Of a stretch of DNA of 64,000 nucleotides, positions 1-64,000 are shown in pieces. Source of the DNA: Strigops habroptila (lineage: Eukaryota > Chordata > Aves > Psittaciformes > Psittacidae); assembly GCF_004027225.2 (NCBI RefSeq), contig NC_044282.2, forward strand, positions 69,985,787-70,049,786. Reading direction: 5' to 3'. The translations under genes and the position numbers were made by a program. Below the pieces are notes generated by a model, which had not been told where the DNA came from, did not search any database, and saw only the letters and a program-made list of their open reading frames with translations. The stretch's first letter is position 1; each line of letters begins with the position of its first letter.

Positions 1-3000
1 ACAGGAATGTCAAAATAAAAATGGGAAAGTTATATACTGCATGACCCCACCAGCTGTCAAATCCTAGTATCTTGGCATTGAACAGATCCTCTGTAATGGC
101 CCAAGACGTAGCTCTTTCCCAACTCTTTAGTTCAGCAAATATTTTACGTTCAGAGCTATACACTTCTCTTCTATCAGCCTTTATCTGTGTGATACAAAGC
201 AGGATAAACCACAACCATGTGTATTTGGTTAATTATGCAAGCTATTAAATCACTGGTCTAGTCAATGAACAAAGACGACCCTCTGAGTTTAAAATAGGAG
301 ACTATTGGCTTGAACTTGAAAGGCTGTATTTAACTGTATCTTATATAAACTATTGTTTCACCAGTTGAGTGCTGTCAGATATGCCAGGCACCTCACTACT
401 TCCTGGAAACTAAGCAGGGCCTTGCAAAGAGGACCTTGTACATGGAACAGAACTTAGCTTAGTTTATTTATTGTACAAGTTCTTGGAGTAAAATGAGGAT
501 AGAGTCCTTGAAGTACCTTTACGGATATGCTCAAATCTCAGTTATTAACAATATGAAGATGCTGAGAAAGTGTTCTGTGGCTATGTCACATTTTCTCAAG
601 GAAACCACCTTGCTATTCTTCCTTACTTCTTTTCCTCACTCTCCCTCAAGACTAACAAGTAACTATTCTTCAATGAGCATTTGAAGCAATGTGCTATTTC
701 ATATGTATGTGACAAGTTACATAGAAAAAGGGATAAAATCCTCCTTTTACTGAAGCTTGTAGATTCAGGATTTCCTACAAGAAGATCTGTTTGTAAACTG
801 CATAGGTAGAAAAATATTGAAGAAGCCTCAATGAAGCTACAAAGACAACACAGTACAAAACCAAGAAAGTTAACACTTGCTCTTAAGGCATCATAAAGGG
901 ACCATACTTCCCTAGAAAAGTGTACACAGCCAACAGGAAAAGATCATCCTGAACCACTCAAATTGCTGAAGTTAGTATTTTGGTTGAAAAATGCCTGCAC
1001 ATGATCTAGACCGCTTTCCCACGTGAAAATTTCTCAGCTACAAATACTGCAGTAAGAAGACAGAGTTCTTTTGTGTAGGCCTTATTAAAAATCCTGCATT
1101 CTATGGAGCGGGAAATAAAAAACAGGTTAGCTTGATATGCAAAGGTACAGACACCATGGCTTGGCCAGACTTACCTTCACTTATCAGTTCTTTGTGTCAA
1201 TAACTGAACCTATGGGCTTGTTCTTTTTTGTCAATTAAGATACCAGTTCCCTCCATATTGTAGCTTGTTTTTCAAATGTGGTTCTGATATTATGACTAAA
1301 TTTCTTTACTAAATCTTATTTGCCTCTTCATTACCACTAGTTTGTATGACTGATACTATAGCATCTAAGAAATCTATCTTGTTTCTACCTTTTTTTCTTA
1401 GTCTCTTCATACTGGAATTAAAACCGATTTTTATTATTTGGCTGTATCACTCTTCAGTATTTTTCCAACCTAACTTCTTTATAATTGACATTATAAACGA
1501 ACAGGCTGCACTTACAAAACGACAGATAAACTGAACTGAGAAAGGCTGTTTATGAAATAAATTAGTATGTCCTTAGTTAAGCTACAGTGTGCTACCAATA
1601 AACTCCTACAGGCTCTGATCCAAAGCCCATTGACTTCAGTGAGGTTTGAGCCAAATCCACTGTAAAAAGAACTTAAGTGAAGAATGGTAAATGAAACCTA
1701 AAATGTGTCATTTTATTAGAAAACCCTCCAAGTATATCTCTGCAAATAATGTTGGTGACTTCTTCACAGATCATACAGATTTTAGTTCCTTAAACTATTA
1801 TTAATAAAGTCTGGAATTTATAGTTTTTGCCAACCACGCTGTCACAGCTTAATTGAGCAGCTGTCAACTGTTAGAAAATAACTGCATCATCATCCCTTTT
1901 AGACCTAGTGTGGGAAGTGAAACACACAGGATCTAAAGTTTCTGGAGTCATGGTAATGAATCTGTTTTCATCAGGTGACCGTGAGTCATCATTTTATCAG
2001 CAGTTTAAAGGGTTTTCACAATAGCTGAGCGTCATCCGTGTTCATGCCTAGCAATGACTGCAGCAGAATACCAAAATAGAGTGCCATGTCCTGTGGTACC
2101 ATCATTTACAGAAAAGTTTGGCTATTGAGTCAAGAAAGAGTGCAAAGTCATGGTTGACTAAGTCCTGCAGGGAACACAAATGTCCAGAAACTTAACTTTT
2201 ATTTGAAAATTGAAGCTAAGCTATAATTTTGCTTTCAAAAATAGACACCTTTTAAGGAAGTTATGAACTACATGGACGAAACAAAGGAAAGAATAAAAAT
2301 GTGTTGTCAGTCTCTCTTCTCCCTTTTACTCCACAGTCCCATCAGAACACACCCATATATCAGATACTAAGACAACTTCCACATTAGAATCCATCCACAA
2401 TGCTCAGGGTGGCTAGAGGTGACACAAAACAATACTAAAATTTTTGTATTAAATTTTCATGATGCCAACATCAAGAGCAACAAGTGCATCATTAAACTGT
2501 TTGTACAAAGCATCACCAGGTACTATATGAAACACGGATCCCTTTACCTCCCAGCTGACTAACCTCCATCTGAACTCTCTGGAAAGAACCAAAGAATTTT
2601 ACCTACAGCGCCAGCTGAAGCCTCTCCCAGGACCTAAACACATTCAGTGATCCCACGCAGCATCTCTGCTAAGCCCTGATGTTTTGCTGGAACCTGAGAG
2701 ATTGAAGTCTGCTCCTAAGTTTCCCATCCCTTCCCTCCTTCACTGCTGGACTCAGGGGTCAAGCAGGCAGTAGCACCAAGATCTCCAAGAAACAGAACAG
2801 TGGAGATGTAAAATATGGTGGTGCTGGTCAGAAATAAGGCATATAGCAAATACCATGGAGATTACATCTTTGAATTAATTACATATTAATATAATATCAC
2901 TTGGTTTGGTGTGTATTTAGAATGCCGTATCACTGCCACAGTTGTATAGTTTTAAAAATAACAGTTGGGCCAGAAAATTTGGTTTTTGCTAACTGTGAGC

Positions 3001-3080
3001 ACTAATCAGATCTATCTGAATTAACAAAAAAAGTAATGCAAGTTGAACCATCCTTTTATTCCTCATTTGAAGTGATCCCC

Positions 3081-3202
3081 ATGAAAGTAGTGTTTCCACT
3101 ATTGATGTTTATCCCTGTGGCTTCCTATTCTTTTCTCCTTCTGCTAACACTTTAATCTCTAAACTCTTCATCCACTCATCGTTTCCCTAGGCTTGAAAAT
3201 TA
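3081..3202 (+). repeat. Left arm of 122-bp inverted repeat
   Basis: Read forward, this arm matches the reverse complement of 4191-4312 with 11 mismatches and no gaps over 122 bases (about 91%). The identical core includes TGTTTCCACTATTGATG. Similarity falls off sharply beyond TTGAAAATTA on the inner side; on the outer side a weak TGAAGT match may continue with gaps. The element is not a CR1, and I could not assign a family. Confidence 0.9.
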
Positions 3203-3868
3203 ATCCTCTGAGGTCAGTCAGGAAACTTCCATTGACTCCAGGAGGTTTTGAATGATATCGTGCACTTAATTTTCCTCCCCCCTCTACCTCTCAACTTCAT
3301 CTTTTCTTTCTTCTTGAACTTCTTTATTCATCACTTTAGTCATCCCATATCTGGTCCCATGAAATTGGAAATTAAACGCAGAGTTAAGAAATAGAACTAA
3401 ATAGATGTCCCTCCATCCATTATTATTGTTTCTATTGTTTTCTACTTCCTATTTTAAATCATACTCCCCCTGCCCCACAGTCTCTTTTTATCTTCTCCTG
3501 AAGACTTTTAAGCCCTTTCAGAGAAGTATCGTATTTTATGCATTCAAATAGGAACGAACATCACAGCTGAGTGAAGTGTATGATGCTATTTGGTAATAAC
3601 AATTCCAACCACCTGTATTTATAGCTGTTCTGAGCAATGCCACTCTTGAAGAACTCCACCTCCAGAAAACAACTATTCAATGGTTAATACAGCTTCATTA
3701 ATCAAATTCAAATTTCTTCATTTTCAAGGATCAAAAAAGCAAATATAAAACCACACAGTGCCTTACTTTTAAAATTTAAGGTACTTGCACAAATTCTATC
3801 TAATTGCATAACACCTAATGTTAGCACATTTCTAATGAAATATTTGTGAGTATTCCAATTACAGGAAT

Positions 3869-3966
3869 TTCACAGAATGGTTTGGGTTGGAAGGGACCTT
3901 AAAGATCATCTAGTTCCAATCCTCCTGCCACGGACAGGGACACCTTCCACTACACTAGATTGCTCA
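3869..3966 (-). mobile_element. CR1 LINE 3' end fragment
   Basis: It reads as the reverse complement of the CR1 3' terminus: CACAGAATGG, then TTGGGTTGGAAGGGACCTT, then the tract corresponding to TTCCA-CTAG. It is heavily 5'-truncated and long dead. Confidence 0.9.
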
Positions 3967-4190
3967 ATTTCGCATCTTCTTTCACATCATATTTTAGTTT
4001 TTCAACAGGGAAAAGAAAAAGACATCAGAAAATATTGTATTTATTGGGTATTTTAACTAAGCAATCCCTAAAAAAAATTAAAAAAAAAATCTAGTTCCAA
4101 GCTATGTATGTAAGAAAAGCATCTGTAGTATCAGTCTAGTAACTCTGAGCAGTCACAACATATGAAAAAGTAATTTTAAACAACATTCCT

Positions 4191-4312
4191 TAATTTTCAA
4201 GCTTAAGGAAATGATGAGTGGATGAAGAGTTGAGAGTTTAAAGTGCTAGCAGAAGGAGAAAGGAATCGGAAGCCAGAGGGATAAACATCAATAGTGGAAA
4301 CACTGCTTTCAG
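4191..4312 (-). repeat. Right arm of 122-bp inverted repeat
   Basis: This is the inverted partner of 3081-3202, separated from it by 988 bases. A pre-mRNA crossing both arms could fold into a stem of about 122 bp with a loop of about 1 kb. The spacer contains an unrelated CR1 fragment at 3869-3966, so either the CR1 inserted later or two copies of one repeat family landed in opposite orientations around it. Confidence 0.9.
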
Positions 4313-7300
4313 ATATCTATGGACTTCATCTAGCAGTAAAATGCATTTACTGTCTTCCATTACTCATTATAAGAGATCAGAGAAAATAAAAAATGTAGGT
4401 AGGAAAACCTACTCATCTCCCTAGGCTTTTCTTCTCTCCAAACAACTTGCAAGAAGCAGTAAGCACACCACTTTCTCAGAGGGCAAAATATCTACAGAAA
4501 TAGTGCCCAGCTAATTCAGTGCACATACTTCACAGAAATGTGAACTTTCACCTGTCTAACCCACTTAGATGTCATGTAAGCATCATCCAAACAGACCGAT
4601 CTGATACAGAAATCATTGTTGACATACTATTGCTATATCACATTATAACTGGTAACTAAAAAAAGCAAGCATGGAAAGGCCAGAGATATAGTGAAGCTTT
4701 AGCACTAGAAATCCATTAACATATTTAAACACACATGGCAATAGCAAAAAATGCCCCTTCAAAATAAACTTCTTATTTTAACACCTTCTTATTATAACAT
4801 CTTCTACAGACCTGTGAACAGAGCCTAAAATTACCTATAGAGCACTGTAAGTACATACTAGCATACAGGCTGACAGGAAGATGATCTTCCCATTTCCTTC
4901 TATCTACTGTTAGCGTCTATACTCAACATTCTTTCTATGCTCACTTTCTTTCATGGAGCATTCTAAGATATGTAAAGACAGATGTTAAGATGCCTTTGGT
5001 TATAAATCAGTATCTTAACGATTACATTGAGATAGATTAGCATAAAAAAACATCAAGGATACAAACACAAGGAAAATGAAGGGGAAAACTGACCACATTA
5101 CAGCCATGCTGTCATTTTTCTGTTCAATCATTTCCAGTACTTCCATCTTAATTCCCAATATAAAACAAAAATACACTCGCTGCTTCAGAGGAACTTGTAA
5201 TTTAAAGCAAAAGGTTTGAAGTAGGAAGGACCAAAAAGTTTCATATTCATTTCCGGCATGCAATAATTTAAACTGATAACAAGGAACAACACTGCTGACA
5301 AATCGATTGCAGAGTAGTGCTGGATGACCAGAGGGAGCATTGACACCATAATTATCTTAATCTATGTGCTAGCAAATGGTTACAAATCTGAGACAGAACA
5401 GAGCTCTTAATTTCTCAAAATAGAAAACTGCAAAGTAAAAAAGCTTCCCTTTGCATGGAGCTATTGAAATGCAGTAACAACTTAAAAGTCTTCAGTATCT
5501 GGCAAATGAAAGAATTGCAGAAAACAGTAAATGAAATTTTTCTATTACAGCCATAAAAATTACTATATTTAGTTCTGCAACTTGGCATGAATAAAGTCAA
5601 TTTACACAATTCTGGAAAAGCAATTCTTTCTAGTTTGTCCAAAGTTTTAAACAAGACCCTAGTGATATTATTTTTCAAATCCATACAGACCTCATGATTT
5701 TGCTTTAAGCCTCACCAATTAAAGTTAAGATTTATTTCTCAGAACAGCAATAAAATATTTTAGCAACACACAGAGAAAGTTTAATTAAATTCATATGTCT
5801 TATTTTCCAGATTTGGGGGTATTTTACCATGCAGCGCTTTATGAAGTATCAATATCTCCTAAAATTGAAAATTGCTGATCAAATTAACTTGCATAAAATA
5901 TTATCTATTGCACATCACAACACTATGGCATCCAGCCACTTGGCAAGTGAAGAAAGTGTGCTTAGGACCTAACTGCAAGTTTTGTATTAAGGTTTAAAGC
6001 TATTTTACTGCATCAATTATTTTATTTCAATCGCTTTTAATTGCCCATAAAACCAAGCTTAGGCTCGCCTTTCAAAATTAGGCCAACTGCTCCCTCTACT
6101 GACAATAACTGACCATTACACTGGAGGCACAGAGATTCTATAAACCACAAGTTCTTAAGAAGCAAAGCCATCAAACACGATAGGTGTTTTCCTCTTAATG
6201 ACGTTCCAGTCGGTTAAGACCTGAAAGACTAGTAAGCTCCACTTTTTGCCCCCTTACCAAACAGATTAACATAGAGGTGCTTACAAAATCTAAAAGCTTA
6301 AAATTAGACAACGTAAAAGACAAGGAATAAATGAAACCTTTTCAAACTCAGTAAAATACCCCTACCAATTTCAAACACAAGGAAGCTAAAAGTAACAATA
6401 CAGTGTTTTCTATATTATCCCTGCAGAGACGGGTGAAAGTATTTTCTGCCTTTTAATGGAGAAGGTTCTGAAGAGGGATCTTCCTTGAAAAATTTATGTG
6501 AACGTTGAACAGTCTTGAAAAACGGAATATTCTCATTAAATACCAATCCAGTGAATGTAAAGCAGCAAAAGGTCATATACAAAACCCCTGCTCTAACAAG
6601 CAAAATGTTACACACCTGTGCACAAAGTGAATTCCAACCAGCTTTTCACATATTTACATTATATGTTTGATATATTTTAGTCAAGGCAAAGCTGATTTTC
6701 AGCATTCAGTACATGCAAAAACTTACTCCCATTTCCCAAATCCTACCAGAAAGGAAATAAAGTTCTATCTCACCAGCACTCTCAAAAGTTGTATCTGTGA
6801 TACTGCTTCCCTACAAATGTATGCTCATTGAGAACCTATCCATTTGCTCAGTCAGTGCTGTTAAGCTACTCAGTGATTGCCAGGGAACACGCTGAATGCG
6901 AGTCAAGTGTTTATGCTGAATCAGCAAGCTGTAATAATGCAGGTCATTAACCAAGTATCTTTAGGCTTTTTATCCTGTGAAGATATTTCAACTCACACCA
7001 CTTGTTTTCTTGGGCACCTACATTAATATTTATGATATCAAGAGTTCTCAGCTGAGAAAAACATCACTTTCAGCCTCAGCTCCTGTTGTTACTGACATCA
7101 GTGGCATATAGACTCAGAGTATCTGCTAAAATATGCTCAAAATCAACAGTGTTTCTCCTAACTCCTGTATCAACTCAGGAGAAGTGAATAGTACAGACAC
7201 AGTACTGTCAATTTAAGGTTTACAATCATGTTAAACTGTAAAAAAAATTAAAGCACTTGTCCCACTAAATGGCAGCAGATTTCCTTGGAAAAGAACACAG

Positions 7301-8240
7301 AGCACACAAAAATTGTTTGGTCTGCTTGCTGAACAGGTTGGTTACCCACAAAACCAAATTTCAACAGCTTCCACAGCCCGATCAGTCAGGACGGGTTTTG
7401 TAGCTACCCTCCAAAAACCCTAAGTTTATCCACAGAGGAAAAAGTATTTTCTGTTAAAAAAATTCCTATAAAATAACATTTTCAAGAGAATACTACATAG
7501 CACTAATCACTTTGAAATGTATGCACTGCCCTAGACATACAAGAACACAGAAACAAGAGCAAAGGTCCTAAAGAGAAGGTTCACAATTTTTAGTGAACAA
7601 TTAAGTTTTATTTATTGGTAAGCTGATACAGTTACACTAGAAAAATTATGAAGTGCTAGGTTCATTACAGAGTGTTTTGAAAAGCATTGCTCTTCAGATA
7701 CATATCCAAAAGTCAGAGGCTGTTTGCAAAGTAAACTGCAATGGCATTTTAATGGACATTAGACAGCTAATGCCTGAAAATGGGAAAAGAGGCAAAAAAA
7801 GATGCAAATAAAGAGTCAAGTGTGATAAATAGTTGAAGAGCATTGCTGTGCCTTAAACCACGAACTCTTAGATTATCTGGGACATACACAAATAATACTG
7901 CAAAATTACAGTGAGAGAAGAATCAACCCTAAATTTTATTTCAGGTAGCAAATAGTGTTTTACTAAGAATTCATGCAGTTTCTAATTCAAACTACACAAG
8001 TAATCACTTTTAGTAACATGATTTTAATCTTCAGCTGACCTCAGGTACACTCTGCCACAATACGGCAGCAACTCAAGAAGTTTGCTTCCAAAAGCAGAGA
8101 AAAGCCGATACAAAATATGCTGCTATGGCCAAAGCCTGAAGGATGCACCTCTTAATCACAAACTTTTAAAATGAACGTACACACATTCTAAGCAGTATTA
8201 CAGACTTTTTTTGTAATGAAAGCTATGACATGCAGCTTAC

Positions 8241-8289
8241 CTTAATGACGAATTTGTTGGATGCCATGGTAGGTCAGCGTAGGCTGGTC
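8241..8289 (-). CDS. SLX4IP: SLX4IP first coding exon (start codon, residues 1-9)
   Basis: On the minus strand a pyrimidine-rich acceptor ending TTTTCACAG lies just before 8289, and the donor AAG|GTAAGC follows 8241. The ATG is at 8267-8265, in the context TACC-ATG-G, with C at -3 and G at +4. It is followed by eight more codons and a phase-0 splice. The upstream 22 bases are 5' UTR. The start is fixed by agreement with the known SLX4IP amino terminus and because no further in-frame ATG is seen in the exon. Confidence 0.85.
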
Positions 8290-11200
8290 CTGTGAAAACA
8301 TCAATTAAAAGTGATCAGCACTAGAGAAAAACTCAGATTCCTACACCAGCCGAGAATTCACCTTGATTACAGGTTTTTAGCTACTTTTTTATTCCCCCTC
8401 CCTCCCCCCTCAAACTGACAGTAATTATGGTCACAGCACTGAAACGACTGCATTTAGCTACCACAGAAATGGTAGCTAAAGATTCACTTGTCAAAAGGTA
8501 GAAAATTAGGTTAAATTCATGAAAGTCCTTCCAGCTAACCCCACAATTTTGGGATTCAGAGAGACATAGAATGTGCCCTATGGTACCAAAATAATACCTA
8601 CAAAAATCCAGGAATAAAAAAAAAAGATAACATTTTATTTTCACACAGGATAGGAACAGCGGCAACAGACAAGGAAGAGCCTTGGACTGGACAGAAAATC
8701 AGGTGAACAAGGGTCTCAGTATACTGGCAGATGACAGAGTACCACTCAAACAACACAATTCAAGCTTCAAAATCAAGAAACAAAACAAGTGTCACTAGCT
8801 GCTGCCTGCAGTACATGACATGCAACAGAAAATGCACTGAGAACAGAGCTGCCTTTTACACTCTAAAGTTTCCTAAAGGATTAGTCTCTTGGTAAGACAG
8901 ACAAATTTGGTCAGTTTTGTAAGAGATGACATAGGAAAATAGTAAGAATGAAAAAGACATACCAATTTCTCACTGCGTACTTCAAGTTATTGTGAAGTAC
9001 TTGACAGAGCTGTCAGAATTTCAGGATACAAGTCAGGTTGGTGATATGTGTCTCTGTCAGGCACTACACTTGCACATTTTGAAATGCAGTCATTACCCTT
9101 ATTTAACTTTTAAAAAGTGCAAAACAAGATAAAGACCCACTTTACAACTACATAGCACAGATAATTCTGATCTTAAGATTCAACAGTAATAATTTTGAAC
9201 TAAAGAAACACTTCTATGCAGTGCTTCCCTTCCAAATATTCAAACACTGAGACCTTTGCTTTCAAAACAACTACAAGAAAACATGAAAGTAAGAAGGGCA
9301 CAATTCCATATCTTGGGTCAAGGGAAACTCCCAACTATTTCAATGGGGTTTTTACTGTATATCATAGCAACATCCAAGCAGTAAGAAACAGAAATAGTAA
9401 GTGAGAAGCAAACTGGTTGTTACTGTAACGAGGTTAAAATGAGTTTGAAATAAGAACTATTCTGCAAGTAACTACTGAAAATAAAATTTAATATAGTTAA
9501 TAAAATGTTTCAACTATGTTCTGAAAAAGCTCAAAGCTAGACCTTTTATCAGCTGCACAGAAAGCAGAAAGTTACATAGAGGAGACTGATTTACAAATAG
9601 CAGTCATACAGACAGAAGCTGGAATACCATGCCTTGTGCCACACAACTGTCATTCTCCCTTGCACAAAACAGCCCTGGAAACTTTTCTATCTCCAAGCAA
9701 ATTCTGTTGACTTTACTGACAGCAATTTCAACAAACACAATGTAAGGAACAGTGTTCTGGACCACCTGGGACACCATATTTCCATTCAGTCAGGTACTAA
9801 GGCGCTTCTCTGTAGAAGCAAACACAGTCTAACAACTGTAAGAGGAATCTTAGTAGGAGATGAAACTTGGAAATTCTTGAAACAGCATATCACAGAATTA
9901 GGTCAGAAGAGATGCTAAAGGGAAATGGCAGCCACCAAGTGAAAACCAACCATGGTTCTCACTTCCTTATAGCAGTGTATAAGATGTATTTCTGGTGTTC
10001 AAGAACTCCAAAGAAGGACTACCCAGCCCGTCATGCAAAACCAAAAAGCAAATAGCAAGATCTACCACAGCCCCTTCAAAACACCACAGAATCTAGGCAT
10101 ATGCAACTCATCAGAATCTCTTTAAAAAAAAAAAAAAAAAATGGTCTCAGCAGCATTTCAGGAATTTCAGGATTGGGTTTTTAATTTTAATAAAAGGCTG
10201 TATCTAGAACTTTACTAATGATCCCTAACTCCTCCTCCCGACAAAAAAGAAAAAGAAATAATAAAAAATAGGAAAAACAGTGGCAAGAAACAGCAAAAAG
10301 TATGAGAGTTAAATGCTCTAGTCTCTTCTCCCAGCAGCAAGAATCATAGCCTCAAGTTAGGAAATCTGCAATTACAAACAGAGTTTGCTGTGGAGCACAC
10401 CATCAACTAAGAGCACCTATGACAGCAACGACAACATTGAACAAACCTACCACTGCCACAGAATTACCTGTACCTTGGGATATGGTGGAACACAAGATAC
10501 TTTGCCTCATGCTTCCAGGAACATAGTTTACCTAGATTGTATGTAATTTTTAAGCTGCATATGGCACACAATTCACACTGGTGCTGCAGGCCTATGATCT
10601 GAGAACAATATTTAGGCTGCTAATGTTTTATCATTAATCTCTACAGTAGCAATAATAACAAGAGTGGCAAAAAACCATCCCAGATTATCATCTCTTCTCC
10701 AAACACTCATGTCCTGCTTGAGAACAAACAAAGCACATGGATGAATCAGCTGAACTTATCCTGGCAACACCAATATCTTTTTCATAACAATTTGCCATCC
10801 AGAATGCTACTGTTACAACAAATCTGCTACTATTGATGCGAGAAGGACTGTTGGCAGGCAGAAATCTGCTCTAAATCCAATTTACCAAATAACAGAAGAA
10901 AAAAAAGGGAAAAAATACACGCAAGAAAAGTTACCCCTGGTTCAATTTGCTCTTCAATTTGCTCTGCCCAGGGAGGTTGTGGATGCTCCATCCCTGGCGG
11001 TGTTCAAGGCCAGGCTGGACAGAGCCTTGGACCACATGGTTTAGGGCAAGGTGTCCCTGCCCATGGCAGGGGGTTGGAACTAGATGATCTTAAGGTCCTT
11101 TCCAACCCTTACTATTCTATGATTCTATGATTCATGGGAGTAAAGTGACTTTGGGAGTTTGCCAACCGCCCCATTCTTTGCATTGACCATAAAGATAAGA

Positions 11201-13650
11201 CAAAGGAAATGCAGCAGACAGAATGAATCTAAGCAAATCCTTAGAAAAACAAGAAGAATACACATAATGTGTGAACCACCAGGAAAGTCACTGAACTGTC
11301 ACAGATGAAAAAAGACCAAATATTAAGACATCAAAAAATGATGAAAAACTCCCTTCAACTGTACAAGGAAAAAAAAGCCAGCCAGACCAAAATACTTTGC
11401 TGTGGTGAAAAAACAAAACCAAAAAAGCACAAGAAACACAGCTCTATTACAATAGCTACTATTTGGTAACAAGACTCAGTTTCATGGAATACTACATCTG
11501 TTGCAAGCCTCTAAAGGAAACTGTAGAAAAGGAAATATGAAGAGAAGCAAATAAGGCAGAAAAACTCCTTTCAGAAACTATATGTATTTATATATTAAAA
11601 AAAGAATCTTGACATGGTATTTGTAGTATTTCAACATCTAAATTTTTGCTAGAAAGCCTGTACAAGAAAACATGGTCTGCAATTAAACAGATAGGTTCCC
11701 TGTAGCTAGAGCGAGATGTGCTTCATAAATAATGTGGTACAATATCTTTCTTTCCCAAATTTGACATGAAGGGGAATGGTAGACACTCAGAAGCAGCCAG
11801 GAAACATGGCCTCCCAGTGAGTGAGCTAAAGTGTTCTCTGCCAGCTGATGAATGGCATCTTACCTTAGCAAAGAAGCAGCTTCCTGTGGCGAGGGAATTT
11901 GGAACACAGTGGGAATGAGGAACTGAAAACTCCTGCTGCTACTAACAAAACAGCTGCAAACTATTCACACGCTGCCCATCTTTGCGTGCCTTTGCCATGT
12001 GTGGGGTGAAGTGGGCACCTGAAAAAGGCAGAAACAAGAACACAAATATCAATTAAGGAACTCTCTAAAATAATATTAACTATTCTTGTAGTTCAAAATT
12101 AGCTATCACGATATAAAAGAGAATTTTCAGAACTTTCCAGTCCTTAGGTATCGGAGTCAAACACTGTCCAGCCCAGACCCAGCACTCCTCAGGTTCTGAC
12201 AGCTGATCTGAAGCTTGGGATGAGCAGTGTAATACTCAGCTACTCACATAGTAAAGTATTTCTAGTTTGAAAAGACATACCAAAGTCTTCACATTCTGCA
12301 GTTTCAGGATTTTTAGGCCCACTGGTGCCAATTCTTCCACTCAACCTTTGGAAACTATTCTTCCAATGAGTTAGCACATTTCTAGCTCATTGTTATCTAC
12401 ACTCCTTCATTCATGAACTGCCAATTCAACTTTCAAGTTCAACAATCCACTTTTAAAAACGTTACCCATTCACCACACAACTGCATAGAACTAGAGGAAT
12501 GAGAGATTCTGAGGAACACCAGAGTGCTTGTTACAGGCTACTATGTTTTTGCATTGCCGAATGCTATTTTTATCCCCTTTTTTTAAGTTTTGTGGAACAG
12601 CACATTGAACACTGCATTCAGCCGTTCCACAAAAATTTTAAAAAATGTTATATTCCTTTTTGTATGGAGATCAGGTATTAAGAACTTGTGACTACAGTGC
12701 TAAACTTTGCAACTACACACAAAATTAAAAACAAACCCATCCATTAACACATGGATATAAGACAAGATATTCTTGACAGTGATTGCAGGAATAAGGGGGG
12801 TTGGGGAGAAGAGTGAATACAGCAAAGGTGCAGAACAGGACAGCTGAAGGAAAAATTGAGGTCAGGTAACAGTTTTCATGAACAAGTTTTGGTCAGGGCA
12901 ACACTGTCAGCCTGCAGGAAGGCTCAGACAGGTATGCGCAGAAATAAAGCAGAGCAATTGCAACGGGACTTGAGGAAGAAAAAGAAGACTGATATACACA
13001 TAGGGTTGGAAAGGACCTTAAAGCTGATCCAGTTCTAACCCCCTGCCATGGGCAGGGACACCTTCCACTAGAGCAGGCTGCTCCAAGCCCCATCCAACCT
13101 GGCCTTGAACACTGCCAGGGATGGAGCATTTACCGCTTCTTTGGGCAACCTGTTCCAGTGCCTCACCACCCTCACAGTAAAGAACTTCCTCCTTATAGCT
13201 GACCTAAATCTCCTCTGTTTAAATTTAAACCCATCACCCCTTGTCCTATCGCTACAGTCCCTGATGAAGAGTCCCTCCCCAGCATCCTTGTAGGTCCCCT
13301 TCAGATACTGGGAGCTGCTCTAAAGTCCTCACGCAGCTTCTCTTCTCCATCCTGTCTTCTTATAGCAGGTACTCTTACCATGTTCCAACCCTGACCATTC
13401 TATGACTGTATGAGTTTTACGCCTGGTCAGACCTTTAGAGGCTCGCTCCTCACCAAGCCGGGAGGGGGTGCTGGCGGGAGGGGCGGCGCCTCAGGAACCA
13501 CCTCAAGGAACCGCCGCAGCTCCCCCAGACCGTACCCTCACACATTCATCCGGGGAGGAAAGCGAGACTGAACACCGAGGCGCGGCCACTGCCCCCAGAG
13601 CCCCCCGGCTGAGGGTCCCCGCAAGGCTGCCGCCGTAGTCGCGCCATACC
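8241..13650 (-). CDS. SLX4IP: SLX4IP, 5' part only (gene span seen in this window, partial)
   Basis: SLX4IP binds the SLX4 structure-specific nuclease scaffold and takes part in telomere maintenance. Only the gene's 5' end is here. The coding start is in the exon at 8241-8289, whose nine codons read MASNKFVIK and agree with the SLX4IP amino terminus as I recall it (MASKKF-V-K). A probable untranslated first exon ends at 13650 in the CpG island, giving a first intron of about 5.4 kb. The identification rests on nine residues plus position: the gene sits head to head with MKKS, as in other vertebrates. Later exons lie left of position 1 or were not recognised; I searched 1-8240 on the minus strand by eye without finding the next coding exon. 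Short exons could have been missed. Confidence 0.8.
8453..8480. repeat. Perfect 11-bp inverted repeat (hairpin)
   Basis: TTTAGCTACCA is followed by a six-base spacer CAGAAA and then TGGTAGCTAAA. It lies about 165 bases upstream of the SLX4IP start-codon exon on the sense strand. Confidence 0.85.
10962..11133 (+). mobile_element. CR1 LINE 3' end fragment
   Basis: The order GCCCAGGGAGGTTGTGGATG, GGTGTTCAAGGCCAGGCTGG, GGAACTAGATGATCTTAAGG and a terminal ATTCTATG repeat is diagnostic of the CR1 3' end. It is 5'-truncated and inserted in SLX4IP intron 1 in the orientation opposite to that gene. Confidence 0.95.
11864..12018 (-). other. Candidate alternative or cryptic 5' UTR exon within SLX4IP intron 1
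   Basis: On the minus strand, a strong acceptor (TCTGCCTTTTTCAG) immediately precedes 12018 and a near-consensus donor (CTAAG|GTAAGA) follows 11864, framing a 155-base exon-sized block. Its only notable reading frame is a short one starting ACATGG and stopping after 18 codons, so if used it would be a leader exon with an upstream ORF. The call rests on splice-site quality alone. Confidence 0.3.
13001..13372 (-). mobile_element. CR1 LINE 3' fragment (longer copy)
   Basis: Read on the minus strand it shows the end of the CR1 reverse-transcriptase ORF region and the 3' UTR. The 3' terminus is at the 13001 side (TAGGGTTGGAAAGGACCTTA). The copy lies directly beside the CpG island. Confidence 0.9.
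13378..13411 (+). mobile_element. Very short CR1 3' terminus, opposite orientation
   Basis: TGTTCCAACCCTGACCATTC followed by an ATGACTGTATGA tail resembles the last bases of CR1 in plus orientation. It abuts the minus-strand copy at 13001-13372. With only about 34 bases the assignment is moderate. Confidence 0.6.
13460..13483 (+). other. Potential G-quadruplex in CpG island
   Basis: Four runs of at least three G (13460-13462, 13464-13468, 13476-13478, 13480-13483) have loops of 1, 7 and 1 bases. This fits the standard quadruplex pattern on the plus strand, at the SLX4IP side of the island. Confidence 0.5.
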
Positions 13651-13790
13651 TCCTCCAACGGTTTCTAACGGCTCCGCTGCCCTCACGCACGACCCCATCC
13701 AAAATGGCCGCCGGCTGTAGCCGCCGCCCGCCCTACTCTGCCCGAACGCAAAATGGCCGCCGGCGCAACCGCACACGGGCTGCTGATGTC
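13651..13790 (-). other. SLX4IP: Probable SLX4IP untranslated exon 1 (5' boundary uncertain)
   Basis: On the minus strand the CpG island offers a good splice donor, GGAG|GTATGG, with the last exon base at 13650. Transcription from the shared promoter would give a short GC-rich leader exon running right from there. The transcription start is not visible; 13790 is a rough guess placed after the two AAAATGGC motifs. RNA evidence would be needed to fix the limits. Confidence 0.5.
13701..13764 (+). promoter_or_regulatory. Pair of YY1-like AAAATGGC motifs
   Basis: The 15-base string AAAATGGCCGCCGGC occurs at 13701-13715 and again at 13750-13764. It resembles the YY1 consensus AANATGGCGGC with one change. 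YY1 sites commonly sit at or just after transcription starts, so these may mark the SLX4IP start region. Confidence 0.5.
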
Positions 13791-13879
13791 TCCCCGGGAG
13801 AGAGCGGGCACGTAACGCCGGGCTCGGCCAATGGCGGGCGATGAGCCGCGCTTCCGGGCCGCGCCGCTTCCTGCCATTG

Positions 13880-13975
13880 GGGGGCTTGAACCTGCAGCCC
13901 CTGGGCCCGTCCCGCTGAGGAGCCGGCGGCCGGGCAGCCGCGTCGTCCCCTCGCTTCCCCGGGGCCAGAGCCGAG
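13880..13975 (+). other. MKKS: Probable MKKS untranslated exon 1 (5' limit uncertain)
   Basis: The donor CCGAG|GTGAGC sets the 3' limit at 13975. The transcription start is not visible and is placed roughly after the CCAAT/ETS cluster. Splicing would join it to the uMKKS1 exon at 15078, removing an intron of about 1.1 kb. Confidence 0.5.
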
Positions 13976-14432
13976 GTGAGCGCCGGGAGGGCGGCTGGGC
14001 AGCCCCTTCCTCACCCGCAGCGACTTGCTGCGTGAGGGTGCGCCGCTCCCTTCGCTCACCCCGGACCGCCTCAGCCGTCCGCGCTGCAAGGTCGTTGTGA
14101 CACGGGACGCGGGGGACTGTCGGCTGGGGACTGGGGGGTCTCTGCTGCCCGCCCACCGGCCGCCACGGGACGGGCTGCTTGGGCCGGGCCGCAGCGTCTC
14201 CTCAGCAGCCGGAGCGCGGCTGCCTCACGCGTACCGGCCGCCTCCGTGGCTCTGGAGTCTCCTTTGCCTTGTGTGACAAGTGGTGTCGAGCTGTGAAATC
14301 CCCACGGCATGGTGGAGGGGTAGGACATGGTAATCCTGCGGGTGGATGGGGTTGGGGCGCTGCAGGAACATTTACTCTCTGTAGCTTATTTAAAGACATT
14401 ATTTTGGTATAAAACCTCAGTATACATACCTT

Positions 14433-14453
14433 CCCCCCCCCCCCCCCCCCCCC
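14433..14453 (+). repeat. Run of 21 C
   Basis: An uninterrupted C homopolymer is followed by ATTTTAG, so it looks like an acceptor's pyrimidine tract. It lies in the first MKKS intron. Its length is likely variable between individuals and prone to sequencing error. Confidence 0.9.
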
Positions 14454-14744
14454 ATTTTAGGTATTAATGAAATCCTGTGGGAAATAGAGGTTTATATATC
14501 CTTTTTACATAAGGATTGATTTATTGTGTTTGTACTGATACTGTTGTCACCTCTGAAGACCAGGAGTTAAGGTAGTCAGCGTAACTGCTACTCTAGGCAA
14601 TGTAAAGTGATGTAAGAAGCACTGCATCTTTGGCCTGCAGGTTAACAGTCCCATATTCTGTTAGGAACTCAGTTAGTCAGTGAATTTTACTAGCTATGGG
14701 AGGGAAAAATAGTGTCTTTTGAAACTGCTTTGGTTTAGACTTCA

Positions 14745-14818
14745 AATATTTACTATCCGAGGCAGTAACATTTGTAATTAGAATATTTACTATCTGAAGC
14801 GGTGATATTTGTAATTAG
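14745..14818 (+). repeat. 37-bp tandem duplication
   Basis: Two adjacent 37-base units (14745-14781 and 14782-14818) differ at five positions, and every difference is a transition. It lies in the first MKKS intron. Confidence 0.9.
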
Positions 14819-15081
14819 ATAAAGCTTTGTTACATTTAAGATTTAGCATGCCAAAGCTTGAAGCAAATGCAACAATTAACATTTCAAGATGTTAATTTTA
14901 TAGCTTTTTTTACTTTTTGAAGTTCGCAAAGTAGGACTTTCTTGCCTCATTTTGTGTTTTAATCATCTGCTGCACTGTAATTAAAGATACTAAGATTCAG
15001 GTCCATCTGTGCTGTTATTATAGAGTAAAAGAAGGATTTCTAGAATATGTTTAAAATAATAAATTATCTTTACCTAGGTAG

Positions 15082-15105
15082 ATGCCAGTTTGCAATGGGT
15101 CTTAA
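15082..15105 (+). CDS. Seven-codon upstream ORF overlapping the uMKKS1 start
   Basis: This frame starts four bases into the leader exon and reads MPVCNGS before stopping at 15103-15105, nine bases past the uMKKS1 ATG and in a different frame. The start context is weak (T at -3, C at +4), so most scanning ribosomes should pass it to the stronger uMKKS1 ATG. If used, it would reduce uMKKS1 synthesis. A short extra upstream frame, called uMKKS0, has I believe been noted in mammals; equivalence is not established here. Confidence 0.5.
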   Translation: MPVCNGS

Positions 15106-15286
15106 AACCATCTGGAAGGACTACAAAGTTCTGATTGTTATGGGAACTGGCCTTGTGCTGGTGCACTGGGGCTGGTTTCATATCAAGTCCAGCCCTCTTT
15201 TCCAAGTGAAGACAGAGGAAATTGTTCCAGAACCTGGGATTGTGGCATACGTGTTGCAAAGTGAGCGCAAAAATAAAGAAAAATAG
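15095..15286 (+). CDS. MKKS: uMKKS1 microprotein, 63 aa (upstream ORF of MKKS)
   Basis: This is a 63-residue protein encoded in the MKKS leader. The mammalian uMKKS1 has the same length and was reported as mitochondrial-membrane located; translation of the upstream frames lowers MKKS output. Here the ATG has a strong context (G at -3, G at +4). Residues 1-10 are basic with two aromatics (MGLKTIWKDY). Residues 11-30 form one hydrophobic segment (VLIVMGTGLVLVHWGWF). Residues 31-63 are soluble, with VPEPGIVAYVLQ in the middle and a basic KNKEK tail. There is no cleavable signal. An in-frame ATG further upstream (15047) lies in the intron before the acceptor at 15077, so it is not used in the spliced mRNA. 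The reading frame is clean and ends in the same exon. The function beyond localisation is unknown. Confidence 0.88.
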   Translation: MGLKTIWKDYKVLIVMGTGLVLVHWGWFHIKSSPLFQVKTEEIVPEPGIVAYVLQSERKNKEK

Positions 15287-16137
15287 CATTAGAGCTATGT
15301 ACTGTGGGTAAGTTGCCTAATTAGTTGTATCTATGTCTTTGAGGCAGGAAATGAGTCCATTAAATGCGACTTTTCTAACAGATAGTGTTGCTGCTCCAAC
15401 TTTAGTCTTCCAGAATTTTATTCTTTTTTAGCAGCTGAGTTCATCTAGTAGTTGCATCGACCCAAAAAATGTATCATAACTGTCAAAAACTACTGTTATG
15501 TGATCCATGTGATAGGATCAATTAAGTGATGGTATTATCAGTCTTAAAGATGATTAAAACCAAACTCTTTACTTCCAGGCAACAGCATCCTTTCAGGTTC
15601 AAAACTGCCCAGAAATAACTGTGACATGGTAACATATTCCGTGTTGTTAGTAGGGATGGTAATTACAGTAGAAAACAAAAGGAAGTGTGAAGCCTGAATA
15701 CTGTAGAGATTACATAGAAATGTAAATGAATATCCCTTTAAGTTTTGAAGTGTTTAAGATCTGGAAAAAAAATATTGTTTGTTATGCATCTTGAAGTGAG
15801 AAATCTTTCTTTCAGAGGCAGGAGTTTCAAGTTGTTTGAACATGAAAAGCTTTTGTTTCTGAAGTGGTTGCCTGCGAAGCAGTGCTTAGTAGCTTAGTTC
15901 TTTTGTTCTTGAGTATAACCAGGTTAACATCACTATACCTTTGATACTTTCATACAATTCAGTGTGGTTTATAGTGGCCTGTTACTTGTAGACCTACATG
16001 TAAAACAGTATATAAACTGGTGGTCAGTATTGAAGTCATTAAGACATGTATAGTTTGTGTACTGTGTGCTTGAAGTATATATCATACAGCTTTTCTCAAT
16101 TAAAAAGCATTATATCATATATAGGTAATTGTATGAG

Positions 16138-16905
16138 GTTCAAAGCTCAGAGCTGTGTCTTGCACTTAGGTTACAACTCCTCCATGCAATGCTACAGGTT
16201 TGGGGAAGAGTGGCAGGAAAGCTGCCTGGTGAAAAAGGACCTGGGGGTGTTGGTCGATAGCTGGCTGAGTATGGCCAGCAGTTTGCCCAGGCAGCCAAGA
16301 AGCCACCAGCATCCTAGCCTGTATCAGCAATAGTGTGGCAGCAGGGCCAGGGCAGTGATCATCCCCCTGCACTGGGCACTGGTGAGGCTGCACCTCGAAT
16401 CCTGTGTTCAGTTCTGGGACCCTCACTGTGAGAGAGACGTTGAAGTGTTGGAGTGGGTCCAGAGAAGGGCAACGGAGCTGGTAAAGGGTCCAGACACAAG
16501 TCTTACGAGGAGCAGCTGAGGGAAGTGGGGTGGTTTAGGCTGGAAAAAAAGACAGTTTAGGGGAGGCCTCCTCAGTCTCTTCAGCTACCTGAAAGGGGGC
16601 TGCAGCAAGGTGGGGGTTGGTCTCTTCTCCTAAGTAATAAGTGATAGGACAAGAGGAAATGGCCTCAAGCTGCGCCAGGGGAGGTTTATGTTGGATATTA
16701 GGAAAAACGTCTTCACAGAGAGAGTAATCAGGCATTGGGACAGGCTGCCCAGGGCAGTGGTGGAGTCACTGTCCCTGGAGGTATTTAGAAGATGTGTAGA
16801 TGTGGTCTTGGGAACATGGTTTAGTGGTGGACTTGGCAGTGCTGGGTTAATGGTTGGACTTGATGATCTTAAAGGTTTTTTCCAACCTAAATGATTCTGT
16901 CATTG
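16138..16905 (+). mobile_element. CR1 LINE, 3' portion with decayed ORF2 C-terminus
   Basis: This is the longest CR1 copy in the window. It translates in pieces to the CR1 ORF2 carboxyl end (for example [19 protein letters not shown]) broken by stops and frameshifts. It is followed by the typical 3' UTR with TGGACTTGATGATCTTAAAG and TCCAACCTAAATGATTCTG. It lies between the two MKKS leader exons, in gene orientation, ending about 97 bases before the uMKKS2 exon. Confidence 0.95.
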
Positions 16906-17051
16906 TCCTTATGTGAGCTTTTTTGTGAAATGCAAAATAACATTTCAAGCTATGCAATACTGTCATAAGATTATCCTAATACCTTTTTGTGTTTTATTGT
17001 AGGTATAACTAGCTCTTGAAGCTTTTCATCTGTGTTTTGCCAGAAGAAAAG

Positions 17052-17201
17052 ATGAGGAAAGCTAACTGGAATAGAAAGAACTTTTTGCTTGTGGTGGGAC
17101 TGTCGGTTATAGGTGTCCATTTTGGAAGCATGCTCGTAAACTTTGTTGCAAAAAAATCTGCTCATTCACATTCAGAAACTAAAAAAGATCGTCATGAATG
17201 A
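17052..17201 (+). CDS. MKKS: uMKKS2 microprotein, 49 aa (second upstream ORF of MKKS)
   Basis: This 49-residue frame corresponds to mammalian uMKKS2 (about 50 residues), reported as a mitochondrial-membrane protein. The start context is good (A at -3). The layout is a short basic head (MRKANWNRKN), a hydrophobic segment at residues 11-32 (FLLVVGLSVIGVHFGSMLV) and a polar tail rich in His, Lys and Ser. This basic/hydrophobic/polar plan suits a small single-pass inner-membrane protein. Its membrane segment aligns with that of uMKKS1, sharing L, V, G and V-H-x-G at the same spacing. It ends 245 bases before the MKKS start codon. The biochemical role is unknown. Confidence 0.88.
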   Translation: MRKANWNRKNFLLVVGLSVIGVHFGSMLVNFVAKKSAHSHSETKKDRHE

Positions 17202-17426
17202 AATAGTTTGCTGCTTTCATTGTGTCAATTTCACAATAGGATTTTAAACCTCATTTTAAGAGCTAGAGCATGAGCAGTCACAAGGAATGTTGTTATTGTA
17301 CTGTATGCACTGTCTCACCGTTAATATGATCCTTAGTTGCAAAGAATTCAAATGTTCTACTTTAAATTTTAAAAGTGCTATGAATTATAGATCCAAGTAA
17401 AAATGAAATCTGTTTTGTTGGCCAGA

Positions 17427-17432
17427 ATTAAA
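17427..17432 (+). promoter_or_regulatory. Possible poly(A) signal ATTAAA before the MKKS start codon
   Basis: ATTAAA ends 14 bases before the MKKS ATG. Mammalian MKKS is reported to make short transcripts carrying only the upstream frames by alternative polyadenylation; this site could serve the same end. The downstream GU-rich element is weak, so the call is tentative. Confidence 0.35.
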
Positions 17433-17446
17433 ACCTCACTTTGAAA

Positions 17447-18437
17447 ATGTCTCGTCTTGAAGCTAAAAAGCCTCCGTTATTTATTACTGAACCTTTAACT
17501 AAAGATGGAGTTAGTCAGTCACTGTCTCTGCTGAGTGGAATACTAAAATCTTGCTATGGTCCTGCTGGTCGGCTCAAACAGCTCCACAATGGTGTGGGAG
17601 GCTATGTTTGTACAACTTCACAATCTTCAGCTATACTCAGTCGTCTTCCTGTCAGTCATCCTGTGTTAGGTGTTTTGATGGCCTCTGTACAGAACCATGT
17701 ATCCCGCTTCAGTGACTGCGGTTTATTTACTGCCATTCTCTGTTGTAGTTTGATTGAAAACTTTAAAAGCCTAAACATTGCGTCTTGCACTGTCATTAAA
17801 ATAAGCAAGCATCTTTTGAGTTTCTGTATGGACTACCTCAAATCTGAGGCCTGTGGTTGCAGAGTGGCTGTGGATTTTAGCAGTGTCGAGACTCTTCTTT
17901 GTTTGGTACGTAGCATATTAAGAAGCAAACCTGCTTGCATGCTTAATAAAACAGAGGTTGATCATCTCACCACACTGATTGTAAAGGCTTTTCTATTTAC
18001 TGTTCCATGTCATGCTGAGAGTAATGCTGTTTTAGGAAAGTGTGTAATAGTACCCATGAAAGGTAGAAGAGTTGTGGATTCTACAGTTCTTCCTGGACTA
18101 CTGATAGAAACACCAGAAATTCAATTGGCAAACCCGCTTACTATCAAAAGAACTAGTTCAAACACGATCAAGATAGCACTTTTCTGTGTGTCCATGTCAG
18201 GAGACAGCTTCAACCCTGAAGAAGGAACTATAACTGTCCATCACGGAATTTCTCTAGAAATGTCAGAGCTGAATCAGTTGCTTGACGTAGGAAAGCAGCT
18301 TGTTAATGATGAGGTTGGCCTTGTAGTGTGTCAGAAAGTTATCCATCCATCCTTGAAGCAGTATCTGAAAGAGAACAGTGTCATGGCTGTGGACAGAGCT
18401 GGACTATCTCTGATGGAACCCCTGAGTCGGATGACAG
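17447..18437 (+). CDS. MKKS: MKKS coding exon 1 (residues 1-330 plus one base)
   Basis: This exon encodes the amino-terminal equatorial, intermediate and most of the apical domain. It ends in phase 1 within the glycine codon of RMTG. Reading on into the intron stays open for only 18 more codons, to a TGA ending at 18493. Confidence 0.97.
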
Positions 18438-20809
18438 GTAACAAGCGAGTTTTCTATACTAAGCAATTGTCTGTAACGTTCACGTCACAATGAAAACCTG
18501 TCTAGGTTGGTATCTTTGCAGAGTAAGGATTCTCTTATTTCTGCCTGTATCCTATCTAAGCAGCTGAGCAAAGTTATTCTTTTCTAGTCTGAAAACTTTT
18601 AAGGTGAGATTGGTCTTCTGCAGGCTCTAACGATGAACCACTGCACATGTGATTAGTGATTTCTGCAGGAGGAATATCCAGTTATAGTAACTCTTTGCAA
18701 AAGTAGCTTATTTACAAATTTATTTAATGAGAATAAAACAATTATTTTTATCTTAAACGTTTTGGTTTCTGTATTTGACTTCTTTAGATTGAAATGTTAG
18801 TTATTGAAAAATGCATATAATTTAAAAAGCCAAGAGCATGCTTTATGAAATGAAACAAAAGCTGTTGTGGTAACAGTAGTACGTGTTGTTTCTTTGCTTT
18901 TCTTCATTGGACAGGTTCAAAGCCAATAGCTTCCATACACTTGCTGTCTCCTAGTTGTTATGGCAGTTTGAAAGATGTGGACATTGAGAGTTTCGCTTCC
19001 AAAAACTTTGTGCATCTAATTCCTAATGACACACTTGTTTGCAGCTTGATACTCTGTAACAGAAATGAAACAGCATGGGATGAATTGAAGGTAGGCAAAT
19101 TTTCTTGGAATCTTTCTTGAAAAGTGATGTATTTAATGGAAAAAAAAATGAGAAATACAGATACAGTGAGTTTAGAAAAGTGTTCTTTCAGTACATAAGT
19201 GGAATTTAGTTAGATTTTTAGGTACACAATTTCAAGAAAGCAATTCAGAAACACACGTTTCCAAAACTTCAAAACCCTTCAAGTGTTCATGTTCGTTCAA
19301 TGCCTCTATTTTAATACAGGAAGCTGTTCAGAGACAAACATTTTTCATCTCTTCTTGAGGCCTGTGCAGGATAAACCTTTTCTTTCTCATTACTTGGTCT
19401 ATGAGAGCATAAATTAAAAATTGCCCAGCAAAAGGCCAGCAGCAATACCTGCAGTGGTAGTCAAGCATTAGTTTTGCGTTGAATAGTTGCTCTAGAAGTG
19501 TCACAGAAACTGATTGACTTTTTATATATAACCTTGTTTTGCAAAAGAAGGAGTAAAGTACAGGGGGTTTATTTCTGCTTTTTCATTCTGAACGTGGCCA
19601 AAAAAAGTCAATTTCTCATTAAGTGAACATGGTTTTGGATATAGAGCTTTATATCCACATGTATTTCAAGTTTATGAAGTCTGTACCAGAAGGTACTGAA
19701 ACTTCTATTCCAGTAGTTTTTTCAATGGGGGAAAATCCTATTAATGATGGTATGTCTAATGTCAAATTAACATGTTTTTCAGCGTGCTTGTGAAACTGCA
19801 GAACACGTGTTACAGTTGACACTGAAGGAACCTTTGGCATTATTAGGAGGTGGCTGTACAGAAACTCACCTGGCTTCCTACATAAGACATAAGGTATAAA
19901 AGACACAAGTTTTTTTAAAGCTGCTTAATGTATTTAGGAAACAGGAGTTTATGACTAATCACTACTGCAGTTAAAACACGTGTCTTTTCTAGGTTAATGT
20001 AGCGTTTTTGTTGTCTGGCTAGCAATATAAAACAAGGGGTTCTATTTAAAGCACTCTATTAATTACACTTTTAGACTTGATAATACTGTATTTGTACTTA
20101 ATCTTTGGGTATCTATTATAGTAAGTACTTATTCTAAGTGTTAAAATAAAAATGTGTAGGATTTTTATATTGAAAGATAATTGTGCAGAACCCAGTTTTG
20201 ACTTATTTAGAAATCTTCCCTATTGTGGAATAGTCACATGAAAAGATGTATTAGTTGGGCCTCAACCATCTGTTTAAAAAAGAAAGGCAACAGTAAGATA
20301 CATGTTTGATTAAAATTACTTCTGCAAAACAGTGTTCTGATTTTCTGTTTTCCTGTTTTGTTTTTTAGAGTTGCAGTCTGTCCACCAGCAGTTTTGAAGA
20401 TACAGATTGTTCTCAGGCAGAATACCAATTGGTTGCTGAGGGGTTTTGCCGGTCCCTGGAGTCTGTAGCTCGCTCTCTGAATCACGATGATGGAGAAATT
20501 CTTACAGACATGGTTTATGGACACTGTTGGTTTGTTCCACCAGGTTTTCCCCCTGTCTCTAATTGGTCAGATTTAGTTTCAAAATGTGGCTGTGGGATTA
20601 ATGGTAACAGTGAGAATCTCAAATGGAGGCTTTTGCAGGGCCAGTTTGGCTCTCCTGTTATACACGACTGCCCTAAAGAGCCCCTAGTAAAGATTGCTGA
20701 CTTTCTGACATTGGACTGTTATGCTGCAAAGTGTAGTGGCCTACAAGTAGCTCTGGAGACAGCCCATCTGATTTTGGATCTCTTATATGTCATCAAAGAT
20801 CAAAATTAG
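17447..20809 (+). CDS. MKKS: MKKS / BBS6, chaperonin-like protein (572 aa, four coding exons)
   Basis: MKKS is a vertebrate group II chaperonin-like protein (CCT/TRiC related). With BBS10, BBS12 and CCT subunits it assembles the BBSome for ciliary trafficking, and it concentrates at the centrosome and basal body. Human mutations cause McKusick-Kaufman and Bardet-Biedl syndromes. Exons 17447-18437, 18915-19090, 19783-19893 and 20369-20809 join without frame error to 572 residues (human 570). The amino-terminal equatorial part carries [14 protein letters not shown] (residues 36-49), equivalent to the chaperonin nucleotide-binding loop. The catalytic GDGTT of true chaperonins is replaced by DCGLFTA (90-96), as in mammals, so ATP hydrolysis is not expected. 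GGGCTE (411-416) matches the conserved equatorial GGGxxE. The ATG at 17447 (A at -3) begins MSRLEAKKP like the human protein. Confidence 0.98.
18438..18914 (+). other. MKKS: MKKS intron with candidate intronic poly(A) signal
   Basis: An AATAAA at 18732-18737, preceded by an in-frame read-through stop at 18491-18493 and followed by GTTTTGGTTTCTG, could yield a truncated MKKS of 348 residues. Otherwise this is ordinary intron. Confidence 0.3.
18915..19090 (+). CDS. MKKS: MKKS coding exon 2 (residues 331-389)
   Basis: The acceptor TTCATTGGACAG precedes 18915 and the donor GAAG|GTAGGC follows 19090. It encodes [17 protein letters not shown] through [12 protein letters not shown], closely similar to the human protein, and is 176 bases long. 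Confidence 0.97.
19783..19893 (+). CDS. MKKS: MKKS coding exon 3 (residues 390-426)
   Basis: The acceptor GTTTTTCAG precedes 19783 and the donor ATAAG|GTATAA follows 19893. Its 37 codons include [19 protein letters not shown], the conserved equatorial glycine motif of chaperonins. Confidence 0.97.
20369..20809 (+). CDS. MKKS: MKKS last coding exon (residues 427-572 and stop)
   Basis: The acceptor TGTTTTTTAG precedes 20369. It encodes the carboxyl-terminal equatorial half, with [14 protein letters not shown] and the ending [13 protein letters not shown]-stop, like the human ending LILDLSYVIEDKN. Confidence 0.97.
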   Translation, partial: SCSLSTSSFEDTDCSQAEYQLVAEGFCRSLESVARSLNHDDGEILTDMVYGHCWFVPPGFPPVSNWSDLVSKCGCGINGNSENLKWRLLQGQFGSPVIHDCPKEPLVKIADFLTLDCYAAKCSGLQVALETAHLILDLLYVIKDQN

Positions 20810-22100
20810 CTCTGATCTTATGTGATTTGTATTGCACAGCAAGATACTTAATTGAAAGCAGGGTAATATATGATGTGTTAAGATACTTTAAATGGTTAGA
20901 ATGGGCAATAGACAGAAAATGTAAATCAGTTGGCCATTAAGTACTTGTCTGATTGCTCATCTACCATGCTCAAGCATTTTCAAGTGTTAAACACTTTGTT
21001 AGGAACTGTTACATGATTATCCAAATATACAATGAATCATAGTAACATATGACTTACAAGCATTCAAATTAGCATGTCCAGAAGAGTGAATGACACTTTG
21101 ATATTCCTTCTGCATTAAGCAAAGTTTTGGATATTTGTGAGATCTGTGGTATCTTCAAAGGAATGAGCAAAATGGATTCACTTGCTGAGAAAACATGTTA
21201 AGGAATAGAATTTATGTAGTCTCAGCAAAAGCTTTACTCATTCCGACTTGTATTGCAGCAGAACTTTATCACTGGTGTGTTTAATTTTGTAGGTAAAAGA
21301 GAAGGCTTTCCTTGGCAAATATCTTGAGCCACTTGTTTTCAAATTTTCTGAAAGTCCTTGTCACCCTACATTATATGCCGTTTCTGTTTTGAAATGGCTG
21401 AGACATTTAAATTAATATATCTAATTTATTTAGCAAGTTATAAAAGCTCAACCTGGAGATCTTAAGGTAGCAGGTAGGTAATAGAAGATTTGAAAAGAAA
21501 TGACAGACTGTGTGGAAAAAACTTGTGAAGTGGACCTTGATTGTCTTCTGTGGACTACAGGGCAGTCTATAAATAATGATGTTTCTATCATTTAAGCAGA
21601 GCTGCAAGAATGTCCCACTTAGCATTCAGTTAACTCTTTGACTGTGCATAGCTTCTTTTCTTTTAATGAAGTAAGGCTTTAAGCTGCTCAGGCTTGTTTT
21701 GATCTTTAAATAAGGCTGTAGAGTGAATGATCAAAACTTTTTCTCATTCTTGGCTTGCATGCGAGATCAAAAGGGGTGTTACAGTTTCTTGCTTAAACTC
21801 ATTTTCTTTGCCCCTTTTCTTCTTCCCCTTTGTTTTTTGTCACAAGGGACAAATTGCTGATGACATGCTATTCCAGAAAACATCTGAGTTAGTTATAGAC
21901 TAGTTTGCTTATTTGTTTCCTGGTCTTGTAAGTTTTTAATATATTTACCGAGTATAAGCAGTAGAATTGTTTTGTGTAACTCAGTTTTGAAATATGTAAT
22001 TAAAAGCAGATCTTTCCAGACCTTTTGTGCAAAGTCTTTTTCATTTCAAGAGCATAAATAATAATTTTCTCACTAGAGAAAATGAAAAGTTATTAAAAGT
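20810..22100 (+). other. MKKS: Probable MKKS 3' UTR region (end uncertain)
   Basis: No AATAAA is seen soon after the stop. ATTAAA variants occur at 21999-22004, followed by a U-rich stretch near 22027, and at 22092-22097. Either could end the transcript, but this cannot be settled without RNA data. Confidence 0.35.
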
Positions 22101-25100
22101 TCTTTATCTTTTTATGACCTGAAATGATTGCTTCAGTGCTATAAGGCATCCTTTGGGAATTTGTGGAAGAATGTTACAAGGGTTGAGATGGAGGCTGTTC
22201 AAAGTTGGTTACTTGAAAGGCTGCTTTCATATCTTGATCCTCCCATATACCATGAACCATAGGAAAACATCTGGAATAATGAAGCCAAATGATTGCATAA
22301 ATCTTAAGGCGCAGAAGAATCTTGGTATTACTTATCTAATTATGAGTCTCTAAGTTGGCGTGTTGAATTAGAGTATTTTACTTCCTATAATAGCAGCTTG
22401 TTATGCAGTGCAAAAATGTGGAGTTTGGTGACTACAGCTGTGAAGTGAAAATTATAACAATATTTAAGTAGAAGTAGTTGCTTGTGTTCTTTTATCTTGG
22501 TGCTCGAAAGTCGATTCACAGCTCCTATAAAACCATTGTTAGCTCTGATTCTATTACCCTTCCCCCCCCATTTTAAGAAAATCACACATTAGAAAATTGT
22601 GAAAAAATGAAATTTAATTTTTGGTGAGTAGGTAAAAATTCATTTTTACCGGAGCCAAAGATTGTTTCACATGCAGATAGTTTTAATGACAACGGATTTT
22701 TGTCTCCCAGTGTGACTGAAGAAGATGCAGCTCCATAAGCACGTCTGCGTATGGACAGTTCAGGTTCAGTTCTTAGTCATGCTACGGTTTCCCCAAACCT
22801 TTTGTGGTGAGTATTACCCTATCTTTAATGGGTAACATAGGAGGAATAGAACTTTGGATACTGTTTAAAATACAAGTAAATAGAATTTTGACTCTTAATC
22901 CCAGAGCAACATAAAAATAACTTTGCTGAACTTTGTTTCATGATAAAACTTAGGTGCAAAGGTGGTGGGTTTTCCCCTGTGTTTTGAAATTGGCAAAAGG
23001 ATATATCATCAGTCATAAGTCCTCTGCGAAGCCATTATGGTTTTATTCCTGCTCCATCTGGAATTTGAAGTTTGTTCAGTGGGAAAAATTAGCATTACAG
23101 AAGTATTACTAAGACAAGTGTTTTCTGATCATGACCCTAGTCATGTCTGTTGACTTCCACAGATTGCTCAGAGGCTATTTAAATTTTAATAGTTCTACTG
23201 GTAATACACAAGAAGTTAGAACATTCATCTCCAGCCTTCTGAGCTGTGTTAGTGCTCCAGGCCTAGTAGGAGAAAAAAGAAGTGCTGATATTGTAATCGC
23301 TCAGGTCAGCATATTTAAACAAGGTGCCAGTTTAATATAGTTGCTCCTCAGTTCAGTATTCATTTGGTACTGCAGTACCTATTTGATATTTAAAACTTCA
23401 AAGTGAAGCAGACCCGAAGATGCTGATTAATTTAGGGATCTTTAGTATTTCTATCATTGCATCCTATTTAAAGTAGACATACAGTTAAACATGACTATTT
23501 TAGCATTGGCAAAGAATGCAAAATACCTGCTTTTCACTGATTCTGCTACTGACTTGTGAATTTATAGAGTCAATCTGAGCCATATCTGAAGTCTTTTTCT
23601 GTCTGTTTTCCTATCTATAAAATGAAAACAGTTAACTCTTCTTAAGGCATGGAGATTTGTGGGTGAAGAGTTCCAAGATCCAGATGAAAGGTGAAGAACT
23701 ACTTGCTGCACAGGAACAAAGAAGCAGATAATTCAAAACAAATCCTTGCTAAAATATTGTAGTCATTTCATTAAGGGATCTTTGGCCAGGATTCATGTAG
23801 ACTCCTTAAACTAGTCAGGTAAAACTCCCCTTTTCTTCCTGTATATTGAACCTAGATGCATTTTCTTTTTCTTTGATATTTTGGTAACTGTTGCTAATAG
23901 TAGCCTAATTTATTGCCTTATGTCTTCAGTACACACGCACAGGGAAATGTGACCTTATAGCCCTGTGCAGGAATGATTGAAATTCAAGGTGAAGACCTCA
24001 GTAATCCTTACTGTATCGTGTATATCTTCAGAGTCTCTGCCGTGCATGTGTTTCAGACCAGATGTTCATATGATGCTAATCCTTGAAGACAGGGTAGAAC
24101 AGATTCAGGAGTTTGGGAAACATAACTTTCCATATTGGTAATATAACACTTCTTAAATTTGTATTCCACTTTTTTAAGAAGGTTTGGGCATTTTTAAGCT
24201 AACCAGCTGTTACAGTTTTAGATCTGTCTGGTAAGAGAAGAGAGTATTTATTGTTGTCAAAGCTTGTAAGGAAAAATACTGTCTGAAATACCACAAGCAC
24301 GGTAGAGCGTGTACAAAACAATTCACCCTACCCAAAAACTGATCTTCTGAATTTTACTTGTGCCCTTGTTTTGCTGTGCTGAGTAGCAAAGTACAGTGTT
24401 TGTCACATTTTCAGCAGTGCCACGTGAACTGAGTCATGCAAGTACTCAATTTCAGAAAAATCGATATCCATGAGTCAATGTCATAGGAAGAACTTCAACT
24501 GGATTTGCCTTTACTATGGTTCTGAAGATGCAAAAGCAGTCTTTTTATTGCGAATACTGTCTCCAGCATGCTTATAATCTCTGCAGACAGCCTTTTTGAG
24601 TAGTCAGTTGCTAGTCGCATTCTAATGTCTATTTCAAGAATTTTAGTAGCTTTCATCCAATAATTTAAATATAAGTTATTTCTACCTGCTTGTCAGCAGA
24701 GACAAGTTGTACTGTACTAATAAATAACTTTTTGGCCAGTAACACTGTGATCTTACAGTCTCATTAAAGAAATACCTTTACTTTCTGCCTCTATGCATTG
24801 CATTGGATAAATTAGTCACGCATATTATAAGCTCAAAAGTATACACAGTATTCTTTATGCTGGAAGCAGAAATGTAGTCACAGCATATGTAGATAGAGCC
24901 ACTGTGTTATTAGTCCAGACACCAATAAAATTAATTGCAGAGTAGGTTCCAGGATTGGGCTGGGCACTTTGTATCTTTAACTGTGCTGACTTTCATTATT
25001 ATTGACCTAGATTTACATTAAGCATATGTAAATACCTTGTAGACATACCTCCTGCAGAACTTTATTTTCATACCTTGCTACAATTTTCTTTATAAATTTG

Positions 25101-28100
25101 AACTTTCAAGTCCTCTTGCACATGAAAACATTTTATTCAGGCTTTCATCGTGCACCTTGAAAGGGCACAGCTGTGTACTGTCTGGCTTCTATAAGCTCAT
25201 TTCTGGTGTCTTTGTTATTTTCTATCCTGACAACATCAGCTCTCTCCAGGTACACATTGAACCCACATTAAATACTAACTGCTTATTATTATTACACTAT
25301 TATATGTCGTCTGCTAAGCATTTGTGTGGCAGCATAATGCAACTATTATATATGCAACTATTATATAAGCTATTCCTTATCAATAATTTTCTTTTTATAA
25401 ACCTTTAAGCCTTTTTACAAGTAGAGAAGCTGAATTGCCTCTCTTTAATCTTTAAAAGCCATTCTTTGTATCATCCTTAGTATCTTCTCCCTTAAGTCTT
25501 ATGATGTTGTTAGTCTGATCTGTTACACCTGGTATGGGGTAAAAAAAAATGGGAGGTTGGGGGAAAATGAGTTCTCATCTGTGGTGGTGACTCGGAAAGG
25601 CTTTGAGTCATCGCTTGCGTGGGGGCTATGCAGGATCCTCTGCTGATGGATGGTGTGCTCAAGGGTGATGACAGTGATTTTCAGGGAATTGTAGGGACTG
25701 TGGTAATTCCAGCTCTTGAAAGACTTTGTGACTTTGAGTGGCAGAAGCAAAACTATTACACCCTCATTTGTTACTCCTTTTGCATGTGCCAGCAGACTCT
25801 AAAAGCCGTAGCAGGGTTTGTTGTAGAGTTTCTGGTACATTTGATTGGATTATGAGTGTGCTTTTGCAGGTGAATCTCTGTGGGTTGTCCATGGCTGCTG
25901 CCAGGTGCCTACCCAGCTGCTTTCTCGCTGTTACAGCTGAATTCAGGACACTGCCTCAACAGGACAGAGGGAGAAAGAGGATGAAAAACCTCCTGGGTCA
26001 AGATAAATCTCCTCTCCACCCCCCCAAACCCCCCATGTCTCTCACACTTTCCCCTCTCATTCCTCACTGCTGAGAGGCATTTCTTAAATCTTTTTATGCA
26101 GAGGTGGCACCGGCATGGCTGAGGAGCCAGGCTCTGCCTTGCAGTGTGGCTGCAAGAACCAGCCTGTCCCCACAGAAGGTGCCCAGCACCTCACGTGATA
26201 CCTCACAAGATGCTATTGCGAGCCCTTTCTTAACTGTTGTTGAAGGATGTGGGGAAATTGCTGATTTTAAACAAACTTGGAGGGGGGAAAGGGCCAAGGA
26301 AGAGCACTAGAGATGTTAGCAAAACCTTGGCAAAAAGAGATTTTGCTTGTGTAGTGATCACCTCAGGAGGGATGAATGCTGGAGGTGAACCAGCCTTAAA
26401 AAACAGGCAGGATAAAGAAAAACCCAACTTCTATTGGATGTGGATGGTGTAAAGGTGTTGCTGATGGCTGTTATCTAAGGCAGGTGTGACAGGGTGCCAT
26501 GTTCCACTAAGAGGCATATCACTGGGGCCTACCTGTAGAGAAACAAGGGTTTGAAGGTGTGCTTGAGGACTGAGGAGCTTCCTGAAAGAGGCATTTTTTG
26601 GGGGAGGCTGAGATAGCTTCCCAGTATCTTTTAAAAGGGGAATGGCCCAAGAGCTGCTTCATGTGAGGCTCCCTGGCTGGAGTTCAGATGGGAAGACCAC
26701 CTACTCACATCCATAAAAGCCTCCTTAAGCGCAGTCTGAGGATACAAGTGTGCATGTGATACAGACAGAGGATCGACCCACGGCCCTTCTGTCATCGTGG
26801 GAGTGTTGCAATCCATGAGGTGACTCCAAAAAGTGAGTTTTTGTATATTTACTTTGCACCAGTATGGTGCCTGCTAAACAGAGGAGTGTGTGGCATGGCC
26901 ATTTGTCTATGCCAACCTTTTTTGTTGTCTTTGGTTTCCATTGATTCATTTTTAAGCAACCAAATATTCCTTCTGCAACTAATAAAGGTAGGATAAATTC
27001 TTCATTTGGTTTTACATGCCTTAACTCTGGTCTTTGTTGGGGTCAGCCAGCAGAGGTGAAAAAAGGAAAATTAGATTTTTATTTTGTATGTAAGTTCTTT
27101 CGGGGAATTTAAAATCATGATCCTAGAAAGTGTCTTGTGAAACTGCCTGTCCCTGTATTGCTGAAGTGTCGTGTAGTTCTGTGATCAGCATAGCACTGCC
27201 TTCAATGCTTTGTGTTTGGCCCAGGTATCTTTGCTGAATCAGGTCTTGAACTGTCCTGTTGTGATGCTTTACTTGTAAACATGAATTTGTCCATAAATTA
27301 TGCTTTTCCAGTATTCTGCACAGGCACTGAAGTGTTTGGTTTGGCCACTCAAATGCTTTAATGTTTTGCAGCTGGGAACATTCCTAATTGAAACTCAGCT
27401 GAAACATGATTAATCAGGCAGTAGCTACCACAGTTGTAGATGTCCCTGCTGTCTCTTACCTTCGAAATAAACTGGTTTATGTGTTGATAATTAGAAGAAT
27501 ATAATACAAAACACTAAGAAAGTGGAATACTTGAACCCTGCACTGAATAATTCAGTCATTTCTGGTTTTTTAATTGGTATGGTGCGGGCCTTTCCAAATA
27601 AAGTATTCATCTCCAAACCAAAGCATTGGAGAATTAAGTTTAAATTTTTAATAGTGATAATTGCTGAGCAAAATGCTTCCTTAACTACTGAAATATTGTC
27701 AAATAAGAAAAGCTGTATGCACTTAATGCCTCTGTGAATGTAAAATCTCGTCAAGGACTTCTTTATATCAGTGTTCAACAGAATAACAGTGTTCTGAGAG
27801 GAATGTGAGTGCACGTGTCCTGGTTTTGGGTGTTAAGAAGATCCATTGCATCTGTTTAATCAAAATGGCTGCTAGATGAAAAAAATGCTGTTCCTAAAAC
27901 TGCAAGCACAACAGCAGATGTCACTCCAGTCTTTCTCTATGTGGGCCAGAGAAGAATTTGCTCCTGTACAAGAATAGTGTGTGTGTGACATTATTGCTGA
28001 TGTTTAGTATAGTATATGCTAAGGAATAGATACAGTATGGAATTTCTGAGGTTAACCATGGAATTTACACACTAGAGAAACACTTTCTAGACTGTCTCCA

Positions 28101-31100
28101 TTTGGATCTGTGTATGTTGGCATAAGGTGGAACCAAGTTATGAAGAGATGTGGGTAATGAGTAACAAAGCCTATCTTTCTCTAATGCCTGACTTATGTTT
28201 AAGGTAGTGGGGTTATTTATTGAGAAAAATACACAGTTGCATGGCTCAATTGTTCTAAGCAATTGCTTCAAGATTGCATTACAGTTCTTCGAGATGAAGT
28301 TAACATTTTAAGCAAATTACAACAAATAGTTTGAACGAGCTGTTCATTTCAGTATTCATAGTTTGGTCATAACAATGGCTTAAAAACTTGTATGTATAGG
28401 AGAAAGTATGTATAGGAAAATCTTAAGTTTCTTGAAGTAGTGCTGATTTAAGTACACCATCTTGTGTGACTTTGTACGTAGTGCGTGCTGCAAGATATAA
28501 GCCAAAAATCTCATGGCAAGGTCACAAAATTACTTTCCTGCATCACAAAGAATCATAAGCATCCACAAACTCCATACTAGATGCTGTGACTGCTCTGTAA
28601 TCATGAGAATGTGGTTTTCAGTGTGTTGGTGGGTTTGGTTGGTTTTGCACACTGGTAGGGGTCTAAAGTCTACCTGCCATTGCCTCTAAAGACACTAGAG
28701 TAGAAAGCAAGATATTTCTTTCTTATAGGTTAATTTTAATTGCTAAAAACTCTTACATATGGACATAAAATCATGCAGGACTACATTTGTCTGCCTGTGG
28801 GGGAAGGAAGATGGAGTTGTTCTTACATTAGGGGAAGCAAAGAACAAAATTATACAGTATGAAAATGCACTTCACAGTAAAAGAACTGTGGTGGTTTGGT
28901 TTTTAATTTATATAACAGTACATCCCCATGTCATTCTGTTCTAAGAAAATTAGATTTAATGAACCTGTGTTATTACAGAAGACAAGAGCTTAGGAATTGT
29001 AGATGGTTCTGGCACTGCACAGAAGTAAATTTTTTGTTTACCTCTAAGTTCAAGCCTCAGTTATTTGTTTATCTCCTAGGAGTTGGATCTCGGTAATATT
29101 AAAAGTTGTGGTGGTTTAAAAGCTTTGCAAGCACATACAGCTTCTGCTGCAGTAAGTGCACAATCTGAATTTTGTTTCTAGGTCTTGGTATCTTAAGTAA
29201 CTGATTTTTCCCTTCCACCTTTATATCCTCGTTTTTTTTGAAACTTGTGATAGTTCGAGAGGGGTGGGAAGAACTCAGTTGTCTTTTCCCTTTTTGGTTT
29301 CCTCTTTTAAACCCACAACACCATTACGTGATTGAAAAGACCTGAACTTATAGTTTTTAAAGAGAAATTGTAAGAAAATTACTTTTGGGCTTTACACATG
29401 ATTTTTGTGGGGAGAGGGAGGGAAATTCTTTGAATGGTTCTTGACAGTTCCTTAAATTGCCCTTTAGCAGTATCTGAAATTTTTGGGAACATAAATGTTG
29501 ACTGTGAAATGTCTGGCCTCCAAGAGCGGTGTCAATGTGAACTGAACAGAAAACCAATGTTTAACATTTAATCTAGCTTTGCTAGGAATAGTTTCACCTC
29601 TGAGATAAAGCAGAGGTGAGTTTACTTTTTTGCCTGAAGCTTTGCATAAGGAAAGACATTGCAGATAGTTACCTTTTTAACAGGTTAATATTAACCTCTC
29701 TTGAATATGCCTACCAGCCTTTGAAGGACTACTTGTATTATTGGGAAATAGGAGTTTATTTGCCATGATGTGTTGTTCATACATAGCAGTTGTTGCAAGG
29801 TGCCAGGCAGGTGATATTAAAGGATTTAAAATAAATGTGCAAATTTGCTTTGGAAATGACGTATTTCCTTGTTCTGCTGCGAGGTCTTGTGACAAGGCTG
29901 CTCGTTTTGCTGAGTTTTGCCTTCAGTTCATCGCTGGTTTGCCACTGTTAGAATTGCAAGTCTTATCTGTATTCATATTTTTAGCTCCAGATAGAGAATA
30001 CTCAACATCCTAAATGATGACTAGGCATAGTGAGTGGCAAACCCAGCAGTAGTTGTAAAGCACAAAATCAATTTCATAGCTGTAATAAATACGATTTTAA
30101 AAACAGCTCCGAAATGCAGAGGAGCAAGTGAATTTGGTGCCACAGGCCAAAAGATTATTTCTGTACTGGGTGGGGAAGAAAACACTCCATTTTAGCATAG
30201 TTGTGGAGAAGGGCTCCCTGAATAAAGAATTTGATATTTCCAGGTTATAAAAACATAGAATATTTTGTGCGGTGAGTACACAAGGGTCTTAACTGTGTGT
30301 TTGGCGGAAGGAATATCTGAACAAAAAAATCAGTTCATTGCATATATAAGCTTGAACTTCATTTGGTAAAGATGGGCAAACTATGTCCAATATGCTTGAC
30401 ACTTGTGTTCAGTGACATTTAATCAAGAATTGATGTAAATTCCTACACAAGAATAGCTGTCACAGTTAGGAAAAATGATTGGTCCTACCAGGGATCTGGC
30501 TATCAGTCCAGCTGAACGCAATATTTATCTTTGCTGTGGACAAGTCACTTAAATAAGAACTTTTTGCCGTAAAGAGACACCTAGAAGCAGAAACACCATG
30601 CTTCAGCCTTTTCCTCGCAGAATTCTGAGGGACAGGTCGATAATAAATCGAGTTGAAGAAATTATCTCAACAGAAGGTTTTTTGTGTAATGAATTTGAAG
30701 GCAGCTGTAGGTCTGTGTGGTTCTGGTTATTATCATAGCATGGCAAGCTGTGTTCCATGTGTAGAGCTTGATGCAGAACCTGGAGATTTTGTGTGAGAAG
30801 TGTCTACCAAATAGATTCTCAGCTTCAGCCAGACAGTAGGTGCATTTCCAGAACTTGCACAAAAGCTTACTGGTTTCTTAAACAATGTGCCAGGAGGATG
30901 TTGTCATAGTGCTCAGCTTAGCTTGCAAGAGCAAGCAAGAGCTGGAGTTGATGAGATTCTGGCCTTTTCAAGAATTAGCATATTTATTTTGCTGATGTCT
31001 TAAGCTACTTTTTTATTTTCTTCATGTTTATTTAGTGGGGGAATCACAGTGACGTATATGGTAAAAAAATCTGTAAATGTGATTTCATTCCAGTTTTTAA

Positions 31101-33013
31101 AAAGGGAAATACTTAAATCTGGGGCAGATCTTAGGAATGTCAAGGAGACTTTTGCCTCTTCTTTGTAGTTTTCCCACCACCATTGTGAGAATTTCATCTG
31201 TTTCTTGACACTGAGTATAGAAGACACAAAACAAGGTACAGACCAAAAAGATGGTCCCATCCTCTGAAGATATGACTGATGATGAGACAAAGTCAGCACA
31301 CTCTCAGATGAGATATGGTTATCTCTGTTGTCTACAGTGGCCCTTAAATGCTTAGGGAAGAACAGCAAGAGCTCCCCTGGACTGCTCTTTTAGCTTCTAA
31401 CAATCAGCAATTTAAGGACTTTCTAGTCAGCCTGCATCTGGATTGTCAGTTTTAACAGACACTGCTAGGGCTAGTCCTCAGTTACACTAAATATATGTTT
31501 CTTTAGGTATGCCTGTATTCGGAGCAACTGTTTAAAAATCAAAATAAAGGGACAAAGAAAGCAACTGCTCAGTTGAGATTTCAGGTCTGCAAAGGACTGT
31601 GTCTAAGGCTGAGCCTTGCTGGGGCTAGTTCTGGCTAACACCAGTACCTAAAAGCCATAGTGAAAATACTGAAATGGCAGGATAAGATACCAAAGTGTTT
31701 ATATGGGCTGTCTGTGAGGCCCTGAGTCACACCTAGGGAGAGATTTTCAGGCTCTGCTTTGGTTATAAGACTCTTGAGACCATGGAGGTCGCTTTAGCTG
31801 CTTTAGGGACAGAGCGGGGGGGCTGAGCTGAAGATCCAAACAGATCTATCATGTGGAAGCAGGGAAAGAAATCTGCATGTCCTATTCTTGAATTCTCCAG
31901 GTGTCCCTGTTCTTCTGCCCACCCATATTCAATGTTGTCTCTTCTAGAGCTCACAGAATCAGATAACAGTCATAATACAAGAGATCTAAGAATACAAAAG
32001 ATTTATGGGTGAAGTCACCTAGGAAACTGGTTTCATAGTAAATGTACTCCAGACTCATTAGCTATTCTGTAATACAAGTATTTAAGATTAGGTTCCTGAT
32101 GTCTAAATGGTCACATTGCTTTTAGCAAACCAATGCACTAAGTTGTTCTAAGCATGCAAAACAGAGATTAAAAACTACAACTGCAAAGCACAGTGTAGGC
32201 TGGACAAACCACCCGTGATGGAGTACTGTCCTCTGCGGCAGGAGCAGCCTTAAATTATTCATCATGTGAGTGCTAGCAGTAAGAGACCACAAGGTGAATT
32301 TAACAGATCTTTTAATGTACATGGGGGACTTAACTTTGGACTTGTTTCCTGTTGTGATGATAAATATGGTGAAATAAACCCTATTTGCTTTTTTTAAATG
32401 GGGATGAAGGAAGTTAGGAGAGACCCACTTGAGTGTAGTCGATATCCCACTGATTAAGGCATTCATTTGAGAATCTAGTTAAAATCCTTGCACTGTGCGG
32501 CAGCATCCCACAGTCCATGGGAGTGCCCTAACTGCCAGGCTGTCTTCTGAGAAGAGAAAACCCATGGATAATTCCTGGTTTTATTTTAAAAAACAAGGAA
32601 AAAAAAAATGTTGTTTAGTCAGAGCTGTCTGCCTATAAAACAAGGGGCAGAGTCAGTCTCACTTTGTTAGTCCTTACAACAGAGCAAGTGTAGAGGTGCG
32701 GCTTCCAGGTAGATTGGGAGGCCTAATTTAAGATGCTGTAGTTCACATGTTGGGTGAGAAGAGGTGGTATTTGATCTTTTGTCTCATGAGCCCTAAACTT
32801 GCAGCTTGTCTATAGGGGGCCTGAGATTTTCTGCTTTACATCCACATCCTTATGAATTAAAGAGTAAGTGTTCGTTTGATCTGGGCATTTGGGATTTTGC
32901 AGCTCTGTATCACAGTTCTCCTGTGCCTGCGTGTGAAGCTAATACTGAAGTCCACATTGCATTAAAGGTTGAAACCTTTGAGATGCCCTTGATATCAAGG
33001 GTGAGAGTCCCAC

Positions 33014-33121
33014 GTGGACATGTTCCTGTGTAACCTGCTCTAGGTGTCTCTGCCTTGACAGGGTAGTTGGACTAGGTGATCTCCAGAGGCCCCTTCCAAC
33101 CCTAATGATTCTGTGATTCTT
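33014..33121 (+). mobile_element. CR1 LINE 3' end fragment
   Basis: GACATGTTCCTGTGTAACCT, then GTTGGACTAGGTGATCTCCA, then CCTTCCAACCCTAATGATTC and an octamer-like tail. This is a distinct CR1 subfamily from the other copies, with a GATCTCCAGAGG motif. Confidence 0.9.
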
Positions 33122-36100
33122 TGAGAGAGTCCCTTCCTCTAGAATTAGCTTTTTTTTTCTTATTGGGAAAAAGCCAATAGTACAAAAGTTTGGGAATAAT
33201 ACAAAAGAGTAGGGGAAACCATAAGAGAGAGAAAATCTGTGCCTTTTGCTGAATTTATATCTGGAGTGACTATGCATATCAAAGAAAAGCTCTGCTGCTC
33301 TGCTTTTGCTGCTTTTCTTCCCTCTGCTATTTGTATACTTTAACACTTCTGTCAGCTGCAGATGGGCAATAAGTGAAGGACAGAGAAAGTGGCAGGTGTC
33401 CAATCCTTCCAAACCCAATCTCGTTTTAGCAAAATAAATAAGAATTTGGTTGCTATGATAAGACTAAGTCACAATTACTCTGGCTTGCTGCAGTGCTGTC
33501 ATGGGACTGCAGTCAGGCTGCTGTGGTAAGGCAAGCACCTTACTCCCAATCCTTTGGTTTAATTTGCACAAAATGCTCGTAAAATTTGGATTGATGATAA
33601 AGTTGGGTTACAAATATACATTTTGCATTCTTCGTGGTATTGAACATATCTATTTTCAGAGCAGCTCAGGCTTTAGCAGTATTCCTTCCCTGCTCCCAAT
33701 ACAGCAGTGAAACACTGCAGTGTTGCTTATATTGGTTCACAAAGCTGGCAAGTGAAATATGCAAGACTCATGGCAAATCCCTTACAGAACAAGCTGCTTC
33801 TCTACGTGTTTTGGTTCTGGTTGGTGGGTGGAGGCCAAAGGGAGACCAGAGAGGTCAAATTCCCCAGTGATATGGGCTGTCCCTGTGCTTACACTGCTGA
33901 ACTCCAGCAGTTTAATTCACTGCCTTTTTAATGCAAATCAGCAATTGAGACTATAAATTTAGGATTCCAATAGTTAATTCCTAGATATTTCAATCCCATT
34001 TCGATCCAGTTTGGGGTCAACTGGTTGGAATGCCCACCTTAGCCCCTGTGCCATGTGTGCTTGTTGACCAGATCTTTTTAAGCCATTGCCCATGCCAGCA
34101 GTCAGTCTGTCCTTCCTCTTTCTCATTATCCCCTTTGGAATAAACAAGGGTTTGGGATCTCGGGTGGTTATTTATTTGCTTTGCTTGGGTTTTGTTAAAG
34201 TGAAATGGATGAAGTTAGAGAAGAATAGTCAGCACATTGAAAGTAACTTTGGGGTTGTGATGTGATGGCCAGGGACTGTAAAAGGGGAGCCAGAGCAGTC
34301 AGTGATAGGGGAAAGTATAAAGTCAGTTTTAAACAAACAAAAATGGTGCTCTGTATTAATCTGCATTAACATTCAGCCCTTAGCTGTCTGTGGCATACAG
34401 TGCTCTAAGGAAAAGCTAGCCTGGGTAAACAAAGGAGGCAAAGCTGGGGAGCTTTTCACACTGAAAGTTGTTTATTTGGATCTATATTTGTAACTGTTTT
34501 CTTTAATAAATATCTCTGTTTAGGAGGTACTGTTACACCATATGTTTCAACACAGCTAGTATCCAACAAGTCCTGATGGCTGAGAAGCATTTTATGAAAT
34601 GTCTTATCTTTTTTTGCCTTTTCAGTGGGTAAAAGCAATATATGAAGTCAGGCATAGAGTATCCAGGTGTTACTGCTCTTCTGAGGTCTAAACCCTGTGC
34701 TGTTTTGGTGGTTATAAAAGCAGAAAAGCTGGAAATCCAGGCTTGTTTGAATTTTCCACTTTACTGGTGTATCCAGGATAGCAAATAGCTCTTTCCACAA
34801 TGGCAGTGTGGTGTGAATTCCATCTTTCTGGGGTTTTTTCATTAGTTCAAGCTACTCTATTGCTTTGGGATGACAGGCACTGTGTTTTTCACTCTGTAAG
34901 TTTTATATCTAAAATGAGTCTCTAATGAGTTCAACTTTTCTTTTAAATGCAGTATATAAAGCATCTCCCAACAAAAGCATCAGCTTTCCTTCCATATCTG
35001 GCCATCACCATTTCTCAAGATTTCTATTTTTAAGACAAAATTTTAAACTTTTCCTATACAAGCAAATGTGTCCTGGACACATGTCTGATCCAGTTATTAT
35101 ATTTTCTAATATATTTGCTAGATTCACCTATTGGTTTGTCCTAATTTGGTGGGGGGGGGTGTGGAAACTGCAGGGAATTACTTTCTTTTCCATGAGATCA
35201 GCAGGAGTGATCTCCAGCAGCAAAATCCAGGGATGTGGTTTGTGTACTTGGAGAAATTGAGAAACCTTTTCTTTAATGGTTTCCTGCTGGTACTTACTTG
35301 AATTGCACAGCCAGGAGTGTCATGACACTCAGAATACTGAGTTACATGACTGTTCAGTGCTTCTGTCAGGTGAAGGATAATCATACAATCTTGGAGCAGT
35401 GCCATATAACATGCAGCATCTTGCTACATGGAATTGTCATGGCTGAAACAAATTCCCTCCATGTCATCCATCATTTGTTCTCTGGTTTAAAATGGATCTT
35501 TCCATACCAGAAAGTCTGGGGTCACTTCAGTAGGCACTTGTCACTGTGGTTCGACACTTAGATTTCCATATTTATTACAAAAGAAGTAGCTGCTCATGAG
35601 CTCTAAGTCCTGTTAAGACATCTCACATTGAGTCATCTTGACCTCCTGTATTTCACAGGTAAAGCAACTGTGACTTTACAGTCACCTGCCACAGCAAAGG
35701 GACCCGATCTCCAAAAGGGGCCAAGCATTACTTTTTAAAAGAAATAGCAGAATTCAGACTTTTGCAGTAGCCACAAACTGTTTTGTAGCAAAATCACTAG
35801 TCATCTCTGACAGTCGTCATCCTGTGGTACGCTTGTGGCTTTCTAACTGCTTCACACCTACTCACAGCTCCCTATTGCTGTGACTCAACAGCAGGAGTGC
35901 TTCTGCACTTCTGTGGCTGGCCTAGAGCTACACGAGTCACTGTGTTTTGACAATTCACATCTAGGCAGTCCTCTTGGTTCTGAGATATTCTGATTACTTG
36001 ATGCGACCCAGTGAAGCTCTGCACAGGCTCATGCTTGTCCTGAGCTTACTGTGAAAGGGAAGGTGTTGGCTGCTAAGTGGTTAGTGGGATTCCAGTGTAC

Positions 36101-39100
36101 TCCCAGCCTCTTTGCTTGCTGACAGGCTGTCCCTGCTGACATTTCTCAGTTCTCTTACAGCTAGCTGGGCTAGGAAACAGATAGTTTCCTATGGAAAAAA
36201 TAAGCACTCTTACTCTCCAATTTCTTGCCTGTTTCTCTGGGTGCACTTCTCCTTTGCCAGTGATCTCAGGGTGTCTTATCCAAGCACTGGATTGGCTGTA
36301 GTGATTTCTTCTGTATCGGTGTATTGTGTCAGCAGAGTTTCTTTGCAACAAAAAAAAGAGGCATCTTTACATGCTACCTGGATATCTCATTCTATCAGCT
36401 TCATTAATTGAATGTGGAAGTCTTAAGAGCAGAATTGACAGAGGTAAACTATTCAACCAGCTTTCAGAATTTATCTCTGTAGTTTATAATCTGGTTGCTA
36501 AAAGAACATTCTGGGGAATAAAATGTGGTTTTGTTACTGAAGTGTTCTTCTAATGAAAATATGGGAGTTTTACACAAAAACAAGAAAAAATAAAATGAAA
36601 TACCAAAGTCCTTTTTGTTGTTGTTGTTGTTTTAGTAGCACAGAGCTAATAAATGTTTAACACGAAAGGAAATATAGATCAGATTAAGGTAATCATTAAC
36701 TAAACTAGTTTCACTGCAGGAACTTGATTGAATCCATTTGAGACAATTGCTTCGTGATATCTTCCTTTTCAGAGTGTGTTTTAGGTTAAAATACAATTAA
36801 ACACTACTCAATCACCCAAGGATATGATGAAAATAGGATTACTGCAGGGTTTTTTGAGGAAAAGAACTGGTGCTCTGTAATTTGAGTGTTTATATACTCG
36901 AAATTGGCTCATTAAAGGTTACTCAATAACAGTGAGTAGTAAGGCTGCCTTAAGTTATTATCTAGCAATTACAAGGATTTTTTTTTTTTTATATAAGATA
37001 TTTCATAGGTATCTTTGAAGTTAATAGAAAGTTTTGGCATAATTTTGTGCAGCAATAAAAAAAGATAGAGATTGCAAGGCACAGAATTGCCCTGTTCACA
37101 GGGCTTCTTAGGGTGCTTGGTTGAGTAGTTAAGAGATTTCTAGGCTTAGCAAGCAAAGCAAGGATGGTTTTGTTCTCTGGAGACAATTTACCAAAATCAT
37201 TTGTGCCACAGTCTATGCTATTAACTTTCATTATGTTCTTCCATCTCAAAACACCAAATAAGACAAGCAAGCACTCTTACAAACACAGAGGGAATTCTTT
37301 GTTCATGCTGCTATGCACAAAGCCCCGAAAACTCCTTGGCTCACATCCCCAGGAATACAAAAACTCATGGGCAATCACAGAACAAATTACCAGGATTTCT
37401 GGCCCATTGATTTGTTGAAGTGGCTGTTGAGTCTTTCTTTCTTACAACTGGTTGCCTATACTGCTTCTGCTTTCTATCCAGATTAAGCTTTTCAAGTTAG
37501 TACAAGTGACCTTGTGAATTTAGACACACATTTTTATATCCTACAATTTGTCCTCTAAAGTGACTAAGGTGTTCTTTCTGGATTTCAGGACTTTGGTAGT
37601 TCTTATCTCCAATCCTGAATCAGTGTCCTCCTTTTCCTCCTTGCATTATTCTGACTTTGTGAAAGACATTCAGCAGTATAGAAAGCCCGAAAAAATTGTT
37701 AGAGCTCTTTGAAGATCTGCTTCACTTCATCCCAGTAGTGGATTGACTATTATTAGTCCAAGCCCTGTTGTACTGATCTTTATATCCCTTGATCTTTTTA
37801 GGGAACTGCTTCAAGTGATGTTCACTCTATTTGGATTCTCAGGTGCCCATGATGTGCATATATTGTTGCTCCTAGGAAGGCTGCTTCTGAGCCATTGTAG
37901 TGGCAAACACAGCAGAAAGTTGCTGGAAAAGGGCAATAGCACACAGGCAGTTTTCATTTCATACACAGCAACATTTGAGGCAGTAAACAACTTTCCACAA
38001 CTGTGACAGTAGAGTATGAACTACCAGAAGAACTCTGAACATAAGGCTGCCCTGAGAGAGGACTAGGATAGAGAATGAAGACTGAGTCTGAGATCAGGAA
38101 ACTGGGAAATCTGTGAATTTGGATGAGAGATTTTACTATTCTTTGGGAAAGAAATTATTTAAGGAAGTTTCCTTTTGGAATCGAACAAAAATATCATAGT
38201 TGCTGAGGTTAAAAAAACTCAAACAACTGGTTGCTTAAATGATAGAAGCTAATGTTAAAGATCTAAATCAACTTCCAAGAAGTAGCAAGTGAATTAATTC
38301 GGATTCTTTTCTGTTAGGAGGGTTCGCTCTGTTTCAGTTGGATCGCTTCACTTCAGCCTTGTTTCATCTTGTCCTGTCAGTTTTCACAACATCAGCCAAA
38401 TGCATTCCTGGGAAGTCATCCACTCTGATGGCATTCCTAATTATTATGTTTTAATATACTTTCATACATGTGCATGCATATAAATGGGTTTTGCTTGGGG
38501 CTTTGGTCAAGAGAAGCTGCCATCATGAAGTGTTAATCTCAAATTGAGTCCAAATCATCTCTGCAGAAGTACAGTGGAAAACCAAAAAAGTACCATTTTG
38601 TTAATCTGCTCAAAAATGTGCTATTACTTTTGACATATTTGGATCATAAATAAGTCCTGTCTCCTCCTTCACATGTGTGCTTGTGCAGCTAATAGAATTA
38701 TAGTGAGGACATTTTATATGTAACAGAGGGCAAATGCAGGCATTGTATGGCAAGAAACCTGTCCAAAATTCCTTGTTTTCGGATAATCTGTAACCTTAAT
38801 TTCTGCTTAGATAGTCTGACGTTCATGCCCATTTACTGATCTTGAGTGTCATCTGGGGTTTTAGAGTGTGCATAAACACCCATAAGCAGTTCCACCCTTT
38901 GGCAGCAGGAGTTTTACTGTGTATCTGGCTAATTCCTCGTAAATCATGGTGCAAGTGTCCACTTTTCTTGTTTAGGAAAACTGGAGTACTCCTCTACTGC
39001 AGTGTTAAATAATCAGATATAATGATTTAACTTGGCAGGTACAAAATTTAACTCTTGACATTTCTGGCTTAAAGCAGTGGAAATAGGCAGAAAAGGCATA

Positions 39101-40752
39101 ACTGCACTTCCTACAAGAACTTTTATGAGCTTGGCTTCTTCCTGCAGTTATAAACTCTTGGAGTCCCATTTTCATTTTAGAATAAACCAATAAAATCCAT
39201 GTGCACTGGTTGCAGTAAACAGAGAAACTTGAAAATATGAATCTGACAGTTTCCAAGCAGGTGAAAAACTGCAACTATAAAAACAATCTTTTGTCTACCT
39301 TATTATAAAGCAGGGAGGAGGCACTGGAGGGAGTTTAAAAGTTTTACATGACTAATACTGGTTTTTGAAATGGGGGTTAGATTAGTGTATGTGCTAGGGA
39401 GCTCGTGTGGGGAGCCATGATAAGTTTTGTCCCAGAGGTACAAAAGGAGCAGATTTGCTTTCCCCGCTGATGTTCACAGTGAGACATACTTTCCCATAGC
39501 ACATTTGGTCATGGCTATTAGCTCTGTAGCTGTTGTGGGGGGGGTAATTTTTCTCCACCCCTAGCCCTTGCGCTTTCCAACTTTGCCATGTCCATTCCAG
39601 CTTGAGGAATTGGACAAGTCACCTTTCTTCTTCCCTGAGGGCAGTGAGCACAGTTCTTACTGGAAGCTGTAGGAAGCCAAGGGAACAGCCTGTTCTCCTC
39701 CACTGTAGTGTTATATAAACAATGGGCTCCTGAGACCTCTGCCATCTCTGCAGTGAGATGACTGACATGCAGCCAAAACAATAACCGGGAGGTATGGGGG
39801 TAGAAGAGGACCCTGCTGTTTTGGAAGGGATGGCAAATGCCATTGTTATCCTGATGCTGTCAGACAAGATCTGTGGTTTTGTTAGGGTCTCGTCAAATAA
39901 TAGATACACACTAATTTGGCAGTAAACAAAGTAGATTCTCTCATAGTGTTTCACTTTTTCTTCTGGACATGAGGAGATTAAAAACAGAAGAAGGGAGAAG
40001 GAAATCAGCCAGATCTCAGTAGTTGTCCATTGTCAATCTTTGTTGCTTTTCCACACTATCTGTGTGGCAAAGATAGAAAGCAAAACACAGGATGGGTATT
40101 TAAATCTGCTCTGGTTTGGGGTGTGGGTTTTTTTGGGTTTTTTTTTATTTTGGGGGAGAAGTTGCTGGTTGTAGAAGGCATAAATGGGTCATGTAGCTGC
40201 TGCATCTTAAAAATAAAATCATTGGCAGGCTTCCCTGCCTGCAATGTAGTGTGCTGAATTTCAATGAAAATCACCCAAATGTACAGAGCTCATAGGCAGC
40301 TCAGAGTGCTGCAATATAAAATGCTGCAGCATACATTTCTAGGCAACTTCCGTGCCATTTGATTTGCTTGTTCATAAATCTTTTCTCAATCAAAGTAGTA
40401 TTATTTTTGTTTTCAGGCGAATAGCTACATTCTGAACCGAGCAGCATTAATAATGCTCTCAATTTCCTCTTCCATACCCATACAGGGGATGGCTGTTTCT
40501 TTGAAAATATTAAATAGATTCTTCTGAAAGCAGTCAATCTAATGGGCAAAAAGCAAATCCAGGAGGAATGGAAAAAATAGTTTGTCACAATTTATTTTAA
40601 CAGACAGATGTGAAGACTTCGTGTTGCTCAGACTGTTGAGCATTGTCTTGTCCCTTTGTTTTTTCAGGGATTTTTTTGGTAGTGCTGTGTATGTGCCAAA
40701 ACTACCCTAGATGTGAGATAGTGATATAGGGTTATCAGAATATTGATAATGC

Positions 40753-40790
40753 CTCCTGGCTGGTTAATAAACTCCTGGCTGGTTAACAAC
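40753..40790 (+). repeat. 19-bp tandem duplication
   Basis: CTCCTGGCTGGTTAATAAA is followed directly by CTCCTGGCTGGTTAACAAC, with two mismatches in 19 bases. Confidence 0.9.
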
Positions 40791-41079
40791 TGCCATGTTG
40801 GAATTGTTCTCCATGCTACTTAGCCATTACCATGCTATATGTTTCTATCACAGTACTGTGCCAGGTAATGTGTATAAACATGCTGCAAAGTGTGGGTGAT
40901 CATCAGCTGGGCTGGGATGAAATCTCTAGAGCCTCTCTTGAATTTTCCATTGTTATCTCCTATTAGCACAAAGTGCAGACTGAACAAACCAAGCACTAAG
41001 TCTTCATTTCTATGTTCTTCCCACCAGCCTCAGATTTTTTTGGCTGTTCTTCATCCACAAACTGATCTTATCTGAACAA

Positions 41080-41113
41080 CATTAGTACTAAATTAGCATT
41101 AGTACTAACTTGT
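41080..41113 (+). repeat. 17-bp tandem duplication
   Basis: CATTAGTACTAA occurs at the start of two adjacent 17-base units; similarity fades at the end of the second. Confidence 0.7.
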
Positions 41114-43607
41114 ATAATGTGAAGGAATAGAAGAATGATGTGTGGCAGTTGAGTATCGGTCTGTGTATCTCATCTAGTAGCTGGATCTAAGTCCTGAAAG
41201 AGCAGGAAGTGTTCTGATTGTGGTGTGATCTGTAAGTGAATTTCCTAGTGGAAGGTGTGCATCCTTTTCACAGGGAGGAGTGTCCCTTCAGAAGTGCTAG
41301 AACCATTTCAGGACATTCCCCTAAAGTCCTGCCACTTACGTCTGACAAACACACAGCAAGTTCTCACTTTCCCTGCTGCTGGATAGTGCAGCAGCATCAC
41401 AGAAGATGAAGATGGGTGTCTGTCTTTTCTCCTTTGACAACACATCATGCATGAGTGATATTAATGTGTTTTCAGTTCTGTGTCTCAGCCTAAACCCAGG
41501 CAGTGGCAGACCTAAAGTATAAGCTTTAGAGGATATAGTGGCTGTGGTTTGGCTAGATCATTTATGAGGTTGCTCAGGAATGGAAATCATGATAGTGGTC
41601 AGCAACTGGGGAGCTCTCTCTGACTGCTTCATCTACCAAAACCGTCAGTGAAAGGAAGAGCTCTTCTCTGAATGCTTAAATCACATGATTTTACATTCAC
41701 TGGATGTACAGAGTATCCAGCTGCCTTTGCCATTGTATCTAGTCACTGCAGACGAAGTATTGATGGTACATTTTTACACCAGTTAGCACTTGCTCTTGTG
41801 AAGTTTGCTTGTAGTAAGAAATGTCTGATACCACTGGATTGTAAGGTCATATTCTCCAGATATAAGCATTTTCATGTGTAATATCTGAAGGCGATGTTGT
41901 CCACATATCAATCTAAATTAGTCTCATTTATGTTTGTTTTGAAAACACTAGGTGTCCTGTCTTTCCTTCTTCCCCTATATTTATTCTTGCTGTCTGATGA
42001 ATGTCTCTGTGCTAGTTGTCTAATTGGCAGTTGCCTTCATTTAAGTTGATAGAAGACCTAAGTCTGAAGGGAAGCATGTTATCAAAATGCATGGACTAAT
42101 CTTATTAGGTGGAAGCATCTTTGTTTAAATGGAAAATGATTAGACCATATCTTCAGTATCTCTTCAAGAGCAGCTATAGCTGACTGCTGTTCCTGGAGGC
42201 TCATGTGTTATTTACTGAGTCATGTAACTGTGAACAGAGAGGCAAAGGAAAATGGTTTCCCCTAATTCTAAGTGGTGAACTCTGTCTTGCTTCCCCTGCT
42301 GAAAATGCTGTATTGTGTGTTTTCAAATATCATTGGAATAAGCAATAATACTGTGCATGTTGAGAAATATGAGATACTAAATTTCCACACACCCCTCCTT
42401 TTTTCTTATCCTCCCCCTAACTGAATTCACTCTGTTTTATTCCTGGCTGTGCCTGCAGCTCAAGTCATGTGGTAGTACATCTGCTTTACACCAATAGGAC
42501 CATTTTACATAATTCATTATGCGCTACCACGATGTCAGCTGCTAATCTGGGCTAATCCAGCACTTTTCTGAAGAGCTGCATTACCAAATCTTGCTTCAGC
42601 ATTTTCAGCTCAGATCTGGAATGACTACCGGCCCACTAGACAGCATGTGGTGCGCAGAGGAGGTCAAGCCAGGGCACTCACAGCCACTAGTCTCCATCCA
42701 TCCCTGACTGCAGCCCTCCAGGGCAAGGCTGCAGCAGAAAGCCATCAGGTGCGCTGCTGGACTTGCTCCTCATCCTTCTGCCTGCAGAGGCTACAGTGAC
42801 ACAAGTAGATGTGGGGCCTGGCAGAGCCAGGCACAAAGAGCTGATGTGCCAAGACAGGCAGAGCCCCTAGTCTGCATCAGGGACCTCTAAAACAAATCCT
42901 GATGAGCGCATCTTGGGGGGATCGTAGACTGTGGTGCACCATGTGTCCTTGCATCCCTGCATGGCCAAATCCAATGCCTGCCCAGAGATCCTGTTTGTTT
43001 CTCTGTGCCGAGCAGAGGGTCACAGTAATTTCTGAAAATTACTGGAAGAATATAGTTTGGGGATGTGTGAAGGTTGCGGGGATTTTTGTTTGCTTTTTGT
43101 TTTGGAGGTTTCTTTGTACCTGTGCTGTCAGGGGATGCCTCCTGGCATCTGGGGAGAAGGAACTATCCTAAATGGCAATGAACACCTCAACATATGCTTC
43201 TCACATGGAACCAGCAAGAGCTAAGAGCTCAGGCTGTACTCCCACAGAGATTGTTGAATTCCAGGCTGCTGCTGCAGAGCCCCTTCTTTCACTGTTATGG
43301 GTTTTAGCACCTCTTTCTTGAAAATGACAGAGTTGAACCTGTTCTCATTCTGAAGTTACCTTTAAATCCTTATTCTAATTAAATTTTTCTACCTATGTAT
43401 ATGGCCCTACTCTCCTGGTGTAGGCTCTGTATATATTGGCCCTGCCTGAAAATTAAAATGGAGCTTATTACTTTTAATTTTTCTTCTTTTGTCAAATACA
43501 GATATTTAGGTCTGATTTTTGTCCTGAGACTGCTCTGATGGAGATGATGGTACAATCCTGCGCCTCTAGAGTCAAGAGAGCATAGCCTGGCATAAAGCTG
43601 TGCCACG

Positions 43608-43798
43608 GATATGGAAAAGGCTGCCCAAGGAGGTTGTGAATGCCCCATCCTTGGCAATGTTCAAGGCTGGGCTGGACTGGGCTTGGAGCAACCTGCTCTA
43701 GTGGAAGGTGTCCCTGCCCAGGGCAGGGGGTTGGAACTAGATGATCTTAAGGTTTTTTCCAACCCAAACCATTCTATGATTGTATTATCTGATTCTAT
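43608..43798 (+). mobile_element. CR1 LINE 3' end fragment
   Basis: GGCTGCCCAAGGAGGTTGTG, TTCAAGGCTGGGCTGGACTG, GGAACTAGATGATCTTAAGG and CCATTCTATGATTG give the standard CR1 3' end in plus orientation. Confidence 0.95.
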
Positions 43799-46700
43799 GT
43801 GCAGAAGCAACCACTACCCTACATCTCCCTACAGTCAGGAGCAACTCCAGGTTAATTTGGTGCATTTTCGAGTAGCATTTGGCCCAGAGCTATAGGGATC
43901 TCCTGAAGGTGTCCCCTGCCCAGGCACCAGTCCCTTGGAGCAAAACTAGATGGAACATCCCTAAGTGTTGCTGTTAGCTCTCCTTATATCCATATGGTTG
44001 TGATATGCTGTAGCATGTGGGGGTCAACATCAGAAACCCAATCACAGCTGAAGATTATGTGCTCTGTTTAACACTTACTACCACTTGTACAGCCACGCTG
44101 ATTTTAGTGGGGCTGCTTGAAACAGGGAGAAATGTTCTCTTCTCATCTGAAGCATTTGTTCCAAAAACCAGCAACAACAAACAACCCAAACCTCAAGCTG
44201 TGGGAGCATGACTTCATCTTCTCAGTTCCCTCCATGCTGTGCTGGGCAGAAGAGCAGCTGAGGCATTTGCAGATGCAAAAATACACTTCTGGGACTTCTC
44301 CCTGCGGGAAACCATTGCTTCACAGAGGAATGATTTAAACAGCTGTAGTTTGTCTTGACAGTGTATTTTCTTTAGTCTGAGCTGCAAAATAACCTTTTTG
44401 CCAAAGTTACTCTCAGCTATGAAATCAGGTGCTGCAGGATATGCCTTTGCAGGTGTTGGGTGTTTCTTGAGACAGAGATGATTAAAAAATGGAGGGCCAC
44501 TTTGGAAAAATTTGTTCTTTTGCTGCCAAAAATCAAAAAATTTGAATAGAAAAGAAAAACAAAAATCTAGTTCACATAGAAACCAAGGTAAAAGTTACAG
44601 AATCAAAAAACCAAACCCAGAACAGTATCTGATCCAGAAATGCTGCCTTTTTGTTCTATAGAAGTTGCTGTCCAGGTCTTTTGTGCACTTTCTGGTATTA
44701 AAGTTTTATTGGGGTTTTGGTTTTGCCTTTTTTTTTTGTGTGTATGTTTAGTTTTTGCTTAGTTTTGGGGGTTTTTTATATTCGTCACACCACCACCACT
44801 TTCCCACTCCCCCTTCCCCTCGTTTGCAGACATAATCTTCCTTTTAGTACTTCCTATTACTTATGACTGCACCAACAGTGCGTTATATCCCCTGTCAGCA
44901 CTGAAATCCAGATCAGACAAAGCAAAAAGAACCAGTGGTGGCAGTTGTTAAGTTTTGCAATCACTAGACTTTGTTTTAGGCTTGTCTAAACAAAGTGTTG
45001 GATTTTGTTTGGGTTTTGTGTGTGGGTTTTGTTTTGTTTAATAGAGCAATGAAAATTCTTTCTGAGAAGGAACTTCTTAAAAAAGAATGCTCAAAAGACT
45101 TAATTTCTTTCGTGTATAAACAGATTTAATGTGGCTGGTCATTTAAGTAAGTAGAAAGAGATGTTATAGAAAGTATCACCCATGGTGGGGGTGAATATCT
45201 GTGAGGATATTCTGTAAGATATGGACCAAACCCAAAGGCTATACCAGACCTGAGAGGTTTTGGGTTTTTGTGTTACCTCTTAAGTGTTCTATTCAGGCTG
45301 AAGTTCTGCCAGCCCTCCCCAGTGAAAAGATGGACGGGGCTTGCTTAGAGCTGTCCCTTCCTCACCTTGCTTTCTGCTTTTTGTTTCCCTTGACTCAATT
45401 ATTAACATTTCCTATGTTTGCGTGACTCGCAGGCAGCAAGTCAGTGTCCTTGTGTATCATGCGAGCATTTACTTGTACATTTCCATCATATTTGATTCTT
45501 GTAAATTCCATGATATGTTGATTTGGGGTGCTTTGCGTATCACTAACTTCATAAAAAGCTGATTGTACCACAGTTTTGTACAACATATGAAGTGGATTCT
45601 TAATTGTAGAGAGTTTTCACAAGACAATGAGAGTTGTTCAGAGTTTTTTTGTTTGAGGAGATGCATCTGTCAAAGTGCTGGTATGGACCTGCACCTTCTT
45701 TGTTTGTCAGGTTAATTTTACTGTTACCTGTGTCACTTTATTGGCTGAAGACGCATGTCCCTGTTAGTTTCCCTTTAAGTAAAATCAGATTGAGAAATCC
45801 AATTTCAGACTTAGTATTGAAATCAGTTGTTTTGCCATGCTGGCTCAGGATTGAATATTTGACTAGCAGTTGCTGTCAGAAGACTCGGGAAATAAAGGAG
45901 AACAAATGTTCTGCTTAGGGCTCTCTCACGAATTCATAAACCCCATAAAATCTCTAGTCCTGTCACCCTCATCTTGCACTTTCTCTACATTCAAAGGATT
46001 TTCCATATTTCAAAGGATTTGCAGAAATAATGTTGGAATTATGTTACAGCATTTCCTACCTCTCGTGTTATTCAGAGCTTTGGGAGTTTGTCTTAGGCAA
46101 GACCTATCAAACTGAGCATTTCCAGGCAGCGCTGTATGGGGGCTGGCAAGAGGTAAAGTGTACCTTATAGATCCCTGTGGTGTCTGAAACCCACTCATCA
46201 TTTCTCATGTTCTTCTTAGTATTTTGTTGGACTGGAACTCTAAATGACTAATAACATGCTTGGTTGTTTTGGACAGTTAAATAACAGGTGAAAATCAAAG
46301 CTGGTACACAGCATATGTCTGTTACTCCTTTAATAATGCTCTCAAGTCTCAGTAGCCTTTATCACTTTTAAAACTCTGCAGAAACCTGCTGTATGTTTTG
46401 GACCATCAATTGCAGGTGGATTTTGATTAGCGTAGGATGACTTGCAGCATTGCAGGGTCTCTAGATAGTCATGAAAAACCAGAACTGTGTTCACAGTGAC
46501 TTCAGCACTGTCAACACATTTGCTAGCCAGACTCAGCTAAGATGAACCTTTATCAGTAGAGTTGATTGAAAGAAGACAGCCCTATGCCACTTCAGTTTCT
46601 CCCTCCAGCATATGGGTATTGGCTTTTGAGCAAACTGCCTTTTGTATAACTCCACTTTGCCTGCCTTGTCAGCTTAGGCTGTAAGCTTGTTGGTGCAGCG

Positions 46701-46862
46701 ATGGGCTGTGTGTGCCTCTACCAAAGGGATGCTGACCTCAGTAGGATCTTCGAGGTGCTGCTGTGACACAAGTGCTGTTGGTGGAGCAGATTTGATGGGC
46801 AGGGAGAACATCTGGCTGGCACCTAATGAACCTAACTCAGACCTTTTGCTGCAATAAACTGC

Positions 46863-46915
46863 TACTGACTTCAGTTGAACTAAAGATTCAGTTCAGTACT
46901 GACTTCAGTTGAACT
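46863..46915 (+). repeat. Partial tandem duplication with 34-bp period
   Basis: TACTGACTTCAGTTGAACT occurs at 46863 and is repeated exactly at 46897. The segment that follows folds as AGAACTAA / TTAGTTCT. Confidence 0.85.
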
Positions 46916-49900
46916 GAAGAACTAAGGTTCTTTAGTTCTCCTGACTGGCTTTGAACAGAAGTATTTTAAAGGGAGTTATAACCAAATATTTTTAATAAAT
47001 TACCAAGATACTTAGGTGGAGTTTTCTCCCTCCCCCAGATTGCTTTTCTTGGTTTAACTTTTACTGTTAAGCATAATCAGAATTATTATAATTTCATAAT
47101 GCAGCAATATGCAGTCAATAGGTTTCCAACTCAGTATCAGTTGAGCCCTTAACTTTACACAAGTATTTGCTCGCTCAATTAACTGCTCATGTTTACAATG
47201 GGCTCTAGTATCAAGTCCCTACTGCCTCTTTGCTTTCTGTGTCTTTAAATGAGGTCACTGCGGAGCACAGCACTGTTCTGGGGCTGTGGCTGGAGTTCCC
47301 ACTGTGTCCTCACATCCACCACAGCAGTTCTGCTTCACAGCGTGTGTTTTATTGTGTCCATTTTCAGCTTTGATTTCTGGTCCTCTGCACCCTCCTCTGG
47401 CCTCAGTCCTTTGCCCTCCTCCAGCTGTCTCACCGGTGCTTCTGGTGTGTGTTTAGGGGTTTAAAATCTAATTATACTTTAGTTTGAAGGCAAACAGGCT
47501 TTTTCTCTTCTTCACTTCAAGACCCAGGAAGAGTCAGTGAATATGGGTTGACTTCTGAGGGTAAGGCTTTAAGGATCGCCCAAAGAAGCAGCAGTTCATT
47601 AATTTTTATGTTTCTGGTTAGTTTCCTCTTATATCCTAATTTAGTCCAAGAAACAGAAATGTGCAGTGGGCACTGAAAATATGGTTTAAGATAAAGGCTT
47701 AAGGCTGAATGTCAGAATTATAGCTGTTCTCTCTTAAAAATTAACTTTTCCACATGTCTTTTCATGGAGTTTATAAACTGACTCTAGAGTCACCTGGCCT
47801 TTTAGGGGTCCTACAGAGCATCAAAAGTAGTTCATAAAATACTGTCATCAGCTGGATTTATTATTGTTGATATAGTAAAGTCTGGGAGTACTGTACAGTA
47901 AAGTCATAATAGGTAAGGTTTCTTAAAAGCTACTTTGCTCTTGTTTGCATACTGTTGGGTTTGGTGCCCAACAATACTCTTTGTGCAGTGGGATTTATGC
48001 ATATTCGTGTTTTGGAGGTCTAACCAACCCCCACCAATATGGAAAAGAGCCATTTTGTTCCTTTTAATGAACTTTTGATCAGAATTTAGATGGAAAAACT
48101 ACTGTGCTGTAAGTGGAACTTACAGCTGCCTGTATTTAAGCTAACACTTAGTAAATTAACTTAGAACTGCCTATATTGAAGTTTACTAAACCATTTCCGA
48201 TGTAGTATTTAATTTTAATTTTCTTATGCCAACTAGAGCTGTTCTGAATTTTGGATTAAATAACCCAGCACTGGATAGTTATCCTAGGTGGAGTGAGTGA
48301 AATCTCGTTCCTCTAACTGCTTTTTAAAAGCAGAAGTTTTAAAAATTCAGTAAAAAAACCAAGCCAAACAAAACCCCTCCAAATCAAAAGCAAAATCTTG
48401 GTAGTTTTAATGAATGAAATTTGGGGAAGAAGGGAAGGAGAGATGTTTTGCCTCTGTTAGAAAAGATTCTCCAGCTGTCTCATGGAGGGGCACAAGCATG
48501 GTGCCTTCTGGGACTGCCAGGGCTGAGCAAGGCTTTCTTGCAGGCGCCCCTCTGGGTGATGCTGGGATAGTGCTCTGCTGTGGAGTGGAAAGCAGGAGGA
48601 TGTTTGTTCCTTTGTTTCTTCTCCTGCTGAAGTGGTGGAGGAAAAACCCTGACCGAAAGCCTAAGGATTTAAAAACGTGCAGGGATGTGAAATGAGAAAT
48701 GAGGAGCTGAAAGCAGGCTCATTCAGCACAAGGAAAACGGGAAGGGAACAAGCAATTGGGTAGGTGTTCAGAGATGCGGGAGGGAGTGAGGAGAGCTGGG
48801 AGAAGCCAGAGGATAAGGGGGCAGAGGTGCAGAGTAGGAGCAGTGTGGAGGGAGCTGTGGTCAGGTAGGTGGAGAGAAAAGACAATTCAAATATGGGACT
48901 CTCCCATGAAAGACCCCTCTCAGCACTGTTTTAACCAAGGCAGTAACTGAGCCCAAATATCCTAGTTGCTACTTTTCACTTTGAGCGAGCATCTGTGAAG
49001 CCTACCAGGCAAATGAGCACCCCCTCCATCTGCTACCCACTGCTTGACCAAACTGTTTACCCTGTAATGTGCAGTTTTTGCATGGGCAGCAGCGATCTCG
49101 GAATAGATCCCGAATGTGTGGGAATCAGCGCGGTCCTACATAATGATTTATTTTGATTTCTCTCACCGCCATCTTGTGTGGGTTTTGGGGTTTTGATTAT
49201 CTTCTTTTTTGGAGGGGGGTGGTAATTACAAAATAACATTCAAAACTAAACACACTAAAATTCATTGGTATTCTACAACACAAAAATAACCTCTCTGAAT
49301 ACGTGTACAGAGAGGATCCAGTGCTATTTGGCAAGTGCTTTGCAAAATAAATCAGCTAGAACCTGCCCCCCTTCACCCCATCGAACCAGCCCAACGCCCT
49401 AATGTCTCATCAGGGCTTATCTCCCATGTCTGCATTTCTTGTAGCTATTTGCAGATTGAAAAATACTCGATGTTCTACTAACTTCCAAACAAACATTCCT
49501 CATCTTTTTCTAGAAAGGCAACAAAATGGCTCAGAAGACAGCAGTCACATCCTACACATCTACGCCCACAGGCACACACAGCAGCAGTGCATATACTTAA
49601 GCTGTCTCTATCACACGTAATTTTACTTATTACTAAGTACTCCTCTCTTCCCCCTTCAATGCCTTGAAAATAAAAGATTTGTATGTGCATATGTACATGC
49701 AGGAGAAGAAAGAGGGAGGTAAAAAAGTGTGGGAATAGGTTTGGCTGCCTCTAGATCCCTCAAATAAAAGTATTGAGCAATCTCTCCAGATTCAGGTCCA
49801 AATCCAAAGGCTGTGGAGGTTACCACTTACTAGTGAGACAGAGTATTTTGGAGAATAATAGTAATCTATAGTTCTAGATCTTAAGTGTATCTGTAATAAG

Positions 49901-49954
49901 TGTGTCACATGGCACAAGCATCTCTCTCTACAGTTTGCACTCCAAACTCTGGCG

Positions 49955-50182
49955 TATTTAGGCATAAGGAAGAAGTTCTTCCCTGTGAGGGTGGCGAGAC
50001 ACTGGTTGGCACAGGTTGCCCAGAGAAGCTGTGGCTGCCCCATCCCTGTCAGTGTTCAAGGGCAAGTTGGACGGGGCTTGGAGCAACCTGGGCTAGTGGA
50101 AGGTGTCGCTGCCTGTGGCAAGGGGTTGGAACTGGATGATCTTTAAGGTCGCTTCCAACCCAAACCATTCTGTGATTCTATT
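49955..50182 (+). mobile_element. CR1 LINE 3' end fragment
   Basis: It begins in the CR1 ORF2 end (AAGGAAGAAGTTCTTCCCTG) and runs through GTTGCCCAGAGAAGCTGTGG and TTGGAACTGGATGATC to an ATTCTGTGATTCTA tail. Confidence 0.95.
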
Positions 50183-52275
50183 GTATTTAAGCCATGTAAG
50201 CTAATAAAAATTACGTTTCTTAAAAAAACCCAAACACCTCATCACCATGTTTTAGTTATCATTTTCTGTTATATACAGTAATACCATCAAATCTTCAAGG
50301 AATTTTAGTCATTTATTTTTCACTCTGTACCTTTACCTCAAGTCCATCTGCTTTTCATAAGATGTGCCCTATCAAGCTACAAGGTGCTGCATATGATCCA
50401 TAGTTTCGTTTCTTGCGTTTGTGTCAGTATGGAAAGCTATAACACTCTTTTGAGTTTAGAAGCTGTGTGTTTATGCTGAGGTTGGGAATCATTAACATCC
50501 CAAAAGTTTTAAGGTTTCTTTGAGATAAGCCACCTTAATTTTTATTTAGCTTTTGCAGTTTTCTCCCTTAGTTTCTCACTGCTGGAATCAGGTCAGATAT
50601 TTAATGAAGGTCATTTTTATTTGCGTGAGATATTGCATTACTTATGAAATTTGTTCTGTTGAGGAATAACATTGAAATATACTTCTTTGGGATTACTTTG
50701 ATATTTCCATTTCCAGCCTAGACTAGAAAAGCAAAAGAACACATGATATGAAAGAAGTCATTAATTGTGGATTTGTAGAGCTCAACAAAAGCTTTCTTTT
50801 AGTTGGACTTCATTATTTAAGCAAAATTTGAAGTAGTCTGGATGGGTTGTTCATTCAACTGTGGCGCTTGAGAATATGAAAAACCTTTTCCCTATGACCA
50901 CCTCAAACCAACACCAATGTGAGGATCTTGCCATCTTAAAAACCTGGTGAAATTGCATTGACAGTCTAGAAATAAGTGATATTTCATGAAGCTTTGTCTC
51001 TGAGCACCCTCTTTTCTTTTCTTTTTTTTCTTTTCTCTCAAATCTGGATTTCCAGATGGCACTGGTACAGAGACAAAAGAAATTACTGATTAGAAAATAT
51101 AACGTGATCAAAGGGAAACTTCTTTTTCAGAAGGAAAAAAAGGCTTTGCTTTCAGAAAAATCCAGAGTGTTTTTTTGTTTCCATGATCAATGTGACCATG
51201 TTATCCACTGGGAGTTGTAATTCCAGCTCCTTTCCTGCTTCCCTCTCCCTCTAGTGAGCATTGCCCCTCAAGCAGGTAACTGTGCACTGTGCGTGTTTGG
51301 CCTCAGGGAAAATACAGTGTGTCATGGGAAACAGGGGCTGACCTGAGAGGGGATGGGGGGGGAAGAGAAATGCCACATTTGGGGCAATGTTCTGTTCAAA
51401 ATGTCTTATTTCTTTTTCCTATTGAGTCAGCTGCTACACCAGGGATTTGGTGTGAGCAACCCTTACAATCAGAAGTGGATTGTTCTAATAACAAACTGCG
51501 TGAGATCGATCCTTTCTTTGAATTATTTCAAGAATAATGAATCCTACGAAAATCAATTTCCAAAACTATCAGAGAAATGCAATGTATTAAACTTATTTAC
51601 TTGAGTCATTCTCAGCCAGCTCCTAAGAGACCCTGATGCAGTGGGGGAGGATACAAAGGCAAATATAATGAAACATTTCAAGATTTCTATCCTTTAAAAT
51701 TTTCATTTGGCAGAAAGTTCCAATACTTTGGGTTTTGATCTTTGTTCCAGATAAAAACTATAAGTCAAAACATAGTGATTTCCTTCACAGCAACAGCTTA
51801 TGTTTTTGATAGCTTTAATGGCTTTTGTAAGTATAATCTTCTTCAGATAGGGTACATTTTTGTCAAGCAGATGAGAATAACACCTCCATCAATATCTTCA
51901 TTACTTTTTTACATATTTCTTGCCCTTCTCAAATATCCTTGTATTTGTATGTTCCCATACTGACATGTTTTCCAGTACAATTATTGCTTCTTCAATGTCA
52001 AATGGCTTTGACATTGCCAAATGATAGTGCTGTCACAAATACTACAATCCCTGAACGAACAGGATTGGAAATGGTCAGCAGATTAAAAATGTTTGCTTCA
52101 AGTTTACTCTTTGGTTTAAAGGAGTGGGGGGAAACATTTGCATAAATGAATTTTTAATAGATACTAAAAATAAAAAGCTGCTAAAGAAAATACAGCTTGT
52201 CTGCATTATCATGCGATTTTAATTATGCAAGCATTTATGTTCTTTGTGTATTTTGACTTGGGGCCATGTGAGACA

Positions 52276-52297
52276 CATGAGTGAACTGTCACTCATG
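52276..52297. repeat. Perfect 8-bp inverted repeat in AT-rich segment
   Basis: CATGAGTG, six-base spacer AACTGT, CACTCATG. About 50 bases upstream is a run of homeobox-like sites. Confidence 0.8.
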
Positions 52298-52829
52298 CAC
52301 AGTTAATTATAATTTGTCCATATAGGAGGAAAAAAAACCCTGGGAAAATATGATAACACTTTTCAGTGGCAGTAAACACTAGTTGTTGTTAGTCATTTGA
52401 GGAAATTATTCTTAGCAGACTATACAAACTCTGGAGATCAAAGTGTTCCCTAAAAAGAGGTGTATTAGCACATGCCTAGATCCACTATAGGAACAGATTT
52501 TATTGACTATGGAAATGTATTTTTCTGTACTGTAACATTTATTTCATTTTTTCTTTCCCTTGAACAAGAGAGTATATTTTGGTTCAGTGTTTGGCAATCC
52601 AAGCCAGGTTATTTAAAATAGCATTCACTTGGAATGCACCGAGTGTAAAATGCTATTTTTAGAGTAGTTACTTTTATACAGCATTGCAAACACAAAGCTC
52701 TAGTTTCCCACATAATACAGACCCAGTTTGTAAAGTGTCTTTAGACTTTGCACTTCTTTTCCCAGGTACGTGGCAAATAACTAGTTGTCACTGACACGGA
52801 AGGCAACAAATGGATAAAGGAAGCATGGA

Positions 52830-54081
52830 TTCTGAGATCTATAATTTTTAATAATTTTTAAACTAACTACAAAATGTCAATCACTTCACAAACTGACAGG
52901 AGACAGAAGGAATTTCATATTACATGCTGTAAATGATATTTATCTCACAGTTTATCTAGAGTTCATTCATTTAGGTTTTTTTTTTCATTAGTTTTTCATT
53001 GTCAGCTACTAAACATCTCAGCGATTTGGTGTGCATAGCTCTAGGTAAGCAACAGAGAACTGTACCGATAACAAACCACATGGGGATAGCGACTAGTAAG
53101 AGAGAGCCTTATAAAAATTACATTTCTTTGCACCATTTCATATGGTAGTCGTTTCCTCCAAAAGATAGTCTTCAAAAGCAGCAGACAAACCCAATATATT
53201 ACACTTATTTCTTTTTGTCTTTGACATATTTTCAGCCAAGCTTTTATTTTGCTGGCAATGGCTAAATGGTGAGTGCCAAATCCCTCTTTATTTTTATAAT
53301 TAAAAAAAATGATAATGATTAATAACTATATATATATCAACAAGAAAAAAGTGGCACAACTGCAAACTTGCTGGTATAACATATTCCCAAAAGAGTCCGA
53401 ATACTGAGCATGCTTTTGTTGTCATCGTTGGTGTGCTACTGCCATGGGAAAATTCTTGTTTAAGTAGGAGTCTAAAAGTCTATTTATTCCTCATGCATAA
53501 ATGCATAAATCACATCACTTTTTAGTGCAATGCTTGTTATAGTAATATAATTCCACATTGTCTAATCATGAAATCATAACAACAGATAATGGCAATGAAG
53601 AACTGAAGACAGCAGTTTTTAAGTGCTTAAACATCATGATACCCAAAGACAGGAGCATGGCAGTAGCTCTGTGGAATGTCACAGTTTTACAAGAACAATA
53701 CTGTATATTTAAAGGTTAACAGCACGTTTAGCATTCCAACAGTGTTGTCATTCAGCAAACATCATTTAAAAAAATATATGAGGAGAGGGGGGGAAAAAAG
53801 GAAAGGAATCTGAAACAGAAACAAGGAAAGGAAAAATCCCAGAAAACATCATAGTGAGCTATAGCCATCAAATCAGCACTATGTACAACCTTTGGAAAGA
53901 AAGATATCTAGAAAAAAATAATTACAAGTATCATTTTTGGAAAGCTGACAAACTACACAGGACAACATTTACAATGGGGCTGATATGTGCATGTGTGCAA
54001 ACCTAGTAGATAAATACCATGATAAAAGCATGAAGGTACTGCCTTTTGGACAGCGTTAAAAGGAAACGCACTTCACTGCAT
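52830..54081 (-). other. SNAP25: SNAP25 3' UTR (distal end estimated)
   Basis: Downstream of the TAA the minus strand is AT-rich and gene-free. AATAAA signals on the minus strand occur at 53483-53488, 53287-53292 and 53243-53248, and ATTAAA at 52847-52852. The last would give a 3' UTR of about 1.25 kb, near the length known in mammals. Use of several sites is possible. Confidence 0.45.

Positions 54082-64000
<9,919 letters not shown>

Follow-up and report, generated by a model that had tools for sequence, protein, structure and literature searches.

Two microproteins of the human MKKS leader, uMKKS1 and uMKKS2, are said to have been described by Akimoto et al. in 2013. The arrangement reported in that year is cited in several reviews (PMC4705651, PMC9776223, PMC12573267), and the human leader is given as encoding uMKKS0 (43 amino acids), uMKKS1 (63) and uMKKS2 (50) (PMC9985340), with the length of 63 residues for uMKKS1 also stated in PMC8448870. 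The human uMKKS peptides are mitochondrial (PMC7066179, PMC10908861), with uMKKS1 and uMKKS2 present in mitochondrial membrane fractions, and human cells also contain a short transcript that carries the upstream open reading frames (uORFs) alone (PMC12573267). PhyloCSF indicates peptide-level selection on a coding sequence in the MKKS leader, which is a separate GENCODE gene (PMC6886504), and MKKS is also named in PMC4568590. A human reporter assay indicated that repression by an MKKS uORF depends at least partly on the encoded sequence (PMC7530721).

The locus compared here lies in the genome of the kakapo, Strigops habroptila (GCF_004027225.2, contig NC_044282.2, positions 69,985,787 to 70,049,786). 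"The window" denotes that whole stretch of 64,000 nucleotides, and all positions are counted from its first letter.

The kakapo MKKS locus

Two short open frames, called frame 1 and frame 2 below, precede MKKS in the window. The relevant features are as follows, with a slash marking each splice border.

13860..13975, plus strand: predicted first leader exon (probable, from sequence), in a CpG island; 13860 is a placeholder start; donor GCCGAG/GTGAGC at 13975/13976
15078..15307, plus strand: predicted leader exon with frame 1; acceptor before 15078, donor CTGTGG/GTAAGT after 15307
15095..15286, plus strand: frame 1, uMKKS1-like microprotein frame, ATG at 15095, 63 codons (63 aa), stop ending at 15286; strong start context, one predicted helix
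15272..15277, plus strand: AATAAA, putative poly(A) signal that overlaps frame 1 at its 3' end and lies 36 bases ahead of the donor; possibly chance
17003..18437, plus strand: predicted exon with frame 2, a spacer of 245 bases and MKKS coding exon 1 (simplest model)
17052..17201, plus strand: frame 2, uMKKS2-like microprotein frame, ATG at 17052, 49 codons (49 aa), stop ending at 17201; adequate start context, one predicted helix
17427..17432, plus strand: ATTAAA, candidate poly(A) signal just ahead of the MKKS start; possibly chance
17447..18437, plus strand: MKKS coding exon 1; main frame begins at 17447
18915..19090, plus strand: MKKS coding exon 2
19783..19893, plus strand: MKKS coding exon 3
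20369..20809, plus strand: MKKS coding exon 4 with stop; 572 aa in total, Pfam Cpn60_TCP1

A preliminary description of this DNA had claimed frames of 63 and 49 codons ahead of a 572-codon MKKS frame, and all three are indeed present and intact. The four MKKS coding stretches join into 1719 nt with one terminal stop, and the product matches Pfam Cpn60_TCP1 at E 1.8e-81. MKKS is flanked by SLX4IP upstream and SNAP25 downstream, both on the opposite strand, which is the human neighbourhood too. SNAP25 was identified by a solved-structure search with a 48-residue piece, for which Pfam returned no match, and Rfam at its gathering threshold found nothing between 13000 and 22000.

By eye, the border at 15078 is an acceptor, TTTACCTAG/GTAGATG, and that at 18437 a donor, ACAG/GTAACA. 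The two frames had been assigned to two leader exons, which would hold only with an intron between frame 2 and the MKKS ATG. Because none of the 16 GT dinucleotides in that interval forms a GTRAGT donor, frame 2 and the MKKS start probably share a single exon, 17003-18437, in the simplest model.

Single-sequence AlphaFold predicts one long helix in each peptide, spanning residues 3-31 in frame 1 (mean pLDDT 71.6 in the best model, with five models ranging from 41.9 to 71.6) and residues 8-47 in frame 2 (best-model mean 76.4). The single hydrophobic helix of frame 1 does not in itself point to a particular organelle. When the 1.15-Gb genome was searched, each frame gave a single match, at the MKKS locus (E<=0.001 for frame 1, E<=10 for frame 2).

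Possible readings of the leader

We favor, with a probability of about 0.8, the reading that the bird frames are the counterparts of uMKKS1 and uMKKS2. They would encode single-helix microproteins of the mitochondrial membrane, made from the MKKS leader, and the locus would be a two-microprotein gene that sits ahead of MKKS and brakes it, probably with short leader mRNAs. If the leader is transcribed as predicted, ribosomes scanning from the cap would meet the weak start of a 7-codon frame first and the strong-context uMKKS1 start next, while leaky scanning or reinitiation would bring them to uMKKS2. Few ribosomes on the full-length mRNA would get as far as MKKS, since 15 AUGs come before its own in the simplest mRNA model, two of which lie within the microprotein frames. 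Messages polyadenylated inside the leader, whatever share of the total they might make up, would probably carry the microproteins alone, as in human. For the two candidate poly(A) signals, the background density is 0.95 per kb on the plus strand for AATAAA and 0.78 per kb for ATTAAA. The locus had been called a three-protein transcript, a name that leaves out the short, uORF-only mRNA of human cells (PMC12573267).

Could the frames be translational brakes and nothing else, their effect coming from the act of translation or from a nascent chain that stalls, with no role for the peptides once released? The 15 AUGs ahead of MKKS in the simplest model are in line with this idea, as is the repression of a downstream reporter by a human MKKS uORF, partly through its encoded sequence (PMC7530721). 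However, in human the peptides can be detected and are mitochondrial (PMC7066179, PMC10908861), a short uORF-only mRNA (PMC12573267) would be needless for a brake, and the PhyloCSF signature (PMC6886504) also counts against idle peptides; we consider the idea improbable. The preliminary description had argued that the peptides are selected and are not just brakes. The first half of that argument agrees with the published PhyloCSF result, but the opposition between the two is a false choice: since repression by the human uORF depends partly on the encoded sequence, selection on a peptide is compatible with a brake. Should selection act on the bird peptides themselves, MKKS leader variants in human patients might exert their effect through a mitochondrial protein as well as through MKKS. 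A literature search on polymorphism in the human MKKS leader yielded nothing useful.

Comparison with chance frames

How far do the two frames stand out from open frames that arise by chance? The comparison set consisted of the 121 ATG frames of at least 49 aa on both strands of the window. An equal length of 63 residues in bird and mammal, which had been offered as an argument for selection, is weak evidence; 66 of these 121 frames reach at least 63 aa. The claim of good start contexts holds to the extent that frame 1 has a strong one (G at -3, G at +4) and frame 2 an adequate one (A at -3, A at +4), neither being above chance. Codon usage, scored by training on the window's own MKKS, separates neither frame: the score of frame 1 is reached by 35, and that of frame 2 by 24, of 116 controls (the 121 frames minus five, namely frame 1, frame 2, MKKS and other plus-strand frames at 17432-20809).

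Hydrophobicity gives a divided result. A 19-residue Kyte-Doolittle mean of at least 1.6 is found in 28 of the 121 frames, with frames 1 and 2 counted in. Relative to the 118 frames left when frame 1, frame 2 and MKKS are removed, the peak mean of frame 1 (1.67) is exceeded by 21, and that of frame 2 (2.22) is reached by only 2. Each frame had been credited with one hydrophobic segment; one helix is predicted in each, but only frame 2 is unusually hydrophobic. In sum, neither frame rises above chance in length, start context or codon usage, and frame 1 does not do so in hydrophobicity; what stands out is the hydrophobicity of frame 2 and the mutual likeness of the two peptides.

Likeness of the two peptides

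Both peptides contain the pattern K-x2-W-x9-G-x6-H-[WF]-G. Their alignment score is reached by none of 412 hydrophobic control frames and by 100 of 20,000 block shuffles. A cruder tally at the best offset, restricted to special residues such as W, G, H and K, speaks against kinship, with 3475 of 20,000 block shuffles reaching the pair. The likeness in this pattern, unmatched among the 412 controls, suggests that the two peptides are tandem paralogs. Among excerpts of later papers that name either peptide, no mention of such kinship was found; relative to these excerpts, the resemblance is a new point.

A bolder proposal, which we advance only tentatively and by analogy, is that uMKKS1 and uMKKS2 arose as tandem duplicates of one small exon and now form a matched pair in a single mitochondrial membrane complex, much as Sloth1 and Sloth2 do for complex III, with MKKS as a read-through passenger. 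The kinship part of this proposal has support in the sequence; the partnership part is hypothetical. The proposed kinship leads to a concrete question: do the two microproteins bind to one another, and does loss of either destabilize its partner?

The likeness also bears on whether frame 1 is real and conserved and frame 2 a chance open frame in the kakapo. Frame 2 is short, the window holding 121 ATG frames as long or longer, and its codon score is ordinary, as noted above. Against this stand the human frame of 50 aa in the same order (PMC9985340), a hydrophobicity matched by so few other frames, and a likeness to frame 1 that exceeds that of every hydrophobic control. A chance origin of frame 2 thus seems quite unlikely, somewhat more so than the brake-only account. 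Least credible is a longer first frame from an ATG at 13831, adding 54 arginine-rich residues (117 aa in total) as a possible targeting sequence: 13831-13975 and 15078-15286 do join without an internal stop, exon 1 being open and in frame with uMKKS1, but this ATG lies within the CCAAT-box-like GGCCAATGG and is therefore probably upstream of the transcription start, the human product has 63 aa, and chance open frames are common in GC-rich DNA.

Candidate relatives

Neither peptide matched a Pfam family at E<=10 with HMMER filters on. Searches of solved structures gave no credible relative (best E values 0.97, 2.7 and 1.2), and those of viral contigs no confirmed one. Profiles of known small mitochondrial proteins were run against the bird genome: BRAWNIN/UQCC6 (PF14990) and SMIM4/UQCC5 (PF15114), both at E<=10, hit 10 and 8 places, and PET117 (PF15786) hit 4, none of them at the MKKS locus; neither peptide matched PET117 in Pfam. 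Pairwise tests against the three proteins comprised 16 comparisons (4 exon pieces, 2 peptides, 2 gap costs). Frame 2 came closest with SMIM4, its score being reached by 268 of 5000 block shuffles under the loose gap cost, and frame 1 with BRAWNIN, at 275 (loose) and 345 (standard) of 5000; given 16 comparisons, none of these counts is significant. Membership in any of the three families is rejected for now.

Comparison with known systems

The human MKKS leader is the closest parallel, having two short frames in the same order, of 63 and about 50 aa. The proposed match to uMKKS1 and uMKKS2 is supported by position, order, lengths (63 and 49 in the bird, 63 and 50 in human) and single helices. 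It receives no help from the 17-residue tryptic peptide of human uMKKS1 (PMC8448870), whose alignment to frame 1 is not significant: 3608 of 20,000 shuffles score as high, or 4776 of 20,000 with another gap cost, only those 17 human residues being compared. The elements I..PE..LQ of this peptide can be aligned by eye with the tail of bird frame 1, which we do not count as evidence. Other differences are the one-residue shortfall of frame 2 relative to human uMKKS2 and the additional human uMKKS0 of 43 aa (PMC9985340), in place of which the bird has only the weak-context 7-codon frame in the simplest model.

Two microproteins on the mRNA of a chaperonin-like protein had been called an unusual arrangement. 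The basic arrangement is mostly already known, since place, order and lengths fit those reported for human in 2013, and other human bicistronic transcripts exist (14 in PMC13303939, in a text search of which the word MKKS was not found). STREMI-SLC35A4 and others among them likewise place a mitochondrial microprotein frame ahead of an unrelated main frame whose translation it affects (PMC13303939). Unlike MKKS, which has introns, SLC35A4 has an intronless main frame, with one upstream microprotein.

The third parallel is Drosophila Sloth1/Sloth2 (human SMIM4/UQCC5 and BRAWNIN/UQCC6). Bird SMIM4 and BRAWNIN lie elsewhere in the genome, and alignments of either microprotein to the exon matches of these two genes are not significant. 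Common to the two cases would be two mutually similar, single-helix mitochondrial microproteins from one mRNA, the resemblance being 27% between Sloth1 and Sloth2 (PMC9681215) and 27% by MAFFT between frames 1 and 2, figures whose denominators may differ.

The MKKS gene and its leader frames

The three frames of 63, 49 and 572 codons claimed in the preliminary description are all found as stated in the window, which corresponds to C6:69985787-70049786 of the 1.15-Gb genome. The longest is named MKKS because it encodes a divergent chaperonin domain and because its neighbours are SLX4IP and SNAP25; in a Pfam search, Cpn60_TCP1 covers residues 29 to 571. SLX4IP (UPF0492) lies upstream of MKKS on the opposite strand, and SNAP25 and MKKS are arranged tail to tail. 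The order SLX4IP-MKKS-SNAP25 is also the human order.

Features of the MKKS region (window positions unless a contig is named)
G000:C6:69960979-69961095, minus strand: SLX4IP match covering the first positions of that family, outside the window and some 39 kb upstream of the promoter region of MKKS
15095-15286: frame 1 (uMKKS1-like), 63 codons
15272: AATAAA, candidate poly(A) signal, overlapping the last uMKKS1 codons
17052-17201: frame 2 (uMKKS2-like), 49 codons
17427: ATTAAA, candidate poly(A) signal, ahead of the MKKS start
17447-20809: MKKS main frame, 572 codons over four coding exons
58186-58578, minus strand: SNAP25 exon within an open frame, downstream of MKKS

Most simple criteria do not put frames 1 and 2 above chance. 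The two strands of the window together have 121 ATG frames with a length of 49 aa or more. Of these, 66 are 63 aa or longer, and 28, frames 1 and 2 included, show a 19-residue Kyte-Doolittle mean of at least 1.6; a purine stands at -3 in 15 of these 28. With frame 1, frame 2 and MKKS left out, 21 of the remaining 118 frames are more hydrophobic than frame 1, and only 2 are as hydrophobic as frame 2. A codon score with MKKS as its training set gives no separation, the values of frames 1 and 2 being reached by 35/116 and 24/116 control frames, respectively. The case for the two frames is one of place, namely splice-like exon borders and a position directly upstream of MKKS, with an order and lengths close to those of human uMKKS1 and uMKKS2.

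Proposed kinship of the two microproteins

Judging from their sequences, the uMKKS1-like and uMKKS2-like peptides are probably paralogs that arose through exon duplication. They have the pattern K-x2-W-x9-G-x6-H-[WF]-G in common with identical spacing, and 8 of 23 residues are identical in a gap-free alignment. The score of 43 for this pair is equalled by 2 of 20000 full shuffles and by 100 of 20000 shuffles that keep the head, helix and tail of each peptide apart. Among 47 hydrophobic ATG frames in the window none scores as high, nor does any of 412 hydrophobic stop-to-stop frames taken from the window plus 20 further genome loci (best 36 and 38). All these figures are somewhat optimistic because the comparison was chosen after the sequences were seen. 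Identical special residues, counted at the best offset, are however not unusually many (3475/20000), which speaks against kinship. One main helix is predicted in the membrane part of each peptide (residues 3-31 in frame 1, 8-47 in frame 2), with moderate confidence and from single sequences, and the frame 1 model has two further tail helices (34-43 and 47-62).

Neither microprotein is matched by Pfam. Among the best candidates scored, the sole genome match of the uMKKS1-like peptide at E<=0.001 is itself, as is that of the uMKKS2-like peptide at E<=10. Kinship with BRAWNIN, SMIM4 or PET117 was rejected for now: their exon matches show no significant similarity to the peptides (16 comparisons, lowest count 268/5000), and all three are located elsewhere in the bird genome. 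The BRAWNIN exon (positions 1501-1608, minus strand, of locus L011) begins MPAGVPWPTY...VVH and has W7, Y10 and a VH in common with uMKKS1, again without significance.

Upstream AUGs and a possible short mRNA

The AUG map makes MKKS the poorly served frame; we count this map, the proposed kinship of the microproteins and the candidate poly(A) signals of the leader as the most useful additions to the known arrangement. On the simplest spliced mRNA, whose first-exon start at 13860 is a placeholder, the AUG met first, at 15082, has a weak context and starts a frame of 7 codons, and the second is the uMKKS1 start, in strong context. In all, 15 AUGs lie ahead of the MKKS start: two are internal in-frame codons of the microprotein frames, and seven fall in the stretch from the uMKKS2 end to MKKS. 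Efficient translation of MKKS from the full simplest mRNA is unlikely; it would require either reinitiation or the use of an acceptor-like splice site at 17425/17426. This site at 17426 (TTTTGTTGGCCAG before the junction, AATTAAAACC after it) lies 21 bases upstream of the MKKS ATG, and splicing to it would take uMKKS2 and the AUG-rich spacer out of the mRNA.

Exon 1 has no stop in the uMKKS1 frame when 13831-13975 is linked to 15078-15286, and if transcription starts above 13831, an arginine-rich, N-terminally extended form of 117 residues would be possible. The first intron contains, on the downstream side of the CpG island, a run of 21 C (14433-14453). A repeat (16100-16900) that looks like an avian CR1 fragment occupies much of the intron separating the microprotein exons.

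The hexamers at 15272 and 17427 may end a short uORF-only mRNA like the one reported in human (excerpt of PMC12573267). They may also be present by chance, with frequencies here of 0.95 per kb for AATAAA and 0.78 per kb for ATTAAA.

Comparison with known systems

The observation of the preliminary description is correct and its interpretation partly right; the arrangement itself is already known. As excerpts of the literature have it, Akimoto et al. described the human pair uMKKS1 and uMKKS2 in 2013 (per PMC4705651), both have been used as positive controls in work on mitochondrial microproteins (PMC7066179), uMKKS was again observed in mitochondria (PMC10908861), and the MKKS uORF product has been termed a conserved microprotein (PMC10032668). 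Other bicistronic mRNAs of vertebrates and flies are known to encode mitochondrial microproteins (excerpts of PMC13303939, PMC9681215). The view that the peptides are selected and are not just brakes gains from a PhyloCSF signature on a CDS in the MKKS leader, such UTR CDSs being entered by GENCODE as distinct genes (excerpt of PMC6886504). In a reporter assay, however, repression by the MKKS uORF relies at least partly on the encoded sequence (excerpt of PMC7530721), and therefore braking and peptide selection can coexist.

The match to human uMKKS1 and uMKKS2 holds in place, order and near-equal lengths, but a 17-residue human uMKKS1 peptide (excerpt of PMC8448870), to which the human comparison was limited, aligns with the bird protein without significance. 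We think that divergence of that part between bird and mammal is to be preferred over wrong orthology. With 63 and 50 aa in human (excerpt of PMC9985340) and 63 and 49 aa here, the two frames agree in order and nearly in length, uMKKS1 having the same length in both species and uMKKS2 differing by one residue.
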